This document shows positions 1 through 64,000 of a DNA stretch of 64,000 bases, one piece after another. A program made the position numbers and the translations under genes. Source of the DNA: Humibacter albus DSM 18994 (GTDB lineage: Bacteria > Actinomycetota > Actinomycetes > Actinomycetales > Microbacteriaceae); NCBI RefSeq assembly GCF_000421825.1, contig NZ_ATXT01000011.1, positions 248,001 to 312,000 of the forward strand, given 5' to 3'. Every line of letters starts with the position of its first letter. The first letter of the stretch is position 1. A model generated the notes under the pieces. That model ran no database searches, was not told the origin of the DNA, and worked only from the letters and a program-made list of their open reading frames with translations.

Positions 1-276
1 CCAGACGGCCGGGTGTGTGATCGCGTTGAGGTCCGCCAGTGCATCGGGATCGGCGAACACCAGGCGTCCGAGCGCCATCCGGTCCAGGGAGCCGTCCGCG
101 GCGACGACCCCGTCGCCGAATCGCTCCCGGATCGCGGCCAGCCCCGGCGTGCCCGGCTCGACGACTTCGCGAGCCAGGCGGTCGGCATCCACGATCACCG
201 CGCCGTGCTCGGCCAGCCGGGCCGACACCGTGGACTTGCCGGACGCGATGCCGCCGGTGAGCGCGATGATCTGCAC
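1..276 (-). CDS. coaE: Dephospho-CoA kinase, N-terminal part (runs off the window)
   Basis: Phosphorylates the ribose 3'-OH of dephospho-CoA with ATP, the last step of CoA synthesis, in the cytosol. Only the first 92 residues are present; the frame is open to the window edge and the family is usually about 200 aa. Reading the minus strand from a GTG at 276 gives [16 protein letters not shown], a P-loop at residues 8-15, followed by [17 protein letters not shown] and further on [16 protein letters not shown], all typical of CoaE. A TAGCAT box lies exactly 7 nt before the GTG and there is no Shine-Dalgarno sequence, so the message is probably leaderless. In related actinobacteria coaE lies downstream of rpsA, as it does here, with a MOSC gene between them. 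Confidence 0.93.
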
Positions 277-283
277 GCGCTCG

Positions 284-289
284 ATGCTA
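284..289 (-). promoter_or_regulatory. Probable -10 box of coaE (leaderless start)
   Basis: On the minus strand TAGCAT is followed by the 7 nt CGAGCGC and then the GTG start of coaE. This spacing puts the expected transcription start at or next to the start codon. No good -35 box is visible. Inference from spacing only. Confidence 0.5.
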
Positions 290-325
290 TCGGCACGGCG
301 TCGCGGGGACGGTCGCCCAGAGCGT

Positions 326-931
326 CTACACCGGCTCGAGCGGCACCGGCTCACCGGCCGGGAGCTCGACGACGATCGGGTCGCCCGAGCGCACGACGCC
401 GCCGGCGAGCACGACCGACATGACGCCCGCCTTGCGCACCACGGTGCCGTCGTCGAGCCGAGTGACCATCTCCTTCATCAGCTGCGGTGCGAGCCAGTTG
501 ATCTTGTAGCACGGATTCCGCAGCCCGGTGAGCATGACCTTCGCCTCGGCGCCGAGGTGCAGCACAGTGCCCGTCGGAAGCGTGAGCAGGTCGAGGCCGG
601 CGGTCGTGACGTTCTCCCCCATCTCGCCCGGCCGCACGCTGTAACCCTGCTGTGCGACGTCGCCGAACAGCTCGGCGTGCAACAGATGGACCTGCCGCAG
701 GTTGGGCTGCGTCGGGTCCCGCTCCATGCGGGAGAGGTGCTGCACAGTCGTTCCCGCATGGGCGTCGCCTTCGACGCCCCAACCCTCGATCAGCCGGATC
801 TCGTCGACGACTGGCTTGCTGAACCGGTGGCCGTCGTCACGGCTGACCGTGAGCACGCGAGGCGTCGCGGCGGCGACGGGGATGTCTGTGGCGGGCTCAG
901 CGGTCGAGTCGGCGGTCGGTGCGGAAGTCAT
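326..931 (-). CDS. MOSC domain-containing protein
   Basis: A 201-aa cytosolic protein. MOSC domains occur in molybdenum-cofactor sulfurases and in stand-alone proteins such as YiiM, which handle Moco-dependent reduction or sulfur transfer; the substrate here cannot be told. The domain spans about residues 25-190, with GVEGDAHAG (52-60), MGENVTT (104-110) and the conserved cysteine in NPCYKIN (C141). The first 24 residues are a low-complexity Ala/Thr/Pro tail. The ATG at 931 is chosen because it gives a family-length protein; the open frame continues upstream without a better start, and the SD is weak. It lies between coaE and rpsA, with a terminator hairpin separating it from rpsA, so it is probably transcribed on its own. 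Confidence 0.85.
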
Positions 932-1009
932 GCATCCATTCTGCAGAACCGGACGGGCGTGCGGCGCGCGGTGCGTGATTCGAGACCGTGCAGGCATCCC
1001 CCGACGACG

Positions 1010-1041
1010 AAGCGGCCGGGCCCCGAAGGACCCGGCCGCTT
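1010..1041 (-). terminator. Hairpin downstream of rpsA
   Basis: Perfect 11-bp arms AAGCGGCCGGG (1010-1020) and CCCGGCCGCTT (1031-1041) with a 10-nt loop, starting 15 nt after the rpsA stop codon. There is no long U-tract, as is common in high-GC actinobacteria. Probable rpsA transcription terminator. Confidence 0.65.
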
Positions 1042-1056
1042 CTCGCGTGTGAGCGA

Positions 1057-2511
1057 TCAGTTGCTGCTCGAAAGCTTCTCGCGCAGAGCCGCGAGAGAAG
1101 CGTCGTCGGCCAGAGTGCCACCGGCGCCCTGGTCGCTCGAGTAGGTGGCACCGCTGCGGGCGGTGTCGGCCTGAGCGGCCTCCTCCTCGATGCCCTTGGC
1201 GACCTGGCGCTTGTGCGCCTCCCAGCGGGACTGAGCTTCGGCGTACTCCTGCTCCCACTTCTCGCGCTGAGCGTCGGAGCCTTCCTTCCACTCGCCCGTC
1301 TCGGGGTCGAAGCCCTCCGGGTACTTGTAGTTGCCCTGCTCGTCGTACTCCGTGAGCATGCCGTAGAGCGCCGGGTCGAACTCGGTGCTCTCCGGGTCCA
1401 CGCCCTCGTTCGCCTGCTTGAGCGACAGCGAGATGCGGCGGCGCTCCAGGTCGATGTCGATGACCTTGACGAAGACCTCCTCGCCGACCGACACGACCTG
1501 CTCGGCGAGCTCGACGTGCTTTCCGGACAGCTCGGAGATGTGCACGAGGCCCTCGATGCCGTCCGCGACGCGCACGAACGCACCGAACGGAACCAGCTTC
1601 GTGACCTTGCCGGGTGCGAACTGGCCGATGGCGTGCGTACGGGCGAAGACCTGCCACGGGTCTTCCTGAGTTGCCTTGAGAGACAGGGAGACGCGCTCGC
1701 GGTCGAGCTCGACGGAGAGCACCTCGACGGTGACCTCCTGGCCGACCTCGACGACCTCGCTGGCGTGCTCGATGTGCTTCCACGACAGCTCGGAGACGTG
1801 CACGAGGCCGTCCACACCGCCGAGGTCGACGAACGCACCGAAGTTGACGATCGACGAGACGATGCCCTTGCGCACCTGACCCGGGTGGAGGTTGGCGAGG
1901 AACTGCGAGCGGCTCTCCGACTGCGTCTGCTCGAGCAGGGCGCGGCGGGACAGGACCACATTGTTGCGGTTCTTGTCGAGCTCCAGGATCTTCGCCTCGA
2001 GCTCCTGGCCGAGGTACGGCGTGAGGTCGCGCACGCGGCGCAGCTCGATGAGGGACGCCGGCAGGAAGCCGCGCAGTCCGATGTCGACGATGAGGCCGCC
2101 CTTGACGACCTCGATGACCTGACCGGTCACGACGCCGTCCGCTTCCTTGATCTTCTCCACGTCGCCCCACGCGCGCTCGTACTGCGCGCGCTTCTTGGAC
2201 AGGATCAGACGGCCTTCCTTGTCCTCCTTCTGGAGCACAAGGGCCTCGACGGTATCGCCGACGCCGACGACCTCGCTGGGGTCGACGTCATGCTTGATGG
2301 AAAGTTCGCGGGAGGGGATCACACCCTCGGTCTTGTAACCGACGTCGAGGAGAACCTCGTCGCGGTCGATCTTCACCACGGTGCCTTCGATGAGGTCACC
2401 GTCGTTGAAGAACTTCAGAGTCTTCTCGACCGCGGCAAGAAAATCGTCAGCAGAGCCGATGTCGTTGATCGCGACCTGCTTGGGTGCCTTGTCGGTCGTT
2501 GCGGTTGTCAT
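1057..2511 (-). CDS. rpsA: 30S ribosomal protein S1
   Basis: A 484-aa RNA-binding ribosomal protein that helps load mRNA on the 30S subunit. Four S1 (OB-fold) repeats can be read at about residues 38-108, 125-193, 210-280 and 298-368; the last two carry the canonical FGAFVDLGGVDGLVHVSELS and FGAFVRVADGIEGLVHISEL patterns, the first two are more divergent. This four-domain layout with an acidic C-terminal extension (about 370-484) is the actinobacterial form, unlike the six domains of E. coli S1. The ATG at 2511 has GGAG about 10 nt upstream. A long open frame continues upstream but lacks S1 sequence. The upstream gene is the DUF885 protein, separated by about 180 nt that should hold the promoter. 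Confidence 0.97.
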   Translation of the reverse strand: MTTATTDKAPKQVAINDIGSADDFLAAVEKTLKFFNDGDLIEGTVVKIDRDEVLLDVGYKTEGVIPSRELSIKHDVDPSEVVGVGDTVEALVLQKEDKEGRLILSKKRAQYERAWGDVEKIKEADGVVTGQVIEVVKGGLIVDIGLRGFLPASLIELRRVRDLTPYLGQELEAKILELDKNRNNVVLSRRALLEQTQSESRSQFLANLHPGQVRKGIVSSIVNFGAFVDLGGVDGLVHVSELSWKHIEHASEVVEVGQEVTVEVLSVELDRERVSLSLKATQEDPWQVFARTHAIGQFAPGKVTKLVPFGAFVRVADGIEGLVHISELSGKHVELAEQVVSVGEEVFVKVIDIDLERRRISLSLKQANEGVDPESTEFDPALYGMLTEYDEQGNYKYPEGFDPETGEWKEGSDAQREKWEQEYAEAQSRWEAHKRQVAKGIEEEAAQADTARSGATYSSDQGAGGTLADDASLAALREKLSSSN

Positions 2512-2648
2512 TGAGTGGGTACTCCAGATATGGACATGAATCAGGCCCGGCGAAGTCATTCGGTGTGGAATTTCCGCCAGGCAGGCGAATAGGAAAATCA
2601 CAAAAGTGACTCTCCAGACTACCGTTCCACGGCGTCCGCTCGCAACAA

Positions 2649-2689
2649 CGCGGTCTGCTGCCCGGGTATTCCTCGAGCAGCAGACCGCG
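2649..2689 (-). terminator. Hairpin downstream of the DUF885 gene
   Basis: Perfect 13-bp inverted repeat, CGCGGTCTGCTGC (2649-2661) and GCAGCAGACCGCG (2677-2689), with a 15-nt loop, 4 nt past the stop codon of the DUF885 gene. Most likely its terminator; it separates that gene from rpsA. Confidence 0.7.
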
Positions 2690-2693
2690 CCGA

Positions 2694-4379
2694 TCAGCCC
2701 AGCATGGCCGTCTTCAGCGTGTCGAGGCCGACGCCGCCCATGTCGAGCGCCTTCTTGTGGAACGCCTTGATGTCGAACGCGGCGCCCTCTCGGCGCTGGT
2801 ACTCGTCGCGGATCTGCTCCCAGATGCGCTGCCCGATCTTGTACGACGGAGCCTGCCCCGGCCAGCCGAGGTAGCGGTTCACCTCGAAGCGGACGAAGCC
2901 GTCGTTCATGTTCACGTTCCGGCCGAGGAACTCGAACGCGTACTCGCCCGTCCAGGGGCCCTGTCCGTCCGGGCGCTGCTTGGTGAGGTGCACGCCGATG
3001 TCGAGCACGACGCGAGCGGCCCGCATGCGCTGGCCGTCGAGCATCCCGAGGCGGTCTGCCGGGTCGTCGAGGTAGCCGAGCTGCTCCATGAGGCGTTCCG
3101 CGTACAGCGCCCAGCCCTCGGCGTGGCCGGAGGTGCCGGCGACGCGCCGCCACGTGTTCAGCTGCGCCTTGTTGTACGTGGCGGTGCCGATCTGCAGGTG
3201 GTGGCCCGGAACACCCTCGTGGTAGACCGTCGTGAGCTCGCGCCAGGTGTCGAACTCGGTGACGCCCTCCGGCACACTCCACCACATGCGTCCGGGGCGC
3301 GAGAAGTCGTCCGCCGGGCCCGTGTAGTAGATGCCGCCCTCCTGCGTCGGAGCGATCATGCACTGCAGCTGCCGCACCGGCTCCGGAATGTCGAAGTGCG
3401 TCCTGCCGAGCTCCTCGACCGCGCGGTCGCTCGTCTCCTGCATCCAGCGCTGCAGCGCGTCAGTGCCGTGCAGCTTGCGGGAGGCGTCCGCGTCGAGGAG
3501 CTCGATCGCCTCCGCCACCGAGGCGCCCGGCTTGATCTGACGGGCGATGGACTCCTGCTCCTCGACCATGCGGCGGAGCTCCTCGACGCCCCACTCGTAG
3601 GTCTCGTCGAGGTCGACGCTCGCGCCGAGGAAGCCGCGCGAGGCGAGGGCGTAGATGTCGCGACCGACGGCATCCTGCTCGGGGGCGTGCACGGCCAGTT
3701 CGTCGTCGAGGAACATCGAGAGCTCGCCGTACGCGGCCGCGGCCTCGGCGGCGCCCTTCTCGAGGTCGCGCTTCAGCGCGTCGGGAAGCTCGCCCTCGTC
3801 GGCCTTCGCGCCCGCGGCCAGCGTGAAGAAGAACCCGTCGCGCGCCACCTGCTTGTCGGCCTGGGCGATGCCTTCGCGCACCTGGCGGATGGCCGGCACG
3901 TTGCCGGCCTGGATGCCCGCGCGCAGCGTCGCGATATAGCCGCGCATCGCGTCGGGCAGGTTGTGCATGCGCTTCGCGATCGCCTCCCAGTCGGAGACGG
4001 TGGAGGTGGGCGAGAGGTCGAAGATCTCGCGGAGCTCCTGCACTGGCGAGGCGATCACGTTGAGGTCGCGTTGGGCGAAGCCGGCCTCGTGCTTCTCGAG
4101 CTCGAGCCGGAGGTCGCGCACGAGGTCGAGCTTCGTCACCCGATCGATGTCATCGACCGGTTCGGCCGCCTCGATGCGGCGCAGGGCTTCGGCCTGCGCC
4201 TTCGCCACGGCCTCGTGGCCGGCCGGAGACTGGTCGGAGTACTCGCCCTCGCGCCCGGGACGCCCGAGGTACACGTGGTACTCCGGGAAGAGCTCCAGCT
4301 CGGTGTCGACCCACTCCTCCGCGATCGTGTCGATGGGAGTGGGCGTGCGCTGCGGTTGTTCCTGCTGCTGGTCTGTCAT
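2694..4379 (-). CDS. DUF885 family protein, probable zinc metallopeptidase
   Basis: A 561-aa protein with no signal peptide, so probably cytosolic. The C-terminal half has the zinc-binding helix HEGVPGHH (387-394) and GHAEGWALYAE (418-428), whose glutamates would supply the general base and third ligand, as in gluzincin peptidases. The N-terminal half is a helical DUF885 region with no other recognisable site. Members of the family are annotated as carboxypeptidase-like, but the substrate is not known. The ATG at 4379 gives a natural N-terminus (MTDQQQEQP). It lies between polA and rpsA, its own hairpin follows the stop, and the polA stop is 34 nt upstream of the start, so co-transcription with polA is possible. 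Confidence 0.88.
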   Translation of the reverse strand: MTDQQQEQPQRTPTPIDTIAEEWVDTELELFPEYHVYLGRPGREGEYSDQSPAGHEAVAKAQAEALRRIEAAEPVDDIDRVTKLDLVRDLRLELEKHEAGFAQRDLNVIASPVQELREIFDLSPTSTVSDWEAIAKRMHNLPDAMRGYIATLRAGIQAGNVPAIRQVREGIAQADKQVARDGFFFTLAAGAKADEGELPDALKRDLEKGAAEAAAAYGELSMFLDDELAVHAPEQDAVGRDIYALASRGFLGASVDLDETYEWGVEELRRMVEEQESIARQIKPGASVAEAIELLDADASRKLHGTDALQRWMQETSDRAVEELGRTHFDIPEPVRQLQCMIAPTQEGGIYYTGPADDFSRPGRMWWSVPEGVTEFDTWRELTTVYHEGVPGHHLQIGTATYNKAQLNTWRRVAGTSGHAEGWALYAERLMEQLGYLDDPADRLGMLDGQRMRAARVVLDIGVHLTKQRPDGQGPWTGEYAFEFLGRNVNMNDGFVRFEVNRYLGWPGQAPSYKIGQRIWEQIRDEYQRREGAAFDIKAFHKKALDMGGVGLDTLKTAMLG

Positions 4380-4413
4380 GCCCGTCAGCCTAGGGCCGTA
4401 GCGTGCGGCGGCG

Positions 4414-7083
4414 TCAGTGTGCAGCGGCGTCCCAGTCGGGACCGCGGCCGATCTGCACGGTGAGCGGCACGTCCAGCGTCGCCGCGGTCGACATGCGGCG
4501 GGTGACGATCTCTTCCAGCTTCTCCTGCTCGCCCGGCGCGATCTCGAAGATGAGCTCGTCGTGCACCTGCAGCAGCATGCGCGAGCCGAGTCCGGCATCC
4601 GCCATGTCGGAGGCGACGCCGAGCATCGCGATCTTCATGATGTCGGCCGCGGAGCCCTGGATCGGAGAGTTCAGCGCGGCGCGTTCAGCGTTATCGCGCA
4701 GCACCCGGTTCGGGCTGTTCAGATCGGGGAACGGACGTCGTCTGCCGAAGATCGTCTCGGTGTAGCCGTCGCTCTTGGCCTGCTGCACGACGTCGCGCAG
4801 ATAGTCGCGCACCCGGCCGAACCGCTCGAAGTAGTCGGCCATCAGCTGCTTGGCCTCGGCCTGGCTGATGCGCAGCTGCTTGGCGAGCCCGAACGGGCCG
4901 AGGCCGTAGGCCAGCCCGTACGACATGGCTTTGACCTTGTTGCGCATCGCGGCGGTGACGTCTTCGGGTGCGACACCGAAGACGTGGCTGCCGACGTAGC
5001 GGTGCAGGTCCTCTCCCGCGCGGAAGGCCTCGATGAGGCCGGCATCACCCGAGAGGTGCGCCATGATGCGCATCTCGATCTGCGAGTAGTCCGCCGTGAG
5101 CAGCGACTCGAACCCCTCGCCCGAAACGAAGGCGGAGCGGATGCGTCTGCCCTCGTCGGAGCGCACCGGGATGTTCTGCAGGTTGGGATCGTTGGACGAG
5201 ATGCGGCCCGTCGCGGCACCCACCTGGTCGTACGTGGTGTGGATGCGTCCGTCCGCCGCGATCGACTTCTCCAGCGTCTCGATCATCTGCTTGAGCTTCG
5301 TGGCGTCGCGGTGCTTGAGCAGCGACTGCAGGAAGATCGAGCCCTCGTTCTCCTCCTCGATCTTCTCCAGCAGGTCGGCGAGGGAATCGGCGTCGGTCGA
5401 GTACCCGGTCTTGGTCTTGCGGGTGGGCGGAAGTCCGAGCTCGTCGAAGAGCACGGTCTGGAGCTGCTTCGGGCTGCCCAGGTTCACCTCGTGGCCGATC
5501 GCGGCGAATGCTGCGGTGCGGTAAGTGTCGGCACCTTGCTCGAGCACCTCACGCTGGCGGGCAAGCACGCCGGCGTCGATGGCCACGCCGGTGAGCTCCA
5601 TCTGCGCGAGCACCGGTGTGAGCGGCCGTTCGATCTCGTCGTGCACCCGTCGCGTGCCGGCGTTCGCCTCGGTCGCGAGCGTGGTCGTGACGGCGTCGGC
5701 GACGCGGAGCACGAACCACGCTTCAGTCCCCGCGCCCACGGGCGGCACTTCGGGCACCAGCTGGTTCGGATCCGACACCGGCATGCTCTCTTCGAGCGCG
5801 CTCAGCACCTGGTCGGCCAGCGACGCAGGCACGCGGCTCGGGTTCAGGAGTCCGGCCATGACGCGGGTGTCATTCACGGCACCGCGGATCGCGAGGCCGG
5901 CACGTTCGGATGCCTTGAGCTGGCGCTTGGCGTCGAAGAAGACTTTCGAGGTGGTCTCGTCGGCCAGCCACGAGCGAAGGCCGTCCACGTTCTCCGCGGG
6001 GATGTAGGCGCTGGCGGACGCGCTGGACAGACCGATGCCCGCGAACTCCCCGTCGACGGTGTCGACCACCACGCCGAGGCCGAGCGGGGTGTGCTGGGCG
6101 GCGAGCCAGGCATCCACTTCGGATGCCGCCAGCGTGAGCACGTCGGGTGCCGCGATGCGCGATTCCGCGCCGGAGGCGACGGCCGCCTCCGCGTCGTCCA
6201 GCTTGAGCACGCGGTCGAGCATGGTGCGCATCTGCAGGCCGCCGAGCACCTCGCGCACGGCCGTCGCGTCGACCCCTCTCCGTTCGAGATCGGCCGGAGC
6301 GAGCGGGAGGTCGAGATCGCGCACGAGAGCGTTCAGGCGCCGGTTACGACGGGCGCGCTCGCTCTGCTCGCGCAGGTTGCTGCCGGCGACGCCCTTGATC
6401 TCGTCGGCGTGCGCCAGGATCTCCTCGACAGTGCCCCACTGCGCGATCCACTTGGCTGCGGTGACGGGACCGACCTTGTCGATGCCGGGGAGGTTGTCGG
6501 CCTTCTCACCGACCAGAGCGGCGAGCTCCGGGTACTGGTGCGGCCACACCTTGTACTTCTCGAAGACGGCGTCGGCATCGTAGCGCTTGAGCGCGGTGAC
6601 GCCCATCGCGCTCGGGTAGAGCACGGTGACGTCGTCGTCGATGAGCTGGAAGCTGTCGCGGTCGCCGGAGACCACGAGCACCCGGTACCCCTGCGCGGCA
6701 CCCTGTGCGGCGAGGGTGGCGAGGATGTCGTCGGCCTCGTAGTCGTCTTTGGTGATCCACGGCACGTTCATGGCCGTCAGTGCATTCTGGAGCAGTCCGA
6801 CCTGCCCGGAGAACTCCGGCGGGGTCTCCCCCCGGCCTTCCTTGTACTCGGCGTACTCGGCCGTGCGGAACGATGTGCGCGACACGTCGAATGCAACGCC
6901 GAGGTGCGTCGGTTCCTCGTCCTTGAGAAGACGAAGCATCATCGAGAGGAACCCGTATACCGCCTCGGTGTGCTGACCGTCGTCGGTGATGAAATTCCCC
7001 GTCTGCACGAGCGCGAAGAACGCCCGGAAGGCCAGTGAATGGCCGTCGATGATCATGAGGGTAGGCTTTTGCGGGTCCGACAC
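4414..7083 (-). CDS. polA: DNA polymerase I
   Basis: An 889-aa repair and Okazaki-maturation polymerase. Residues 1-300 are the 5' nuclease (MIIDGHSLAFRAFF, DDYEADDILATLA, SGDRDSFQLID, GVTALKRYDADAVFEKY). The middle region resembles the 3'-5' exonuclease but has DTV (341-343) where active enzymes have DTE, so proofreading is probably lost. The polymerase domain has motif A (DYSQIEMRIMAHLSGD), the O-helix RNKVKAMSYGLAYG and motif C (VHDELIFE). The O-helix carries Tyr where E. coli has Phe762. The GTG at 7083 (SDPQKPTLMIIDG) is preferred: homologues begin here, and TAGGCT lies exactly 7 nt upstream. The longer open frame translates repeat DNA and is rejected. Confidence 0.97.
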   Translation of the reverse strand: MSDPQKPTLMIIDGHSLAFRAFFALVQTGNFITDDGQHTEAVYGFLSMMLRLLKDEEPTHLGVAFDVSRTSFRTAEYAEYKEGRGETPPEFSGQVGLLQNALTAMNVPWITKDDYEADDILATLAAQGAAQGYRVLVVSGDRDSFQLIDDDVTVLYPSAMGVTALKRYDADAVFEKYKVWPHQYPELAALVGEKADNLPGIDKVGPVTAAKWIAQWGTVEEILAHADEIKGVAGSNLREQSERARRNRRLNALVRDLDLPLAPADLERRGVDATAVREVLGGLQMRTMLDRVLKLDDAEAAVASGAESRIAAPDVLTLAASEVDAWLAAQHTPLGLGVVVDTVDGEFAGIGLSSASASAYIPAENVDGLRSWLADETTSKVFFDAKRQLKASERAGLAIRGAVNDTRVMAGLLNPSRVPASLADQVLSALEESMPVSDPNQLVPEVPPVGAGTEAWFVLRVADAVTTTLATEANAGTRRVHDEIERPLTPVLAQMELTGVAIDAGVLARQREVLEQGADTYRTAAFAAIGHEVNLGSPKQLQTVLFDELGLPPTRKTKTGYSTDADSLADLLEKIEEENEGSIFLQSLLKHRDATKLKQMIETLEKSIAADGRIHTTYDQVGAATGRISSNDPNLQNIPVRSDEGRRIRSAFVSGEGFESLLTADYSQIEMRIMAHLSGDAGLIEAFRAGEDLHRYVGSHVFGVAPEDVTAAMRNKVKAMSYGLAYGLGPFGLAKQLRISQAEAKQLMADYFERFGRVRDYLRDVVQQAKSDGYTETIFGRRRPFPDLNSPNRVLRDNAERAALNSPIQGSAADIMKIAMLGVASDMADAGLGSRMLLQVHDELIFEIAPGEQEKLEEIVTRRMSTAATLDVPLTVQIGRGPDWDAAAH

Positions 7084-7090
7084 GGAAGCC

Positions 7091-7096
7091 AGCCTA
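7091..7096 (-). promoter_or_regulatory. Probable -10 box of polA (leaderless start)
   Basis: TAGGCT, then GGCTTCC (7 nt), then the GTG start of polA; no SD sequence. The -35 region would fall in the first structured repeat copy (7111-7190), so the repeat may touch polA expression. Confidence 0.5.
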
Positions 7097-7110
7097 CAAG
7101 CGGCCTCGGA

Positions 7111-7270
7111 CAGGCGATTGAGGGTTGGACAGCGAAGCTTGCTTCGATGGCCGGCCCGATTGAGCCTGTTGGTCGGCGTAGCCGCGAATACAGGCGATTG
7201 AGGGTTGGACAGCGAAGCTTGCTTCGATGGCCGGCCCGATTGAGCCTGTTGGTCGGCGTAGCCGCGAACA
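7111..7270. repeat. Structured repeat element, two tandem copies (80-bp period)
   Basis: Copies at 7111-7190 and 7191-7270 differ at one base. Each reads: outer stem ACAGG, then CGATTGAG, an inner imperfect hairpin centred on CGAAGCTTGCTTCG, then CGATTGAG again, the complementary outer strand CCTGT, and a tail GGCGTAGCCGCGA. The same design with different stem sequences recurs after tRNA-Leu (8623-8702, 8864-8943). The copies lie between the divergent polA and thioesterase genes. The open frames across them look like chance translations. Confidence 0.85.
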
Positions 7271-7363
7271 CACGCGAGTGACGCCAGGATGGTGAAGTCC
7301 GCTTCGATGCCGGCTCCATCTACCGCCGGCCGGAGGTTGCCGGTGAGCACCTACAGGAGAGCC

Positions 7364-7792
7364 ATGTCCGAAGCCGAGAAGCATGCCGCCCCCGACGCGC
7401 TCGCCTACGTCAGACAGCGAGGAATGGGCGCGCTTGCGGCGAAAATGGGCATCGAGATGATCGAGTTCTCGGTGGACCGCGCGGTCGCCACCATGCCGGT
7501 CGAGGGCAACACGCAGCCGGCGGATCTGCTGCACGGCGGGGCGTACGTCGTGCTCGGCGAGACGCTCGGGTCGATGTCGGCGAACCTGTGGGCCGGAGAG
7601 GGCCGGCTGGCCGTGGGCATCGAGATCAACGCCACTCACACCCGGTCGGCGACGAGCGGCATCGTGACCGGCGTCTGCACGCCGGTGCACCTCGGACGAA
7701 CTCTGACCACGCACGAGATCACCGTCACCGACGACCGGGGCCGCCGATGCTCGACGATCCGCATCACGAATCTGATCAAGGACCGCGGGTAG
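7364..7792 (+). CDS. Hotdog-fold thioesterase (PaaI-like)
   Basis: A 142-aa protein of the PaaI/YdiI type, expected to hydrolyse acyl-CoA thioesters in the cytosol; the natural substrate is unknown. The HGGAYVVLGETLGSMSA stretch matches the conserved HGG-start of the hotdog helix with its catalytic acid, and GIEINATHTR and TEITVTDDRGR-like strands follow (here THEITVTDDRGRRCS). The ATG at 7364 has AGGAGA only 3 nt upstream. An in-frame GTG at 7343 has a better-spaced GGAGG (7332-7336) and would add seven residues, so the start is uncertain. It converges on the ANTAR regulator gene, with 13 bp between the stops. In other actinobacteria a thioesterase gene is also seen between polA and this regulator. 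Confidence 0.88.
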   Translation: MSEAEKHAAPDALAYVRQRGMGALAAKMGIEMIEFSVDRAVATMPVEGNTQPADLLHGGAYVVLGETLGSMSANLWAGEGRLAVGIEINATHTRSATSGIVTGVCTPVHLGRTLTTHEITVTDDRGRRCSTIRITNLIKDRG

Positions 7793-7805
7793 GGCGCGAT
7801 GCCGC

Positions 7806-8408
7806 CTACTTCTTGGCGGCGAGCTGGTCGATGATCGCCTTGGCCACGTCGTGCATCGTGAGGCGGCGGTCCATGGATGCCTTCTGGATCCAGCGGAACG
7901 CCTCCGGCTCGCTGAGTCCCATCTTCTCGTTCAGCAGACCCTTGGCGCGATCGACGAGCTTGCGGGTCTCGAAGCGCTCGTTGAGATCGGCGACCTCGGC
8001 CTCGAGCGCGATGATCTGCGCGTGACGAGCGAGAGCGATCTCGATCGCCGGCAGCAGGTCGTTCGGCGTGAACGGCTTGACGACGTAGGCGAGGGCGCCC
8101 GCTTCGGTGGCGCGCTCCACGAGCTCCTTCTGGCTGAAGGCCGTGAGCAGCACGACGGGGGCGACGTGGTTCTTGGAGAGGCGTTCGGCGGCGGAGATGC
8201 CGTCGAGCTGCGGCATCTTGACGTCCATGATGACGAGGTCAGGTCGCAGCTCGGTGGCGAGGGCGACGGCGGTCTCGCCGTCGCCGGCTTCGCCGACCAC
8301 CTCGAACCCGTTGTCGCGGAGGATCTCGACGATGTCGAGACGGATCAGCGATTCGTCTTCCGCGACGACGACGCGGCGCGGGACGGCGGTGTTCTCAGTG
8401 TCTGTCAC
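7806..8408 (-). CDS. ANTAR-domain response regulator (transcription antiterminator)
   Basis: A 200-aa regulator: a receiver domain (about 10-125) with VVVAEDES, phospho-acceptor Asp in VIMDVKMP (D62), VVLLTAFS and VKPF, followed by a C-terminal ANTAR domain (about 135-195; FETRKLVDRAKGLLNEKM then SEPEAFRWIQKASMDRRLTM). ANTAR proteins bind paired hexaloop hairpins in nascent RNA and suppress termination. Its phosphorylating kinase is not in the window. The GTG at 8408 is preferred: TAGGCT lies 8 nt before it, and the sequence from there reads TDTENTAVPRR. An ATG at 8414 would add two residues but sits only 2 nt after that box. The gene is found close to polA and pyk in many actinobacteria. Confidence 0.93.
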   Translation of the reverse strand: MTDTENTAVPRRVVVAEDESLIRLDIVEILRDNGFEVVGEAGDGETAVALATELRPDLVIMDVKMPQLDGISAAERLSKNHVAPVVLLTAFSQKELVERATEAGALAYVVKPFTPNDLLPAIEIALARHAQIIALEAEVADLNERFETRKLVDRAKGLLNEKMGLSEPEAFRWIQKASMDRRLTMHDVAKAIIDQLAAKK

Positions 8409-8416
8409 GAGCATCA

Positions 8417-8422
8417 AGCCTA
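8417..8422 (-). promoter_or_regulatory. Probable -10 box of the ANTAR regulator gene
   Basis: TAGGCT, the same hexamer as before polA, 8 nt upstream of the GTG. An overlapping alternative, TACCGT at 8421-8426, is 6 nt before the ATG at 8414, so the pairing of box and start is not certain. Confidence 0.4.
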
Positions 8423-8539
8423 CGGTATGGGCGATCGACGTGAGTGCGCGCCCGCATGCTCGTGTCGCCGAGCAGAGTGATATCGCCCATGCCTGCGCCG
8501 CGATAGGGTGATGGTCGGCGTCGCGATGCGGTGCCGTGG

Positions 8540-8622
8540 GCCGGTGTGGCGGAATGGCAGACGCGGAGCACTCAAAATGCTTTGTCCGAAAGGACGTGTG
8601 GGTTCGAGTCCCACCACCGGCA
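8540..8622 (+). tRNA. tRNA-Leu (anticodon CAA)
   Basis: An 83-nt class II tRNA. The acceptor stem GCCGGTG (8540-8546) pairs perfectly with CACCGGC (8615-8621), discriminator A8622. The anticodon loop reads CTCAAAA, anticodon CAA, decoding UUG. A long variable arm (TGTCCGAAAGGACG region) and a T-arm GGGTTCGAGTCCC identify the leucine type. CCA is not encoded. The last 13 nt of the gene are the beginning of a 93-bp sequence that is repeated 241 bp downstream. Confidence 0.95.
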
Positions 8623-8702
8623 CACGCGATTGAGGTTCGGGAGCACGAGTTCGCTCGTGCTCCCGAACCGATTGAGTGTGTGGAGTGGCGTAGCCGCGAC
8701 CA
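8610..8702. repeat. 93-bp direct repeat, copy A, beginning inside tRNA-Leu
   Basis: Matches 8851-8943 with one mismatch. After the tRNA end it holds a structured element: CACACG outer stem, CGATTGA, a perfect 16-bp hairpin GGTTCGGGAGCACGAG / CTCGTGCTCCCGAACC (8634-8649, 8654-8669) closed by TTCG, then CGATTGAG, TGTGTG, and the tail GGCGTAGCCGCGA. This is the design of the polA-side repeats with other stem sequences. Confidence 0.9.
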
Positions 8703-8703
8703 C

Positions 8704-8745
8704 CGTGATGAGGGGGATCGCCTGAAGGTGGTCCCCCTCATCACG
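8704..8745. terminator. Long hairpin after tRNA-Leu and repeat copy A
   Basis: Arms CGTGATGAGGGGGA (8704-8717) and TCCCCCTCATCACG (8732-8745) pair perfectly; pairing continues inward through wobbles to a TGAA tetraloop, giving a stem of about 19 bp. There is no U-tract on either strand. It could end the tRNA-Leu transcript. Confidence 0.6.
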
Positions 8746-9152
8746 TATCAATGGAGCGGGACTCGAACAGCCGGCGGAGCCGGCGTGGTCGATGGGACCG
8801 CGGCGAGAGGCTCCGCGGAGCGCGAAGCGGTGCGTGGAGGGCGTCGGGGACCCACCACCGGCACACGCGATTGAGGTTCGGGAGCACGAGTTCGCTCGTG
8901 CTCCCGAACCGATTGAGTGTGTGGAGCGGCGTAGCCGCGACCGCACGCGATGCGCGAAGCGGTGCGTGGACGGCGTCGAAGACCTCGCACCCGCTCCGGC
9001 TCAGATGAGCAATCCGCCTCCCGTCTCTGGCTCGGCGACCTCGCCGCTGGATACCGTGCACTCGTGACCCCCGACCGGGGGTATTCGAGGTTCAGTGCTT
9101 CCGGCTATGGATCACCGTAAAGCACACGAAGACACACAGGGGGTGTGTGGGT
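8746..9152. other. Gene-free repeat debris between tRNA-Leu and the phosphatase gene
   Basis: No convincing gene. It holds copy B of the 93-bp repeat (listed separately) and a 27-nt motif beginning GCGCGAAGCGGTGCGTGGA that occurs near 8819 and again near 8951. At 8754-8768 the minus strand reads GTTCGAGTCCCGCTC, like the T-loop and 3' T-stem of a tRNA, but the rest of a tRNA is absent. Open frames here are short and translate the repeats. Confidence 0.6.
8851..8943. repeat. 93-bp direct repeat, copy B
   Basis: Second copy of 8610-8702, including the last 13 nt of tRNA-Leu (CCCACCACCGGCA) and the whole structured element; the single difference is T to C just before GGCGTAGCC. The change turns the tail into GCGGC-GTA-GCCGC, a perfect small hairpin. 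The duplicated tRNA 3' end looks like an attachment-site or insertion footprint. Confidence 0.88.
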
Positions 9153-10862
9153 ATGCAACCTGGGTTCGAGCACGACACGACGAGACGTCGGCGCCTGCGA
9201 ATCGTCTCGAGCATGGCGGCGGCGGTCGTCGTCGCCGGGATCGGGCTGGCCGGTGCGGCGCCGGCGCAGGCCTGGCCGGTCGGCCACGGCGGTGACGGGC
9301 GCGTCGGCGGGCACGGGCATCCGGGATCGGGTTCGTCGCAGCAGTTGACGCCGCGCACGCAGTTCGCGATGGCACCCGACGGCTCGAGCGGTGCAACGCA
9401 GGGCGGGGAAGGCATCCCGAACATCGACGTCGTCAAGAAGACGATCGCCACGTATTACGGCGATCCGGGGACCGGGATGGCGAACACGACGAGCTCGCCG
9501 TACATCAGCGAGATGGACGGCATCGTCGCCCGAGCGACCGCGACGCTGAAGCCGTCATACGACCGCGCGATCGCCCGCCACGAGAAGCCGGCCATCGTCT
9601 TCGATGCCGACGACACCACGCTGTGGACGTACGACATGGAAGTCGGCGACATGCACTTCAACTACAACCCCACGGAGCAGGATGCCTGGGTGCAGGCCGC
9701 GAAGTTCCCCGCCACTCCCGCCATGGTCGGCTTCGTGAACGCCGCAGCAGCCATGGGCTACACGGTCTTCGGCCTCACCGGCCGCAACGACGACCAGAAG
9801 GCGGCCACGCTGACGAATCTGACGAACGTCGGCTACACCGCTTTCACGGCCGACGACTTCTACACGAAGTGGACAGGCACGGGCACCTCGCAGCAGCCGT
9901 CATACATCACCTGTGCCACCTCCAGTTGCACCACCGTCGAGTACAAGGCGCTCACCCGCCGGCACATCGAGCGGGACCTCGGCTACACGATCACGCTCAA
10001 CGTGGGCGATCAGTGGTCCGATCTGCAGGGCGGCTTCGCGCAGAGCACGCTCAAGCTTCCGAATCCGACCTACTACCTGCCGTCGCCCGATCTGCCGGGC
10101 GTCTCGGAGCCGAAGCTCGCGCCGCGCACGCACTTCACCATGAAGGCGGACGGGTCGAGCGGCGCGACGCAGGGTGGGGACGGCATCCCGAACATCGACA
10201 GCGTGAAGAAGACGATCGCCACCTACTACGGCGATCCGGGCACGGGCATCGCCGACACGACGAGTTCGCCGTACATCAGCGAGATGAGCCGCATCGTCGC
10301 GCGGCAGCTGCCGTCGCTGACGGCGACGTGCCGGCACGAGAAGCGCTCGCACCACCGGCCGGCCGTCGTGTTCGACGCGGACGACACCACGTTGTGGACG
10401 TACGACATGGAGGTCGGCGACATGCACTTCGACTACGACCCCGGCGAGCAGGATGTCTGGGTGCAGGCGGCGAAGTTCCCCGCCACACCCTCGATGGTCC
10501 ACCTGGTGAACTCTCTGCGTCAGGCCGGATGCACCGTGGTCGGGCTCACCGGCCGCAACGACGACCAGAAGACGGCGACGCTGACGAACCTGTGGAACGT
10601 CGGCTATCGCGGCTTCACGGCGACGAACTACTACACGAAGTGGACCGGCGTCGGCGCATCGCAGCAGCCGTGGTACATCAGGTGCGCCGCGGCGAGCTGC
10701 ACCACGATCGAGTACAAGTCGCAGACCAGGGCCCATGTGGAGTCCCGTTCCGGCGGCGACTACGACATCGTGGCGAACTTCGGCGACCAGTTCAGCGACC
10801 TGATCGGCGGGCACGCCGACCGCACGGTCAAACTGCCGAACCCGACGTACTACCTGCCCTGA
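9153..10862 (+). CDS. Secreted HAD-superfamily acid phosphatase with two tandem catalytic domains
   Basis: A 569-aa protein with a Tat/Sec-like signal (RRRRLRIVSSMAAAVVVAGI then AAPAQA, cleavage near residue 40) and two similar acid-phosphatase domains of the class B/IIIB HAD type, residues about 66-310 and 324-569. Each has motif I FDADDTTLWTYDMEVGDMHF (D151/D153; D408/D410), motif II GLTGRNDDQK, a Cys pair, motif IV GDQWSD (285-290) or GDQFSD (544-549), and ends NPTYYLP. Both look catalytically intact. It should release phosphate from organic phosphomonoesters outside the membrane. The ATG at 9153 has AGGGGG 9 nt upstream; a GTG at 9147 is too close to it. The two halves are also alike at DNA level, so the duplication is fairly recent or homogenised. 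Confidence 0.85.
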   Translation: MQPGFEHDTTRRRRLRIVSSMAAAVVVAGIGLAGAAPAQAWPVGHGGDGRVGGHGHPGSGSSQQLTPRTQFAMAPDGSSGATQGGEGIPNIDVVKKTIATYYGDPGTGMANTTSSPYISEMDGIVARATATLKPSYDRAIARHEKPAIVFDADDTTLWTYDMEVGDMHFNYNPTEQDAWVQAAKFPATPAMVGFVNAAAAMGYTVFGLTGRNDDQKAATLTNLTNVGYTAFTADDFYTKWTGTGTSQQPSYITCATSSCTTVEYKALTRRHIERDLGYTITLNVGDQWSDLQGGFAQSTLKLPNPTYYLPSPDLPGVSEPKLAPRTHFTMKADGSSGATQGGDGIPNIDSVKKTIATYYGDPGTGIADTTSSPYISEMSRIVARQLPSLTATCRHEKRSHHRPAVVFDADDTTLWTYDMEVGDMHFDYDPGEQDVWVQAAKFPATPSMVHLVNSLRQAGCTVVGLTGRNDDQKTATLTNLWNVGYRGFTATNYYTKWTGVGASQQPWYIRCAAASCTTIEYKSQTRAHVESRSGGDYDIVANFGDQFSDLIGGHADRTVKLPNPTYYLP

Positions 10863-10894
10863 GCCAGGTCGGACCTGCCCTGAGCCAGGCCGGA
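10853..10894. repeat. 21-bp tandem duplication across the phosphatase stop codon
   Basis: Two copies of a 21-bp unit (CCTGCCCTGAGCCAGG then TCGGA or CCGGA), at 10853-10873 and 10874-10894. The unit contains the TGA stop of the phosphatase gene and so repeats it downstream. Confidence 0.8.
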
Positions 10895-10905
10895 CCGGAC
10901 CGAAC

Positions 10906-10955
10906 CACTACCGGTGGGGCGCTTCCGTACCGACGCAAGCGCCCCACCGGTAGTG
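10906..10955. terminator. Perfect 19-bp hairpin between the phosphatase and EXPERA genes
   Basis: CACTACCGGTGGGGCGCTT (10906-10924) pairs with AAGCGCCCCACCGGTAGTG (10937-10955) around a 12-nt loop. It probably terminates the phosphatase transcript. The right arm ends 7 nt before the next ATG and contains most of that gene's candidate -10 box (TAGTGT, 10951-10956). Confidence 0.75.
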
Positions 10956-10956
10956 T
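10951..10956 (+). promoter_or_regulatory. Probable -10 box of the EXPERA gene (leaderless start)
   Basis: TAGTGT, 6 nt before the ATG at 10963, with no SD sequence. The first five bases lie in the right arm of the hairpin at 10906-10955. No clear -35 box. Confidence 0.4.
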
Positions 10957-10962
10957 GCGACC

Positions 10963-11532
10963 ATGTCCTCAGCCAGCTCTCCCCCACAGTCCGCCGCCCC
11001 GGCATCCGAGAGTCCGATTCCGCCCGCCGTCACGGCACCCGCGAATCTGCCGCTGCCGAAGCGGCCGATCGACATCTTCTTCCTCGTCATCTTCGCGGTG
11101 TTCATCGTCACCTGTATCATCAGCGACTCGGTCGAAGGCCTCGGACTCGACCAGGTGAAGGACTCCCCGAACCTGCTGGTGCAGTGGAATTACTGGTACG
11201 CATCCAACTTCGATCCGCTGTACCGATCGCATCCTGTGTGGCTGCGCTTCATCAGCGGCACGTCGGCGTTCGTGTACGTCATCTTCTACGTGCTGCTGAT
11301 CATCTCGATCGTGCGCAAGTGGAACTGGATCCAGCTGCCCAGCGTCATCTACTCCACGATGATCATCGCGCTCACCGGCATCCCGATCTTCGGTGTCGAG
11401 TTCTTCGGTTCGGCCGCAGAGCGCACCCCGAACCCGGGAATGTTCCTCGCGTTCAACCTGCCGTACATCGTCGTGCCGCTGCTGCTGCTGATCCGCATGC
11501 GCAAGCCGCTGCCGTTCACGCGGAGGTTCTGA
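10963..11532 (+). CDS. EXPERA/TMEM97-like four-helix membrane protein
   Basis: A 189-aa integral membrane protein. After a Ser/Pro/Ala-rich tail of about 30 residues there are four hydrophobic helices (about 36-56, 96-121, 126-146, 158-176). The order of elements resembles the eukaryotic EXPERA family (TMEM97/sigma-2 receptor, emopamil-binding protein): an acidic residue in helix 1 (IISDSVEGL), WYASNFDPLYRSHPVWLRF, the WIQLPSVIYST helix and a last helix NLPYIVVPLLLLIRM. Members bind sterols or isomerise them; a bacterial role is not established and the assignment is from recalled sequence similarity. It converges with the next membrane-protein gene across a bidirectional hairpin and appears monocistronic. 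Confidence 0.65.
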   Translation: MSSASSPPQSAAPASESPIPPAVTAPANLPLPKRPIDIFFLVIFAVFIVTCIISDSVEGLGLDQVKDSPNLLVQWNYWYASNFDPLYRSHPVWLRFISGTSAFVYVIFYVLLIISIVRKWNWIQLPSVIYSTMIIALTGIPIFGVEFFGSAAERTPNPGMFLAFNLPYIVVPLLLLIRMRKPLPFTRRF

Positions 11533-11550
11533 GTCGCCCCTCGAAGACGA

Positions 11551-11587
11551 AGCGACCCGGATGCCGTCAGCAGGCATCCGGGTCGCT
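11551..11587. terminator. Bidirectional terminator hairpin
   Basis: Perfect 15-bp arms AGCGACCCGGATGCC (11551-11565) and GGCATCCGGGTCGCT (11573-11587), 7-nt loop, lying between the convergent EXPERA gene and the membrane-protein gene on the minus strand. Symmetrical, so it can serve both. Confidence 0.8.
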
Positions 11588-11604
11588 GTGCGTCGCGCAG
11601 GCGG

Positions 11605-11979
11605 CTAGGCGAAGACCTTCACGCCGTTCACCGTCTTGAACGTGGGCGCGATGATCACGCCGAAGAACGGCACCGCGATGCGCAGGAAGTAGGTGAGGGC
11701 CAGGATCTGCCCGAAATCGCCGATCGCGAACCCGACGACGGCGATCAGGCCGAACAAGAGCGCGAGGCCGAAGCCCTTCACGGTGGCCAGAAACGGGGTG
11801 GCGACGCCGATGCTCGCGATCACGATGCCCACGTCGACGATGAACGGCTGCCACGCGCCGGTGTTGCCGAGAGCCACGCCCGCCACGATCCAGGCGGCGA
11901 TGGCGACGAGCCAGAACAGCACGAACACGGCACCGGCGATGCGCTTGTCGAGTTCACCCTTCGGCGGCCGAGCGATCAT
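11605..11979 (-). CDS. Small membrane protein of unknown function
   Basis: A 124-aa protein with about four hydrophobic segments (about 15-35, 45-65, 68-90, 92-110) and a short basic N-terminus (MIARPPKGELDKRIAG). No motif I recognise. The ATG at 11979 has GGAAGGGG about 10 nt upstream. The gene is divergent from the SGNH hydrolase gene. A TACTAT box on the minus strand within 12030-12045 could be its promoter, leaving a leader of about 50 nt. It ends against the bidirectional terminator at 11551-11587. Confidence 0.7.
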   Translation of the reverse strand: MIARPPKGELDKRIAGAVFVLFWLVAIAAWIVAGVALGNTGAWQPFIVDVGIVIASIGVATPFLATVKGFGLALLFGLIAVVGFAIGDFGQILALTYFLRIAVPFFGVIIAPTFKTVNGVKVFA

Positions 11980-12072
11980 CTTCGTGTTTCCCCTTCCGAG
12001 GGTATGGACGGACAGCGGGCCGAACGGCCTTCTCGATAGTACCGCCGGTTCGATCACGCCCGCGCGGGCAGA

Positions 12073-12078
12073 TAGCGT
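12073..12078 (+). promoter_or_regulatory. Probable -10 box of the SGNH hydrolase gene (leaderless start)
   Basis: TAGCGT, then GGAGCCC (7 nt), then GTG at 12086. The GGAG in the spacer is too close to the start to act as an SD. Same spacing as coaE and polA. Confidence 0.5.
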
Positions 12079-12085
12079 GGAGCCC

Positions 12086-12880
12086 GTGTTCACCAGCTAC
12101 GTCGCGATCGGAGACAGTTTCACCGAGGGAGTCGGGGACGACCTGCCCGATGGACGCGTGCGTGGCTGGGCCGATCTCGTCGCCGTCGGCCTCGCCGTGG
12201 CCTCCGACGAGCCGGTGCGATACGCGAACCTGGCGATCCGCGGGCGCAAGCTCGGTCCCATCGTCGGCGAGCAGTTGGGTGCCGCGATCGCTCTTCGCCC
12301 GCAGCTGATGAGCATCAACGGCGGCGGCAACGACATCATGCGACCGCGCGTCTCGATCGACGACGTGGCCGAGCAGACGGCGCAGGCGGTTCGCACGGCG
12401 GCGGCAGCGGGCATCCACGTGCTGCTGCTCAGCGGAGCGAACCCGAGCGACAACCTGCCGGGCGGGCGCGCCGTGCAGCGTCGCGGCGACGAGCTCGCAG
12501 AACGCGTGCGTGCAATGGTGGCTCGCGCGCAGGCCGAGACGCCGACGTCGGGCGGCATGACGTTCGTGGACAACTTCGGCGACGCCGGGCTGCGCGACCT
12601 GCGCTACTGGTCGCTCGATCGGCTGCATCTGAACGCGTTCGGGCACGCGCGCGTGGCATCGAACGTGCTCACGGCACTCGGCGTGCCGGTGCCGGCCGAA
12701 TGGCGAGTGGACGAGATCGCGGCGCAGACTCCGGTGGGGAGGACGCGACCCTCGCTCGCCTACTACCGCGACTACGTTCTGCCCTGGATCGGGCGCCGCC
12801 TCACCGGACGTTCCTCGGGCGACGGCCGCAGCGCGAAGCTCTCGCAACTGACGCCGGTCGACCCCGACATCGCGTTCTGA
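12086..12880 (+). CDS. SGNH/GDSL-family hydrolase
   Basis: A 264-aa serine esterase/lipase-like protein without a signal peptide, so probably cytosolic. The four SGNH blocks are visible: block [12 protein letters not shown] (catalytic Ser near residue 9), block II glycine (IRGRKLG region), block III GGGND with its Asn, and block [11 protein letters not shown] with the catalytic Asp and His (about 175-185). The C-terminal 75 residues carry a basic extension ([14 protein letters not shown]). Substrate unknown; such enzymes deacylate lipids, sugars or peptidoglycan fragments. The GTG at 12086 is chosen for its position after a -10-like box; a GTG at 12077 would add three residues. Confidence 0.88.
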
Positions 12881-13040
12881 CACACCTCGTCGCCCGCACC
12901 GCGTTCCTGTGCGTCCGCGTGCGGCTAAGCGACGTGCCTACAGAGCACAAGGGGTTGCCGAGGGCGTGGCCGCGCTCCTAGCGTTCCTCGCGTTCGTCAC
13001 TCGCACGACTCGTCTCGTGCGGGGCAGCGGAGGAGGGTGC

Positions 13041-14492
13041 ATGTCGACCAGCGACTTGAAGACGATCCGCACGCGGATACCGGCCCGCATGGACCGCCTC
13101 CCCTGGTCGCGCTGGCATTGGATGGTCGTGGTCGGCCTGGGCACCGTCTGGATTCTGGACGGCCTCGAGGTGACGATCGTCGGCGCCATCGGTAGTCGTC
13201 TCACCGAGAAGTCGAGCGGACTCGGCCTGACGTCCGGTGAGGTCGGATTGGCGGCGGCAGTGTACGTGGCGGGGGCCTGCGCGGGAGCGCTCTTCTTCGG
13301 CTACCTGACGGACCGGTTCGGCCGCAAGAAGCTCTTCATGATCACGCTCGGCCTGTACCTGCTGGCCACCGTCGCGACTGCGTTCTCGTTCACGCCCGTT
13401 TTCTTCTTCGCCTGCCGCTTCTTCACCGGCGCGGGCATCGGCGGGGAGTATTCCGCGATCAACTCCGCGATCGACGAGCTGATACCGGCCAGGCGCCGCG
13501 GGGTGGTGGATCTCGCCATCAACGGGTCCTACTGGCTCGGCACCGCGTTCGGCGCCGTGCTCACCGTGTTCCTCCTGAACACCGCGATCTTCCCGGCGAA
13601 CCTCGGCTGGCGTCTCGCCTTCGGTCTCGGCGCCGTTCTCGGGCTGACGATCCTGCTGGTGCGCCGGAACGTGCCGGAATCGCCGCGGTGGATGTTCATC
13701 CACGGCCTCGACGAGGATGCCGAGACGCAAGTCGCCGAGATCGAGCAGCAGGTCGAGGAGCAGACCGGCGACCACCTCGATGAAGTCGGCGACGACGACG
13801 AGATCGAGATCGAGCAGCGTCGGTCGACGGGCTTCGGCGAGATCGTCAGGGTGGCGCTCTCGAAGTATCCGAAGAGATTCGTGCTCGGGCTCTCGCTGTT
13901 CATCGGCCAGGCGTTCCTCTATAACGCGGTCTTCTTCACCTACGCGCTGGTGCTCACGAAGCTGCTTCACGTTCCCGATGATGTGGCGCCCTGGGCGCTC
14001 GTGCCGATCGCGGTCGGCAACTTCCTCGGCCCCGTGCTGCTCGGCCGTCTCTTCGACAGCATCGGACGCAGGATCATGATCTCGGTCTCGTACATCGGCA
14101 GCGGCGTGCTGCTGGTGGGCACTGGCATCCTGTTCGATGCGCGCATCCTCGACGCCACCTGGCTCACGGTGTGCTGGGTGATCGTGTTCTTCCTCGCCTC
14201 GGCCGGGGCCAGCTCCGCCTACCTGACGGTGAGCGAGATCTTCCCGATGGAGACCAGGGCGATGGCGATCGCCTTCTTCTACGCGGTCGGAACGGCTCTG
14301 GGCGGCATCGTCGGGCCGCTGCTGTTCGGACAGTTCGTGTCGATGGGCATCTCGGCGGTCGCCGTGGGCTACTTCATCGGTGCCGGCCTGATGATCGCGG
14401 CGGGATTGGTCGAGGTCTTCCTCGGCGTCGACGCGGAGAACAGGTCGTTGGAGGACGTCGCCGACCCGTTGTCGAAGACGACGGCGTCGTAG
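13041..14492 (+). CDS. MFS transporter (sugar-porter-like)
   Basis: A 483-aa, 12-helix major facilitator. The loop 2-3 signature LTDRFGRKK, the [23 protein letters not shown] segment in helix 4-5, and NVPESPRWM after helix 6 resemble the SP/NIAP and metabolite:H+ symporter families (sugar, aromatic acid or nicotinate uptake). The central cytosolic loop (about 215-260) is unusually acidic ([13 protein letters not shown]). Substrate unknown. The ATG at 13041 follows GGAGGAGGG with ideal spacing. A phosphoribosyltransferase gene starts 20 nt after its stop, so the two probably form an operon. Confidence 0.87.
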
Positions 14493-14511
14493 CCCGACGG
14501 AGGTGGTGGCG

Positions 14512-15141
14512 GTGATCTTCGAGGATCGAGTGGATGCCGGCCGCCGGCTCGCCACTGCCTGCTCCGCCCATCGAGACTCCTGGCCTCGCCCCGTCGTGTT
14601 GGGCATTCCTCGTGGCGGGGTCCCGGTGGCCGCCGAGGTGGCGCGGGCTCTGGGCGCCCCGCTCGACGTGATCCTGGTGCGCAAGCTCGGGCTCCCGCGC
14701 AACGAGGAGGTCGCGATGGGGGCGATCGGCGAGCACGTGCGCCTTCTCGACGAGCACCTGATGCGGGCGATGGGAGTCAGCGAGCAGGAGGTCGCGGGCG
14801 TCGAAAGACGGGAGCGGGCCGAGCTGGAGCGACGGGTGCGCGTGTATCGGGAGGACAGGCATCCGGTGCCGCTGGACGGGGCGACGGCGGTCGTGGTGGA
14901 CGACGGGCTCGCCACCGGGTCGACCGCTCGTGCCGCGTGCGCAGTGGCGCGGGCGCAGGGGGCGGCATCCGTGGTGCTGGCGGTGCCCGTGGCCCCGCCG
15001 GACTGGACACCGCAGCCGGGCGTCGACGCGGACACGTTCGTGTGCGTCGCGCGCCCGACTCGGTTCTTCGCGATCGGTCAGTGGTATCGCGACTTCACGC
15101 AGACCACGGACGGCGAGGTGAGGTCGCTGCTCGGCCTGTGA
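14512..15141 (+). CDS. Phosphoribosyltransferase-family protein
   Basis: A 209-aa type I PRTase-fold protein. The PRPP loop is VVVDDGLATGSTARAA (about 125-140); GIPRGGVPVAAEVARALGAPLD near the N-terminus is typical of the stand-alone group often linked to erythromycin-esterase or hydrolase domains. The nucleobase substrate is not evident, and many members may not be true transferases. GTG at 14512 is chosen because GGAGG (14499-14503) lies 8 nt upstream and homologues begin with a FxDRxDAGRRLA-like segment; GTGs at 14503 and 14506 overlap the SD. Its stop is 5 nt from the convergent pyk stop. Confidence 0.85.
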   Translation: MIFEDRVDAGRRLATACSAHRDSWPRPVVLGIPRGGVPVAAEVARALGAPLDVILVRKLGLPRNEEVAMGAIGEHVRLLDEHLMRAMGVSEQEVAGVERRERAELERRVRVYREDRHPVPLDGATAVVVDDGLATGSTARAACAVARAQGAASVVLAVPVAPPDWTPQPGVDADTFVCVARPTRFFAIGQWYRDFTQTTDGEVRSLLGL

Positions 15142-15146
15142 TGGCG

Positions 15147-16595
15147 CTACTTCAGCGCAGCGTATGCCGGGGCGGCCTCGTTGTGGACATCGCCGACGAC
15201 GTGCACGCGCACGTCGTTCGTGGAGCCGGAGATTCCGGGAGGCGATCCGGAGATGACGACGACCTTGTCTCCGACCTCGGCGAGGCCCTGGCCGATCAGC
15301 ACGTCATCGACCTGTCCCATCATCTGGTCGGTGTGCGTGACGCGGTCGACCAGGAACGCCTCGATACCCCAGGTGAGCGCCAGGCGGCGGCGGATGCCCT
15401 CGTTCGTCGTGAACGCCTTCATCGGGATCTTGGAGCGCAGGCGCGACATGCGGCGCGCAGAGTCACCCGACTCGGTGAACACGCAGAGGTACTTGGCGTC
15501 GACGAAGTTCGCGACCTCGGCGGCGGCCAGGGTGATGGCACCGCCCTGGGTGCGCGGGGTGGTGCCGAGCGGCAGGATGCGCTCGAGGCCGTGCTCCTCG
15601 GTCGACTCGATGATGCGGGCCATGGTCTGCACGGTGACCACGGGGTACTCGCCCACACTGGTCTCGCCGGAGAGCATGACGGCATCGGTTCCGTCGAGGA
15701 CCGCGTTGGCGCAGTCGGATGCCTCGGCCCGGGTCGGCCGCGGGCTGGTGATCATCGATTCCAGCACCTGCGTCGCGACGATGACGGGCTTCGCCATGCG
15801 GCGCGCGATCTCGACGGCGCGCTTCTGCACGATCGGGACCGCCTCGAGCGGGAGCTCGACGCCGAGGTCGCCACGGGCCACCATGATGGCGTCGAAAGCG
15901 TCGACGATCTCCTCGAGCGCGTCGACCGCCTGCGGCTTCTCCACCTTCGCGATGACGGGAAGACGGCGCCCCTCCTCGGCCATGATCTCGTGCACGCGCT
16001 CGATGTCGGCCGCGTTGCGGACGAACGAGAGCGCGATGTAGTCGGCGCCGAGCTTCAGACCCCAGCGAAGGTCCGCCTCGTCCTTCTCGCTCAGCGCGGG
16101 GACGTTCACGGCGACACCCGGCAGGTTGATGCCCTTGTTGTTCGACACGGGACCGGGCACGACGACCTCGGTCTTCACCCGCACGCCGTCGGTCTCCAGC
16201 ACGCGCAGCGTGACCTTGCCGTCGTCGATGAGGAGCGGATCGCCCGCCTTCACGTCGTTCGGGAGGCCCTTGAACGTGGTCGAGGAGATCTCCTTGTTGC
16301 CGAGGACGTCCTCGGTCGTGATCGTGAAGATGTCGCCCTCGGCGAGTTCATACGGGCCGCTCTCGAACTTGCCGAGACGAATCTTCGGTCCCTGCAGGTC
16401 GACCATCACGGCGATGTCACGGCCGGAGTCCTCGGCGGCTCGGCGCACGTTCGCATAGACGGCCTCGTGCACGTCGTAGGTGCCGTGGCTCAGGTTCATG
16501 CGGGCGACGTCGACGCCGGCATCGATGATGGCGCGGATGTTTTCGTAGCTGGCCGTTGCGGGGCCCAGCGTGGCGACGATCTTGGCTCGTCTCAT
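15147..16595 (-). CDS. pyk: Pyruvate kinase
   Basis: A 482-aa glycolytic enzyme making pyruvate and ATP from phosphoenolpyruvate and ADP. Seen in order: RRAKIVATLGPATAS, MNLSHGTYDVH, MVDLQGPKIRLG, the active-site region VIAKVEKPQAV and VARGDLGVELPLE, the TQVLESMI loop and MLSGETSVGEYP, then the C-terminal allosteric domain ending GSPPGISGSTNDVRVHVVGD. Length is normal. The ATG at 16595 gives the standard N-terminus. It is last in the gltB-gltD-pyk series, 74 nt after gltD, with a short GGCC-CGAA-GGCC hairpin between them. Confidence 0.98.
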   Translation of the reverse strand: MRRAKIVATLGPATASYENIRAIIDAGVDVARMNLSHGTYDVHEAVYANVRRAAEDSGRDIAVMVDLQGPKIRLGKFESGPYELAEGDIFTITTEDVLGNKEISSTTFKGLPNDVKAGDPLLIDDGKVTLRVLETDGVRVKTEVVVPGPVSNNKGINLPGVAVNVPALSEKDEADLRWGLKLGADYIALSFVRNAADIERVHEIMAEEGRRLPVIAKVEKPQAVDALEEIVDAFDAIMVARGDLGVELPLEAVPIVQKRAVEIARRMAKPVIVATQVLESMITSPRPTRAEASDCANAVLDGTDAVMLSGETSVGEYPVVTVQTMARIIESTEEHGLERILPLGTTPRTQGGAITLAAAEVANFVDAKYLCVFTESGDSARRMSRLRSKIPMKAFTTNEGIRRRLALTWGIEAFLVDRVTHTDQMMGQVDDVLIGQGLAEVGDKVVVISGSPPGISGSTNDVRVHVVGDVHNEAAPAYAALK

Positions 16596-16669
16596 GGGTT
16601 TTATTTCGTACTCTCGATCTTCAATGCGCCGAACGCACGGGTCACGGCCCGAAGGCCGGTGTGCAGTGG

Positions 16670-18127
16670 CTAGATGGTGATACCGCGGTCGGTCGGCTTG
16701 ACCGGGAACGGAAGCTCGGTGTCCCCCTCAAGATACCGGTCTACGGCGGACGCCGCAGCCCGGCCCTCCGCGATGGCCCACACGATGAGCGACTGACCGC
16801 GTCCGGCGTCGCCGGCCACGAACACACCCGGCTGTCCGGTCTGGTAGTCGCCGTCGCGTCCCAGGTTGCCGCGATCGTCGAACGACAGATCGAACTGCTC
16901 CGACAGTGTGTCCTGCTCCGGTCCGGTGAATCCGAGGGCGAGCAGCACGAGGTCGGCGGGGATCTCGCGTTCCGTTCCGGCCTTCGGCACGCGGCGGCCG
17001 TCGAGGTACTCGGTCTCGGCGACCCGCACCGCGACCACCTCGCCGACCTCGTTGCCGACGAACTCGACGGTCGAGGCGAGGAACTCGCGCTTGCCGCCCT
17101 CTTCGTGCGAGGTCTGGACCTGGAAGAGCGTCGGCGTCATCGGCCAGGGCTGGTGCGCCGGCCGCTCGCTCGGCGGCAGCTTGCCGATCGCGAGATTCGT
17201 CACCGAGGCGGCCTTTTGCCGGTGGGCGGTGCCGATGCAGTCGGAGCCGGTGTCGCCGCCGCCGAGGACGACGACGTGCTTCCCCTCCGCCGTGATCTGC
17301 GTGGGAACCGAGTCCCCGGCGCCGACCCTGTTCTGCTGCACGAGGTAATCCATCGCGAAGTGCACGCCCGCGAGGTCGCGACCGGGGATGGGCAGGTCGC
17401 GCGGCACCATGGCGCCGGTCGCGACGACCACGGCATCGTATCGGGCACGCAGGTCGGGCCAGCTGATGTCGACGCCGATGTTCACGCCGGCGCGGAATCG
17501 CGTGCCCTCCGCGGTCATCTGCCCGAGCCTGGCCTCGATGGTCTTCTTCTCGAGCTTGAAGTCCGGGATGCCGTAACGCAGCAGTCCGCCGATCCGATCG
17601 TCGCGCTCGTACACGGCCACCGTGTGGCCGGCGCGGGTGAGCTGCTGGGCGGCGGCGAGGCCGGCGGGGCCCGATCCCACGACCGCGACGGTCTTGCCGG
17701 TCAGGCGCTGCGGCGGATGCGGCTGCACCCAGCCGTTGGCCCACGCCTGATCGATGATGTCGTGCTCGATCTGCTTGATGGTGACCGGAGGCTGGTTGAT
17801 CCCCAGCACGCACGAGTCCTCGCACGGGGCCGGGCAGAGGCGGCCGGTGAACTCCGGGAAGTTGTTCGTCGCGTGCAGGCGGTCGATGGCCTGGCGGCCC
17901 TCACCGCGCCACATCAGGTCGTTCCATTCCGGGATCAGGTTGCCCAGCGGACATCCCTGATGGCAGAACGGCACACCGCAGTCCATGCAGCGGCCCGCCT
18001 GTCGCCGCAGCTGGGCCGGGTCACTGGGCTCGTAGACCTCTTTCCAGTCCATCAGACGCACGGAGACTGGCCGCCGCTTGGGCAGCTCGCGCTCCGTGAC
18101 CTTCAGAAAGCCCTTCGGGTCAGCCAC
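16670..18127 (-). CDS. gltD: Glutamate synthase (NADPH) small subunit
   Basis: A 485-aa flavoprotein that passes electrons from NADPH through FAD and 4Fe-4S clusters to the large subunit. The N-terminus has the cluster ligands CMDCGVPFCHQGCPLGN and CPAPCEDSC; the FAD site is VVGSGPAGLAAAQQL (about 150) and the NADPH site VVLGGGDTGSDCIG (about 285); the C-terminus has VFVAGDAGRGQSLIVWAIAEG. GTG at 18127 follows GGGAG at good spacing. It lies 48 nt after gltB; that gap contains a 16-bp copy of gltD's own first codons. Confidence 0.97.
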   Translation of the reverse strand: MADPKGFLKVTERELPKRRPVSVRLMDWKEVYEPSDPAQLRRQAGRCMDCGVPFCHQGCPLGNLIPEWNDLMWRGEGRQAIDRLHATNNFPEFTGRLCPAPCEDSCVLGINQPPVTIKQIEHDIIDQAWANGWVQPHPPQRLTGKTVAVVGSGPAGLAAAQQLTRAGHTVAVYERDDRIGGLLRYGIPDFKLEKKTIEARLGQMTAEGTRFRAGVNIGVDISWPDLRARYDAVVVATGAMVPRDLPIPGRDLAGVHFAMDYLVQQNRVGAGDSVPTQITAEGKHVVVLGGGDTGSDCIGTAHRQKAASVTNLAIGKLPPSERPAHQPWPMTPTLFQVQTSHEEGGKREFLASTVEFVGNEVGEVVAVRVAETEYLDGRRVPKAGTEREIPADLVLLALGFTGPEQDTLSEQFDLSFDDRGNLGRDGDYQTGQPGVFVAGDAGRGQSLIVWAIAEGRAAASAVDRYLEGDTELPFPVKPTDRGITI

Positions 18128-18169
18128 AAGAAACTCCCTCGTCGTAGGGCGGGAAGCCCTTCGGGTCAG
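18108..18169. repeat. 16-bp duplication at the gltB-gltD junction
   Basis: AAGCCCTTCGGGTCAG occurs at 18108-18123, where it codes gltD residues ADPKGF, and again at 18154-18169, in the gap after the gltB stop. Each copy contains the small dyad CCC-TTC-GGG. Confidence 0.85.
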
Positions 18170-18175
18170 ACAGCC

Positions 18176-21100
18176 TCATCCGCCGGTCACCTCCATGATC
18201 CTGTTCCAGACGACATCGCCATCGGGATCGAGTCCCTCGTCGACGGCGTTCTTGCGGGTTTCGAGCACGGCGGCGTAGTCGCGCGGCAGCACCTTCGTGA
18301 AGCGCGCGGACGTCGCCTCGAGATCCTCGAGCAATTTGCTCGCGACAGTGGATCCGGTCTCCGCGACGTGCTGCTCGAGCAGGTCGCGGACGATCTCGAT
18401 GTCGCCGCTGCCGAGCGGCAGGAGCTGTAGCTCACCGGCGGCGATGGCCTCACGGTTCACGCGCTCCTCGCGGAGATCCAGCACGTAGGCGGTTCCACCG
18501 GACATGCCGGCCCCGAGGTTGCGGCCGGTCGTGCCGAGGATCAGTGCGAGGCCGCCGGTCATGTACTCCAGCGCGTGGTCGCCGACACCCTCGACGACGG
18601 CGGAGGCGCCGGAGTTGCGCACCAGGAACCGCTCCCCCACGATGCCGCGGATGAACAGGCTGCCCTGCGTGGCGCCGTAGCCGATCACGTTGCCGGCGAT
18701 CACGTTGCGGTGTGCCGGGAAGACGCTGGAACGGTCGGGGCGCACGATGATGCGGCCGCCGGAGAGACCCTTGGCAACGTAGTCATTCGAGTCTCCCTGC
18801 AGACGAAGCGTGATGCCGCTGGGAACGAAAGCCCCGAAGGACTGTCCGGCCGAGCCGGTCAGAGTGATGTCGATCGAGCCGTCCGGCAGCCCGTGCTCGC
18901 CGTGACGCACCGTGACCTCGTGGCCCAGAAGCGTGCCGACGGCGCGTGCCGTGTTGCGGATCGGGAGGTCGATCTCGATGTGCCCGCCGTTCTCCAGCAC
19001 GTCGGCCGCGCGCTCGATGAGCTGGTTGTCGAAGTGCTTCTCGATCTCGTGATCCTGGTTGCGCAGGTGGCGGCGCGGGGCATCCTCGGCGAACTCCGGT
19101 CCGTGCAGCACGGGACTGAGATCGAGACCGGATGCCTTCCAGTGGTCGATCGCGTTCTGCACGTCGAGCAGTTCCACGTGTCCGACGGCCTCTTCGATGC
19201 TCCGGAACCCCAGTTCGGCGAGGTACTCGCGCACCTCTTGCGCGATGAACTCGAAGAAGTTCACGACGAATTCGGGTTTGCCGCTGAAGCGCTGGCGCAG
19301 CAGAGGGTTCTGGGTGGCCACACCGACAGGGCAAGTGTCCAGATGGCACTTGCGCATCATGATGCAGCCCTCCACCACCAGGGCGGTGGTGGCGAACCCG
19401 AACTCCTCGGCCCCGAGGAGCATGCCGACGATGACGTCACGGCCGGTCTTGAGCTGCCCGTCGACCTGCACCACGACGCGGTCGCGCAGCCCGTTGAGCA
19501 TGAGCGTCTGCTGCGTCTCGGCGAGGCCGAGCTCCCACGGCGTTCCCGCGTGCTTGAGCGAGTTCAGCGGGCTCGCTCCGGTGCCACCGTCGTGCCCGGA
19601 GACCAGGATGACGTCGGCGAGGGCCTTGGCCGTGCCCGCCGCGACGGCGCCGATGCCCGTCTCGCTCACCAGCTTGACGTGCACGCGGGCCTGCGGGTTC
19701 GCGCGCTTGAGGTCGTAGATGAGCTGCTTGAGATCCTCGATCGAATAGATGTCGTGGTGCGGCGGCGGCGAGATGAGGCCGACGCCGGCGGTCGCGTGTC
19801 GGGTGCGGGCGATCCACGGGTACACCTTCGCCGGCGGCAGCTGACCGCCCTCGCCGGGCTTCGCGCCCTGCGCGAGCTTGATCTGCAGGTCGCTGGCGTT
19901 CGAAAGGTACATGCTCGTCACGCCGAAGCGGCCGGAGGCGACCTGCTTGATCGCGCTGCGCCGCGTCGGGTCGAGCAGACGGTCGATGTCCTCGCCGCCC
20001 TCGCCGGTGTTCGACTTTCCGCCGAGGCGGTTCATGGCGATCGCCAGCGTCTCGTGGGCCTCGCGCGAGATGGAACCGTAGCTCATCGCGCCGGTCGAGA
20101 AGCGCTTCACGATCTCGCTGACCGGCTCGACCTCGTCGATCGGAACCGCCGGGCGAACACCCGACCGCAGCGTGAACATGCCGCGCAGCGTCATCAGCTG
20201 CTCGGCCTGGTCGTTCACGAGCTTGGTGTACTCGCGGAAGATGTCGAACCGCCGGTTGCGCGTGGAATGCTGCAGCCGGAAGACGGTCTCCGGGTTGAAG
20301 AGGTGGGGAGCGCCGTCGCGACGCCACGAGTACTCGCCGCCGGTGGCCATCCTCTCGTGCGCGTGCACAGCCCCCTCAGGCGGGTAGGCCGAAAGGTGCC
20401 GGGCGAGGTTCTCGGCGGAGATGACATCGATGCCGACGCCGCCGAGCTTGGAGGTGGTGCCGGTGAAGTAGCGGTCGATGAACGTCTGCGACAGGCCGAC
20501 GGCCTCGAACGCCTGCGCGCCCGCGTACGACGACACGGTGGAGATGCCCATCTTCGACATGATCTTCAGCACGCCCTTACCGAGCGCCTTGATGAGGTTT
20601 CGCACGGCCTTCTCGCTGGAGATGCCTGTGATCATGCCGCTGCGCACGAGGTCTTCGCATGTCTCCATGGCGAGGTACGGATTCACCGCGCTCGCACCGT
20701 AGCCGATCAGCAGCGCCACATGGTGCACCTCGCGCACGTCACCGGCCTCGACGACGATGCCGACCTTGAGCCGGTTCTCGGTGCGGATCAGGTGGTGGTG
20801 CACCGCGGAGAGCATCAGCAGCGACGGGATCGGCGCCAGGTCTTTGTCGGAGTCGCGGTCGCTGAGCACGATGAACTCGGCGCCGCCGGCGATGGCGTCG
20901 CTGACCTCCTGGCACATCTCGTCGAGGCGGCGCTCCATCGCGTCCTCGCCGGCGTCGAACCGGTACAGGCCGCGCACGGTGACCGTGGTGCCGCCGCCGG
21001 GTCGCGGGTCGATGTGCTGGATCTTGGCCAGCTCGTCGTTGTCGATGACGGGAAAGTCGAGCACGACCTGATGGGTGTGCTCCGGCCCGGGCTCGAGCAG

Positions 21101-22753
21101 ATTGTGCTCCGGCCCGAGGCCGAGACTCAGCGAGGTGACTACCTCTTCGCGGATGGAGTCCAGCGGCGGGTTCGTGACCTGCGCGAACTGCTGCGTGAAG
21201 TAGTCGAACAGCAGTCTCGGCCGCGTGGACAGCACGGCGATCGGCGTGTCGGTGCCCATCGCCCCGATCGGCTCCGCACCGTTGATCGCCATCGGCGTGA
21301 GGAGGATGCGCACCTCTTCTTCGGTGTACCCGAACGTGCGCTGACGTCGGGTGACCGACGCCGGAGTGTGGACGATGTGCTCGCGCTCCGGGAGGTCCTT
21401 GAGGTTGATGCGGCCGGCATCCAACCACTCGCCGTACGGCGAGGCCGCGGCCAGCGACGACTTGATCTCGTCGTCTTCGACGAGGCGGCCTTCTACGGTG
21501 TCGACGAGGAACATCTTGCCGGGGCGCAGGCGGCCCTTGCGCACGACGCGGCTCGGCTCGATGTCGAGCACCCCGGTCTCGCTGCCGAGCACGACGAGTC
21601 CGTCGTCCGTGATCAGATAGCGCCCAGGACGCAGGCCGTTGCGGTCGAGCGTGGCACCCACGAGCGCGCCGTCGGTGAAAACGAGGGCGGCCGGGCCGTC
21701 CCACGGCTCCATGAGCATGGAGTGGTACTCGTAGAACGCGCGGCGGGCCGGGTCGATCTCGGTCTGCTTCTCCCATGCCTCCGGCACCATCATCATGATG
21801 GCGTGCGGCAGGGACCGCCCACTCAGGGTGAGCAGCTCCACGACCTCGTCGAACGAGGCGGAGTCGCTGGCACCGGGTGTGACGATCGGAAGCAACGGCT
21901 TCAGATCGCCGAGCAGCTCGCTGTGCAGCTGAGACTGGCGCGCGCGCATCCAGTTGCGGTTGCCCTGCACGGTGTTGATCTCGCCGTTGTGCGCGATCAT
22001 GCGGAACGGCTGGGCCAGCGGCCACGACGGGAACGTGTTCGTGGAGTATCGCGAGTGCACCAGCGCGAGCTTCGAGGCGAACCGCTCGTCGGAGAGATCC
22101 GGATAGAACGGCTCGAGCTGAAGCGTCGTGACCATGCCCTTGTAGACCAGGGTGCGGCTGGAGAGCGAGCTGAAGTAGACATCCAATTCCCGCTCGACAC
22201 GCTTGCGGAGGCGGAAGGTCAGACGGTCGAGCGCGATGCCTGCGCGGGGCGCGCCGTTCTCGTCGGGGAGCTCGCTGTCGACGAAGAACTGCTCGAGCGC
22301 CGGCATCGCGTCACGGGCCAGCGTGCCGATCTCGTCCGGACGCACCGGAACCCGGCGCCAGCCGAGCACGCGCAGGCCCTCCTGCACGGCGATGTTCTCG
22401 ATGGCGGACTTCTCGGACTCGCGCTCGTCGTCGTTCAGCGGCAGGAACACATTGCCGACCGCGTAACGGCCGACGTGCGGCAGCTCGAAGTCGACGACCG
22501 CGCGCAGGAAGGCGTCCGGGATCTGCGTCAGGATGCCCGCCCCGTCACCGGTGCCCGCGTCGCTTCCCACGGCACCGCGGTGCTCGAGGTTGCGCAGGGC
22601 GTTCAGCGCGTGGTCGATGATGTCGTGCCCGGCAGTGCCGCGCAGGGTCGCGACCATCGCCAGGCCACAGGCGTCGCGTTCAGCGGCCGGGTCGTAGAGA
22701 CCCTGCGGGCCGGGAACTGCGCTGAACCGGGAAAACGGGTGGCTGTGCGCCAT
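18176..22753 (-). CDS. gltB: Glutamate synthase (NADPH) large subunit
   Basis: A 1525-aa enzyme that makes two glutamates from glutamine and 2-oxoglutarate. The N-terminal glutaminase domain begins after a 28-residue propeptide; Cys29 in [15 protein letters not shown] is the nucleophile freed by processing. The central domain, the FMN/synthase domain and the 3Fe-4S ligands ([18 protein letters not shown]) follow, then the C-terminal beta-helix. The ATG at 22753 ([10 protein letters not shown]) has GAGGAC upstream; the open frame extends further but without family sequence. It is first in gltB-gltD-pyk; lgt ends 91 nt upstream. Confidence 0.97.
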
Positions 22754-22844
22754 GAGTACCGTCCTCGCATGATGAAGGGGGCGGGACGACGTCGGCCCGT
22801 AGGGACAGGAGGGGTTCGCTGCCGGGATCGCCGTGTTCGAGGGT

Positions 22845-23837
22845 TCAGCCGGCAGAGCTTGTGGCTGCGGCCGTGGATTCGCCCGATCCACCGTCGGCAG
22901 AGGCGGCGTCGTGGTCGTCGTGCTCGTCGTCGGGATCGGTGTCGAATGAGTCTACCGCAGCATCGGTCCTGTTCCATTCACGACCGGGCAGGTACACGCT
23001 GAGCTCGACGCCGGGATGTCTGCGGGACTGCGCGATGAAGATGATGAGCCCCAGCACGACAGCCCCGAACGCCGCCCAGACGTTGAACGGGATGCTGAGG
23101 AAGGAATATTCGCTCGGATCGATGCGAATCGACTCGAGGTAGCTGCGACCGAGGCCGTACCACATGAGGTAGCCGGCGAACATCTTGCCCCAGCGCCAAC
23201 GGAACTTCTTCTCCAGCGCGAGGAGCACGATCACACCGATGACGTTCCAGATCATCTCGTAGAGGAACAGCGGCTGGAACAGGGTGCCGTCGGCGAGGCC
23301 CGTGGGGAACGCGGCGTTCGAGCTCTCGATCTGCAGACCCCAGGGGAGGTTGGTGGGCAGGCCGTAGAGCTCGTGGTTGACGTAGTTGCCGAGACGGCCG
23401 ATGGCCTGGGCGAGCAGAAGTCCGGGAGCGAGGGCGTCCGCGAAGGAGAGGAAGCGCACACCGGTCTGTTTGCTGGCGATGAACGCGCCGAGCGCTCCCC
23501 CGATGAGCGATCCGAAGATGGCGTTGCCGCCCTCCCAGATGAACAGGATGCGCCACGGATTGGCACCGGGGTAGAAGTAGTCGTGCGGGTGGGTGACGAC
23601 GTGGTACAGGCGGGCACCGATGAGGCCGAGTACGACGGCCCAGATGAGGAAGTCGATGACGACGCCGGGCTCACCGCCGCGACGGGTGAGACGGCGCGAG
23701 GTCCAGATCGTGCAGATGATGATGCCCACCAGGATGATCAGAGCATAGGTGCGGATCTCCCAGTGGAACCCGAACAGGTCGATCGGGATCGACTGCCAAG
23801 AGATGGGCGGGCTCGGAATGCTGAGCGGTGCGATCAC
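22845..23837 (-). CDS. lgt: Prolipoprotein diacylglyceryl transferase
   Basis: A 330-aa polytopic membrane enzyme that transfers diacylglycerol from phosphatidylglycerol to the lipobox cysteine of prolipoproteins. About seven helices; [13 protein letters not shown] is the family signature with the essential Arg and Asn, and [13 protein letters not shown] carries the later Tyr/Arg. A 50-residue acidic C-terminal tail ([17 protein letters not shown]) is cytosolic and typical of actinobacterial forms. GTG at 23837 ([11 protein letters not shown]) is chosen, with AAAGGGAA 9 nt upstream. It follows trpA by 85 nt; trp-lgt linkage is common in actinobacteria. One probable client lipoprotein lies at 54829-55563. 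Confidence 0.95.
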
Positions 23838-23922
23838 CTGTCGGGTTCCCTTTCGTCCGGACGGCGCGGTCCGTCTCACGATGCGGCGCCGACGGCGCCA
23901 CGGCCAACTTAGTCTAGGGCGC

Positions 23923-24720
23923 TCAGGCCCTGGTTCCGGCGGAGAGCGCTGCCGCCACCTCGGCCACGCCGCGCACCCCGCCGTCGGCGAGGGCGTGCAC
24001 CAGGGCGGAGCCGACGATCGCGCCGTCGGCGTAGCCGACGACCTCGCGCACCTGTTCCCCGGTCGAGATGCCGATGCCCACGCACACCGTGGCGGCACCC
24101 GCGTTGCGAAGACGTGCCACCAGAGTGCGCGCCGCGGCGTCCACGTCTGTGCGCTCCCCGGTGATGCCCATCGTCGAGACCGCGTAGACGAAGCCGCGCG
24201 AGGAATCTGCGGCCATTCTCAGACGTGCGTCGCTCGATGTCGGCGCGGAGAGGAACACCCGGTCCAGGCCCGTGCGCTCGCTCGCGGCCACCCATTCCGC
24301 TGCCGAGTCCGGCGTGATGTCGGGAGTGATCAGCCCGCTGCCGCCAGCAGCGGCCAGTTCGTCGGCGAAACGATCGACGCCGAACTGCACGACGGGGTTC
24401 CAATAGGTCATGACGAGCGCGGGAACGTCGACGCGGGCGCGGATCTCGCGCACGGCGGTGAAGACATCCCGCACGCGGAACCCCGCGTGCAGTGCACTCT
24501 GCGCGGCCGCCTGGATGACCGGACCGTCCATCACGGGGTCGGAGTAGGGCAGGCCGAGTTCGAGCACGTCAGCGCCGTTCTCCGCCAGCGCGACGGCAGC
24601 GTCGATGCTCGTGGCCAGGTCGGGAAAGCCGACCGGCAGGTAGCCGATCAAAGCACCGCGACGCTCGGCGTTCGCTCGGGCGATCGCGGAGTCGACGTGG
24701 GTGAGGGCGACCTCGGTCAT
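23923..24720 (-). CDS. trpA: Tryptophan synthase alpha chain
   Basis: A 265-aa TIM-barrel subunit that cleaves indole-3-glycerol phosphate and passes indole to Trp[14 protein letters not shown], the catalytic Glu/Asp region [28 protein letters not shown] and the phosphate-binding [10 protein letters not shown] and GAIVGSALV are present. The ATG at 24720 overlaps the trpB stop by 4 nt (ATGA), implying coupled translation of the two subunits. Confidence 0.97.
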
Positions 24721-25958
24721 GACTGTGCTTCCTCGGCGTCGGCGGGCGATTCGGTGGCTGCTTCGCCGTTGAGCACGCCGAAGTACGCCCCCGCAGTCTC
24801 GACGTCTTTGTCGCCGCGGCCCGAGAGATTCACCAGGATGACGGCGTCCCGACCCAGCTTCTTGCCGAGGTCGATGGCGCCGGCAAGGGCGTGCGACGAT
24901 TCGATGGCCGGCAGGATGCCCTCCGTGCGGCAGAGCAGTCGGAACGCGCTCATCGCCTCGTCGTCGGTGATCGGCAGGTAACTGGCCCGTCCGATGTCGC
25001 GCAGCCAGGCGTGCTCCGGTCCCACCCCCGGGTAGTCGAGGCCGGCGGAGATGGAGTGCGACTCCATCGTCTGGCCGTCGGCGTCTTGCAGAACGTAGGT
25101 CTTGGTGCCGTGCAGGATGCCCGGCGTGCCCTGGCTGAGCGTAGCGCCGTGCTTGCCGCTGGCGATGCCGTGGCCGCCCGGCTCGAAGCCGTAGAGCTGC
25201 ACGTCGGCGTCGTCGAGGAAGGCATGGAAGATGCCGATCGCGTTCGACCCTCCTCCGACGCACGCCGCGACCGCGTCGGGCAGCCTTCCGGTCAACTCCA
25301 GCACCTGGCGGCGGGCCTCCTCGCCGATGACCTTGTGGAAGTCGCGCACCATGGTCGGAAACGGATGCGGCCCGTTCACCGTGCCGAGCAGGTAGTGCGT
25401 GGAGTCGGCGTTGGCGACCCAGTCCCGGAACGCCTCGTTGATGGCATCCTTCAGCGTGCGCGAGCCCGTCTTCACCGGGACGACCTCGGCGCCCAACAGC
25501 CGCATGCGGGCGACGTTGAGCGCCTGGCGCTTCGTGTCGACCTCGCCCATGTAGATGGTGCACTCCATGCCGAACAGGGCGGCGGCGGTCGCGGTGGCGA
25601 CGCCGTGCTGGCCCGCGCCCGTCTCGGCGATCAGCCGCGTCTTGCCCAGGCGCCGGACGAGGAGCGCCTGGCCGAGCACGTTGTTGATCTTGTGCGAGCC
25701 GGTGTGATTCAGGTCTTCGCGCTTGAGGATGATGCGCGCACCGCCGGCATGCTCCGCGAACCGGGGCGCCTCGGTGATGATGGACGGTCGGCCGGTGTAC
25801 GTGGCCTGCAGTCGTGCCAGCTCCGCCGCGAACGCCGGATCCTGTTTCGCCGCCTCGTACTCCGCCGAGAGCTCATCGAGCGTCGCGATGAGCGATTCCG
25901 GCATGTACCTGCCGCCGTAGTCGCCGAAGTCGGGACCGATCTGGTCGCGGAGGGCCAT
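24717..25958 (-). CDS. trpB: Tryptophan synthase beta chain
   Basis: A 413-aa PLP enzyme condensing indole with serine. The PLP lysine is in [31 protein letters not shown] and the phosphate-binding [10 protein letters not shown] loop are clear. The ATG at 25958 ([16 protein letters not shown]) has AGGGGA at good spacing, so it is favoured over the GTG at 25964. The 93-nt gap to trpC contains a 16-bp tandem duplication (25970-26001, TGTGTCGAAGGTTGTC twice). Confidence 0.97.
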
Positions 25959-26051
25959 GGTCACTCCCCTGTGTCGAAGGTTGTCTGTGTCGAAGGTTGT
26001 CCGGCACGAGGCCGGTGGGTCTGGGCGCTCCGCCCGCGCGGGGTTCGCCAG

Positions 26052-26825
26052 CTAGGCGGCAAGGAACTCGGCGAGCCGTGCCGTCGGGTCGCCGGTGACG
26101 AGAGCCTCGCCGACGAGTACGACATCGGCGCCTGCCTCCCGATAGTGCCGCACATCATCGGGGCTCAGCACGGCCGACTCGGCCACTCTTGTCACGCCCG
26201 CGGGGATGCGGTCGGCGAGCGAGCCGAACAGGTCACGATCGAGCTCGAACGTGTCGAGGTCGCGGGCGTTGACGCCGACGAGGCGGGCACCGGCATCCAG
26301 GGCACGAGAGATCTCCTCGGCCGAGTGCGTCTCCACGAGCGCCGTGAGCCCGAGGCTCGAAGCCAACTCGTGCAACGAGACGAGCGTGCGCTGGTCGAGC
26401 GCCGCCACGATCAGAAGAACGATGTCCGCGCCGGCGGCGCGGGCCTCGTAGACCTGGTACGGGTCGGCGATGAAGTCCTTGCGGAGCACCGGGATGCCGA
26501 CTTGCGCGCGCACCGCGCGCAGGTCGTCGAGCGAGCCGAGGAAGCGACGTTGCTCGGTGAGCACGCTGATCGCGGAAGCACCACCCTCCTCGTAGGCCGA
26601 CGCGAGGGCAGCGGGGTCCGGGATGTCCGCCAGCCGGCCCCGGGACGGGCTAGCCCGCTTGACCTCGGCGATGATCTTCACACCAGCCGCAGGCGCGAGG
26701 GCGGTCAGCGCATCGCGAGGCGCAGGTGCGTTCTCGCACGCGGCGATCACGGACTCGAGCGGGGTCTCGGCGGCGCGCACGCGCGCGTCTTCCACCGACC
26801 CGCCGACGAGCTCAGCGAGCAGCAC
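26052..26825 (-). CDS. trpC: Indole-3-glycerol phosphate synthase
   Basis: A 257-aa monofunctional TIM barrel that closes the indole ring. [14 protein letters not shown] (substrate Lys and phosphate contacts), [46 protein letters not shown] and [11 protein letters not shown] are all present. GTG at 26825 is the only sensible start; the SD is weak. The upstream gene ends 5 nt before it, so translation may be coupled. trpD is not in this window. Confidence 0.96.
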
Positions 26826-26830
26826 GAGGC

Positions 26831-27064
26831 TCAGTGGCCCTTCGGCTGATACTTCGGGCCCTTGACGCCGTAGCCGGCCTTCGCCATGATCGCGCCGACG
26901 ATCGGGCCGATCAGCACCACGACGACCGCCGCGCCGACGACCACCCAGGGCTGGTCGAACCAGAAAGCGAACACTCCGACGATGACGCCGATCAGCATGA
27001 TGATGACGGCCGTCCAGGCGGCCGGCGAGTGACCGTGGCCGGGATCCGAGGACTCAGCGCTCAT
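26831..27064 (-). CDS. Small membrane protein of the trp cluster (HGxxPAAW motif)
   Basis: A 77-aa protein with two hydrophobic helices (about 18-38 and 42-62) and the N-terminal motif HGHSPAAWT. Proteins of this type are found between the Trp-associated membrane protein and trpC in many actinobacteria, but no function is known to me. The C-terminus is basic ([16 protein letters not shown]). The start ATG at 27064 lies directly next to a run of 18-bp tandem repeats. Confidence 0.85.
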
Positions 27065-27070
27065 GACTCT

Positions 27071-27159
27071 CTTTCCACTGGGGGTTGGCTTTCCACTGGG
27101 GGTCGGCTTTCCGCTGCGGGTTGGCTTTTCACCGACGGTGGTTTTTCACCGCGGAGGGG
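27071..27159. repeat. 18-bp tandem repeat, about five degenerate copies
   Basis: Units CTTTCCACTGGGGGTTGG (27071-27088), CTTTCCACTGGGGGTCGG, CTTTCCGCTGCGGGTTGG, and two more decayed copies beginning CTTTTCACCG and TTTTTCACCG. Decay rises away from the 26831-27064 gene. The repeats fill the gap between that gene and the upstream membrane-protein gene, in its probable 5' leader. Confidence 0.85.
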
Positions 27160-27171
27160 AATGCACCCATT

Positions 27172-27906
27172 CTAGCGAACCGGCGGTTCGTCTCCGTGCG
27201 CGGCGTCATCCGATGATTCGGGCTGTGCATCGTCGTCGATGTCCTCCGCTTCCGTCGGGTCGTCGCCGCGGCTGAGGTCGTCCCAGTCGTCGATCGCGGC
27301 CTCGCGGGCGCGGGCCTTGCGATCCGCGGCGGAGAGGTTCTGCTCGTCCGCGGTGGCCGAGCGGCGCGGGTGTTCGGAGGCGTCCGCCGTGGCGCCGTAG
27401 CGACGCGACGTCGACGGCCAGAGGTGCGCCGTGACAGCGACCAGGAGTGCGGCGAGCGCGAGCAGGATGCCGGAAGCCAGCGCGACGGCAGGCCACGCGG
27501 TCGACGACGCGTTCGCGATGACGGCGCGCACGCCGGAGTCTCCGGCGATGCCCGTCGCCTTCGTCACGACGGAGATGCCGGAACCTGCCGGATCGGCGAT
27601 GGCCGTGACCGCGGAGCCGATGATGGACGCCGCGAGCACCAGACCGAGCAGCGCCAGCACGTACCGCAGGATGCGGCCGGCCAGGGCGAGCGCGCCACCG
27701 AAGGCGACGCCGGCGAGCGAGAGCGCGGCGATGGCGGGAGCGGCGCTGGAACCCGCCACTGCCAAAGCGCCGCTGTGCCCGGATGCCGTCGTGAGATGCA
27801 GTGTGAACCAGGTCTGCGTCGAGGCGGTGAGCGCGAGACCGGACGCCAGGACGGCGAGCAGGATCGCGGTGTACTTCAGGCGTGAGCCCGTGCGGCGGGA
27901 AGCCAT
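27172..27906 (-). CDS. Trp biosynthesis-associated membrane protein
   Basis: A 244-aa protein of the family annotated as Trp biosynthesis-associated membrane protein (TIGR02234-like), always near trpE in actinobacteria and without a proven function. Four hydrophobic segments (about 12-30, 52-72, 76-100, 133-160), the family motif TQTWFTLHL after helix 1, then a cytosolic charged tail of about 75 residues rich in Asp/Glu. The ATG at 27906 is 2 nt after the trpE stop (TGACAATG), so it is translated with trpE. Confidence 0.88.
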   Translation of the reverse strand: MASRRTGSRLKYTAILLAVLASGLALTASTQTWFTLHLTTASGHSGALAVAGSSAAPAIAALSLAGVAFGGALALAGRILRYVLALLGLVLAASIIGSAVTAIADPAGSGISVVTKATGIAGDSGVRAVIANASSTAWPAVALASGILLALAALLVAVTAHLWPSTSRRYGATADASEHPRRSATADEQNLSAADRKARAREAAIDDWDDLSRGDDPTEAEDIDDDAQPESSDDAAHGDEPPVR

Positions 27907-27908
27907 TG

Positions 27909-29501
27909 TCAGATCACCCGTTCCATGGCGTTCGCGATGGCGACCGCGCGCAAAGGCGCGGCCGCCTTGTTCTGCGATTCGACGAACTCGTTCTCGGGAA
28001 TCGAGTCCGCCACGAGTCCGCCTCCGGCCTGCACGCGGGCGAGCCCGTCCATGATCGTGGCGGTGCGGATCGCGATGGCGAGATCGGCGTCGCCCCCGAA
28101 CCCGAAGTAGCCGACCACTCCCCCGTAAACGCCGCGTTGGGCGGGTTCGAGCTCGTCGATGATCTCCAGCGCACGCGGTTTGGGGGCGCCGGAGAGCGTC
28201 CCGGCCGGGAACGTCGAGCGGAACACGTCGATCGCTGTCGATCCCGGACGCAGATCGCCCTCGACGGACGAGACGATGTGCATGATGTGGCTGAACCGCT
28301 CGATGCGCATGAACTCGGTTACCTCGACGGAGCCCGCGACGCAGACCCGGGCGAGGTCGTTGCGCGCCAGATCCACCAGCATGAGGTGCTCCGCCCGCTC
28401 CTTCTCGTCGGCAAGCAGCTCGGTGGAGAGCTCGGCATCGTGTTCCGGGGTGGCGCCGCGCGGACGCGAACCGGCGATGGGATGCGTGAACGCACGCCGG
28501 TCCTGCACCTTCACCAGAGCTTCGGGCGACGATCCGACGACCGTGTACGGCGCCCCGCTGGAGCGCTCCAACTGGAGCAGATACATGTACGGGCTCGGGT
28601 TCAGGCTGCGCAGAACTCGGTAGACGTCGAGCGGATCGGCGGTGACGGGCAGTTCGAAGCGTTGCGAGATGACCACCTGGAACACATCGCCGGCGCGGAT
28701 GTGCTCTTTGGCCGACTCGACCGAGGCCAGGAAGTCCTCGCGTCGGGTGCGCGAGACCGGATCGGGAACGATGCCGAAATCGGCCAGCTCCAGGTGCGCC
28801 TCTGCGTTCTGCGAGAGTTCGGCCTGCATGCGGTCGAGCCGGGCCTGCGCCGCCTCCCAGAGATCGTCGGCGCGGCTGCGGTCGACACGCTCTCCGGCAG
28901 CGACGTCGTCCACGAGAACGTTGGTGATGAGCTGCAGCGTGCCGAACCGGTGGTCGACGGCGACGAGGTCCGAGACGAAGCAGAGCGCCTGGGAGGGCAC
29001 GTCGAATTCCGCCGGCGGCTGATCGGGCAGCCGCTCCAGCTGGCGCACGGCCTCCCACCCGATGAAGCCGACGAGGCCGCCGGTGAGCGGTGGGAGACCG
29101 TCGACGGGGTCGGAGCGCCAGCGCTCGTAGAGCAGCGCGAGAAGATCGAGTGACGGTGTCTGCGCGAGCTGCGCTGCGGCATCCGTGCCGAAGGCCCGCT
29201 GCGCACTCAGGCCGTAGTCGAGCCAGAGCGAGCCGGCGTCCGAGCCCTCGCCAGGCGCGGATGCCGACGACTGCGTCAGAACACCGAACGAGCCGACCCC
29301 CACGAACGAGTAGCGCGAGAAGATGCCACCCTGTTCGGCGGATTCGAGCAGGAACGTGCCCGGCCGCTCCGCGCCGAGCTTGCGATAGATCCCGACGGGC
29401 GTCTCGCCGTCCGCGAAGAGCTCCCGCGCCACCGGGATCACCCGACGTGTGCCCAGCAGCTCGTCGAACCCGGAGCGCGTCGTCGTCCCCGCCGTGTTCA
29501 C
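27909..29501 (-). CDS. trpE: Anthranilate synthase component I
   Basis: A 530-aa enzyme making anthranilate from chorismate with the ammonia-supplying TrpG (not in the window). The N-terminal tryptophan-feedback motif FLLESAEQGGIFSRYSF is intact, so Trp inhibition is expected. The chorismate-binding domain has PFM-like strands, GSSPEALVKV, LARNDLARVC, EVTEFMRIERFSHIMHIVSS, FPAGTLSGAPKPRALEIIDE and RGVYGGVVGYFG. GTG at 29501 overlaps the hisI stop by 4 nt (GTGA). It is in an operon downstream of histidine genes, with no leader peptide visible. Confidence 0.96.
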   Translation of the reverse strand: MNTAGTTTRSGFDELLGTRRVIPVARELFADGETPVGIYRKLGAERPGTFLLESAEQGGIFSRYSFVGVGSFGVLTQSSASAPGEGSDAGSLWLDYGLSAQRAFGTDAAAQLAQTPSLDLLALLYERWRSDPVDGLPPLTGGLVGFIGWEAVRQLERLPDQPPAEFDVPSQALCFVSDLVAVDHRFGTLQLITNVLVDDVAAGERVDRSRADDLWEAAQARLDRMQAELSQNAEAHLELADFGIVPDPVSRTRREDFLASVESAKEHIRAGDVFQVVISQRFELPVTADPLDVYRVLRSLNPSPYMYLLQLERSSGAPYTVVGSSPEALVKVQDRRAFTHPIAGSRPRGATPEHDAELSTELLADEKERAEHLMLVDLARNDLARVCVAGSVEVTEFMRIERFSHIMHIVSSVEGDLRPGSTAIDVFRSTFPAGTLSGAPKPRALEIIDELEPAQRGVYGGVVGYFGFGGDADLAIAIRTATIMDGLARVQAGGGLVADSIPENEFVESQNKAAAPLRAVAIANAMERVI

Positions 29502-30001
29502 GCGGGCTTCCCTGCGGCGTCCGCCACGACCGGGTGCAGCAGATCGGTGTCGAAGCAGGTTCGCGTTCCCGTGTGGCAGGCGGCGCCGAGCTGCTCCACA
29601 CGCACGAGTAGCGTGTCGCCGTCGCAGTCCAGCGCGGCGCCGCGCACGAACTGCACGTGACCGGACGTGTCGCCCTTGCGCCAGTACTCCTGACGCGAGC
29701 GCGACCAGAACGTCACGCGACCCTCGGTCATGGTGCGCAGAAAGGCTTCACGGTCCATCCAGCCGACCATGAGCACCTCGCGGCTGTCCCACTCCTGGAT
29801 CACCGCGGTGACCAGCCCGCGGTCGTCGAATTTCACGCGATCCAGGATCGCGGATGCGCTCGCGCGCGTCATCCCGGTCGTCGCGTCGTTCATCGTCGCG
29901 CCTGCGTTCCTCGTCGCGCCTGCGTTCCTCGTCGCGTCCGAGCCCAGCGCTTTACCGGTGCCCATGGTCTCAACCGGACTCATCGCTTCACCTGTACTCA
30001 T
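29498..30001 (-). CDS. hisI: Phosphoribosyl-AMP cyclohydrolase with a repeat-built N-terminal extension
   Basis: Opens the adenine ring of PR-AMP in histidine synthesis. The catalytic domain (about 50-155) has [36 protein letters not shown] and the zinc cysteines in ALDCDGD and [10 protein letters not shown]. The family is usually about 115-140 aa; here the frame from ATG at 30001 gives 167 aa, because the first 42 residues are low-complexity repeats ([18 protein letters not shown], then ATRNAG twice). The 4-nt overlap with the hisF stop (ATGA) favours this long start. ATGs for MNDATTG and MTRASAS (about residues 37 and 44) would give a standard-length protein. Downstream it overlaps trpE. 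Confidence 0.9.
29895..29940. repeat. 18-bp tandem repeat inside the hisI N-terminus
   Basis: GTCGCGCCTGCGTTCCTC occurs at 29895-29912 and 29913-29930, with a partial third copy after it. In the hisI frame each copy codes a six-residue unit (ATRNAG), so copy number can change without a frameshift. Confidence 0.85.
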
Positions 30002-30762
30002 TGCCTCACCGGGGCCCCTGCTGTGTGCAACGCGGCTTTCACGTTGCCGATCGTCATCAGTCCGTCGTGGAAGACGCTCGCCGCGAGAACCGCATCCGCT
30101 CCGGCCGCGACCGCGGGCGCGAAGTCGTCCACCGAGCCCGCCCCGCCCGAAGCGATCACCGGTGCGGAGCTCACGTCGCGCATGGCTGTCACGAGCTCCA
30201 GGTCGAAGCCTTGTCTAGTGCCGTCGGCGTCGATCGAGTTCACGAGAAGCTCTCCCGCGCCGAGCTTCACGGCGCGCGCCGCCCAGGCCAGGGCATCCAG
30301 ATCTGTCTCGGTTCGCCCGCCGTGCGTCGTCACGACGAAGCCGGAGGCCGTGCGGGGCGACCGCTTCACGTCGAGCGAGAGCACGAGCACCTGGTCGCCG
30401 AACCGCTCCGAGATCTCGCCGATCAGCTCGGGGCGGGCGATGGCGGCGCTGTTCACACCCACCTTGTCGGCGCCGCTGGCCAGCAGCCGGGCGACGTCAT
30501 CGCTCGAGCGCACGCCGCCTCCGACCGTGAGCGGGATGAAGACCTGCTCGGCGGTGCGCCGCACCATGTCGTAGGTGGTGGCCCTGCCCTCCACGGTGGC
30601 GGTGACGTCGAGGAACGTGAGCTCGTCGGCACCCTGTTCGTAGTACCGGGCTGCCAGCTCGACCGGGTCGCCGGCGTCGCGCAGATTCTGGAAGTTCACG
30701 CCCTTGACGACGCGGCCGTCGGCCACGTCGAGGCACGGGATGACGCGGATCGCGAGCGACAT
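29998..30762 (-). CDS. hisF: Imidazole glycerol phosphate synthase, cyclase subunit
   Basis: A 254-aa TIM barrel that uses ammonia from HisH to form IGP and [27 protein letters not shown] contains the first catalytic Asp; LVLSLDVKR the second; [25 protein letters not shown] and [12 protein letters not shown] are the phosphate and barrel motifs. The ATG at 30762 gives the standard N-terminus and 16 nt separate it from hisG. Its stop overlaps the hisI start. hisH, hisA, hisB, hisC and hisD are outside the window. Confidence 0.97.
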
Positions 30763-30778
30763 GTCTGCTCCGTCCGTC

Positions 30779-31621
30779 TCAGAGCCGGGCCGCGTGGATC
30801 GGGGTGACGAGGATGGCGCGCGCACCGAGCTCGTACAGGTCGTCCATGATGCGGTTGGTGCTGCTGCGCGGGACCATGGCGCGCACCGCTACCCATCCGG
30901 AGTCACGCAGCGGCGAGATCGTGGGCGATTCGACACCGGGCGTGAGTGCCACGGCTCGTTCGATGAGCTCCGACGGAAGGTCGTAGTCGATCAACACGTA
31001 CCGCCGGGCCACCATCACACCCTGCAGACGGCGCTGCAGAGTGGCGAGCCCCGGTGCCGGGTCCCCCGGCGCGCCGATCAGCACGGCCTGCGACTGCAGG
31101 ATGACGGGTCCGAAGATCTCCAGGCCCTGCTTGCGCAGCGTGGAGCCGGTCTCGACGACGTCGGCGACGGCGTCCGCCACACCGAGGCGTACCGCGGACT
31201 CCACGGCACCGTCGAGACGCACGAGCGTCGCGGAGACGCCCTCCCGCGCGAGGAACGCGCCGACGAGGCCGTCATAGCTGGTGGCGATGCGCAGGCCTTC
31301 GAGATCGCGCACGCCGGAGCAGCGCCCCGCGGGCCCGGCGAACCGGAACGTGGAGGCGGCGAACCCGAGCTCGTCGATCTCGTGGGCGCTGGAACCGGAG
31401 TCGAGCAACAGGTCGCGGCCGGTGACGCCCACGTCGAGTGCGCCGCTGCCGACGTAGGTGGCGATGTCGCGGGGACGCAGGTAGAAGAACTCGACATCGT
31501 TCGCCGGGTCGGCGACGATGAGTTCTTTGGGGTCTTTTCGGCCGTTGTAGCCCGCCTCGGCGAGCATCTGGGCGGCGGTCTCGGAGAGCGAGCCCTTGTT
31601 GGGCACGGCGATCTTCAGCAT
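30779..31621 (-). CDS. hisG: ATP phosphoribosyltransferase (long form)
   Basis: A 280-aa first enzyme of histidine synthesis, joining ATP and [37 protein letters not shown] and the PRPP-binding [14 protein letters not shown] are visible. The length and the C-terminal domain (about 210-280, [22 protein letters not shown]) mark the long form, which is feedback-inhibited by histidine without needing HisZ. The ATG at 31621 has AAGGAAG about 11 nt upstream. It follows hisE by 66 nt. Confidence 0.97.
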
Positions 31622-31687
31622 GGGGCGCTGGACTTCCTTACGGTGAGCGGACGTGGGTGAGGGTGTCAGCCGCGCGAAGCGGCGCGC

Positions 31688-31951
31688 TCACAGATGTCGG
31701 TACACGTCCTGAAGGCTCAGCCCCTTCGCGACCATCATCACCTGGAGGTGGTAGAGCAGCTGCGAGATCTCCTCGGCCGCCTCGTCGTCGCTCTGGAACT
31801 CGGCCGCCATCCACACCTCGGCGGCTTCCTCGACGATCTTCTTGCCGATGGCATGGATGCCCGCATCGAGCTCACGAACGGTGCCCGAGCCCTCGGGACG
31901 CCTCGCGGCCTTGTCGGTCAGCTCGGCGAACAGTTCGTCGAAGGTTTTCAC
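31688..31951 (-). CDS. hisE: Phosphoribosyl-ATP pyrophosphatase
   Basis: An 87-aa all-helical MazG-like enzyme that removes pyrophosphate from PR-ATP, the second step of histidine synthesis. [16 protein letters not shown] is the EExxE-type metal-binding helix, and [24 protein letters not shown] closes the protein. It is separate from hisI, as in mycobacteria. GTG at 31951 ([21 protein letters not shown]) is preceded by TAACCT at 6 nt, so it is probably a leaderless operon start for hisE-hisG-hisF-hisI-trpE. Confidence 0.95.
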
Positions 31952-31957
31952 GTCCCT

Positions 31958-31963
31958 AGGTTA
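31958..31963 (-). promoter_or_regulatory. Probable -10 box of the hisE operon
   Basis: TAACCT, then AGGGAC (6 nt), then the GTG of hisE; no SD. It lies in the 35-nt gap after rpe. Confidence 0.45.
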
Positions 31964-31986
31964 GCGTGGCGCCGCCGGTCACCCGC

Positions 31987-32667
31987 TCACACCCGGCTCG
32001 GATGCTCGTGCTCGGCGGCTCTGTCGCGCAACAGTGAGATCTGCGCCGCCGGGTTCTGCGCGCGGAACACACTCGAGCCCGCCACGAACGTGTCGGCTCC
32101 CGCCTCGGCCGCGGTGACGATGGTCTCCTCGGTGATGCCGCCGTCCACCTGCAGCCAGACGTCCAGCCCGCGGGCGTTCACCGCCTGCCGCAGTCGGCGC
32201 AGCTTGGGCATGGTCTGGGGCTGAAAGCTCTGCCCGCCGAATCCCGGCTCGACGGTCATGACGAGAACCTGATCGAACTCTTCGAGAAGACCGAGGTAGG
32301 CATCCGGATCCGTCGCCGGTTTCAGCGCGATTCCCGCACGAGCGCCGATCTCGCGCAGCCGACGCGCGAGCGCGACCGGATCTGCCGCGGCCTCGGCGTG
32401 GAACGTCACGGAGTGCGCGCCGAGCTCGGCGTAGCCGGGAGCCCAGCGGTCCGGGTCGTCGATCATGAGGTGCACGTCGAGTGGGATGGCCGAGACTTCC
32501 TGGATGCGGCCGACCATCTGCGGCCCGAACGTGAGGTTGGGCACGAAGTGGTTGTCCATGACGTCGACGTGCACGAGGTCGGCGGTGGCGATGCGACCGA
32601 GCTCGTGCTCCATGTTCACGAAATCGGCGGCGAGGATGCTCGGATTGATGCGGACCATGGCATCCAC
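31987..32667 (-). CDS. rpe: Ribulose-phosphate 3-epimerase
   Basis: A 226-aa TIM barrel of the pentose phosphate pathway interconverting ribulose-5-P and xylulose-5-P. INPSILAADFVNMEHEL, DVMDNHFVPNLTFGP (metal His/Asp), HLMIDDP, MTVEPGFGGQSFQ and VDGGITEETI are present. GTG at 32667 has GGAG at good spacing and begins 2 nt before the rsmB stop codon is complete (TAACGTG region); an ATG at 32658 would trim three residues. It supplies pentose phosphates used for PRPP in the neighbouring his, trp and pyr pathways. Confidence 0.96.
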   Translation of the reverse strand: MDAMVRINPSILAADFVNMEHELGRIATADLVHVDVMDNHFVPNLTFGPQMVGRIQEVSAIPLDVHLMIDDPDRWAPGYAELGAHSVTFHAEAAADPVALARRLREIGARAGIALKPATDPDAYLGLLEEFDQVLVMTVEPGFGGQSFQPQTMPKLRRLRQAVNARGLDVWLQVDGGITEETIVTAAEAGADTFVAGSSVFRAQNPAAQISLLRDRAAEHEHPSRV

Positions 32668-32668
32668 G

Positions 32669-34078
32669 TTATTGGTCTCCGCTCGGCCGTCTGCGCAGCA
32701 GCGCGATGAACATGGCGTCGGTGCCGTGCCGGTGCGGCCAGAGCTGCACCTGGGCCCGGTCGCCGGCGAGGTCGAGCTCGCTCACCGCCAAGGCCTGCAG
32801 AACCTCCTGCGTGGGGAGCTCGGCGAGCTCGGGATGTCGCTTCAGCGCGTCGCTGACGGCAACCCGCGTCTCGGCGAGGTGCGGTGAGCACGTGACGTAA
32901 CAGAGCACGCCGCCGGGCCGCAGCGCCTTCACCGCGGAGTCGATCAACGCCGTCTGCAGCCTCGTGAGCTCGGGGACATCGCCCGGCGTCTTGCGCCAGC
33001 GCGCCTCCGGCCGGCGGCGCAGAGCGCCCAGCCCTGTGCACGGCGCGTCGAGGAGCACGCGGTCGTAGGTGCTCGGCTCGATGTCGCCGACGAGGGTGCC
33101 GTCGCGCTGCGTGAACTCGATCGCGGCGGGTGCTCCCTGCGCTGCGGCGGCGGCGACCGGGGCGACGGCGCGGCGTACGAGATCGAGCCTGGCCGGCACG
33201 AGCTCGTTGGCGACCAGACGGGCGCCGGATGCCTGTGCTGCCGCCGCGAGGATCGCCGCCTTCCCGCCGGGTCCCGAACACAGGTCGAGCCAGCGTTCGC
33301 CGCGCTCGACCGGCCGCGCGGCGAGGAACGCCTGAGCGGCGAGTTGCGAGCCCTCGTCCTGTACGCGGATCGCACCATCGGTGCCGGCCACGATGGCCGT
33401 CGGATCGCCGCCGCGCCAGACGAACCCGATCGGCGAATACCTGTCGAGGTCGGAGTCTTCTGGGCGCTGCGCCAGCCCGGGCAGCGCGGCGAGGTTCACG
33501 CGCGGCGCCTCGTCGTCGGCGCGCAGCAGCGCCTCCAGCTCGTCCTCCCGGTGCTCGGCCGCGAGCGAGCGGCGCAGTGCGCGGACGATCCAGGTGGGGT
33601 GCGAGTAGAGCGCGGAGAGCCTGTCGTCGTCGTTCTTCGCGCCATCGGCGATGCGCTGCCGCCACACTTCCGGTCGGGTGCGGGCGACCGTGCGCAGCAC
33701 GCCGTTGGCGAATCCGACGGCGGAGCGGGATGCCGCGCCTCGCACGAGCTCGACGGTCTCGTTGACGGCGGCGTGGCTGGGCGTGCGCAGCGCGAGCAGT
33801 TGGTGGCAGCCGAGGCGCAGTGCCTCGAGCACGGGACCGTCGATCCGGTCGACGCTGCGGTGCGCGGCGGCCTCGATGATCCGGTCGTAGTAGCCGCGCA
33901 TGCGCAGCGTGCCGTAGGTGAGCTCGGTCGCCAGCGCGGCGTCGGCCGGAGTCAGTCGGGCACGCTCGAGACGGGTCGGCAGGAGCAGGTTCGCGTAGGC
34001 ATCCGACTCCGTCACTGCGCACAGCACGTCGAAAGCGACCGATCGCGCGGTCGCGGGGCGGGACTGCCGGTCGTTCAC
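32669..34078 (-). CDS. rsmB: 16S rRNA (cytosine-5-)-methyltransferase RsmB-like, NusB + Fmu domains
   Basis: A 469-aa SAM-dependent RNA methyltransferase. Residues 1-160 form a NusB-like RNA-binding domain (ARSVAFDVLCAVTESDAYANLLL), the rest the Fmu catalytic domain: SAM motif WLDLCSGPGGKAAILAAA, the motif IV catalytic pair LLDAPCTGLGALRRRPEARW and the motif VI YVTCSPHLAETR with the nucleophilic Cys. Expected to make m5C967 in 16S rRNA. GTG at 34078 overlaps the fmt stop by 4 nt (GTGA). Confidence 0.93.
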   Translation of the reverse strand: MNDRQSRPATARSVAFDVLCAVTESDAYANLLLPTRLERARLTPADAALATELTYGTLRMRGYYDRIIEAAAHRSVDRIDGPVLEALRLGCHQLLALRTPSHAAVNETVELVRGAASRSAVGFANGVLRTVARTRPEVWRQRIADGAKNDDDRLSALYSHPTWIVRALRRSLAAEHREDELEALLRADDEAPRVNLAALPGLAQRPEDSDLDRYSPIGFVWRGGDPTAIVAGTDGAIRVQDEGSQLAAQAFLAARPVERGERWLDLCSGPGGKAAILAAAAQASGARLVANELVPARLDLVRRAVAPVAAAAAQGAPAAIEFTQRDGTLVGDIEPSTYDRVLLDAPCTGLGALRRRPEARWRKTPGDVPELTRLQTALIDSAVKALRPGGVLCYVTCSPHLAETRVAVSDALKRHPELAELPTQEVLQALAVSELDLAGDRAQVQLWPHRHGTDAMFIALLRRRPSGDQ

Positions 34079-35061
34079 GAGGAGACCTCCGTGCGGGTGG
34101 GCGTGTTGCTACGGGATGAGGCCTCGCCGAGATCGGCGGCGGTGCCGGCGGGAACGCCGCGCAGCCAGTCGGCTCCCGGCATGGCGCGCTTGCCGGCCGG
34201 TTGCACGGTGACGAGCTCGAGCGGTGCGGTGGCGGTTCCCAGAAACGCGCGCGCACCCTGCAGCAGGAGCTCGCCGGGACGCAGAGGATGCTCGCCGCAG
34301 CGCAGCGGGTCTGCCTCCGCCCGCCGTGCCACGAGAACCTTCACGCGTGAACCGTCGATCGTGAAGAACGCGCCCGGCTCGGGCGTCACGCCTCGCAGGC
34401 GCGCATAGACCGACTCGGCGTCGCGGGACGGGTCGAGCCGGGCATCCTCGATGCCGAGCTTCGCGGCGAGTGTCGGTTCGCCGTGCTGTGGCTCGGTGCG
34501 AGCGCTGCCGTCGGCGATCCCGTCGATCACCTGCTCGACGAGCCGGGCCCCTTCGAGGGCGAGGGATGCGAGCAGGTCGCCTGCCGTCTCATCCGTGCCG
34601 ATCGCACGCTCGATCGTCGCGTACACGTCACCGGCGTCGAGCTGCGGAACGAGGGAGAAGACGGCGGCGCCGGTGCGCTCGTCGCCGGCGATCAGCGCAC
34701 GCTGTACCGGGGCGGCGCCCCGCCAGCGCGGCAGCAGCGAGAAGTGCAGGTTGACCCAGCCGTGCGCGGGCGCGGAGAGCAGCGGTTCGCGTACCAGTCC
34801 CCCGTACGCGACCACGACGCCGAGGTCCGGCTCGGCCGAGAGGATGCGCCGGGTCGCGTCGTCGTCCAGCCGCCCGGTCTTCAGCACCGGCAGCCCGAGC
34901 TCGACGGCGGCGGTCGCCACGGGCGACGGGGTCAGCACGCGCTTGCGACCGAGCGGGGCATCCGGTCGGGTGACGACGAGGGTCACCTCATGCGAGCCGC
35001 CGGCCAGCGCGCGAAGCGTGGGCACGGCGGCATCCGGTGTTCCGGCGAACACGATCCTCAT
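34075..35061 (-). CDS. fmt: Methionyl-tRNA formyltransferase
   Basis: A 328-aa enzyme that formylates initiator Met-tRNA with 10-formyl-THF. MRIVFAGTPDAAVPTLRAL, the NLHFSLLPRWRGAAPVQRALIAG block with the catalytic Asn/His region, and GVTIF-like strand (here GAAVFSLVPQLDAGDVY) are clear; the C-terminal domain (about 205-328) binds tRNA. The ATG at 35061 lacks its own SD: the AAGGAG at 35085-35090 is correctly spaced for a 5-codon upstream ORF whose stop overlaps this ATG. Confidence 0.96.
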   Translation of the reverse strand: MRIVFAGTPDAAVPTLRALAGGSHEVTLVVTRPDAPLGRKRVLTPSPVATAAVELGLPVLKTGRLDDDATRRILSAEPDLGVVVAYGGLVREPLLSAPAHGWVNLHFSLLPRWRGAAPVQRALIAGDERTGAAVFSLVPQLDAGDVYATIERAIGTDETAGDLLASLALEGARLVEQVIDGIADGSARTEPQHGEPTLAAKLGIEDARLDPSRDAESVYARLRGVTPEPGAFFTIDGSRVKVLVARRAEADPLRCGEHPLRPGELLLQGARAFLGTATAPLELVTVQPAGKRAMPGADWLRGVPAGTAADLGEASSRSNTPTRTEVSS

Positions 35062-35075
35062 CGGGCGATCCTCAT
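35058..35075 (-). CDS. Five-codon upstream ORF overlapping the fmt start
   Basis: ATG at 35075 reads M-R-I-A-R and stops at TGA (35058-35060), which overlaps the fmt ATG (35059-35061) as ATGA. GGAG lies 9 nt before this ATG but 23 nt before that of fmt. It arose from a 14-bp duplication of the fmt start (ATGAGGATCG). It may couple translation to fmt; whether it is translated is not known. Confidence 0.4.
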   Translation of the reverse strand: MRIAR

Positions 35076-35130
35076 CGGGTGGGTCTCCTTCGGGAATGCG
35101 GACGATCGAACGCCCTCGAGGTTCGACCCG

Positions 35131-37128
35131 TCACGAGATCTCGGGGTCGTCGAGTCTGACTCTGAGTGTAGGCGGCGGGCGGTAACCGCGACCGGGCCGC
35201 GGCCTACGGCCTTGGGACGCCGCCCGGATGACCGCCGACCGCAGCGCGGAGGCCACTGCCGTGCCCTGCGCATAGTCGAAGCGCACGATGGCCCGTACCG
35301 ACTCCGGATGGCCGCTCCCGTGTCTTCCCTCCGCCTCGACCGGTGTCGGTCCGAGCACGTCGAGGAATGTGCCGGGTTCGAGCGCCTCCAGCGCCTGCGG
35401 CACCGCGGTCGGTGTGCCGCTGATCGTCGCCACCCGAACGGTGGGCGGAAACTTCAGGGCCCGTCGATCGGCGAGCTGAACGCTCGCGTACGAGCTCTGC
35501 CGCCAGGTGGCCAGGGCCTGGGCGAGCGGGCCGGCCACGCCGACGAGCACCACGGGGGCGCCGCCGGCGGCCAGCGACGCCGCGTTCGACCACCAGCGCA
35601 GGCAGTCTTCCGCCACGTTCAGCGACTCACGCGCGAGCATGCGGTCTCCGTCGAGGAGCAGCACCGCGCGGTACCCGCCGGGCACGAGCGGTTCCGCGCC
35701 CCGGGTCGCCACGACGAGCGCGGGTCGCTCGTCGACCTCGGTCACACGCCGTTCGCCGTCGGAGACGACGACCCGCGTGCCGGGGAACGCACGGCCGAGC
35801 TCTTCCGCCGTTCGTGCGCTGCCGCGGGAGGTCAGCCGAACCCGGGTGCCGCCGCAGTTCTCGCACGACCACCCGGTGGCGATCGCACCGCACCAACGGC
35901 ACGAGGGGGCGGCCCCTGCGCGGTCGAGGCCGAGCGGGCCACCGCATCGGCGGCAGCGGGCCGCTTCGCGGCACTGCGCGCAGGCGACGACGGGCGCGTA
36001 CCCGGGGCGGGCGACCTGTACGAGCACCGGCCCCTGTTCCAGACCCTCGCGCGCCGCGCGCCACGCGCCGGGCGGGATGCGTGACGGGCCGCCGTCTCCG
36101 GCCTGCGCCGAGGTCACCACAACACGAGGTGTGACGGCGGGTGACGGCGAGTGGGCCTCGAGCCAACGCAGCTCGACAAGACGTTGCACCTCGAGGCTGC
36201 GCGTGTTCGCGGCGAAGAGCAGGCCGCATTCCTCGGCGCCGGCACGCACGAGGGCGACGTCGCGCGAGTGCGCGTACGGCGCCAGCGGCTCCGTGTGCAG
36301 CGGGTCGCCGTCGTCCCACAGCGCGATGAGGCCGAGTCGGAATGCGGGCGCATACACCGCGGAGCGGTTGCCGATCGCGACGACCGGCCGCCTCTTCAGG
36401 CACCGCAGGAACGCGCGGTAGCGGTCCGGGTTGGACTGGCCGGCGTCGAGCCTCGCGACGTCCTGCGCGGGAACGAGTGCCGACAGCGCAGCCTGAAGCT
36501 GATCGAGATCGCGGTAGTCCGGAACGGTGATGATCGCGCTGCGACCGGATGCCACGCAGCGCGCGGCAGCCTGCGCCAGCGTGATCGCCCACGCCCCTAC
36601 CCACGTCCCGTCGGCCGTGCGCGCAAGCCGCGGTACGGCATCCACGGCGACGCGACGCCCCTCGTCGATCGCCCGCGCCAATCCGGGGTCGTAGCCGCGG
36701 ATCCTCACTTCGTGCGGGTCGACGGCACTCTCCCCCTGCTGCTCGTCCGGCGCCTCGGCGTCGGACGCGAGCCACGCCTTCTCGACCCGCACCATACGGG
36801 GCGGGATGGCGAGCCGCAGCACGTCGCTCGCGCTGCCCGCCGAACGGTCGGCCACGAGCCGGGCGAGGCGCGCGACCTGCGGCGTGAGGACGCGAGCGGT
36901 GGAGACCACCGCCTCGAGCTCGCTGAGCTCGCCTGCGAACTCCGCGTGGTCGGCCACCTCCACGATGTAGCCGGCCGCCAGCCTGCCCGCGGTGCGCAGC
37001 GGCACCGTCACCCGCACACCGGCGACGGCCTCCTCGCGCAGCCGATCCGGGATCGCGTAGTCGAACAGGCGATCCAGCTGGGGCAGCGGTGTGTCGACGA
37101 TCACCCGCGCGACCCGCGCGGCGGGCAT
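35131..37128 (-). CDS. priA: PriA-like primosomal protein N', helicase motifs lost
   Basis: A 665-aa replication-restart protein. The N-terminal 3'-DNA-binding domain (VIVDTPLPQLDRLFDYAIP, then VRVTVPLRTAGRLAAGYIVEV) and the zinc-binding cysteines CAQC, CRRCGG, CRWCG and CENCGG (about 395-440) are kept. The Walker A GxTGSGKTE of true PriA is absent (the region reads RSAIITVPDYRDLDQL) and the DEEH box is replaced by LWDDGD. It probably cannot hydrolyse ATP, which is a known feature of actinobacterial PriA; it may act only as a structural loader. The start codon overlaps the metK stop by one base (TGATG). Confidence 0.9.
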   Translation of the reverse strand: MPAARVARVIVDTPLPQLDRLFDYAIPDRLREEAVAGVRVTVPLRTAGRLAAGYIVEVADHAEFAGELSELEAVVSTARVLTPQVARLARLVADRSAGSASDVLRLAIPPRMVRVEKAWLASDAEAPDEQQGESAVDPHEVRIRGYDPGLARAIDEGRRVAVDAVPRLARTADGTWVGAWAITLAQAAARCVASGRSAIITVPDYRDLDQLQAALSALVPAQDVARLDAGQSNPDRYRAFLRCLKRRPVVAIGNRSAVYAPAFRLGLIALWDDGDPLHTEPLAPYAHSRDVALVRAGAEECGLLFAANTRSLEVQRLVELRWLEAHSPSPAVTPRVVVTSAQAGDGGPSRIPPGAWRAAREGLEQGPVLVQVARPGYAPVVACAQCREAARCRRCGGPLGLDRAGAAPSCRWCGAIATGWSCENCGGTRVRLTSRGSARTAEELGRAFPGTRVVVSDGERRVTEVDERPALVVATRGAEPLVPGGYRAVLLLDGDRMLARESLNVAEDCLRWWSNAASLAAGGAPVVLVGVAGPLAQALATWRQSSYASVQLADRRALKFPPTVRVATISGTPTAVPQALEALEPGTFLDVLGPTPVEAEGRHGSGHPESVRAIVRFDYAQGTAVASALRSAVIRAASQGRRPRPGRGYRPPPTLRVRLDDPEIS

Positions 37129-38321
37129 CAGATGCCGGCGGCAGACCGCAGGTCGTCGACGCGGTCCAGTCGCTCCCAGGTGAACTCCGGCAGTTCACGG
37201 CCGAAGTGGCCGTAGGTGGCGGTCTTCGCATAGATCGGCCGCAGCAGATCAAGATCGCGGATGATCGCCGCGGGCCGCAGATCGAAGACTTCCCGGATCG
37301 CCGCCGTGATGCGCTCGTCCGGCAGGTGCCCGGTGCCGAACGTCTCGACGTAGAGTCCGACCGGCGAGGCGGTGCCGATCGCGTACGCGACCTGCACCTC
37401 GAGCCGGTCCGCGAGCCCGGCCGCCACCGCATTCTTGGCCACCCAGCGCAGCGCGTACGCCGCCGAGCGATCCACCTTCGACGGATCCTTGCCGCTGAAG
37501 GCCCCGCCACCGTGCCTGGCCGCGCCGCCGTACGTGTCGATGATGATCTTGCGACCCGTGAGTCCTGCGTCGCCCTGAGGGCCGCCGATCTCGAAGCGGC
37601 CGGTCGGGTTGATGAGCAGCTTGACGTCGTGAGTGTCGAGTTCGACCCGCTCCAGCACCGGAGCGATGACATGCTCGGCCACTTCGGCCCTCAGCTGCTC
37701 GGTGCTCACCCGCGGGGAATGCTGCGTGGAGAGCACGACGGTGTCGACGGTGCGCGGGGTCACGCCGTCGTAACCGATGGTGACCTGCGTCTTGCCGTCG
37801 GGGCGAAGGTAATCGAGCTCGCCGTCCTTGCGCACCTGGGCGAGGCGCTCCGCCATGCGGTGGGCTATCCAGACCGGCACCGGCATCAGCTCGGGCGTCT
37901 CGGTCGTCGCGTAGCCGAACATGATGCCCTGGTCGCCGGCGCCCTGTTTGTCGAGCGCGTCGACGGATGAGCCCTCGCGCGTCTCGTAGGCGTCGTCCAC
38001 GCCCTGCGCGATGTCGGGCGACTGGCCCCCGATCGACACCGAGACGCCGCAGGAACGACCATCGAACCACACGTCGGAGGAGGTGTACCCGATGGAGGTG
38101 ATCGTCTCGCGCACGATCGCCGGGATCTCGACGTAACCGCGGGTCGTCACCTCACCGGCGACGTGCACGAGACCGGTGGTGACGAGCGTCTCCACCGCAA
38201 CGCGGCTGTTCGGATCGACGCGCAGCAGCGCGTCGAGGATGCTGTCCGAGACCTGGTCGCAGATCTTGTCCGGATGTCCCTCGGTCACGGACTCGGACGT
38301 GAAAAGGCGCAAAGAAGTCAT
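37128..38321 (-). CDS. metK: S-adenosylmethionine synthetase
   Basis: A 397-aa cytosolic enzyme making SAM from methionine and [23 protein letters not shown] holds the ATP His and Asp; then [13 protein letters not shown] (signature 1), the [19 protein letters not shown] loop (signature 2) and [18 protein letters not shown]. Length is normal. The ATG at 38321 is followed upstream by 91 nt to coaBC; no SAM riboswitch fold is evident there. priA begins at its stop. Confidence 0.98.
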
Positions 38322-38412
38322 GGGTGCTCCAGCTGATCCTCAGGGCACCGAACTCATCCGCCCGTCGCGGAGTGCGTGGCGCCCCTCGCCCCATCCACGT
38401 TCTGGTCGCGGC

Positions 38413-39693
38413 TCAGGCGGAGGTGATGACGTCGAGAATACGATCGGCCACCGACGCTTTAGCGCCCGCGGCCTCCATCACTATATCGCCGTGCCCGTCG
38501 AGCACGACGACCTCGTTGTCATCGGTGGAGAACCCGGTTCGCCAGCCGACGTTGTTGATGACGAGGAAGTCGCAGCCCTTGCGCTTCAGCTTGCGCCGGC
38601 CGAGCTCGATCAGTTCGTGCGGGTCGCGCTCGGTCTCGGCGGCGAAGCCGACCACGATCTGGTCGCTCTGCTTGCCTGAGGCGAGCTCGGCGAGGATGTC
38701 GGGATTGGCCACCAACTCGAGCCGGAGCGAGTCGCCGACTTTCTCCTTCTTGATCTTGGAATCGTTTGTCGTCGCAGGCCGGAAGTCGGCGACCGCGGCG
38801 GCCATGACCACGATGTCCGCATCGGTGGCGGCAGCGGTCACGGCGCGCTGCAGTTCGAGCGCCGTCGAGACGGACCGGATCTCCACGCCGTCGGGCGCGG
38901 GAACGTCGAGGTGCGCCGCCACGAGCACCACATCCGCCCCTCTGTCACGCGCGGCCACGGCCAGTGCGACACCCTGCTTGCCGCTGGAGCGGTTGCCGAG
39001 AAAGCGCACCGGGTCGAGCGGCTCGCGTGTTCCGCCCGCAGAGATCACGATGCGGTGGCCGGAGAGGTCGTGGCGCGGTGTACGGGCCGAGGCGGTTCCG
39101 GATGCCTCCCGTTCGCGCCTGACGGTTCGTCGCGTCGCGAGCGTGGTCGCCGCGTGCACGATGGCATCCGGCTCTTCCATTCGTCCGGGACCGGAGTCGG
39201 CCCCGGTCAGCTGTCCCGTGCCGGGGCCGACGATGGTGATCCCGCGTTCGCGCAAGGTGCGCACGTTGGCCTGGGTGGCCGCGTTCTGCCACATCTCGGT
39301 GTGCATCGCCGGCGCGATCAGCACGGGCGCGGCCGTCGCGAGCACGGTGTTGGTCAGCAGATCGTCAGCGATGCCGTTCGCGATCTTCGCGATGGTGTTC
39401 GCCGTCGCCGGTGCGATGACGACGAGATCGGCCCGCTTGCCGATGCCCACGTGGCGCACCTCGGAGACGCCCTCGTAGAGGTCGGTGTTCAGCGGGTTGC
39501 GACTGATGGCTTCGAACGTCGGGGCACCGACGAAGCGGAGCGCGGCATCCGTGGCGATGACGTGCACGTCGTGCCCTGCCAGCACGAACGACCTGATCAC
39601 GGAGACCGCCTTGTATGCAGCGATGCCGCCGGTCACGCCGACGACGATCGTCAACGGCGTGCGCACGGCGGCAGCGCTCTGGTTCGGGGTCAC
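38413..39693 (-). CDS. coaBC: Bifunctional phosphopantothenoylcysteine decarboxylase / phosphopantothenate-cysteine ligase
   Basis: A 426-aa enzyme for two steps of CoA synthesis. The N-terminal flavodoxin-like CoaC part has [32 protein letters not shown] (PAMH rather than PAMN) and a proton-relay His; the C-terminal CoaB part has [18 protein letters not shown] and [20 protein letters not shown] and NDVS-like loop [22 protein letters not shown] at 39693 overlaps the rpoZ stop by 4 nt (GTGA). The pathway's last gene, coaE, is at the other end of the window. Confidence 0.96.
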
Positions 39694-39947
39694 TCGTCGA
39701 GGGGACGCAGAACGAGCTTGTCTTCGTTGATCTCGTGCAGGGCGACCGACAGCGGCTTGTCGTCGATCGTGGAGTCGACCAGCGGCCCCACATTGTCGAA
39801 CAGGCTGCCTTCGTGCAGGTCGGCGTAGTAGTCGTTGATCTGACGCGCGCGCTTCGACGCGAAGATCACGAGCTGATACTTGGACTCGACACGAGACAGC
39901 AGCTCGTCGATCGGCGGGTCGATGATGCCCTGTGCGGCGATGGCCAT
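39690..39947 (-). CDS. rpoZ: RNA polymerase omega subunit
   Basis: An 85-aa subunit that helps fold and assemble beta'. [20 protein letters not shown] then [18 protein letters not shown] is the canonical omega core. The ATG at 39947 follows AAGGAGCACTC (SD about 7 nt away). The gap to the gmk fusion gene is 88 nt. It is translationally coupled to coaBC. Confidence 0.96.
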
Positions 39948-40035
39948 GAGTGCTCCTTGGGTGTAGTGCGCGTGAACGCGGCTGTGGGATGCCCCAGCCG
40001 CGATCCGCGAGGCCGGCGAACGACGAGCTCGACGT

Positions 40036-40992
40036 TCAGCGACCCGACGACGTGACGGCGCGGCGCGGTCGCCGCGCGCGCGCATTCATCAATTCTACGA
40101 CCTCGCGCGCGGCGTCGGCCACGGTGCTGTTCACCACGCGGGCGTCGAACTCCTCCTGCGAGGCGAGTTCCACCTTCGCCGTGGCGAGCCTACGGCGTTG
40201 CTCCTCTTGCGATTCGGTGCCGCGGCCGAGGAGACGGCGCACGAGCTCCTCCCAGCTGGGCGGGGCGAGGAAAACGAGCACGGCATCCGGCATCGCGGCC
40301 CGCACCTGGCGCGCGCCCTGCAGGTCGATCTCCAGCAGCACGCTCTTGCCTGCGGCCAACGCGCGCTCGATCGGCGCCCGCGGTGTGCCGTACCGGTGGC
40401 TGTTGTGCACCCTCGCCCATTCCAGGAGCTCGTGGTCGGCGACGAGCCTGTCGAATTCGGCGTCGCTGACGAAGTAGTAGTCGACGCCGTCGACCTCCCC
40501 AGGCCGAGGCCGCCTGGTCGTCGCCGACACCGAGAGCATGACCTCGGGATGGTGCTCGCGGATGAACCGGGCGACGGTTCCCTTTCCGACCGCGGTCGGG
40601 CCGGCGAGCACGGTGAGGCGGGTGCGGTGCTGCGTCGCGGGCAGTTCGAACCGTTCGATCAAGAATTCGCGCAAACGGGCGCGCTGGTGACGTCCGAGCC
40701 CACCGAGCCGTTTCACGGGTGCGATCTCCAACCGGTGGAGGATGTCGGCGGTCTTCGTCGCGCCGATGGCTTTGAGGCTCATCAGGAAGTCGGTGATCCG
40801 CAACGTGCCTTCGGCTCCGCCGGGCTCGGCGGACGCCGCGTCGAGTACTTCGACCGGGGAACGCTCCCCTGAGGCGATGGCGGCCTTGACGACGGCGCGG
40901 GCGCGGCGTGCGGCTACGGCCGCTCGGGACGCAGCGACCCGGTCGACCTCTGGAGGACGGGTACGGGCGGTGCTGGGGGCGATATCGGGCAT
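40036..40992 (-). CDS. gmk: Fusion of mIHF-type DNA-binding domain and guanylate kinase
   Basis: A 318-aa protein. Residues about 15-115 match the actinobacterial integration host factor mIHF: a basic helix ([20 protein letters not shown]), [20 protein letters not shown] and [20 protein letters not shown], which contains the helix-two-turn-helix DNA contact. Residues 125-310 are guanylate kinase: P-loop [11 protein letters not shown] (131-138), [31 protein letters not shown] and [14 protein letters not shown]. In mycobacteria these are adjacent separate genes. Gmk makes GDP from GMP. The ATG at 40992 is preferred; a TTG at 41046, overlapping pyrF, would add 18 residues. No frameshift is needed for the fusion. 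Confidence 0.92.
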
Positions 40993-41038
40993 CGTGAATG
41001 AAAGAGGATCACCGGCGCGCTCGACCGGCGATCGATGG

Positions 41039-41913
41039 TCAGACAAGGGCGGAGCGCACCTCGGTAGCGCGGGCGTCGATGGTGGCGGCGAGGGCGTCGG
41101 GTCCGGCCGACAGGATGCTGCGCGACTCGCTGATCACGAGCATCCCGGCCAATTCGCCGTAGATGTCGCGAGCGTCGTCGAGGCGCGCACCCTGATGTCC
41201 GAACCCCGGCGCCAGCACCGGGAGTGCGGGTTCGTTCGGCTTCGTGGTGTCGATGCCGAACGCAGGAAGATCGAGTGTGGCTCCGAGCACGACGCCGATC
41301 GGACCCGCTTCGTGTCCGATCGCCGCGTTCGTCTCCATCACACCATCGATGATGGCACGTGCCACCGACCGGCCAGAAACGGGATGTCTCGACGTCTGAA
41401 TATCCGCCGCCTCCGGATTGCTGGTCGCGGCGAGCACGAAGAGCCCCTTTCCGGATGCCGCGGCGAGGGAGATCGGATCGCGCAGCGAGCCGACGCCTTG
41501 GAACGCCGAGACCGTCATGGCATCCGCCTCCAACGGTGCACCGGGCGTCAGCCACGCCTGACCGTAGGCGGCCACGCTCGAGCCGAGATCGCCGCGCTTG
41601 ACGTCGGCGATCACGAGCAGACCGGCCGACCGGGCGGCGGCGAGCACCTCCTCGAGTGCGGCGTAACCGGCGGCGCCGAATCGTTCGAAGAACGCCACCT
41701 GGGGCTTGACGATGCCGGCGCGCCCTGTCGCCGCCTCCACGACGCGAAGACCGAACTCACGCACACCGGAGGCGTCATCGTGCAGCCCCCAGTCGGCGAG
41801 CAGGTACGAGTGCGGGTCGATGCCGACGCAGAGCGACCCACGCTCGTCGATGACCTGGGCCAGCCGGCTGCCGAAGCCACGCACCCGTTCCTCGGCGCCG
41901 GACGCGGGAGCGG

Positions 41914-41917
<4 letters not shown>
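41039..41917 (-). CDS. pyrF: Orotidine 5'-phosphate decarboxylase (type 2)
   Basis: A 292-aa enzyme for the last step of UMP synthesis. The catalytic [13 protein letters not shown] (D-x-K-R-G-D) marks the type 2, mycobacterial-like subgroup; [41 protein letters not shown] and the phosphate loop [11 protein letters not shown] follow. GTG at 41917 overlaps the carB stop by 4 nt. It ends the pyr operon; the mIHF-gmk gene begins 47 nt later. Confidence 0.96.
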
Positions 41918-45200
<3,283 letters not shown>

Positions 45201-45201
<1 letters not shown>

Positions 45202-46517
45202 TACTCGGCGTCCTCCTGGTCGGTGCTGTCGGTCTGGTCGGTGCTGTCGGTCTCGTCGGCGTCGTCGGCCTTGCCTGCGGTCGTGGCCAGAACGAGATCG
45301 CGGAACCGGTCGAAGAGATAGTTCGCGTCGTGCGGGCCCGCCGCCGACTCGGGGTGGTACTGCACGCTGAAGGCCGGGATGTCCAGGCAGTTCAGACCCT
45401 CGACCACGTTGTCGTTGAGGTCGTAGTGGCTCACCTCGACCCGGCCGAAGCCGGCCGCGGACTCGCTCGGGCCGTCGAGAGGCGCATCGACCGCGAAGCC
45501 GTGGTTGTGCGCCGTGATCTCCACGCGTCCGGTGGAACGGTCGAGCACGGGCTGGTTGATGCCGCGGTGACCGAACGGCAGCTTGTACGTTCCGTAGCCG
45601 AGCGCGCGGCCGAGCAGCTGGTTGCCGAAGCAGATGCCGAAGTAGGGCACGCCGTCGCGCAGCAGCCCCCGCAGCAGTTCGACGTGCTGATCGGATGCCG
45701 CCGGATCGCCGGGGCCGTTCGAATAGAACAGGGCGCTCGGGTTCAGCGCCCGTATGTCGTCGACGGTCGCCGTCTCGGGGAGCACGATCACGTCGAGCCC
45801 GCGATCGGCGAGGTAGTGCAGCGTGCTCGTCTTCACGCCGAGATCCAGCACGGCGACCGACCCGATCCGCTCGCCGCGCGCCGGAATCGTGTACTGCTCG
45901 GAGGTGGAGACCACCGACGACAGGTTGAGCCCGCGCATGTCGGCGCCTGCACGCACCTGCTCGAGCTGCTCCGGGGCGCTAAGCGCGGCATCCGGCCCCG
46001 AGAAGATGCCCGCCCGCATGGCGCCGGCCGAGCGCAGGTGGCGGGTGACCGCGCGGGTGTCGAGTCCTTGGATGCCCACGATGCCGGCCTCGCGGAGGTC
46101 GTCGTCGAGGCTGCGCTGTGCCCGGAAGTTGGAGACCACGCGCGAGGGCTCGCGCACGGCGAAGCCGGCCACCCAGATGCGCTGCGACTCCATGTCGATG
46201 TCGTTCGTGCCGGTGTTGCCGATGTGCGGGGCCGTCATGAGCACGATCTGGCCGGCGTACGAGGGATCTGTCAGGGTCTCCTGATACCCCGTCATACCGG
46301 TGGAGAAGACCGCTTCGCCGAGCGTGCGGCCGAGCGCGCCGTAGCCGTGGCCCTCATAGCGTGTACCGTCTTCGAGCACCAGCACCGCAGGTTCGCGTCT
46401 CGCCTGCCTCGCCTCGGCTGTGGGCTCGGTGAACTCGACGATCGGCGGGATCTGAGCCGCGGGCACGTGCCCCGCGTGGTCGTTCTCTGTTTCGGGGGCC
46501 GATTCTTCGTCTGACAT
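45201..46517 (-). CDS. carA: Carbamoyl phosphate synthetase small subunit (glutaminase)
   Basis: A 438-aa subunit that supplies ammonia to CarB. The N-terminal domain begins at about residue 45 ([18 protein letters not shown]); the class I glutaminase has [14 protein letters not shown] with the nucleophile Cys and [10 protein letters not shown] with His and Glu. It is longer than usual (about 380-390 aa) because of a 40-residue acidic N-terminal tail and a repetitive C-terminal tail ([18 protein letters not shown]). ATG at 46517 is 1 nt after the stop of the upstream membrane gene. C-terminal repeats end at the carB start. Confidence 0.96.
45216..45251. repeat. 18-bp tandem repeat coding the carA C-terminal tail
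   Basis: CTGGTCGGTGCTGTCGGT at 45216-45233 and 45234-45251, followed by a degenerate copy. In the carA frame the unit codes six residues (TDSTDQ), so changes in copy number keep the frame. Confidence 0.8.
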
Positions 46518-46518
46518 G

Positions 46519-47121
46519 TCAGGCCTCGTTTCCGGTGGTCGTGTCGCCGTTCGGCGACGGTTCGGCGACATCGTCGGCGCCCGTGGGAGTGGTGTTCGGT
46601 GTGGTGGAGAGGGTCGGGGACGCGGGAACGATGGCTCTCACCGCGTCCACCAATCGTCGTCGCTCGTCCGGGTCGGTGACGCGCAGGTAGGTGTCGAGCG
46701 TGGTGCCGCCGTCGGCGGCGGGCCCTGCCGCGTTCCATGCCAGCAGCACGAGGCCGCCCGGTTCGACCGTGCGATCGATGGTCCACGTCGCTGCCCCGAC
46801 GCCGAGGATGTCCGCGGCCTCGATCGCCACGCCGCTCTCCCCCGCCGCGGCGAGCGTCAGGCCGCCGGAGTACACGGTGACCGTTGCGTTCGAGCGGAAC
46901 GCGAGCCCGGGGACCACGACACGGTCGAGCGGTCGGTCGTGGCGCGTGGTGGCCGCGTGCAGGGCGGTGACGTGTGCGAGTTCGGTACCCGGGGCATCCA
47001 ACACCGTCGGGATGACAAGAGCGGCATCGCGGCGTGCCCGCCGACGCCAGCCGAGCCACATTCCGAGGAAGACCAGGGCCAGGATGACGACGATCAGCAG
47101 GGTGGGCCAGAGCTTATCCAC
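46519..47121 (-). CDS. Membrane-anchored protein of the pyr operon, function unknown
   Basis: A 200-aa protein: one N-terminal membrane helix ([22 protein letters not shown]), a basic stop (RRRARRDAA), then a beta-rich domain of about 120 residues ([32 protein letters not shown]) reminiscent of a PH-like fold, and a Thr/Pro tail. A gene of this kind lies between pyrC and carA in mycobacteria (Rv1382 position), so the linkage is old, but I know of no function. GTG at 47121 overlaps the pyrC stop by 8 nt. Confidence 0.8.
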
Positions 47122-48454
47122 GGGCGAGCTCCTCTCGTGCCCGCGCCGCGGCATCATCGATCTCGATCAGGGCGCCGTCACGGAGCGTCGCCGTGCCGCC
47201 GTGGAACGTCCAGCGCACCCGGCCGGGCAGGTCGATACCGAGGTACGGCGAGTTGACGCCCTTGCCGGCAAGGCGATCGGTGGCGAACACCTCGGAGACG
47301 CCAGGGTCGTAGAGCGTCAGATCGGCACGGGAGCCGGACGCGACGGGTGCTCCGGCATCCACTCGCCCGATGCTCGCGGGAATGGCGGACATCACACGGG
47401 CGACATCCGTCCAGGAGAGCAACTCCGTGTCGACCATTGCTTTCTGCACCACGGACAGTGCCGACTCGAGACCGACCATGCCGTTCGCAGCGGCGTCCCA
47501 CTCGCAGTCCTTCGCCTCGATCGGGTGCGGTGCGTGGTCAGTGGCGACGATGTCGATGGTGCCGTCGGCGAGGCCCTCGCGAAGAGCCTGCACGTCGTCC
47601 GCGCGGCGTAGCGGCGGGTTCACCTTGTAGCGCGCGTCATAGCCCGCGACGAGGTCTTCGGTGAGCAGCAGGTGGTGCGGCGTCACCTCCGCCGTCACGT
47701 CGATGCCGCGGGCCTTCGCCCAGCGCACGATGTCCACCGATCCTGCCGTGGACACGTGGCAGACGTGCAGCCGGCTGCCGACGTGCTCGGCCAGCAGCAC
47801 ATCGCGAGCGATGATCGACTCCTCCGCCACGGCGGGCCAGCCGGGCAGGCCGAGCGTGCCCGAGAGCGCGCCCTCGTTCATCTGAGCGCCTGCGGTGAGC
47901 CGTGGCTCTTGCGCGTGCTGCGCGATGACACCGTCGAACGCCTTGACGTACTCCAGCGCGCGGCGCATGAGCAGCGGGTCTGCGACGCAGACCCCGTCGT
48001 CGGAGAACACCCGCACCTTCGCCCGGGATGCAGCCATCGCGCCCAGCTCCGCCAGTCGCTCACCGGCGAGACCCACGGTGACGGCGCCGATCGGCTGCAC
48101 CGTCGCGTAACCGGCGGCGCGCCCGAGCGAGAGCTCCTGCTCGACCACGCCCGCGGTGTCGGCGACGGGTGATGTGTTCGCCATCGCGAAGACGGTGGTG
48201 TAGCCACCGGCCGCCGCGGCGCGCGTTCCGGTGAGCACGGTCTCGCTCTGCTCGAACCCGGGTTCGCGCAGGTGCGTGTGCAGATCGACGAGACCCGGCA
48301 GCGCGATCAAGCCGGCCGCGTCGATACGCGTCGCGTCTGCGGCGCCGTCGCGGGCATCCGGGCCGACTGTCAGGAACCCGTCGTCCACCAGGATGTCCGT
48401 GGCTTGCCCGTCGACGAGCGTCGCGCCCTCGATGAGGAACCGTTCGCGTGACAC
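47114..48454 (-). CDS. pyrC: Dihydroorotase
   Basis: A 446-aa zinc amidohydrolase that closes the dihydroorotate ring. GLVDLHTHLREPGFEQSETV carries the first metal His pair; the metal-bridging position is in VFSDDGVCV-region sequence, HAQEPRL and HVCHVSTAGSVDIV give further His ligands, and ATDHAPHP the catalytic Asp. This is the type I (Bacillus-like) class. GTG at 48454 directly abuts the pyrB TAA. Confidence 0.96.
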   Translation of the reverse strand: MSRERFLIEGATLVDGQATDILVDDGFLTVGPDARDGAADATRIDAAGLIALPGLVDLHTHLREPGFEQSETVLTGTRAAAAGGYTTVFAMANTSPVADTAGVVEQELSLGRAAGYATVQPIGAVTVGLAGERLAELGAMAASRAKVRVFSDDGVCVADPLLMRRALEYVKAFDGVIAQHAQEPRLTAGAQMNEGALSGTLGLPGWPAVAEESIIARDVLLAEHVGSRLHVCHVSTAGSVDIVRWAKARGIDVTAEVTPHHLLLTEDLVAGYDARYKVNPPLRRADDVQALREGLADGTIDIVATDHAPHPIEAKDCEWDAAANGMVGLESALSVVQKAMVDTELLSWTDVARVMSAIPASIGRVDAGAPVASGSRADLTLYDPGVSEVFATDRLAGKGVNSPYLGIDLPGRVRWTFHGGTATLRDGALIEIDDAAARAREELARG

Positions 48455-49405
48455 TTAGTCGACCTCCCGATCGCCGGACAGCAGCAGATACAGCGCAGCC
48501 ATGCGCACAGAGACGCCGCTCGCGACCTGGTCGCGCACCAATGAGCGCGCCGAATCGGCGGCTGCGGCGGAGATTTCCAGGCCTCTGACCATCGGGCCGG
48601 GATGCATGACCATCGTATCGGAGCGCAAACGATCCAAGCGCGAGGCATCCAGCCCCCAGCGGCGCGAGTACTCGCGGGTGTTCGGGAAGAACGCCGCGTT
48701 CATGCGCTCGGCCTGGATGCGCAGCATCATCACGACGTCCGGATCCGCATCGATCGCGGCGTCCAGGTCGTAGCCGATCTCGCACGGCCACTGGCCGGTG
48801 TCGACGGGAAGGAGCGTCGGTGGGGCGATCAGGGTGACGTGCGCGCCGAGCGTGTTCAGGAGCCACACGTCGGAGCGGGCGACCCGCGAGTGCAGGATGT
48901 CGCCCACGATCACGACGTGCACGCCGTCGAGCCCCTTGCCGCGGCTGGCGGACCCGTGCAGGCGCCGGCGCATCGTGAAGGCATCCAGCAGAGCCTGGGT
49001 CGGATGCTCGTGCGTGCCGTCGCCGGCGTTCAGGATGCCCGCGTCGATCCAGCCCGCGGAAGCCAGCGTGTGCGGTGCGCCCGATGCGGAGTGGCGCACG
49101 ACCACGGCGTCCGCGCCGATCGCGGCGAGTGTCTGCGCGGTGTCTTTGAGGCTCTCTCCCTTGGAGACGCTGGATCCTTTCGCGCTGAAGTTGATCACGT
49201 CGGCCGAGAGCCGCTTGGCCGCGGCCTCGAACGAGATGCGGGTGCGCGTCGAATCCTCGAAGAAGAGGTTGACGACGGTCTTGCCGCGCAGGGTCGGGAG
49301 CTTCTTGACCTCGCGACTGGAGACATCCGCCATGTCCTCAGCAACGTCGAGGATGCCGATGGCCGTTTCGCGATCCAGGTCCCGTGTGGAGAGCAGGTGC
49401 CTCAC
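48455..49405 (-). CDS. pyrB: Aspartate carbamoyltransferase catalytic chain
   Basis: A 316-aa enzyme that makes carbamoyl aspartate. The carbamoyl phosphate site [32 protein letters not shown], the [18 protein letters not shown] block and the aspartate-binding [10 protein letters not shown] are all present. No pyrI is seen, so it lacks the enteric regulatory chain. GTG at 49405 overlaps the pyrR stop by 4 nt. Confidence 0.97.
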
Positions 49406-50067
49406 GCGTCGGCCTCCCCTCTGCCGGCTCCATCGCTTCTGTCTGCGTCGGTGTCGGAGCCGCTCCTGCCTGCGCCGGTGTCGGAGCCGCTCCTGCCTGC
49501 GCCGCCAACCCCGTCGGCCTCGCCGTCGTCGATCGTGACGGCGTCGTCGCCGTCCACCTCGGTCACGCGCACGTTGATGCGTTCGCGACTGGAGCTGGGA
49601 AGGTTCTTGCCCACGAAATCGGCCCGGATGGGGAACTCGCGGTGGCCACGGTCGACGAGCACGGCGAGGCGCACGGCGCGAGGACGGCCGAGGTCGCTGA
49701 GCGCATCGAGCGCGGCTCGGATCGTGCGGCCCGAGAACAACACGTCATCGACGAGAACGACGACCTTGCCGTCGATCGAGACCGGAATGCTCGTCGGTGA
49801 TGGCGCTCTTGTCGGATGCTTCGCAAGATCGTCGCGGTACATCGTCACGTCGAGCGCTCCGACGGGTGGCGCGTCGGCCCCCGGAGCCGTGCCGTTCTCG
49901 ATGCGCGCGATCGTGGCACCGATTCGCTCGGCGAGGGCGACTCCGCGCGTCGGGATCCCGAGAACCACGAGATCGCCTGAACCCCGGTTGGACTCCAGGA
50001 TCTCGTGTGAGATCCGAGTCAACGCCCGGGCGATGTCAGCCTGGTGAAGCACAGTGCGTGCCGTCAT
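49402..50067 (-). CDS. pyrR: PyrR bifunctional regulator / uracil phosphoribosyltransferase with an extra tail
   Basis: Binds pyr leader RNA in response to UMP/UTP and also converts uracil and PRPP to [23 protein letters not shown] begins the protein; [21 protein letters not shown] is the PRPP loop. The PyrR core ends near residue 190; the remaining 30 residues ([20 protein letters not shown]) come from a 27-bp tandem repeat and are not family sequence. ATG at 50067 has its SD, GGAGAAGGGGG, inside a sequence like the PyrR-binding loop, so the protein probably represses its own translation and that of the coupled operon. Confidence 0.95.
49450..49503. repeat. 27-bp tandem repeat coding the pyrR C-terminal tail
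   Basis: Two perfect copies of a 27-bp unit, 49450-49476 and 49477-49503, beginning GGTGTCGGAGCCGCTCC. Nine codons each, so copy number changes preserve the frame into the stop codon that overlaps pyrB. Confidence 0.85.
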
Positions 50068-50070
50068 GCA

Positions 50071-50096
50071 GACCCCCTTCTCCGCCTCACTGGACG
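50071..50096 (-). promoter_or_regulatory. Probable PyrR-binding RNA loop overlapping the pyrR ribosome-binding site
   Basis: On the minus strand the leader reads GTCCAGTGAGGC then GGAGAAGGGGGTC, ending 3 nt before the pyrR ATG. This matches the known PyrR anti-antiterminator core (CCAGAGAGGC followed by a purine-rich 3' side). The SD GGAG/AAGGGGG is part of it, so PyrR-UMP binding would block ribosome access. Mycobacteria use such translational control. Confidence 0.65.
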
Positions 50097-50102
50097 GTGG
50101 TT

Positions 50103-50120
50103 AAAGGTTGTCGAACCTTT
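50103..50120 (-). promoter_or_regulatory. Leader hairpin of the pyr operon
   Basis: AAAGGTT-CGAC-AACCTTT, a perfect 7-bp stem at or near the expected 5' end of the pyr transcript, followed directly by the PyrR-like loop. It could stabilise the 5' end or be an alternative partner; not a terminator, having no U-tract. Confidence 0.5.
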
Positions 50121-50123
50121 CCT

Positions 50124-50129
50124 ACCCTA
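50124..50129 (-). promoter_or_regulatory. Probable -10 box of the pyr operon
   Basis: TAGGGT on the minus strand, about 57 nt before the pyrR ATG; transcription from about 50117 would give a leader that includes the hairpin and the PyrR-like site. No convincing -35 box. Confidence 0.45.
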
Positions 50130-50348
50130 GCAGGGGCGCGGGCGCGCCTGCGCGGTGGAGAGCCATCAGGCGCAGAACGCGATTGGGTGCGCGGCCGGTC
50201 CCGTTCTTGCGTCCCACCGCGCCGCATTTACGGGCATCGTGCCCGCAGACGCTCGTGCTTCCCCTCGACGGCGTGGTGCGGTGGTGGTGGACCGGGCTGC
50301 GGGCGATCACGCTTCGTCGCATCCGGCAGAACGGACCCCTATCCGGTC
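50130..50348. other. Gene-free stretch between the pyr promoter and the 19-bp repeats
   Basis: No supported gene on either strand; short open frames have no family features. Near 50251 there is a degenerate copy (CTCGTGCTTCCCCTCGACG) of the 19-bp repeat unit that follows. Otherwise I see nothing in it. Confidence 0.5.
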
Positions 50349-50424
50349 TGTGCTTTCCCCTATGACTTGTGCTTTCCCCTATGACTCGTGCTTCCCCCTA
50401 TGACTCGTGCTTCCCCCTACGAAC
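50349..50424. repeat. 19-bp tandem repeat, four copies
   Basis: Copies start at 50349, 50368, 50387 and 50406; unit TGTGCTTTCCCCTATGACT in the first two, CGTGCTTCCCCCTATGACT in the third, and a partly diverged fourth (TACGAA end). The last copy runs into the stop codon of the PanE-like gene (50417-50419), so the array begins at its 3' end. Confidence 0.9.
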
Positions 50425-51379
50425 CGGCGCGGCATGAAGCGATCTTCGTCCCTGCCGCTTCCAGCCGTGGTACCCGGATGCCGAGGCGCCGCGCCTCGGT
50501 CATGGTGTCCCGATAGATGGCGTAAGGCTCGGGCGCGTTGGGGTCGGAGTGTGCGCTCAGCGAGCGGCTGGCCGCAGCGATGTGCGAGGTGGCCCAAGCG
50601 AACGCAGCTGAGGTCAGCGCTACCGGCGCGCGGTAGAGCAGCAATCCGCGCCGGTGCCGTCGCAGGTCAATGCCGCGCGCTTCGAGCAGAGGGATGAGTT
50701 CGCGGATGGTCAGCAGTGCCTGGCGGAAAGCGGGCCTGGACCCGACCATTTTCGACAGGCTGCCGACCTGCAACCCCTGGGAATGCATGCCGGCATCGGC
50801 GATGAAGTGGAGCCAGAGCCAGCCGCGGAAGTCTGGCCGTTCGCTGATCCGAAACCCGGCGTCGCGAAAGGCCTGGCGTACGTCCTTCTCGCGCTGGCTG
50901 GGCGATCCGTCGAGCGTCCCGAAGATCACCGAGGGCAGCAGCATTCCCGTGAGGGTTCCGTTGTCGGCGAAGGCGCCGCCGGCCTGTGGGAAGCCCCAGG
51001 CGAGCCTGTCGGCGGGAAGGGGAGCGACAGCATCCAGCGGGTCGGACCAGATGTTCCCGAAGACGAGGACTGCAGCGTGGCCGAGCCGCGGGGCGAGGAA
51101 CTGCGCGGCGTCGGTGAGCCGGTTGTGAGCCACGCTCAGCACGATCAAGTCGAAATCGTGGTCCGGTTCCAGTTCTTCGCGGTACCGCACGGGCCACGCC
51201 TCGACGACCGGCCGCCCGCGCGGTCCGCGCCGCGCGTCGAGGAGATCGAGATCCACGTCCCGGCCATAGACCGTGGCACGGCCGGGACGGACGTAGAACT
51301 CGACCTCGTGTCCGGCCTGTTCGAGGGCCCAACCGTAGATCGTGGCGATCACGCCCCGTCCGAACATCAAGATCCGCAT
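50417..51379 (-). CDS. PanE/ApbA-like ketopantoate reductase family protein
   Basis: A 320-aa NADPH-binding oxidoreductase-like protein. The Rossmann start MRILMFGRGVIATIYGWALEQ has GxGxIA in place of the usual GxGAIG; RPGRATVYGRDVDLDLLDAR and SVAHNRLTDAAQFLAPRLG follow as in PanE, and the C-terminal helical domain includes LWLHFIADAGMHSQG. A PanE role in pantothenate synthesis is doubtful: the catalytic Lys of classical PanE is not obvious. ATG at 51379 has GGAGGG about 8 nt upstream. It is divergent from a TetR-family gene across a 50-bp gap that holds a palindromic operator, so it is the likely regulated target. Confidence 0.75.
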   Translation of the reverse strand: MRILMFGRGVIATIYGWALEQAGHEVEFYVRPGRATVYGRDVDLDLLDARRGPRGRPVVEAWPVRYREELEPDHDFDLIVLSVAHNRLTDAAQFLAPRLGHAAVLVFGNIWSDPLDAVAPLPADRLAWGFPQAGGAFADNGTLTGMLLPSVIFGTLDGSPSQREKDVRQAFRDAGFRISERPDFRGWLWLHFIADAGMHSQGLQVGSLSKMVGSRPAFRQALLTIRELIPLLEARGIDLRRHRRGLLLYRAPVALTSAAFAWATSHIAAASRSLSAHSDPNAPEPYAIYRDTMTEARRLGIRVPRLEAAGTKIASCRAGS

Positions 51380-51402
51380 CTCGTTACCCTCCGGTTGATG
51401 TG

Positions 51403-51419
51403 TACGAAACCGTATCGTA
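51403..51419. promoter_or_regulatory. TetR-type operator between divergent genes
   Basis: TACGAAAC-C-GTATCGTA: a 17-bp palindrome centred on 51411, with 7 of 8 half-site positions matching the complement. It is the only strong palindrome in the 50-bp gap and resembles TetR-family operators. It lies 24 nt from the PanE-like start and 11 nt from the regulator's start, so the regulator may control both. Confidence 0.75.
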
Positions 51420-51429
51420 CGCTTATTCA

Positions 51430-52032
51430 ATGGCGCCTGACTTGTCTCGTTCTCGGATGTCCCGCGAACGCCTCGCCGAGTTGTTCGGCACCGTCCACGA
51501 GCTTCTGCTCGAGGTGGGCTACGAACGGCTGACGCTCGATGCGGTCGCCGCGCGCGCCCGCTCGAGCAAAGCCACCCTCTACCGGCGATGGGGTAGCAAG
51601 TCCGCGCTCGTTCTGGCTGCGTTGACCTCCGAAGGCGCCCAACCCCGCTATTTTTTCAGCGACAGGGACTCCTCGACCCTCGACGAGGTCTTCGCAGGGG
51701 CGCTCGGAGCCGACTACGTCTCAGGCGATGACCTGCGGATGGGCTTCATGCTGCTACACGCAGCCTCAGCCGATCCGGAATTCGCTGCCGCCTTACGCAC
51801 TCAGATAATCGCGCCGGGCGCGGATCAGTTGGCTTCCATCTTCGAGGCCGCCGCCGATCGCGGCGAGATCGTGCGTGACTCGCCCCTGTTCCGGCGGCTG
51901 GCATATCTGATCCTCACCGACCTCGCGTTCTTCCCCCTGCTCAATGGCGAGAGGGACGGCGAAGCACGCTCAGACCTGTACCGCCAAGTCATTCGGCCGG
52001 CGCTCACGTTCATCAACCGCCGAGGCGAATGA
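51430..52032 (+). CDS. TetR/AcrR-family transcriptional regulator
   Basis: A 200-aa repressor. The N-terminal HTH is seen in LTLDAVAARARSSKATLYRR followed by WGSKSALVLAAL; the rest (about 75-200) is the helical ligand-binding domain, resembling TetR C-terminal domain type with LILTDLAFFPLLNGERDGEA. Ligand unknown. ATG at 51430 lies 11 nt past the operator; no SD is evident, so a leaderless message is possible. It is expected to repress itself and the divergent PanE-like gene. Confidence 0.9.
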   Translation: MAPDLSRSRMSRERLAELFGTVHELLLEVGYERLTLDAVAARARSSKATLYRRWGSKSALVLAALTSEGAQPRYFFSDRDSSTLDEVFAGALGADYVSGDDLRMGFMLLHAASADPEFAAALRTQIIAPGADQLASIFEAAADRGEIVRDSPLFRRLAYLILTDLAFFPLLNGERDGEARSDLYRQVIRPALTFINRRGE

Positions 52033-52213
52033 GGACCTGCTTCCTGGCGTGGAAGATACGGCGTTGCCTGTTCTGGCGCTACACGACTGTCTGGATAGCA
52101 TCCGCTGGCGACGGTCCGGACTAGGAATTCGGCATCTTCCGTGGAACGGGAGGAGGCATCACCACCGTGGTCTCCTCGTGTTCCCGCGGTTCTCCACAGA
52201 TTTCGACGAACGA

Positions 52214-52242
52214 TTGAACGCGTTGTTCCCACCCGGTACAAT
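52214..52242 (+). promoter_or_regulatory. Promoter of the DUF222/HNH gene (leaderless)
   Basis: -35 TTGAAC (52214-52219), 17-nt spacer, -10 TACAAT (52237-52242), both close to the sigma70/SigA consensus. The ATG at 52250 lies 7 nt after the -10, the expected transcription start. It is the best promoter in the window. Confidence 0.75.
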
Positions 52243-52249
52243 CGAAGAT

Positions 52250-53665
52250 ATGTTCGATCGGGCTGAAATGACATCGGGAGCCGAATCCAGGCTCTCTGCC
52301 GACGCCCCGTCGCGTGCCGATGATGTCTCTCCCGTCGCCGACCCGCTCGTTGCCGACGCCTTCGAAGGCCACCCTTTCGCGGCCGATCAGCCTGCCGACG
52401 ATGCGAGCGACATCTGGGCGGACGAATGCGATGAGTCCGATTGGCTCGATGCGGAGCTGCCGCCTGCGGAGGCGGTTCCGGTTTCGGCTGAGATCTTCCT
52501 CGGCTGGGCGCTCGATGACGCCGTCGCCACGCAGGTCGTGTTGAACATGCAGGCTGCCCGTCAGCTCTTCGCGATCACCAGGGCGTTTCGCACTGCTCGA
52601 GCGAACCCCCTCATCTACGTCCCCGCCGCCGCGGCCGAGCGCATACCCGGAGTGCAAGACGTCGACTTCGCCGAGCGCTCGGTCGCGTTCGATCTGGCTC
52701 AGCGGCTGAAGCTCAGCGAGAACATGGTGCGCGACCTCGCCTATCAGGGCGACGTGCTCGACACGTCACTCCCCCGACTGAGGGCGCTCTTCGTCTCGGG
52801 CGCGATCAGCCAGGCGCACGTGCGTGCCGCCGTGGATGCCTGCAACGGCCTTCCCGATGACGCCGCAACTGCTGCATACGACGAGAAACTCGCCGCGGTC
52901 GCGACATCCGTTCCGGTTGGCCAGTTCCGCAGCCGATGCCGGCGGTTGCGCGAGCGACTGTGCGCGGAGACGCTGCAGGAGCGCCACGACAGAGCGGCGA
53001 AGCTGCGTCGTGTGGTCGTCGAGCCTGCCGAGGACGGCATGGCCTGGCTGCACGCATTCGCTCCGCTCGTCGACATCGTGCGTGCCGATGCTCGTCTGAC
53101 CGCCACCGCGCAGAGCATGAAGCACCGTGAGGGCGAGACGCGCACGCGCGACCAGCTGAAGGCGGATGCCCTGCTCGCCTGGCTCACAGGCGACGGCACG
53201 CCGAGTGCCGCCACGGCGCACCCGACAGTGATCGTCGACGACGGCGGACGGTTCGCCGAGCTGCTGGGCTACGGACCGATCCCGCCGAATGCCGCTGCAC
53301 GAGCGTTGCGCGACGCGCCCGCGTTCCGCAAGGTGATCGCCGATCCGATCCGGCCGGCACGGCTGAAGCTCGACACGACGCGGTACCGGCCTACCGCCGA
53401 GCAGAGGCACTGGCTGACGCTCCGCTACGGTCTTGACGATGCGGCGGCGCCTTACGTCGCACCCGGCCTGACGACCGGCGGCGAGGTGGACCACGTGGCC
53501 GAGTGGCAACACGGTGGCACGACCGATGTCGACAACCTGCTTCCCTTGAAACCGCGACTGCACCGGCTCAAGTCGGTGACACGCATCCGTCTCGATCCGA
53601 AACCCGACGGCGGGATCCGGGTGCGCACGCCCACCGGGTACGACTCCGACCCGCCGCCGTTCTGA
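52250..53665 (+). CDS. DUF222 / HNH endonuclease family protein
   Basis: A 471-aa protein of the 13E12-repeat type common in Microbacteriaceae and mycobacteria, usually in several copies per genome. The acidic N-terminus (about 1-75) is variable; the DUF222 helical domain covers about 80-330; the C-terminal HNH nuclease motif reads GGEVDHVAEWQHGGTTDVDN then LLPLKPRLHRLKS, with the DH, Asn and final His in place. Biological role unclear; possibly tied to mobile elements. ATG at 52250 is chosen from the promoter; the open frame upstream lacks family sequence. It ends in a repeat-rich region. Confidence 0.85.
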   Translation: MFDRAEMTSGAESRLSADAPSRADDVSPVADPLVADAFEGHPFAADQPADDASDIWADECDESDWLDAELPPAEAVPVSAEIFLGWALDDAVATQVVLNMQAARQLFAITRAFRTARANPLIYVPAAAAERIPGVQDVDFAERSVAFDLAQRLKLSENMVRDLAYQGDVLDTSLPRLRALFVSGAISQAHVRAAVDACNGLPDDAATAAYDEKLAAVATSVPVGQFRSRCRRLRERLCAETLQERHDRAAKLRRVVVEPAEDGMAWLHAFAPLVDIVRADARLTATAQSMKHREGETRTRDQLKADALLAWLTGDGTPSAATAHPTVIVDDGGRFAELLGYGPIPPNAAARALRDAPAFRKVIADPIRPARLKLDTTRYRPTAEQRHWLTLRYGLDDAAAPYVAPGLTTGGEVDHVAEWQHGGTTDVDNLLPLKPRLHRLKSVTRIRLDPKPDGGIRVRTPTGYDSDPPPF

Positions 53666-53880
53666 TCGGACGCGCTGACCGGCCGTTCTGGTCCGCCGTT
53701 GTGACGGCAGTCTTGGCCCGGTTTGATCGGGCGCGGTTCTGATCGCATGCAGCCCGACCCGGTGGCGTTCTGATGGGGCAGGACGGGCACCGGTCGGTTC
53801 GGGGTCCTGGCCCGAAGCCCGTGCTGACCCGAAGCCCGTGCTGACCCGAAGCCCGTGCTGACCCGAAGCATCCCGGCTCG
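53666..53880. repeat. Repeat-rich stretch with 17-bp tandem copies
   Basis: The unit CCCGAAGCCCGTGCTGA occurs perfectly three times (53811-53827, 53828-53844, 53845-53861), then partly. Upstream (53666-53780) there are degenerate copies of GTTCTGATCGG. No gene is visible; open frames across it are translations of the repeats. Confidence 0.85.
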
Positions 53881-54006
53881 TGGCGCATCACGGAGGTGGC
53901 GCACAACGCTCCGGCAATCGCGTTCTGGAGGAGGACCATTCCCGTCGAGTTCGCCGAGACGGTCCTGCCCGACGGGACCCGCGAGCAGCGGTTCGAGATC
54001 ATCTGA
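53881..54006 (+). pseudogene. C-terminal remnant of a GNAT acetyltransferase
   Basis: Frame 1 from 53881 reads WRITEVAHNAPAIAFWRR, TIPVEFAETVLPDGTREQ and RFEII then TGA (41 residues). The WxxxxxxxNxPAxAFWRR pattern followed by a hydrophobic strand is the conserved C-terminal end (acetyl-CoA site) of predicted GNAT acetyltransferases. No start codon, N-terminal domain or upstream homologous sequence remains: the repeats begin directly before it. A truncated remnant, not a working gene. Confidence 0.6.
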
Positions 54007-54012
54007 CGCCGC

Positions 54013-54084
54013 AGTCCCCGACCGAGTCCCCGACCGAGTCCCCGACCGAGTCCCCGACCGAGTCCCCGACCGAGTCCCCGACCG
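54013..54084. repeat. 12-bp tandem repeat, six perfect copies
   Basis: AGTCCCCGACCG six times (54013-54084), followed by a variant copy. It begins 6 nt after the remnant's stop codon. In the plus-strand frame it would code SPTE repeats, in the minus strand GLGR; neither is part of a supported gene. Confidence 0.95.
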
Positions 54085-54178
54085 AGCCCCCGCACGTCGA
54101 CTCGCATCCGGATCGCCGACGGGGTACCGCTACCGCTCGCTCTCCCGTACGGCTCACCAGCAGCTCTCGCCCGCTGAA

Positions 54179-54769
54179 CTACTCCCCGAACCCGTCCGCC
54201 ACGGCCTGCAACTGCGCCCGGTACTGTGCCCACCACTCGTCGCCGTGAGAGGGCAGGTTCGAGTTGGTCGGCCGCATGCCTACGGCCCCGTCGATGAGTT
54301 CCCGCACGATGTCCGCGTGCCCCGCATGCCGCGCCGTCTCCGCCGTCATGTGCACGATGATGCGCCGCAGAGTCACCTCGCGACGTTCTGCCGGCCACCA
54401 CGGCACCACACCCGACGCGTCGAGGTCGAGTTCTGCGATGGTGCGTCCGGAGAACTCGCGCGCGCGGACGTAAAACCCGGTCGTCCACTCGAGCGACTCG
54501 TCGGCAGTCGCCCACATGTCTGCGTTGTCTTCGGCGGTGTCGTCGATCCACGGCATGGCCACACCGGGGTCTCGCCCGAAAACCTCCCCGAAGTAGCCGT
54601 ACTCCGTGGAAGCGACATGCTTCACGAGGCCGAGCAGGTTGGTTCCCGTCCGCGTCATCGGCAATCGGGCTTCGCGCTCGCTGAGACCCTCGAGCTTCCA
54701 GAGCAGCGCGTCGCCGGCCGAACGGAAATAGCTGGTCAGCATGGCCTTCTCGGCCGAGTCATCCGTCAT
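54179..54769 (-). CDS. DinB-superfamily protein (DUF664-like)
   Basis: A 196-aa four-helix-bundle protein of the DinB/YfiT type. The three metal-ligand histidines are placed as in the family: LVKHVASTEYGYF in helix 2 and IIVHMTAETARHAGHADIVR in helix 4. Relatives are metal-dependent enzymes, some mycothiol-linked S-transferases, which would suit an actinobacterium, but the substrate is not known. The ATG at 54769 has TAGCGT at 6 nt upstream and no SD, so it is probably leaderless. Its gene is in the insertion between nusB and pyrR. Confidence 0.87.
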   Translation of the reverse strand: MTDDSAEKAMLTSYFRSAGDALLWKLEGLSEREARLPMTRTGTNLLGLVKHVASTEYGYFGEVFGRDPGVAMPWIDDTAEDNADMWATADESLEWTTGFYVRAREFSGRTIAELDLDASGVVPWWPAERREVTLRRIIVHMTAETARHAGHADIVRELIDGAVGMRPTNSNLPSHGDEWWAQYRAQLQAVADGFGE

Positions 54770-54775
54770 GCGGCC

Positions 54776-54781
54776 ACGCTA
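54776..54781 (-). promoter_or_regulatory. Probable -10 box of the DinB-like gene
   Basis: TAGCGT, then GGCCGC (6 nt), then ATG at 54769. The hexamer is identical to that of the SGNH hydrolase gene at 12073. Confidence 0.45.
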
Positions 54782-54828
54782 TGCCCCGCCGCAGACATCC
54801 TGTTCGCCTTTATTACCGTCGTCGGTGA

Positions 54829-55563
54829 CTACTTACCGCTGTCAGCGATGAACGACTTGAGCGCCGCTGTGTCGGTGATGCTGCCACCGTACTGGTGCCC
54901 GTTCACGAGCACGGTCGGCGTGGCCGTCACGGCCTTGATGTCCGCGCCCTTGATCGGACCGTTCACGGCCTTCGTCGTGTTCCGCGTCAGCCACGACGCG
55001 TACTTGTGCGAGTGGATGCACGAATCGACATCAGTGACGCCGGCCTTGTGCGCGAGCGACACCAGCTTGGCATCACTGAGACCGGACGAATTCTCCTCCG
55101 GCTGGTTCGCGTACAACGTGGAGAGATAGGCGAGGGACTGCTTCGGATCGGATGCCGCCACACACGTCAGCGCACTGCCTGCGCGCGAGGAGTAGTCCGT
55201 ACCCTGCGAGTTCGGATCGAGGAAGTTCAGCGGATGCACGCGCAGTGTGATGGCGCCGGTGTTCACGAGCTTCGCCAGCGCGCTTCCGTTGGCCTTCTCG
55301 AACTGGCCGCAGTACGGGCACATCGGGTCGATGTACGTGTCGACCACGGTCTTGCCGTCGCCCGCGACGATCGCTCCGAGATCGAAGTCCACGGCCCCCG
55401 CCGTACCGGTCGGGATTTTCGCGCTCGACGAGGCCGATGAACGGTCCGACGAGCCGGCGGAGCCACCCGCAGGCGCTCCGGTCGGTATGCAGCCCGCCAG
55501 GGCGAACGTCAGCAGCGCGGCAGCGGCCGCTACGCCGATGGCGTGCAGGATGGACTTCTTCAT
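54829..55563 (-). CDS. DsbA-like thioredoxin-fold lipoprotein
   Basis: A 244-aa exported protein. The signal MKKSILHAIGVAAAAALLTF then ALAGC is a lipobox with Cys25 as the lipidated residue. After a Ser/Gly linker (about 30-55), the DsbA/thioredoxin domain has the CxxC site DPMCPYCGQF (C82, C85), a helical insertion, and the cis-Pro loop TPTVLVNG. Two further cysteines (TCVAAS, DSCIHS) may form a second disulfide. Expected role: thiol oxidation or isomerisation on the outer face of the membrane. SD GAGGAC is 9 nt from the ATG. It needs Lgt, whose gene is at 22845-23837. Confidence 0.9.
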   Translation of the reverse strand: MKKSILHAIGVAAAAALLTFALAGCIPTGAPAGGSAGSSDRSSASSSAKIPTGTAGAVDFDLGAIVAGDGKTVVDTYIDPMCPYCGQFEKANGSALAKLVNTGAITLRVHPLNFLDPNSQGTDYSSRAGSALTCVAASDPKQSLAYLSTLYANQPEENSSGLSDAKLVSLAHKAGVTDVDSCIHSHKYASWLTRNTTKAVNGPIKGADIKAVTATPTVLVNGHQYGGSITDTAALKSFIADSGK

Positions 55564-55622
55564 GAGCGCCGGTCCTCTCGTTCGCGTCGAGCCGTGTCAG
55601 CGGTGCGCCGGTGTCCGCGTGG

Positions 55623-56039
55623 TCAGTGCGTGACCGCGGATCCGATCTTGGCGAGCAGCCCGTTGACGAACTTCGCAGAATCGTCGGTCGAGAGAGACGT
55701 CGCCTGCTCGACCGCTTCGGAGATCGCCACGCCGTCCGGAATAGCCGGGTTGAACAGAAGCTCCCACACGCCCATTCGCAGAATCGCGCGGTCGACCGCC
55801 GGCATCCGCTCCAACGTCCAGCCCTGAGCGTAGGTGCGGATCAGCTCGTCGATCTCGTCACTCTGGTCGATGACGCCGTCGACGATCTCACGGGCGTAGA
55901 GCCAGGACGCCTCGCGCGACGGCTCCTGCGCCGCCCGCTGCGCTTCATCGGCAACGGCCTGCGCGAACGGGATGCCACGCACATCGGCGCTGTAGAGCAG
56001 GTCGATGGCGCGCTTGCGTGCCTTGGTGCGAGCTCCCAC
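55623..56039 (-). CDS. nusB: Transcription antitermination factor NusB
   Basis: A 138-aa RNA-binding helical protein that joins NusE at rRNA boxA. TKARKRAIDLLYSADVRGI, YAREIVDGVIDQSDEIDELI, WTLERMPAVDRAILRMGVWEL and FVNGLLAKIG are canonical. GTG at 56039 overlaps the efp TAG (TAGTG). In most actinobacteria pyrR follows nusB; here the run from 50.3 to 55.6 kb lies between them. Confidence 0.97.
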   Translation of the reverse strand: MGARTKARKRAIDLLYSADVRGIPFAQAVADEAQRAAQEPSREASWLYAREIVDGVIDQSDEIDELIRTYAQGWTLERMPAVDRAILRMGVWELLFNPAIPDGVAISEAVEQATSLSTDDSAKFVNGLLAKIGSAVTH

Positions 56040-56605
56040 TAGTCGTTGACGCGACCGAGGTAGTCGCCGGTGCGCGTGTCGACCTTGACCTTGGTGCCGG
56101 TCTCGAGGAACAGCGGCACCTGGATCTGGTACCCCGTCTCCACGGTTGCCGGCTTGGTGCCGCCCGTGGAGCGGTCGCCCTGCAGGCCCGGCTCCGTGTA
56201 CGTGATCTCGAGCACGACGGATGCCGGCATCTCCACGTAGAGCGGGTTGCCGTTGTTCATCGCGATGGTCACGTTCTGGTTCTCGAGCATGAAGTTCGCG
56301 GCGTCCCCGACGATGGACGACTGCACCGTGAACTGGTCGTAGTCGCTCGTGTCCATGAACACGAAGCCGTCTCCGTCGCTGTAGAGGTACTGGTACTCCC
56401 GGCGATCCACGTTCTCGAACTCGAGCTTCGTTCCCGCGTTGTACGTGCGGTCGACGACCTTGCCGCTCACGACGTTCTTGAGCTTCGTGCGCACGAACGC
56501 ACCGCCCTTGCCCGGCTTGACATGCTGGAACTCGATGACGGTCCAGAGCTGACCGTCGATGTTCAGGACGGCGCCGTTGCGGATGTCGGCGGTATCGGAT
56601 GCCAT
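56039..56605 (-). CDS. efp: Elongation factor P
   Basis: A 188-aa three-domain factor that rescues ribosomes stalled at polyproline. The loop [15 protein letters not shown] carries Lys33 at the tip that reaches the peptidyl-transferase centre. The C-terminal [20 protein letters not shown] signature is present. Its loop lysine is not likely to carry beta-lysine, because epmA/B genes are absent here. ATG at 56605 has GAGGGAC about 9 nt away. It lies 139 nt after aroQ and is coupled to nusB. Confidence 0.97.
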
Positions 56606-56744
56606 GCGTGTAGGTCCCTCTCTGGGGTGACGTGGAGACGAAGTCGATCGGTCAAGGCGCTGGGCGCCGACCATCAGCAGATTCTACCGGGTGCCGGCCG
56701 GGAATTCGTCGGGCGTGCCGTGAAGGTCACCGGCGGCGCCGCGC

Positions 56745-57200
56745 TCAGCCGTCGACGTTGCCCGTGATCACGTCGAGGAGCTTCGTGACAGCGGTCGCAT
56801 AGCCGGCCACTCCCTCGCCGACCACGTGGACGACGGCCACGTCGCGCACGTACGAGAACCTGCGGAACTCCTCGCGAGCGTTCACGTCCGAGATGTGCAC
56901 CTCCGCGACGGGCAGCGCGACGCCGCTGAGAGCATCCCTCAGCACCACCGAGGTGTGCGTGAGCCCTCCGGGGTTGATCACGATGCCGGCGCAGTCCAGG
57001 CGCGCCTCGTGGATCGCGTCGATGAGCACGCCCTCGTGGTTGCTCTGCACGGCGCGCACCGTGAAGCCGTGCTCCCCGGCCGTGCGCTCCGTGAGCGAGA
57101 GGACGTCGTCGAGCGTCTCCGTGCCGTAGATGGCCGGCTCGCGCACACCGAGCAGGTTGAGGTTCGGTCCGTTGACCAGCAGCAGCCGTCGTTCGCTCAC
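56745..57200 (-). CDS. aroQ: 3-dehydroquinate dehydratase, type II
   Basis: A 151-aa dodecameric enzyme of the shikimate pathway. LLLVNGPNLNLLGVREPAIYG contains the catalytic Tyr and Arg loop; VINPGGLTHTSVVLRDAL and VEVHIS-like AEVHISDVNAREEFRRFSY carry the substrate His/Ser. GTG at 57200 overlaps the aroB stop by 4 nt. Order aroC-aroK-aroB-aroQ is the usual actinobacterial one. Confidence 0.97.
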   Translation of the reverse strand: MSERRLLLVNGPNLNLLGVREPAIYGTETLDDVLSLTERTAGEHGFTVRAVQSNHEGVLIDAIHEARLDCAGIVINPGGLTHTSVVLRDALSGVALPVAEVHISDVNAREEFRRFSYVRDVAVVHVVGEGVAGYATAVTKLLDVITGNVDG

Positions 57201-58285
57201 GCACCGACCTCCTGGTAGGCGGCGAACAGCAGGCTCGGGTCCGGCGCCTGCATCACGGTCGGCCGCGCGATGTCGTCGAGCACGATGAACCGCAGCGTGT
57301 CGCCGCGCGCCTTCTTGTCGCGCTTCATCGTGGCCAGCAGCGTCTGCCAGCGGCCGACCGGGTAGGTGATCGGCAGCGTCAGCGCCGTGAGGATGCTCCG
57401 GTGCCGGTCGACGACGTCGTCCTTCAGTCGTCCGCTGAGCCGCGCCAACTCCGCGGCGTACACCATTCCGACCGAGACCGCGGCGCCGTGCCGCCACTGG
57501 TACCGCTCGGTGTGCTCAATGGCGTGACCGAGCGTGTGGCCATAGTTGAGAATCTCGCGCAGGCCGCCCTCGCGAAAGTCCTGCCCGACGACCTTCGCCT
57601 TCATGTCGATGGCCAGTTCGACGTTCCGGCGGAACGTCGAAGAGTGGGGATCGAGCGAGGCGTCGAAGTCGTTCTCGAGGTTGTCCAGAATCTCGGGGGC
57701 CCAGATGAAACCGGCCTTCGCGATCTCGGCATACCCGGCGAGCAGATCGTTGCGCGGAAGCGCCTCGAGCGTGTCGAGGTCGCACAGCACTCCGGCCGGC
57801 GCGTAGAACGCACCGACGAGGTTCTTGCCCTCCGCGGTGTTGATGCCGGTCTTGCCGCCGACCGCCGCATCCACCATGCCGAGAACGGTCGTCGGGACCT
57901 GCACGAGCTTCACGCCGCGAAGCCAGGTCGCTGCGACGAAACCGGCCAGGTCGGTGGCAGCCCCGCCGCCGAAGCCGATCACGGCGTCGCTGCGGGTGAA
58001 GTCGGCCTGCCCCATGATCTGCCAACAGAACGCGGCGACCTCCACGCGCTTGGCCGCCTCGGCGTCGGGGATCTCGGCGAGCAGCACCTCGTATCGATCG
58101 GCGAGGCTCTCACACAGCTCCCCTGCGGCGGCCGCGAGCGTCGGCTGGTGCACGATGAGCACCTTGTGCACCTCGGGCCCGAGCAGCCGACCGGCATCGA
58201 AGCGGATGCCCCGCCCCACCGTGACCGCGTACTCCCCTGCTCCCGAGACCCGCAGTTCGGTGATCTCCTCGTTCGTGTCGCTCAT
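57197..58285 (-). CDS. aroB: 3-dehydroquinate synthase
   Basis: A 362-aa NAD- and metal-dependent enzyme converting DAHP to 3-dehydroquinate. NAD-binding GFGGGAATDLAGFVAATWLRG-type stretch, the PTTVLGMVDAAVGGKTGIN block, LAGYAEIAKAGF (metal Glu) and NYGHTLGHAIEH (metal His) are present. ATG at 58285 overlaps the aroK stop by 4 nt. Confidence 0.97.
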   Translation of the reverse strand: MSDTNEEITELRVSGAGEYAVTVGRGIRFDAGRLLGPEVHKVLIVHQPTLAAAAGELCESLADRYEVLLAEIPDAEAAKRVEVAAFCWQIMGQADFTRSDAVIGFGGGAATDLAGFVAATWLRGVKLVQVPTTVLGMVDAAVGGKTGINTAEGKNLVGAFYAPAGVLCDLDTLEALPRNDLLAGYAEIAKAGFIWAPEILDNLENDFDASLDPHSSTFRRNVELAIDMKAKVVGQDFREGGLREILNYGHTLGHAIEHTERYQWRHGAAVSVGMVYAAELARLSGRLKDDVVDRHRSILTALTLPITYPVGRWQTLLATMKRDKKARGDTLRFIVLDDIARPTVMQAPDPSLLFAAYQEVGA

Positions 58286-58788
58286 GCGCCCTGATGCTCC
58301 TTCTCTCGCTGGGTGATCCATTGCGCGATCTCCTCGGCGATCGTGCTGATCGGTCGCCTCGACGTGTCGGCGCGATAGTCCGCGAGCGACTCGTAGATCG
58401 GCATCCGCGCCCGGACCAGAGCGCTCCATGACTCGATGCCCTGCACGAGCGGGCGCTTGCCGTCGTCGATGCGCGCCGCGACGGCTTCCGGACTGACCGT
58501 GAGCAGCACGACCGTGGCATCCCGCAGGTCGCGCTGGGTTTCGAGGTCGAGCACCGCTCCGCCCCCGAGCGAGACGACCCCGCCCGACGTCAGCGCGCGT
58601 GAGACCGCCTCGCGCTCGAGAGCACGGAAGGCAGCCTCCCCCTGATGTGCGAAGATGCCGGAGATCGGGCCGTGGACCGCCACGATCTCGGAGTCGGTGT
58701 CGATGAACGGCACGTCGAGGGTGCGTGCGAGTCTGCGGCCCACCCTGCTCTTGCCGGCGGCGGGCGGTCCGATGAGTGCGACGGTCAC
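58282..58788 (-). CDS. aroK: Shikimate kinase
   Basis: A 168-aa P-loop kinase that phosphorylates shikimate. [17 protein letters not shown] (P-loop), [14 protein letters not shown] (shikimate Asp), SLGGGAVLD (Gly-rich) and [19 protein letters not shown] (lid). GTG at 58788 overlaps the aroC stop by 4 nt. Confidence 0.97.
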
Positions 58789-59984
58789 GCGCGCACGGTC
58801 TCCGTGTGCAACGACGCGGGGATGGCGTCCAGATAGGCCGTCAGGTTGCGGCGGGTCTCGGCGAGCGAGTCGCCGCCGAACTTCTCCAGCACGGCGTCGG
58901 CCACCACCAGCGCGACCATCGCCTCCGCGACGACGCCAGCCGCAGGAACGGCACAGACATCGGAACGCTGGTGGTGCGCCGCGGCAGCCTCGCCGGTGGC
59001 GATATCGATGGTGCGTAGCGCGTGCGGCACGGTGGCGATCGGTTTCATGCCGGCTCGAACGCGCAGCACGGTGCCCGTGGTCATGCCGCCCTCGGTGCCT
59101 CCCGCCTTGTCGCTCGTGCGCGAGATGGTGGAACCGTCGGTGACGAGTTCGTCGTGTGCGGCCGAGCCACGGCGTCGGGTCGTCTCGAATCCGTCACCGA
59201 CCTCGACGCCCTTGATGGCCTGGATGCTCATGAGCGCCTGAGCGAGACGGCCGTCGATCCTGCGGTCCCACTGCACGTGGGAACCGAGTCCCGCCGGAAC
59301 GCCGTACACCAGCACCTCGACGACCCCGCCGAGCGTGTCACCGTCCTTGTGAGCGGCATCCACCTCGGCCACCATCAGGGTAGAAGTGGCCTCGTCGAAG
59401 CAGCGGAGCGGATCGGCGTCGAGTACGTCGACGTCCTCGGGCACCGGCACTCTCGATCCGTCAGGAACGCGCACCGGGCCGATCGCGAGCGTGTGGCTCA
59501 CCGTGGTGATGCCGAGCTCGGCCAGGAACGACTTGGCGACGGCACCGAGCGCCACTCGGGCCGCGGTCTCGCGGGCACTGGCGCGCTCCAGGATCGGACG
59601 CGCCTCGTCGAAACCGTACTTCTGCATGCCGACGAGGTCTGCATGGCCGGGTCGGGGCCGCGTGAGCGCCGCGCCGCGCGCCGTCGTGAGCACTGCCGGG
59701 TCCACCGGCTCCGGGCTCATCACGTCGACCCACTTGGGCCACTCGGTGTTGCCGATGCGGAGCGCGATCGGGCTTCCCATGCTCTGGCCGTGTCGCACGC
59801 CACCGGAGAGGTTCAGCTCGTCCTGCTCGAACTTCATGCGCGCGCCGCGCCCGTAGCCGAGCTTGCGGCGGGCGAGATCGGCGCGCACGGCATCCAGCGA
59901 GACCGGCACGCCCGCGGGCAGGCCTTCCAGGATCGCGATCAGTTCCGGGCCGTGCGATTCCCCTGCGGTGAGCCAACGAAGCAT
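58785..59984 (-). CDS. aroC: Chorismate synthase
   Basis: A 399-aa FMN-dependent enzyme giving chorismate, the branch point used by trp[69 protein letters not shown] and the FMN-binding [17 protein letters not shown] are present. The upstream sequence has CAGAAT 6 nt before the ATG and no SD, so it may have its own leaderless promoter. aroE ends 31 nt upstream. Confidence 0.97.
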
Positions 59985-60015
59985 GTGTCAATTCTGGCAT
60001 GGCGACACGCGGCGC

Positions 60016-60939
60016 TCAGACCGGGCGGCCAGCGGCATCCAGCCCCACCGCGTCGAGCATCGCGGACAACACTGTCTGCTCCGCGGGCAGTTCGCGCTCG
60101 GGATCGCCCGCGACGAAGATGCGTACCTGCAGCAGGGCTTGATGCACGAGCATGGCGAGACCCGAGAGCACGTTCGCTCTCCTACCGGACGCCGCCGCAA
60201 GCGCCGCCCACCTGGTCACGATGGCTGTGGGCCACGGGTCGTACGCCACATCGAGGAGCAGGATGCCGTCGGCCGTCGCCCGAGCCGCCGCGCGCCCCTG
60301 CACCACGCGTCGGGCGAGGTCGTCGGCACCGACGTGGCCCGGCAACGTGCTCACGACCAGATCGGGCCGGGCTGTCACCTCATCGCCGAATCGTGCGACC
60401 GTTACACGAAGGCCGACGGAGTTGCCGAGTGGGATCAGGTGGTCGGCACGTGCGGGCTCGCGAACCTGCACCGTGACGTCGGCAGCCCCGAGCTCCGCGG
60501 CAGCCACGAGCGCGGATGCCGCGGTGGCCCCGCCGCCCCAGATCAGGGCGGACCTGATCCGTTCCGTTCCCGCGGCGGCCAGGGCGCGCACGATTCCGGG
60601 GACATCGGTGTTGAAGCCGCGCAGGACGAGCCGACCGACGGCATCCGTGTCGAAGAGGATGGTGTTCGCCGCGCCGGTCAGAGCGGCGGTCTCATCGAGA
60701 GAGGCCACGAGCGGAAGGACGGACTGCTTCAGCGGCATCGTGAGGGAGAGGCCGCGCCACACGTCTGGACGGGACGCGACGTATGCGGCCAGCGTCTCCG
60801 GCGTGATCTCGGCGCGTGCGTAGTCCCAGGGCAGTCCGAGTGCGCGATAAGCGGCCTGGTGCAACTCGGGAGATTTCGAGTGTGCTATCGGCGAGCCAAG
60901 CACCGCGAGCTCGCGCGGCCCGTCACTTGCAGTAAGCAT
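60016..60939 (-). CDS. aroE: Shikimate dehydrogenase
   Basis: A 307-aa NADPH-dependent enzyme reducing 3-dehydroshikimate. ELAVLGSPIAHSKSPELHQAAYRAL has the substrate Ser pair; LTMPLKQSVLPL the catalytic Lys (TMPLK where TVPHK is common); GANTILFD-like AANTILF, NTDVPGIVRAL and the NADP loop IWGGGATAASALVAAAELG follow. The ATG at 60939 gives the natural N-terminus and overlaps the mltG stop by 17 nt. The substituted TMPLK motif is also found in other actinobacteria. Confidence 0.93.
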   Translation of the reverse strand: MLTASDGPRELAVLGSPIAHSKSPELHQAAYRALGLPWDYARAEITPETLAAYVASRPDVWRGLSLTMPLKQSVLPLVASLDETAALTGAANTILFDTDAVGRLVLRGFNTDVPGIVRALAAAGTERIRSALIWGGGATAASALVAAAELGAADVTVQVREPARADHLIPLGNSVGLRVTVARFGDEVTARPDLVVSTLPGHVGADDLARRVVQGRAAARATADGILLLDVAYDPWPTAIVTRWAALAAASGRRANVLSGLAMLVHQALLQVRIFVAGDPERELPAEQTVLSAMLDAVGLDAAGRPV

Positions 60940-62449
60940 CGTTCGCCGCGCTCGCGTTGCACCAGTCCTGCAGTTTCTGCACCGCCTGCTCATGCTCCTC
61001 CTCGGTGCTGGAGAAGACAGTCGTGCCGTCCTTGAGATTCACCGTCACGAAGTAGAGCCACGGCCCCGCCGGCGGGTGCAGAGCCGCCTTGATGGCGTCG
61101 TCGCCCGGGTTCGAGACCGGTCCAACGGGCAACCCGGGGTGCACGTAGGTGTTGTACGGGTTGTTCGGATCGGCGCGCTCGGCGTCGGTGGTGAAGAACG
61201 TCTTCACGCCTGCACCGTAGGTGACCGTGGCATCCGACTGCAGATCCATGCCGTCATCGAGACGGTTCTGGAAGACGCGGGCCACCTTGCCCATGTCCTG
61301 CACACTGCCGGCCTCACGCTGCACGATCGACGCGAGGGTGACAATGCGGAAGCGCTGGTCCTCGGGCACGCCCGCGGCGTCGAGAGACTGGAACGAGCGA
61401 TCGACCAGGGTCTTGATCACCGTCTTGGCATCCACGCCGGGGTCGAACGTGTAGGTGGCAGGGAACAGGAAGCCGTCCAGATTCCTCGCCTGCGCGGGAA
61501 CTCCGTAGTCCGTCGGCTTCGCGGCCGCGGCCTGCAGCTCGGCGAGCGGGATGCCCGTGGTCTTCGCCAGGGCGGGAAGGATCGACGCCTCGGTGTCGCC
61601 CTCCGGAATGGTCAGGGTGCGCTCGAGCTTGTTCTTCGGGTCCTTCAGCGCTTTCAGCGCCGACTTGGCGCTCATCTGCTTCTTGAGCTTGTAGACGCCG
61701 GGCTGGAAGACCGGCTCCGGGCTGGTCTTCAACAGCAGGTCGTAAAAGGCGTCGGTCGTCTTGACGACGCCCGCCTTGTGCAACGTGGCGGCGACGTCGG
61801 ATCCCGTGTCCCCGTTGTGGATCGTGATGTCGACGGGCTTCGTCCCCGTGCCCGTGTAGTCGATCGGCTCGTTCATGGCGAAGAGCTTCTTCACCTCGGG
61901 CTGGAAGGTGTTCCAGACGTACACGCCACCGCCGCCGATGAGGGCGAGCACGACGACGAGCACGATCGTGATGGGCAGCCAACGACGCTTGCGTCTCGGT
62001 CCGTGTCCGTGACCATCGTCTCCCCCGCCGTCGCTGCCGCTCCTTCCGCGCGTGCCCTTGCCGCGCGTGTCCCGGCCGCTCGCGCGGCCGCGTGCTCTGC
62101 CGTCGGTCGGGTACTCGAGGCTCGACCAGGGCGAGGCCGACTGCGTCGGAGCCTGTGCCCGCGAAGGATCCGACTGCGTCGGAGCCTGTGCCGGCGAAGG
62201 AGCAGAATCTGCGTCCGAATCGTGGTCGCTCTGCAGCGCGCCCCAGAAGGAGTCGCCGAAGTCGGCGTCAGTGGAGCCGGCGTCGGCGCTGCCGCGATCG
62301 TCCTGCGCGGTGTCGGATGCCTCGTGCTCGCGCGCCAGGGCGGCGTCGCGTTGAGCGCGCTCTCGTGCCTCGCGACGTGTCATGGGCGGCGGCTCGGCCT
62401 CGCTCGCGGGCTCCGGCTGCCCGGAGCCGGGTGGGAAGGGGTGAGTCAC
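60923..62449 (-). CDS. mltG: Endolytic murein transglycosylase MltG
   Basis: A 508-aa enzyme that cuts nascent peptidoglycan strands at the membrane. The N-terminal 155 residues are a long disordered cytosolic tail, acidic then Arg/Gly-rich; one membrane helix follows (WLPITIVLVVVLALIGGGG, about 157-179), then a LysM-like part and the YceG domain with the catalytic Glu in ASIVQREAGSVQDMGKVARV, FQNRLDDGMDLQSDATVTY and LPVGPVSNPGDDAIKAAL. Tail residues about 84-106 come from a 33-bp repeat (62137-62202). GTG at 62449 lies 13 nt after ruvX. Confidence 0.94.
   Translation of the reverse strand: MTHPFPPGSGQPEPASEAEPPPMTRREARERAQRDAALAREHEASDTAQDDRGSADAGSTDADFGDSFWGALQSDHDSDADSAPSPAQAPTQSDPSRAQAPTQSASPWSSLEYPTDGRARGRASGRDTRGKGTRGRSGSDGGGDDGHGHGPRRKRRWLPITIVLVVVLALIGGGGVYVWNTFQPEVKKLFAMNEPIDYTGTGTKPVDITIHNGDTGSDVAATLHKAGVVKTTDAFYDLLLKTSPEPVFQPGVYKLKKQMSAKSALKALKDPKNKLERTLTIPEGDTEASILPALAKTTGIPLAELQAAAAKPTDYGVPAQARNLDGFLFPATYTFDPGVDAKTVIKTLVDRSFQSLDAAGVPEDQRFRIVTLASIVQREAGSVQDMGKVARVFQNRLDDGMDLQSDATVTYGAGVKTFFTTDAERADPNNPYNTYVHPGLPVGPVSNPGDDAIKAALHPPAGPWLYFVTVNLKDGTTVFSSTEEEHEQAVQKLQDWCNASAANDAYCK
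62137..62202. repeat. 33-bp tandem repeat in the mltG cytosolic tail
   Basis: Two near-identical copies, at 62137-62169 and 62170-62202, beginning CCGACTGCGTCGGAGCC. Each codes 11 residues with the core AQAPTQS. In-frame length variation would only change the disordered tail. Confidence 0.75.
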
Positions 62450-62461
62450 GTCAGGGGGTCC

Positions 62462-62920
62462 TCAGTTCGTGTCTGCGAGAGTTCCGGGGGGATTCCCGCT
62501 GGCGCGCTCCACATCGAGCGCGTGCTGCAAAATTACCGTGGCCGCGGCCTGATCTACCACGGAACGTGAATTCCGCGTGGTGCGGCCCGACGCCCGCAGG
62601 GCGGACTGCGCGGTCACTGTCGACAGCCGTTCGTCGACGAGCCGGACGGGGATGCCGCAGGCGGCTCGCAGCCGCGAGGCGAATTCCGTGGCGTCGTCGG
62701 TCGACGGCGTGCTCGCGCCGGAGAGCGACAGCGGCAGTCCCACGATGATCTCCACGGCTGACAGTTCCGTGGCAACCGCCTGGATGCGCGCCACATCACT
62801 GCCGTCCTCGGTACGCGACACGGTCTCCACAGGGAGGGCGAGCATCCCGTCGGGATCGCTGCGGCTCAGCCCGATTCGGGCTTTTCCGACATCGACGCCG
62901 ACGCGGACTCCGGAGCGCAC
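62462..62920 (-). CDS. ruvX: YqgF/RuvX, 16S rRNA 5'-end nuclease (Holliday junction resolvase-like)
   Basis: A 152-aa RNase H-fold nuclease that matures the 5' end of 16S rRNA in several bacteria. GVRVGVDVGKARIGLSRSDP has the first metal Asp; IIVGLPLSLSGASTPSTDDA and VRLVDERLSTVTAQSALRA carry the others. GTG at 62920 lies 6 nt after the alaS stop. Neighbours alaS-ruvX-mltG-aroE are a standard bacterial order. Confidence 0.95.
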   Translation of the reverse strand: MRSGVRVGVDVGKARIGLSRSDPDGMLALPVETVSRTEDGSDVARIQAVATELSAVEIIVGLPLSLSGASTPSTDDATEFASRLRAACGIPVRLVDERLSTVTAQSALRASGRTTRNSRSVVDQAAATVILQHALDVERASGNPPGTLADTN

Positions 62921-62926
62921 GACGCG

Positions 62927-64000
62927 CTAGCCGATCGCGTTGCGCACGGTGGCGAGCGCCGAATCGATGGCGGCCGTGTCGGATCCGCCGCCCTGCGCCA
63001 GGTCGTCCTTGCCGCCTCCGCCGCCGCCGAGTACTGTCGCGGCGCTCTTGGCCAGCGGGCCCGCCTTGACGCCGGCGTCTCGCGCGGCCCGGTTGGTCGC
63101 GACGATGACGACCGGGCGGTCGTTCACGATCGCCGCGAGGGCGACCACCGCGGCGTCGGAGCCGAGACGTTCGCGCACGGTCGTGACGAGCATCCTCAGG
63201 TCGTCGGCGGAGCCGAGCCTGCCGACGTTCTCGATCACGGCGCGCACCGCAGCGGCGCGCACGGCCTTCTCGAGCAGCCCGGGCACACGGTCGAGCACCG
63301 CTCGCGCCTCGAACGCGGCGATCTTCTTCTCTGCGGCCTTGAGGCTGGTGACGAGGTCGTTGATGCGTTCCGGCAGCTGCTCCCGCGGCGTCTTCAGCGC
63401 GCCGCTGAGCTGCGAGACGATCGCCCGCTCGGCGGTGAGGTCGCGGAATGCCTCGAGGCCCACCAGAGACTCGACACGGCGATTGGTCGACCCGACGGAC
63501 GATTCGCTGATCAGGTTGATCATGCCGATCTCCGAGCTGGAACCGACGTGCGTGCCCGCGCAGAGCTCGCGCGACCACGGCCCGCCGATGTCGACCACCC
63601 GCACGACGTCGCCGTACTTCTCGCCGAACAGCGCCATGGCACCGAGCGCTTTCGCCTCGGCGAGCGGCAGCTCGCGCGTCACGACCTCGAGATCGTCGCG
63701 GATGGCGTTGTTGGAGATCTCCTCGATCTCGGAACGTGTCGCCGCCGACAACCCCTGGTTCCACGAGAAGTCGAGGCGCAGGTACCCGGCCTTGTTGTAC
63801 GAGCCGGACTGGTGCGCGTTGGGTCCGAGAACCTGTCGCAGCGCGGCATGGATGATGTGGGTTCCGGAGTGCGCCTGCCGCGCCCCCCTGCGGTAGTCGG
63901 CGTCCACGACGCTGGTCGCCACGTCGTCGACGCCCACCTCGCCGTGCGTGACCTGCACCGTGTGGCTGATCAGGCCTTTGACCGGCTTCTGCACGTCGAG
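62927..64000 (-). CDS. alaS: Alanyl-tRNA synthetase, C-terminal part (runs off the window)
   Basis: The last 357 codons plus stop of AlaS (usually about 880 aa). The editing domain has the zinc ligands in ARQAHSGTHIIHAALRQVLG (HxxxH) and ELCAGTHVGSSSEIG (C and H), which remove Ser and Gly from mischarged tRNA-Ala. The coiled-coil linker and the C-Ala (DHH-like) domain follow, ending VLGGGGGGKDDLAQGGG and ATVRNAIG. The frame is open to base 64000; the catalytic domain is outside. Confidence 0.95.
   Translation of the reverse strand, partial: LDVQKPVKGLISHTVQVTHGEVGVDDVATSVVDADYRRGARQAHSGTHIIHAALRQVLGPNAHQSGSYNKAGYLRLDFSWNQGLSAATRSEIEEISNNAIRDDLEVVTRELPLAEAKALGAMALFGEKYGDVVRVVDIGGPWSRELCAGTHVGSSSEIGMINLISESSVGSTNRRVESLVGLEAFRDLTAERAIVSQLSGALKTPREQLPERINDLVTSLKAAEKKIAAFEARAVLDRVPGLLEKAVRAAAVRAVIENVGRLGSADDLRMLVTTVRERLGSDAAVVALAAIVNDRPVVIVATNRAARDAGVKAGPLAKSAATVLGGGGGGKDDLAQGGGSDTAAIDSALATVRNAIG

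Follow-up and report, generated by a model that had tools for sequence, protein, structure and literature searches.

A family of ~80-nt folded repeats in Humibacter and its relatives: a possible new kind of mobile element that matches its target

Some elements use the 3' ends of tRNA genes as attachment sites, and group I and group II introns bind their exons through an internal sequence that pairs, within one strand, with the target immediately upstream of the element. Other described systems are built on small repeats and hairpins. REP and REPIN sequences are defined, in the excerpts available to us, by a conserved tetranucleotide, GTAG or GTGG, immediately preceding a hairpin on its 5' side (PMC8266576, PMC6006769), and CGTC REPs, like the family considered here, are without a known transposase according to the portion of their description that we could consult (PMC3733652). 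IS200/IS605 elements form single-strand hairpins and choose their site by pairing of an internal guide with the flanking target, as summarized in the available text of PMC6006769, while TIGR units, again from a partial text, consist of alternating 8–12-nt repeats separated by spacers of ~9 nt and lie next to a gene with a Nop domain (PMC12045711). Among the accessible parts of open-licence papers, we found no description of the repeat family reported here, whose features suggest a new kind of mobile element that matches its target.

The window that we analyzed, a 64-kb stretch of Humibacter albus DSM 18994, holds four 80-nt copies on the forward strand at 7110–7189, 7190–7269, 8622–8701, and 8863–8942; a preliminary description had recognized all four, but with coordinates one base too high. 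Identity is 99% between copies 1 and 2 and again between copies 3 and 4, the latter two being 64–65% identical to copy 1. The two CGATTGAG motifs and the tail GGCGTAGCCGCGA that were said to be conserved are present in the window copies, as are paired outer arms (ACAGG/CCTGT and ACACG/TGTGT) and the perfect 16-bp inner stem with its TTCG loop. In unit 1 (7110..7189), the 5' arm (7110–7114) is followed by a motif (7115–7122) and the inner hairpin, and then by the second motif (7157–7164), the 3' arm (7165–7169), and a tail hairpin. Unit 2 (7190..7269) is its tandem copy, and a degenerate third tandem unit on the same strand (7270..7330, end approximate and placed by eye) is 70% like unit 1 over its first 40 nt. 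This array begins 13 nt beyond TAGGCT (7091..7096, reverse strand), a −10-like hexamer identified by eye, with a putative promoter role, on the side of the divergent gene, which Pfam assigns to polA. A decayed forward-strand unit lies upstream of tRNA-Leu at 8426..8505 (16.6 bits, E = 0.038, weak alone), and the matching place upstream of tRNA-Leu in a related genome (locus L203) carries an intact unit. The tRNA-Leu (CAA) gene itself occupies 8540..8622 on the forward strand; its end is predicted at 8623 or 8622, and in our own reading A8622 is both its final base and the first paired base of the unit at 8622..8701. This unit and the second of the pair (8863..8942), both on the forward strand, form a 92-nt duplication, the second copy of which (8851–8942) takes in 13 nt from the tRNA 3' end. 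The decayed unit at 8426–8505, the degenerate unit after 7269, and the 92-nt duplication had been overlooked earlier.

A search of other genomes for further copies, proposed at the outset as a test, returned many, and their stem changes pair. With one genome compared per species, the family gives 172 matches and is present in all five genomes of the window's genus, with 6 to 67 matches per genome among congeners (the 6 coming from an 87%-complete genome). The high-copy genomes have 67 and 56 matches, whereas there are sister genera free of units; looser relatives occur more widely, in 28 of the 394 class genomes searched. Three matches were set aside from particular counts: L247:1419-1499, an antisense match to a palindrome, from the landmark, helix, hexamer, G.U, arm-exchange, and tag counts; L278 from the hexamer counts and the downstream target-repeat/rpoC counts; and L318, a probable false match whose place is shared with L356, from the landmark count outside the genus.

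These units share a fold that covaries and is strand specific. In a structure-fitted alignment, 89.7% of 3129 cells pair, compared with 68.1% in shuffled and 31–40% in slid controls; covariation is 0.560 against 0.167 in the control, and both-side changes are found in 26 of 26 modelled pairs, which bears out the suggestion of a selected fold with pairing-preserving stems. When 15 units are aligned by MAFFT instead, pairing is 87.6% (69.6% shuffled, 33–44% slid), and 18 of the 26 pairs show changes on both sides. What had been taken for a conserved internal loop turns out to be a symmetric non-canonical helix formed by the two CGATTGAG copies (C-G, G.A, A.G, U.U, U.U, G.A, A.G, G-C), and it also covaries, changes from U.U to C-G and from C-G to U-A being made on both sides together. 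Among 124 distinct units, 81 have T.T at position 4 x 5', 23 have C-G, 12 T.C, 3 C.T, and 5 another combination; at position 1 x 8', C-G is found in 112, T-A in 8, T.G in 2, and another combination in 2. Natural covariation within a helix of tandem G.A and U.U pairs is seldom as clean as here. Outside the G.A columns, there are 161 G.U against 41 A.C. The first unit scores above the last in 29 of 41 arrays (the reverse in 9, ties in 3), with both window arrays running opposite to this trend (77.8 then 83.6; 89.5 then 91.5).

Arrays start at tRNA or tmRNA 3' ends, stop codons, and −10-like hexamers. Where an array follows a same-strand gene, it overlaps the stop codon or tRNA 3' end in 32 of 35 cases; a TANNNT hexamer marks the start of 43 of 61 arrays behind a divergent gene versus none of the 34 others; and outside the genus, 21 of 57 arrays begin at a tRNA or tmRNA 3' end. 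Annotators should be aware that, in these genomes, −10-like hexamers, stop codons, and the ends of tRNAs often overlap a repeat. Five of nine scanned neighbours belong to named housekeeping families (S-adenosylhomocysteine hydrolase, AICARFT/IMPCHase, RNA polymerase Rpb1 domain 5, seryl-tRNA synthetase, and class II D/K/N tRNA synthetase), the remaining four being UvrA, DUF1697, OmdA, and one without a family. No mobile-element or transposase family is found among the 25 most frequent of the 196 families represented in 111 neighbours.

The purH gene ends in CAC TGA in 19 of 29 readable loci (L281 left out), and the rpoC gene ends in TAC or TAT AAC TGA in 6 of 29 loci; on these loci the family model finds no unit, except at the own-genome rpoC (L374). 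Because the arm sequence at purH and rpoC also occurs in genomes without a unit there, the outer 5' arm at these two genes is host sequence matched by the 3' arm of the element. The stems had been said to change in step; the pairing changes are real, but given a host-derived 5' arm, part of this pattern is likely target–guide matching rather than ordinary compensation. An rpsA-like gene that is unoccupied in the window is occupied in L249, where ACAGCTGA stands on both sides. The target is repeated downstream over 5–8 nt in 13 of 95 arrays, over all 9 letters in 23, and over fewer than 5 in 59, against a repeat of at least 5 in 3.7% of re-paired controls; the 23 that match over the full length probably belong to additional units that escaped detection, and not to copies of the target. 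The arms of a locus pair at 4.66 of 5 positions on average versus 3.14 when exchanged (93 loci), the latter value reflecting the shared composition of the arms. Within one genome, L260 (rpoC, ATAAC/GTTAT) and L263/L265 (ACTGA/TCAGT) have a hairpin core 97% in common, and such core-identical pairs could come from gene conversion.

We consider that there is about an even chance that these are ~80-nt non-autonomous repeats, mobile now or formerly, that fold as a single strand and have their site chosen by base pairing. A unit would then consist of a host target (the 5' arm, A plus ~4 nt), CGATTGAG, hairpin A, a second CGATTGAG, a 3' arm complementary to the target, and hairpin B, often followed by a copy of the target. 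Insertion would take place directly 3' of the target, with the internal arm pairing with the target strand as a guide; repeated insertion or duplication beside the landmark may build the arrays, in which later units would decay, and copies would be retained where the target itself is conserved. Single-stranded DNA is favoured as the active strand, since the fold shows strong strand specificity where that strand runs antisense to the genes on both sides.

Several explanations compete with a base-pairing mobile repeat. Chance, or a direct repeat bound by protein as a double strand without any fold, would agree with the two motifs being direct repeats, and the CGATTGAG count taken alone is only mildly unusual (eight in the window, every one inside the four copies, against a mean of 2.73 expected, with eight reached in 2 of 100 shuffles of the window). 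It is the arrangement of CGATTGAG and its recurrence in other genomes, rather than the motif count, that exclude chance; with covariation far above both shuffled and slid controls and the motif copies covarying across the helix, this explanation is refuted and keeps next to no probability. An RNA element acting in transcripts, as an mRNA 3' end, a tRNA trailer, or a small RNA, would suit the position of units immediately after stop codons and tRNAs, in the sense orientation, as well as their TTCG and CTTG loops and tandem G.A steps, features that RNA also uses. However, of the 97 arrays, 62 are placed behind a divergent gene by our own gene caller, and 26 of these (<E<, where E is the element) have their folding strand antisense to the genes on either side. 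In that context G.U exceeds A.C by a strong 41:8; the ratio is 74:11 in <E> and 11:3 in >E<, and the excess is smallest in >E> (32:19). There is also no Rfam family for the unit, tRNA being the sole match above the gathering score in the window, and we regard an RNA role as rather unlikely. A terminator as the common function was rejected, as 36 of the 97 arrays lie between divergent genes and, as judged by eye, the rpsA-like gene still has its own terminator-like hairpin behind the unit.

More serious, though still somewhat unlikely in our view, is a boundary element maintained by the host, which would have spread anciently and kept its hairpin as useful, for example in shielding transcripts or separating neighbouring units, with arms fitted later by compensatory mutation. 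Around 20 gene neighbourhoods have units in two to four genomes, some showing fold-preserving differences, which fits host function or slow turnover; at purH, L225 and L259 carry stems set apart by paired changes, the TAC/TAT difference of the rpoC host is followed by the 3' arm of L260, which matches TAT, and by wobble pairing in L197, the other TAT copy, and the best-kept unit is usually the first. Against this, relatives without a unit retain the same neighbouring genes, match numbers range as widely among congeners as given above, promoter-side folding strands are antisense to the neighbouring gene and so do not fit a single shared RNA role, and near-identical cores with different matched arms are hard to reach by gradual compensation. 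A further alternative is that a Y1 transposase (RAYT or TnpA) moved these units as ordinary REP/REPIN or IS200/IS605-derived repeats. Such repeats would likewise be small intergenic palindromes with a strand-specific fold, interspersed and folding on one strand as in REPs and REPINs, and the pairing, seen in sequence, of the guide arm with the flanking target resembles IS200/IS605 guides as far as the available excerpts describe them (PMC6006769, PMC8266576). Yet the RAYT link that had been suspected was not borne out, PF01797 being detected in none of 22 unit-carrying genomes (0/8 and 0/14, some incomplete) by a search whose control was positive in 5 of 14 known genomes. Of 128 units, 2 have GTAG or GTGG immediately preceding the outer stem or hairpin A on the 5' side, and the guide, although directly 5' of the foot of hairpin B, is 3' of hairpin A rather than 5'. 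Movement by a Y1 enzyme seems very improbable, although a helper may have been present in a past host. As for DDE MITEs, the unit ends match as inverted repeats at 0–8 of 12 positions (mode 4, 128 units), and the terminal inverted repeats of that class are absent.

For the base-pairing mobile repeat, the host target, the matching arm, and the non-canonical helix can all be read from genomes, and target choice is testable before an enzyme is found. A broader proposal, which we hold only tentatively and think somewhat doubtful, is that these are class-wide, non-Y1 minimal mobile elements of actinobacteria that home by single-strand pairing to conserved host boundaries and whose guide is rewritten for each target at insertion, letting one hairpin core reach sites of unrelated sequence. 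If true, such rewriting would be a way of changing target, and we know of no report of target change by this route. The guide mechanism alone leaves the preference for functional boundaries unexplained.

The family is like GTAG and CGTC REPs and REPINs in being made of short intergenic palindromes in many copies, but its unit is ~80 nt, with two hairpins, a G.A/U.U helix, and a target-complementary arm, and its arrays start at tRNA ends, stop codons, and −10-like hexamers, with no RAYT detected. Tandem structured units recall TIGR arrays, a candidate rejected on unit size, ~80 nt with self-complementary hairpins against repeats of 8–12 nt. With tRNA-attachment elements it shares copies at tRNA and tmRNA 3' ends and a target sometimes repeated on the far side; however, 80 nt hold no integrase gene, and the family is also found at stop codons and promoters. 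Group I and group II introns offer the same relation of a 5' target that pairs with internal element sequence on the same strand, whereas the present units are 80 nt long, match no Rfam family, and lie mostly outside genes. The ends of IS200/IS605 elements and their miniature derivatives are similar in their single-strand hairpins and guide–target pairing. In contrast to these, no TnpA was detected for the family, its arms vary from copy to copy, and its putative guide is located between two hairpins, from where it could pair with a target on either side.

The window contains four units of 80 nt each, as the preliminary description had counted: two lie between polA and a thioesterase gene, which are divergently transcribed (7110-7189 and 7190-7269), and two lie 3' of tRNA-Leu (8622-8701 and 8863-8942). 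Each unit runs through a 5' arm, CGATTGAG, hairpin A, CGATTGAG, a 3' arm and hairpin B, and all eight copies of CGATTGAG in the window fall within these four units. A decayed unit at 8426-8505 was matched by the model (E = 0.038), and at its position a related genome (L203) carries an intact one. An Rfam scan of the window returned the tRNA as its sole match, with none for the units. The window also holds a single ORF (9213-10862) with two stretches matching Pfam Acid_phosphat_B, which thus looks like a duplicated acid-phosphatase-like protein.

The selected fold proposed in the preliminary description is supported. When 15 units were aligned with MAFFT, 87.6% of cells paired, compared with 69.6% after shuffling, and 18 of 26 pairs showed two-sided changes. 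For 129 model-aligned matches, an alignment fitted to the structure itself, 89.7% pair against 68.1% in shuffled and 31-40% in slid controls, with a covariation score of 0.560 versus 0.167 and two-sided changes in all 26 pairs. RNAalifold, run without a supplied structure, predicted 23 pairs in the same stems. What had been read as a conserved internal loop is instead a helix, with CGATTGAG opposite itself (C-G, G.A, A.G, U.U, U.U, G.A, A.G, G-C). The first U.U of this helix (position 4 x 5') varies among 124 distinct units, with 81 T.T, 23 C-G, 12 T.C, 3 C.T and 5 other combinations; T.T is kept at the second in 115, and T-A replaces the closing C-G in 8 units, T.G in 2. An extra G.A/A.G step lies within the inner stem of 78 of the 124, the place being taken elsewhere mostly by standard pairs.

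With G.A columns left out, these units contain 161 G.U against 41 A.C pairs, an excess that marks one of the two strands as the folding strand. Were the fold at work in mRNA, the strand bias would be expected to peak where the sense strand is the one that folds. Writing E for the array (one or more units) on its folding strand and arrowheads for the directions of neighbouring genes, the G.U:A.C counts are 32:19 for >E>, 11:3 for >E<, 74:11 for <E> and 41:8 for <E<, which appears to speak for single-stranded DNA, or for an RNA that the element itself gives rise to, rather than for a role in mRNA.

The first search model, built from the 15 units, gave 23 matches in the H. albus genome (E <= 1) and 18, 56, 67, 6 and 25 in all five genomes of the genus (total 172, E <= 0.001). 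Matches occur in 8 of 299 genomes at family level (E <= 0.01) and, with wider models and the H. albus genome counted, in 11 of 396 at order level (E <= 0.001) and 28 of 394 at class level (E <= 1e-4), the majority of genomes searched at each level yielding no unit; E-values of these models are rough, stricter filters were applied when more than 40 genomes were searched, and the lists include at least one probable false match (G346). Units are solitary or form head-to-tail arrays with a period of 79-80 nt, one of them of six near-identical units. Seven relatives from other families of the class, several located at tRNA ends, retain the architecture with an altered motif pair (e.g. GACGCAGG with CCAAGGAA), suggesting that the motif can change and its place in the fold is constant.

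We placed 97 arrays using a purpose-written simple gene caller, validated within the window only: 36 lie between divergent genes, 9 between convergent genes, and 26 each behind and ahead of co-directional genes. Thirty-two of the 35 arrays after a same-strand gene overlap its last 3-27 nt or start at a tRNA 3' end (five arrays), and the overlaps place the stop codon within the first arm, within the motif or in the first part of hairpin A, as in TAC TGA CGATTGAG. The exceptions are one decayed copy and two arrays at hisE (the phosphoribosyl-ATP pyrophosphohydrolase gene), where, as judged by eye, it is the 3' end of the array that touches the -10-like hexamer. Behind a divergent gene, the initial TA completes a TANNNT hexamer on the opposite strand in 43 of 61 arrays, which was seen in 0 of 34 gene-end arrays; by eye, at least five of the remaining 18 merely continue an upstream unit missed by the search, as does L246 among the 43. 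In 23 of the 43, unit and predicted start codon are 10-13 nt apart, a spacing that would suit a putative leaderless promoter. Among the 57 arrays from other genera, 21 begin at a tRNA (Leu, Pro, Val, Met, Phe, Lys, His) or tmRNA 3' end. Units occupy the rpoC stop codon in three genomes within the genus and in one other genus (gene judged by its last residues); in two families they occupy a further gene end, ..YRKLTRD*, which in G000 belongs to an ABC-type ATPase. At ~1995-2033 of L011 (G000, contig C14), a unit follows an apparent tRNA 3' remnant, GGGTTCGAGTTCCACA, at which no tRNA gene was detected.

Some 20 gene neighbourhoods have units in at least two genomes, and by eye the position was confirmed as the same for part of them. 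Where a locus is shared, the stems differ through paired changes (L225 versus L259 at purH). A comparison of first and last units in 41 multi-unit arrays found the first scoring higher in 29, lower in 9 and equal in 3 (Wilcoxon p = 0.0004), so arrays tend to decay with distance from the landmark; this was not seen in the window's two arrays.

In three genomes of the genus, purH ends in CAC TGA followed by a unit with the 3' arm TCAGT. We surveyed one purH locus from each of 30 genomes of the family; the 29 readable ones end in CAC TGA (19), CAC TAG (6), CAC TAA (3) or, in H. albus, CAT TGA, and the family model found no unit in any. Nor did it find one at 29 rpoC loci from genomes other than H. 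albus, which end in TAC or TAT AAC TGA (6), AAC plus TAG/TAA (16) or otherwise (7). The target letters are thus present independently of the element, and at these two genes the outer (5') arm is host sequence, a target matched by the internal 3' arm as a putative guide. An rpsA-like gene (S1 domains) has no unit in the window; at L249 it has one with ACAGCTGA on either side. Right after the last unit, 5-8 target letters recur in 13 of 95 arrays and all nine tested letters in 23, the latter probably remnants of a further unit, with no such repeat in 59; re-paired controls repeat five or more letters in 3.7%. Own arms pair at 4.66 of 5 positions on average over 93 loci, versus 3.14 when exchanged. 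Thirty-five locus pairs have 88% or more of the hairpin core in common and arms with two or more differing letters, most clearly in one genome between L260 (ATAAC/GTTAT) and L263/L265 (ACTGA/TCAGT), with cores 97% alike; either the guide would be rewritten when a unit moves, or gene conversion would exchange cores.

Another repeat family, found in other phyla, has the same CGATTGAG-hairpin-CGATTGAG core within a longer hairpin, on contigs named as Desulfobacteraceae, Geobacteraceae, Planctomycetota, Chromatiaceae, Nitrospiraceae, Bdellovibrio and others (L017, L018, L019, L027, L034, L043, L052, L064, L070, L082, L087, L090, L096, L100, L102, L106, L113, L114, L120, L128, L132). It looks like a MITE because terminal inverted repeats close to GGCAAGAAATAAGTT / AAGTTATTTCTTGCC bound several of its copies; ten of its loci gave no Rfam match. 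These loci were selected by the core motif itself, so their likeness to the units need not reflect common ancestry.

The units most likely form a family of target-pairing repeats, mobile at present or formerly, the main rival being an element maintained by the host at boundaries. Neighbouring genes are mainly ordinary chromosomal genes, and a search of 22 unit-carrying genomes, some incomplete, found no Y1 transposase (PF01797), its control having worked. By the Y1 enzyme and the GTAG tag, which define IS200/IS605 ends and REPs, the family falls outside both; its likeness to them lies in a possible mode of working.
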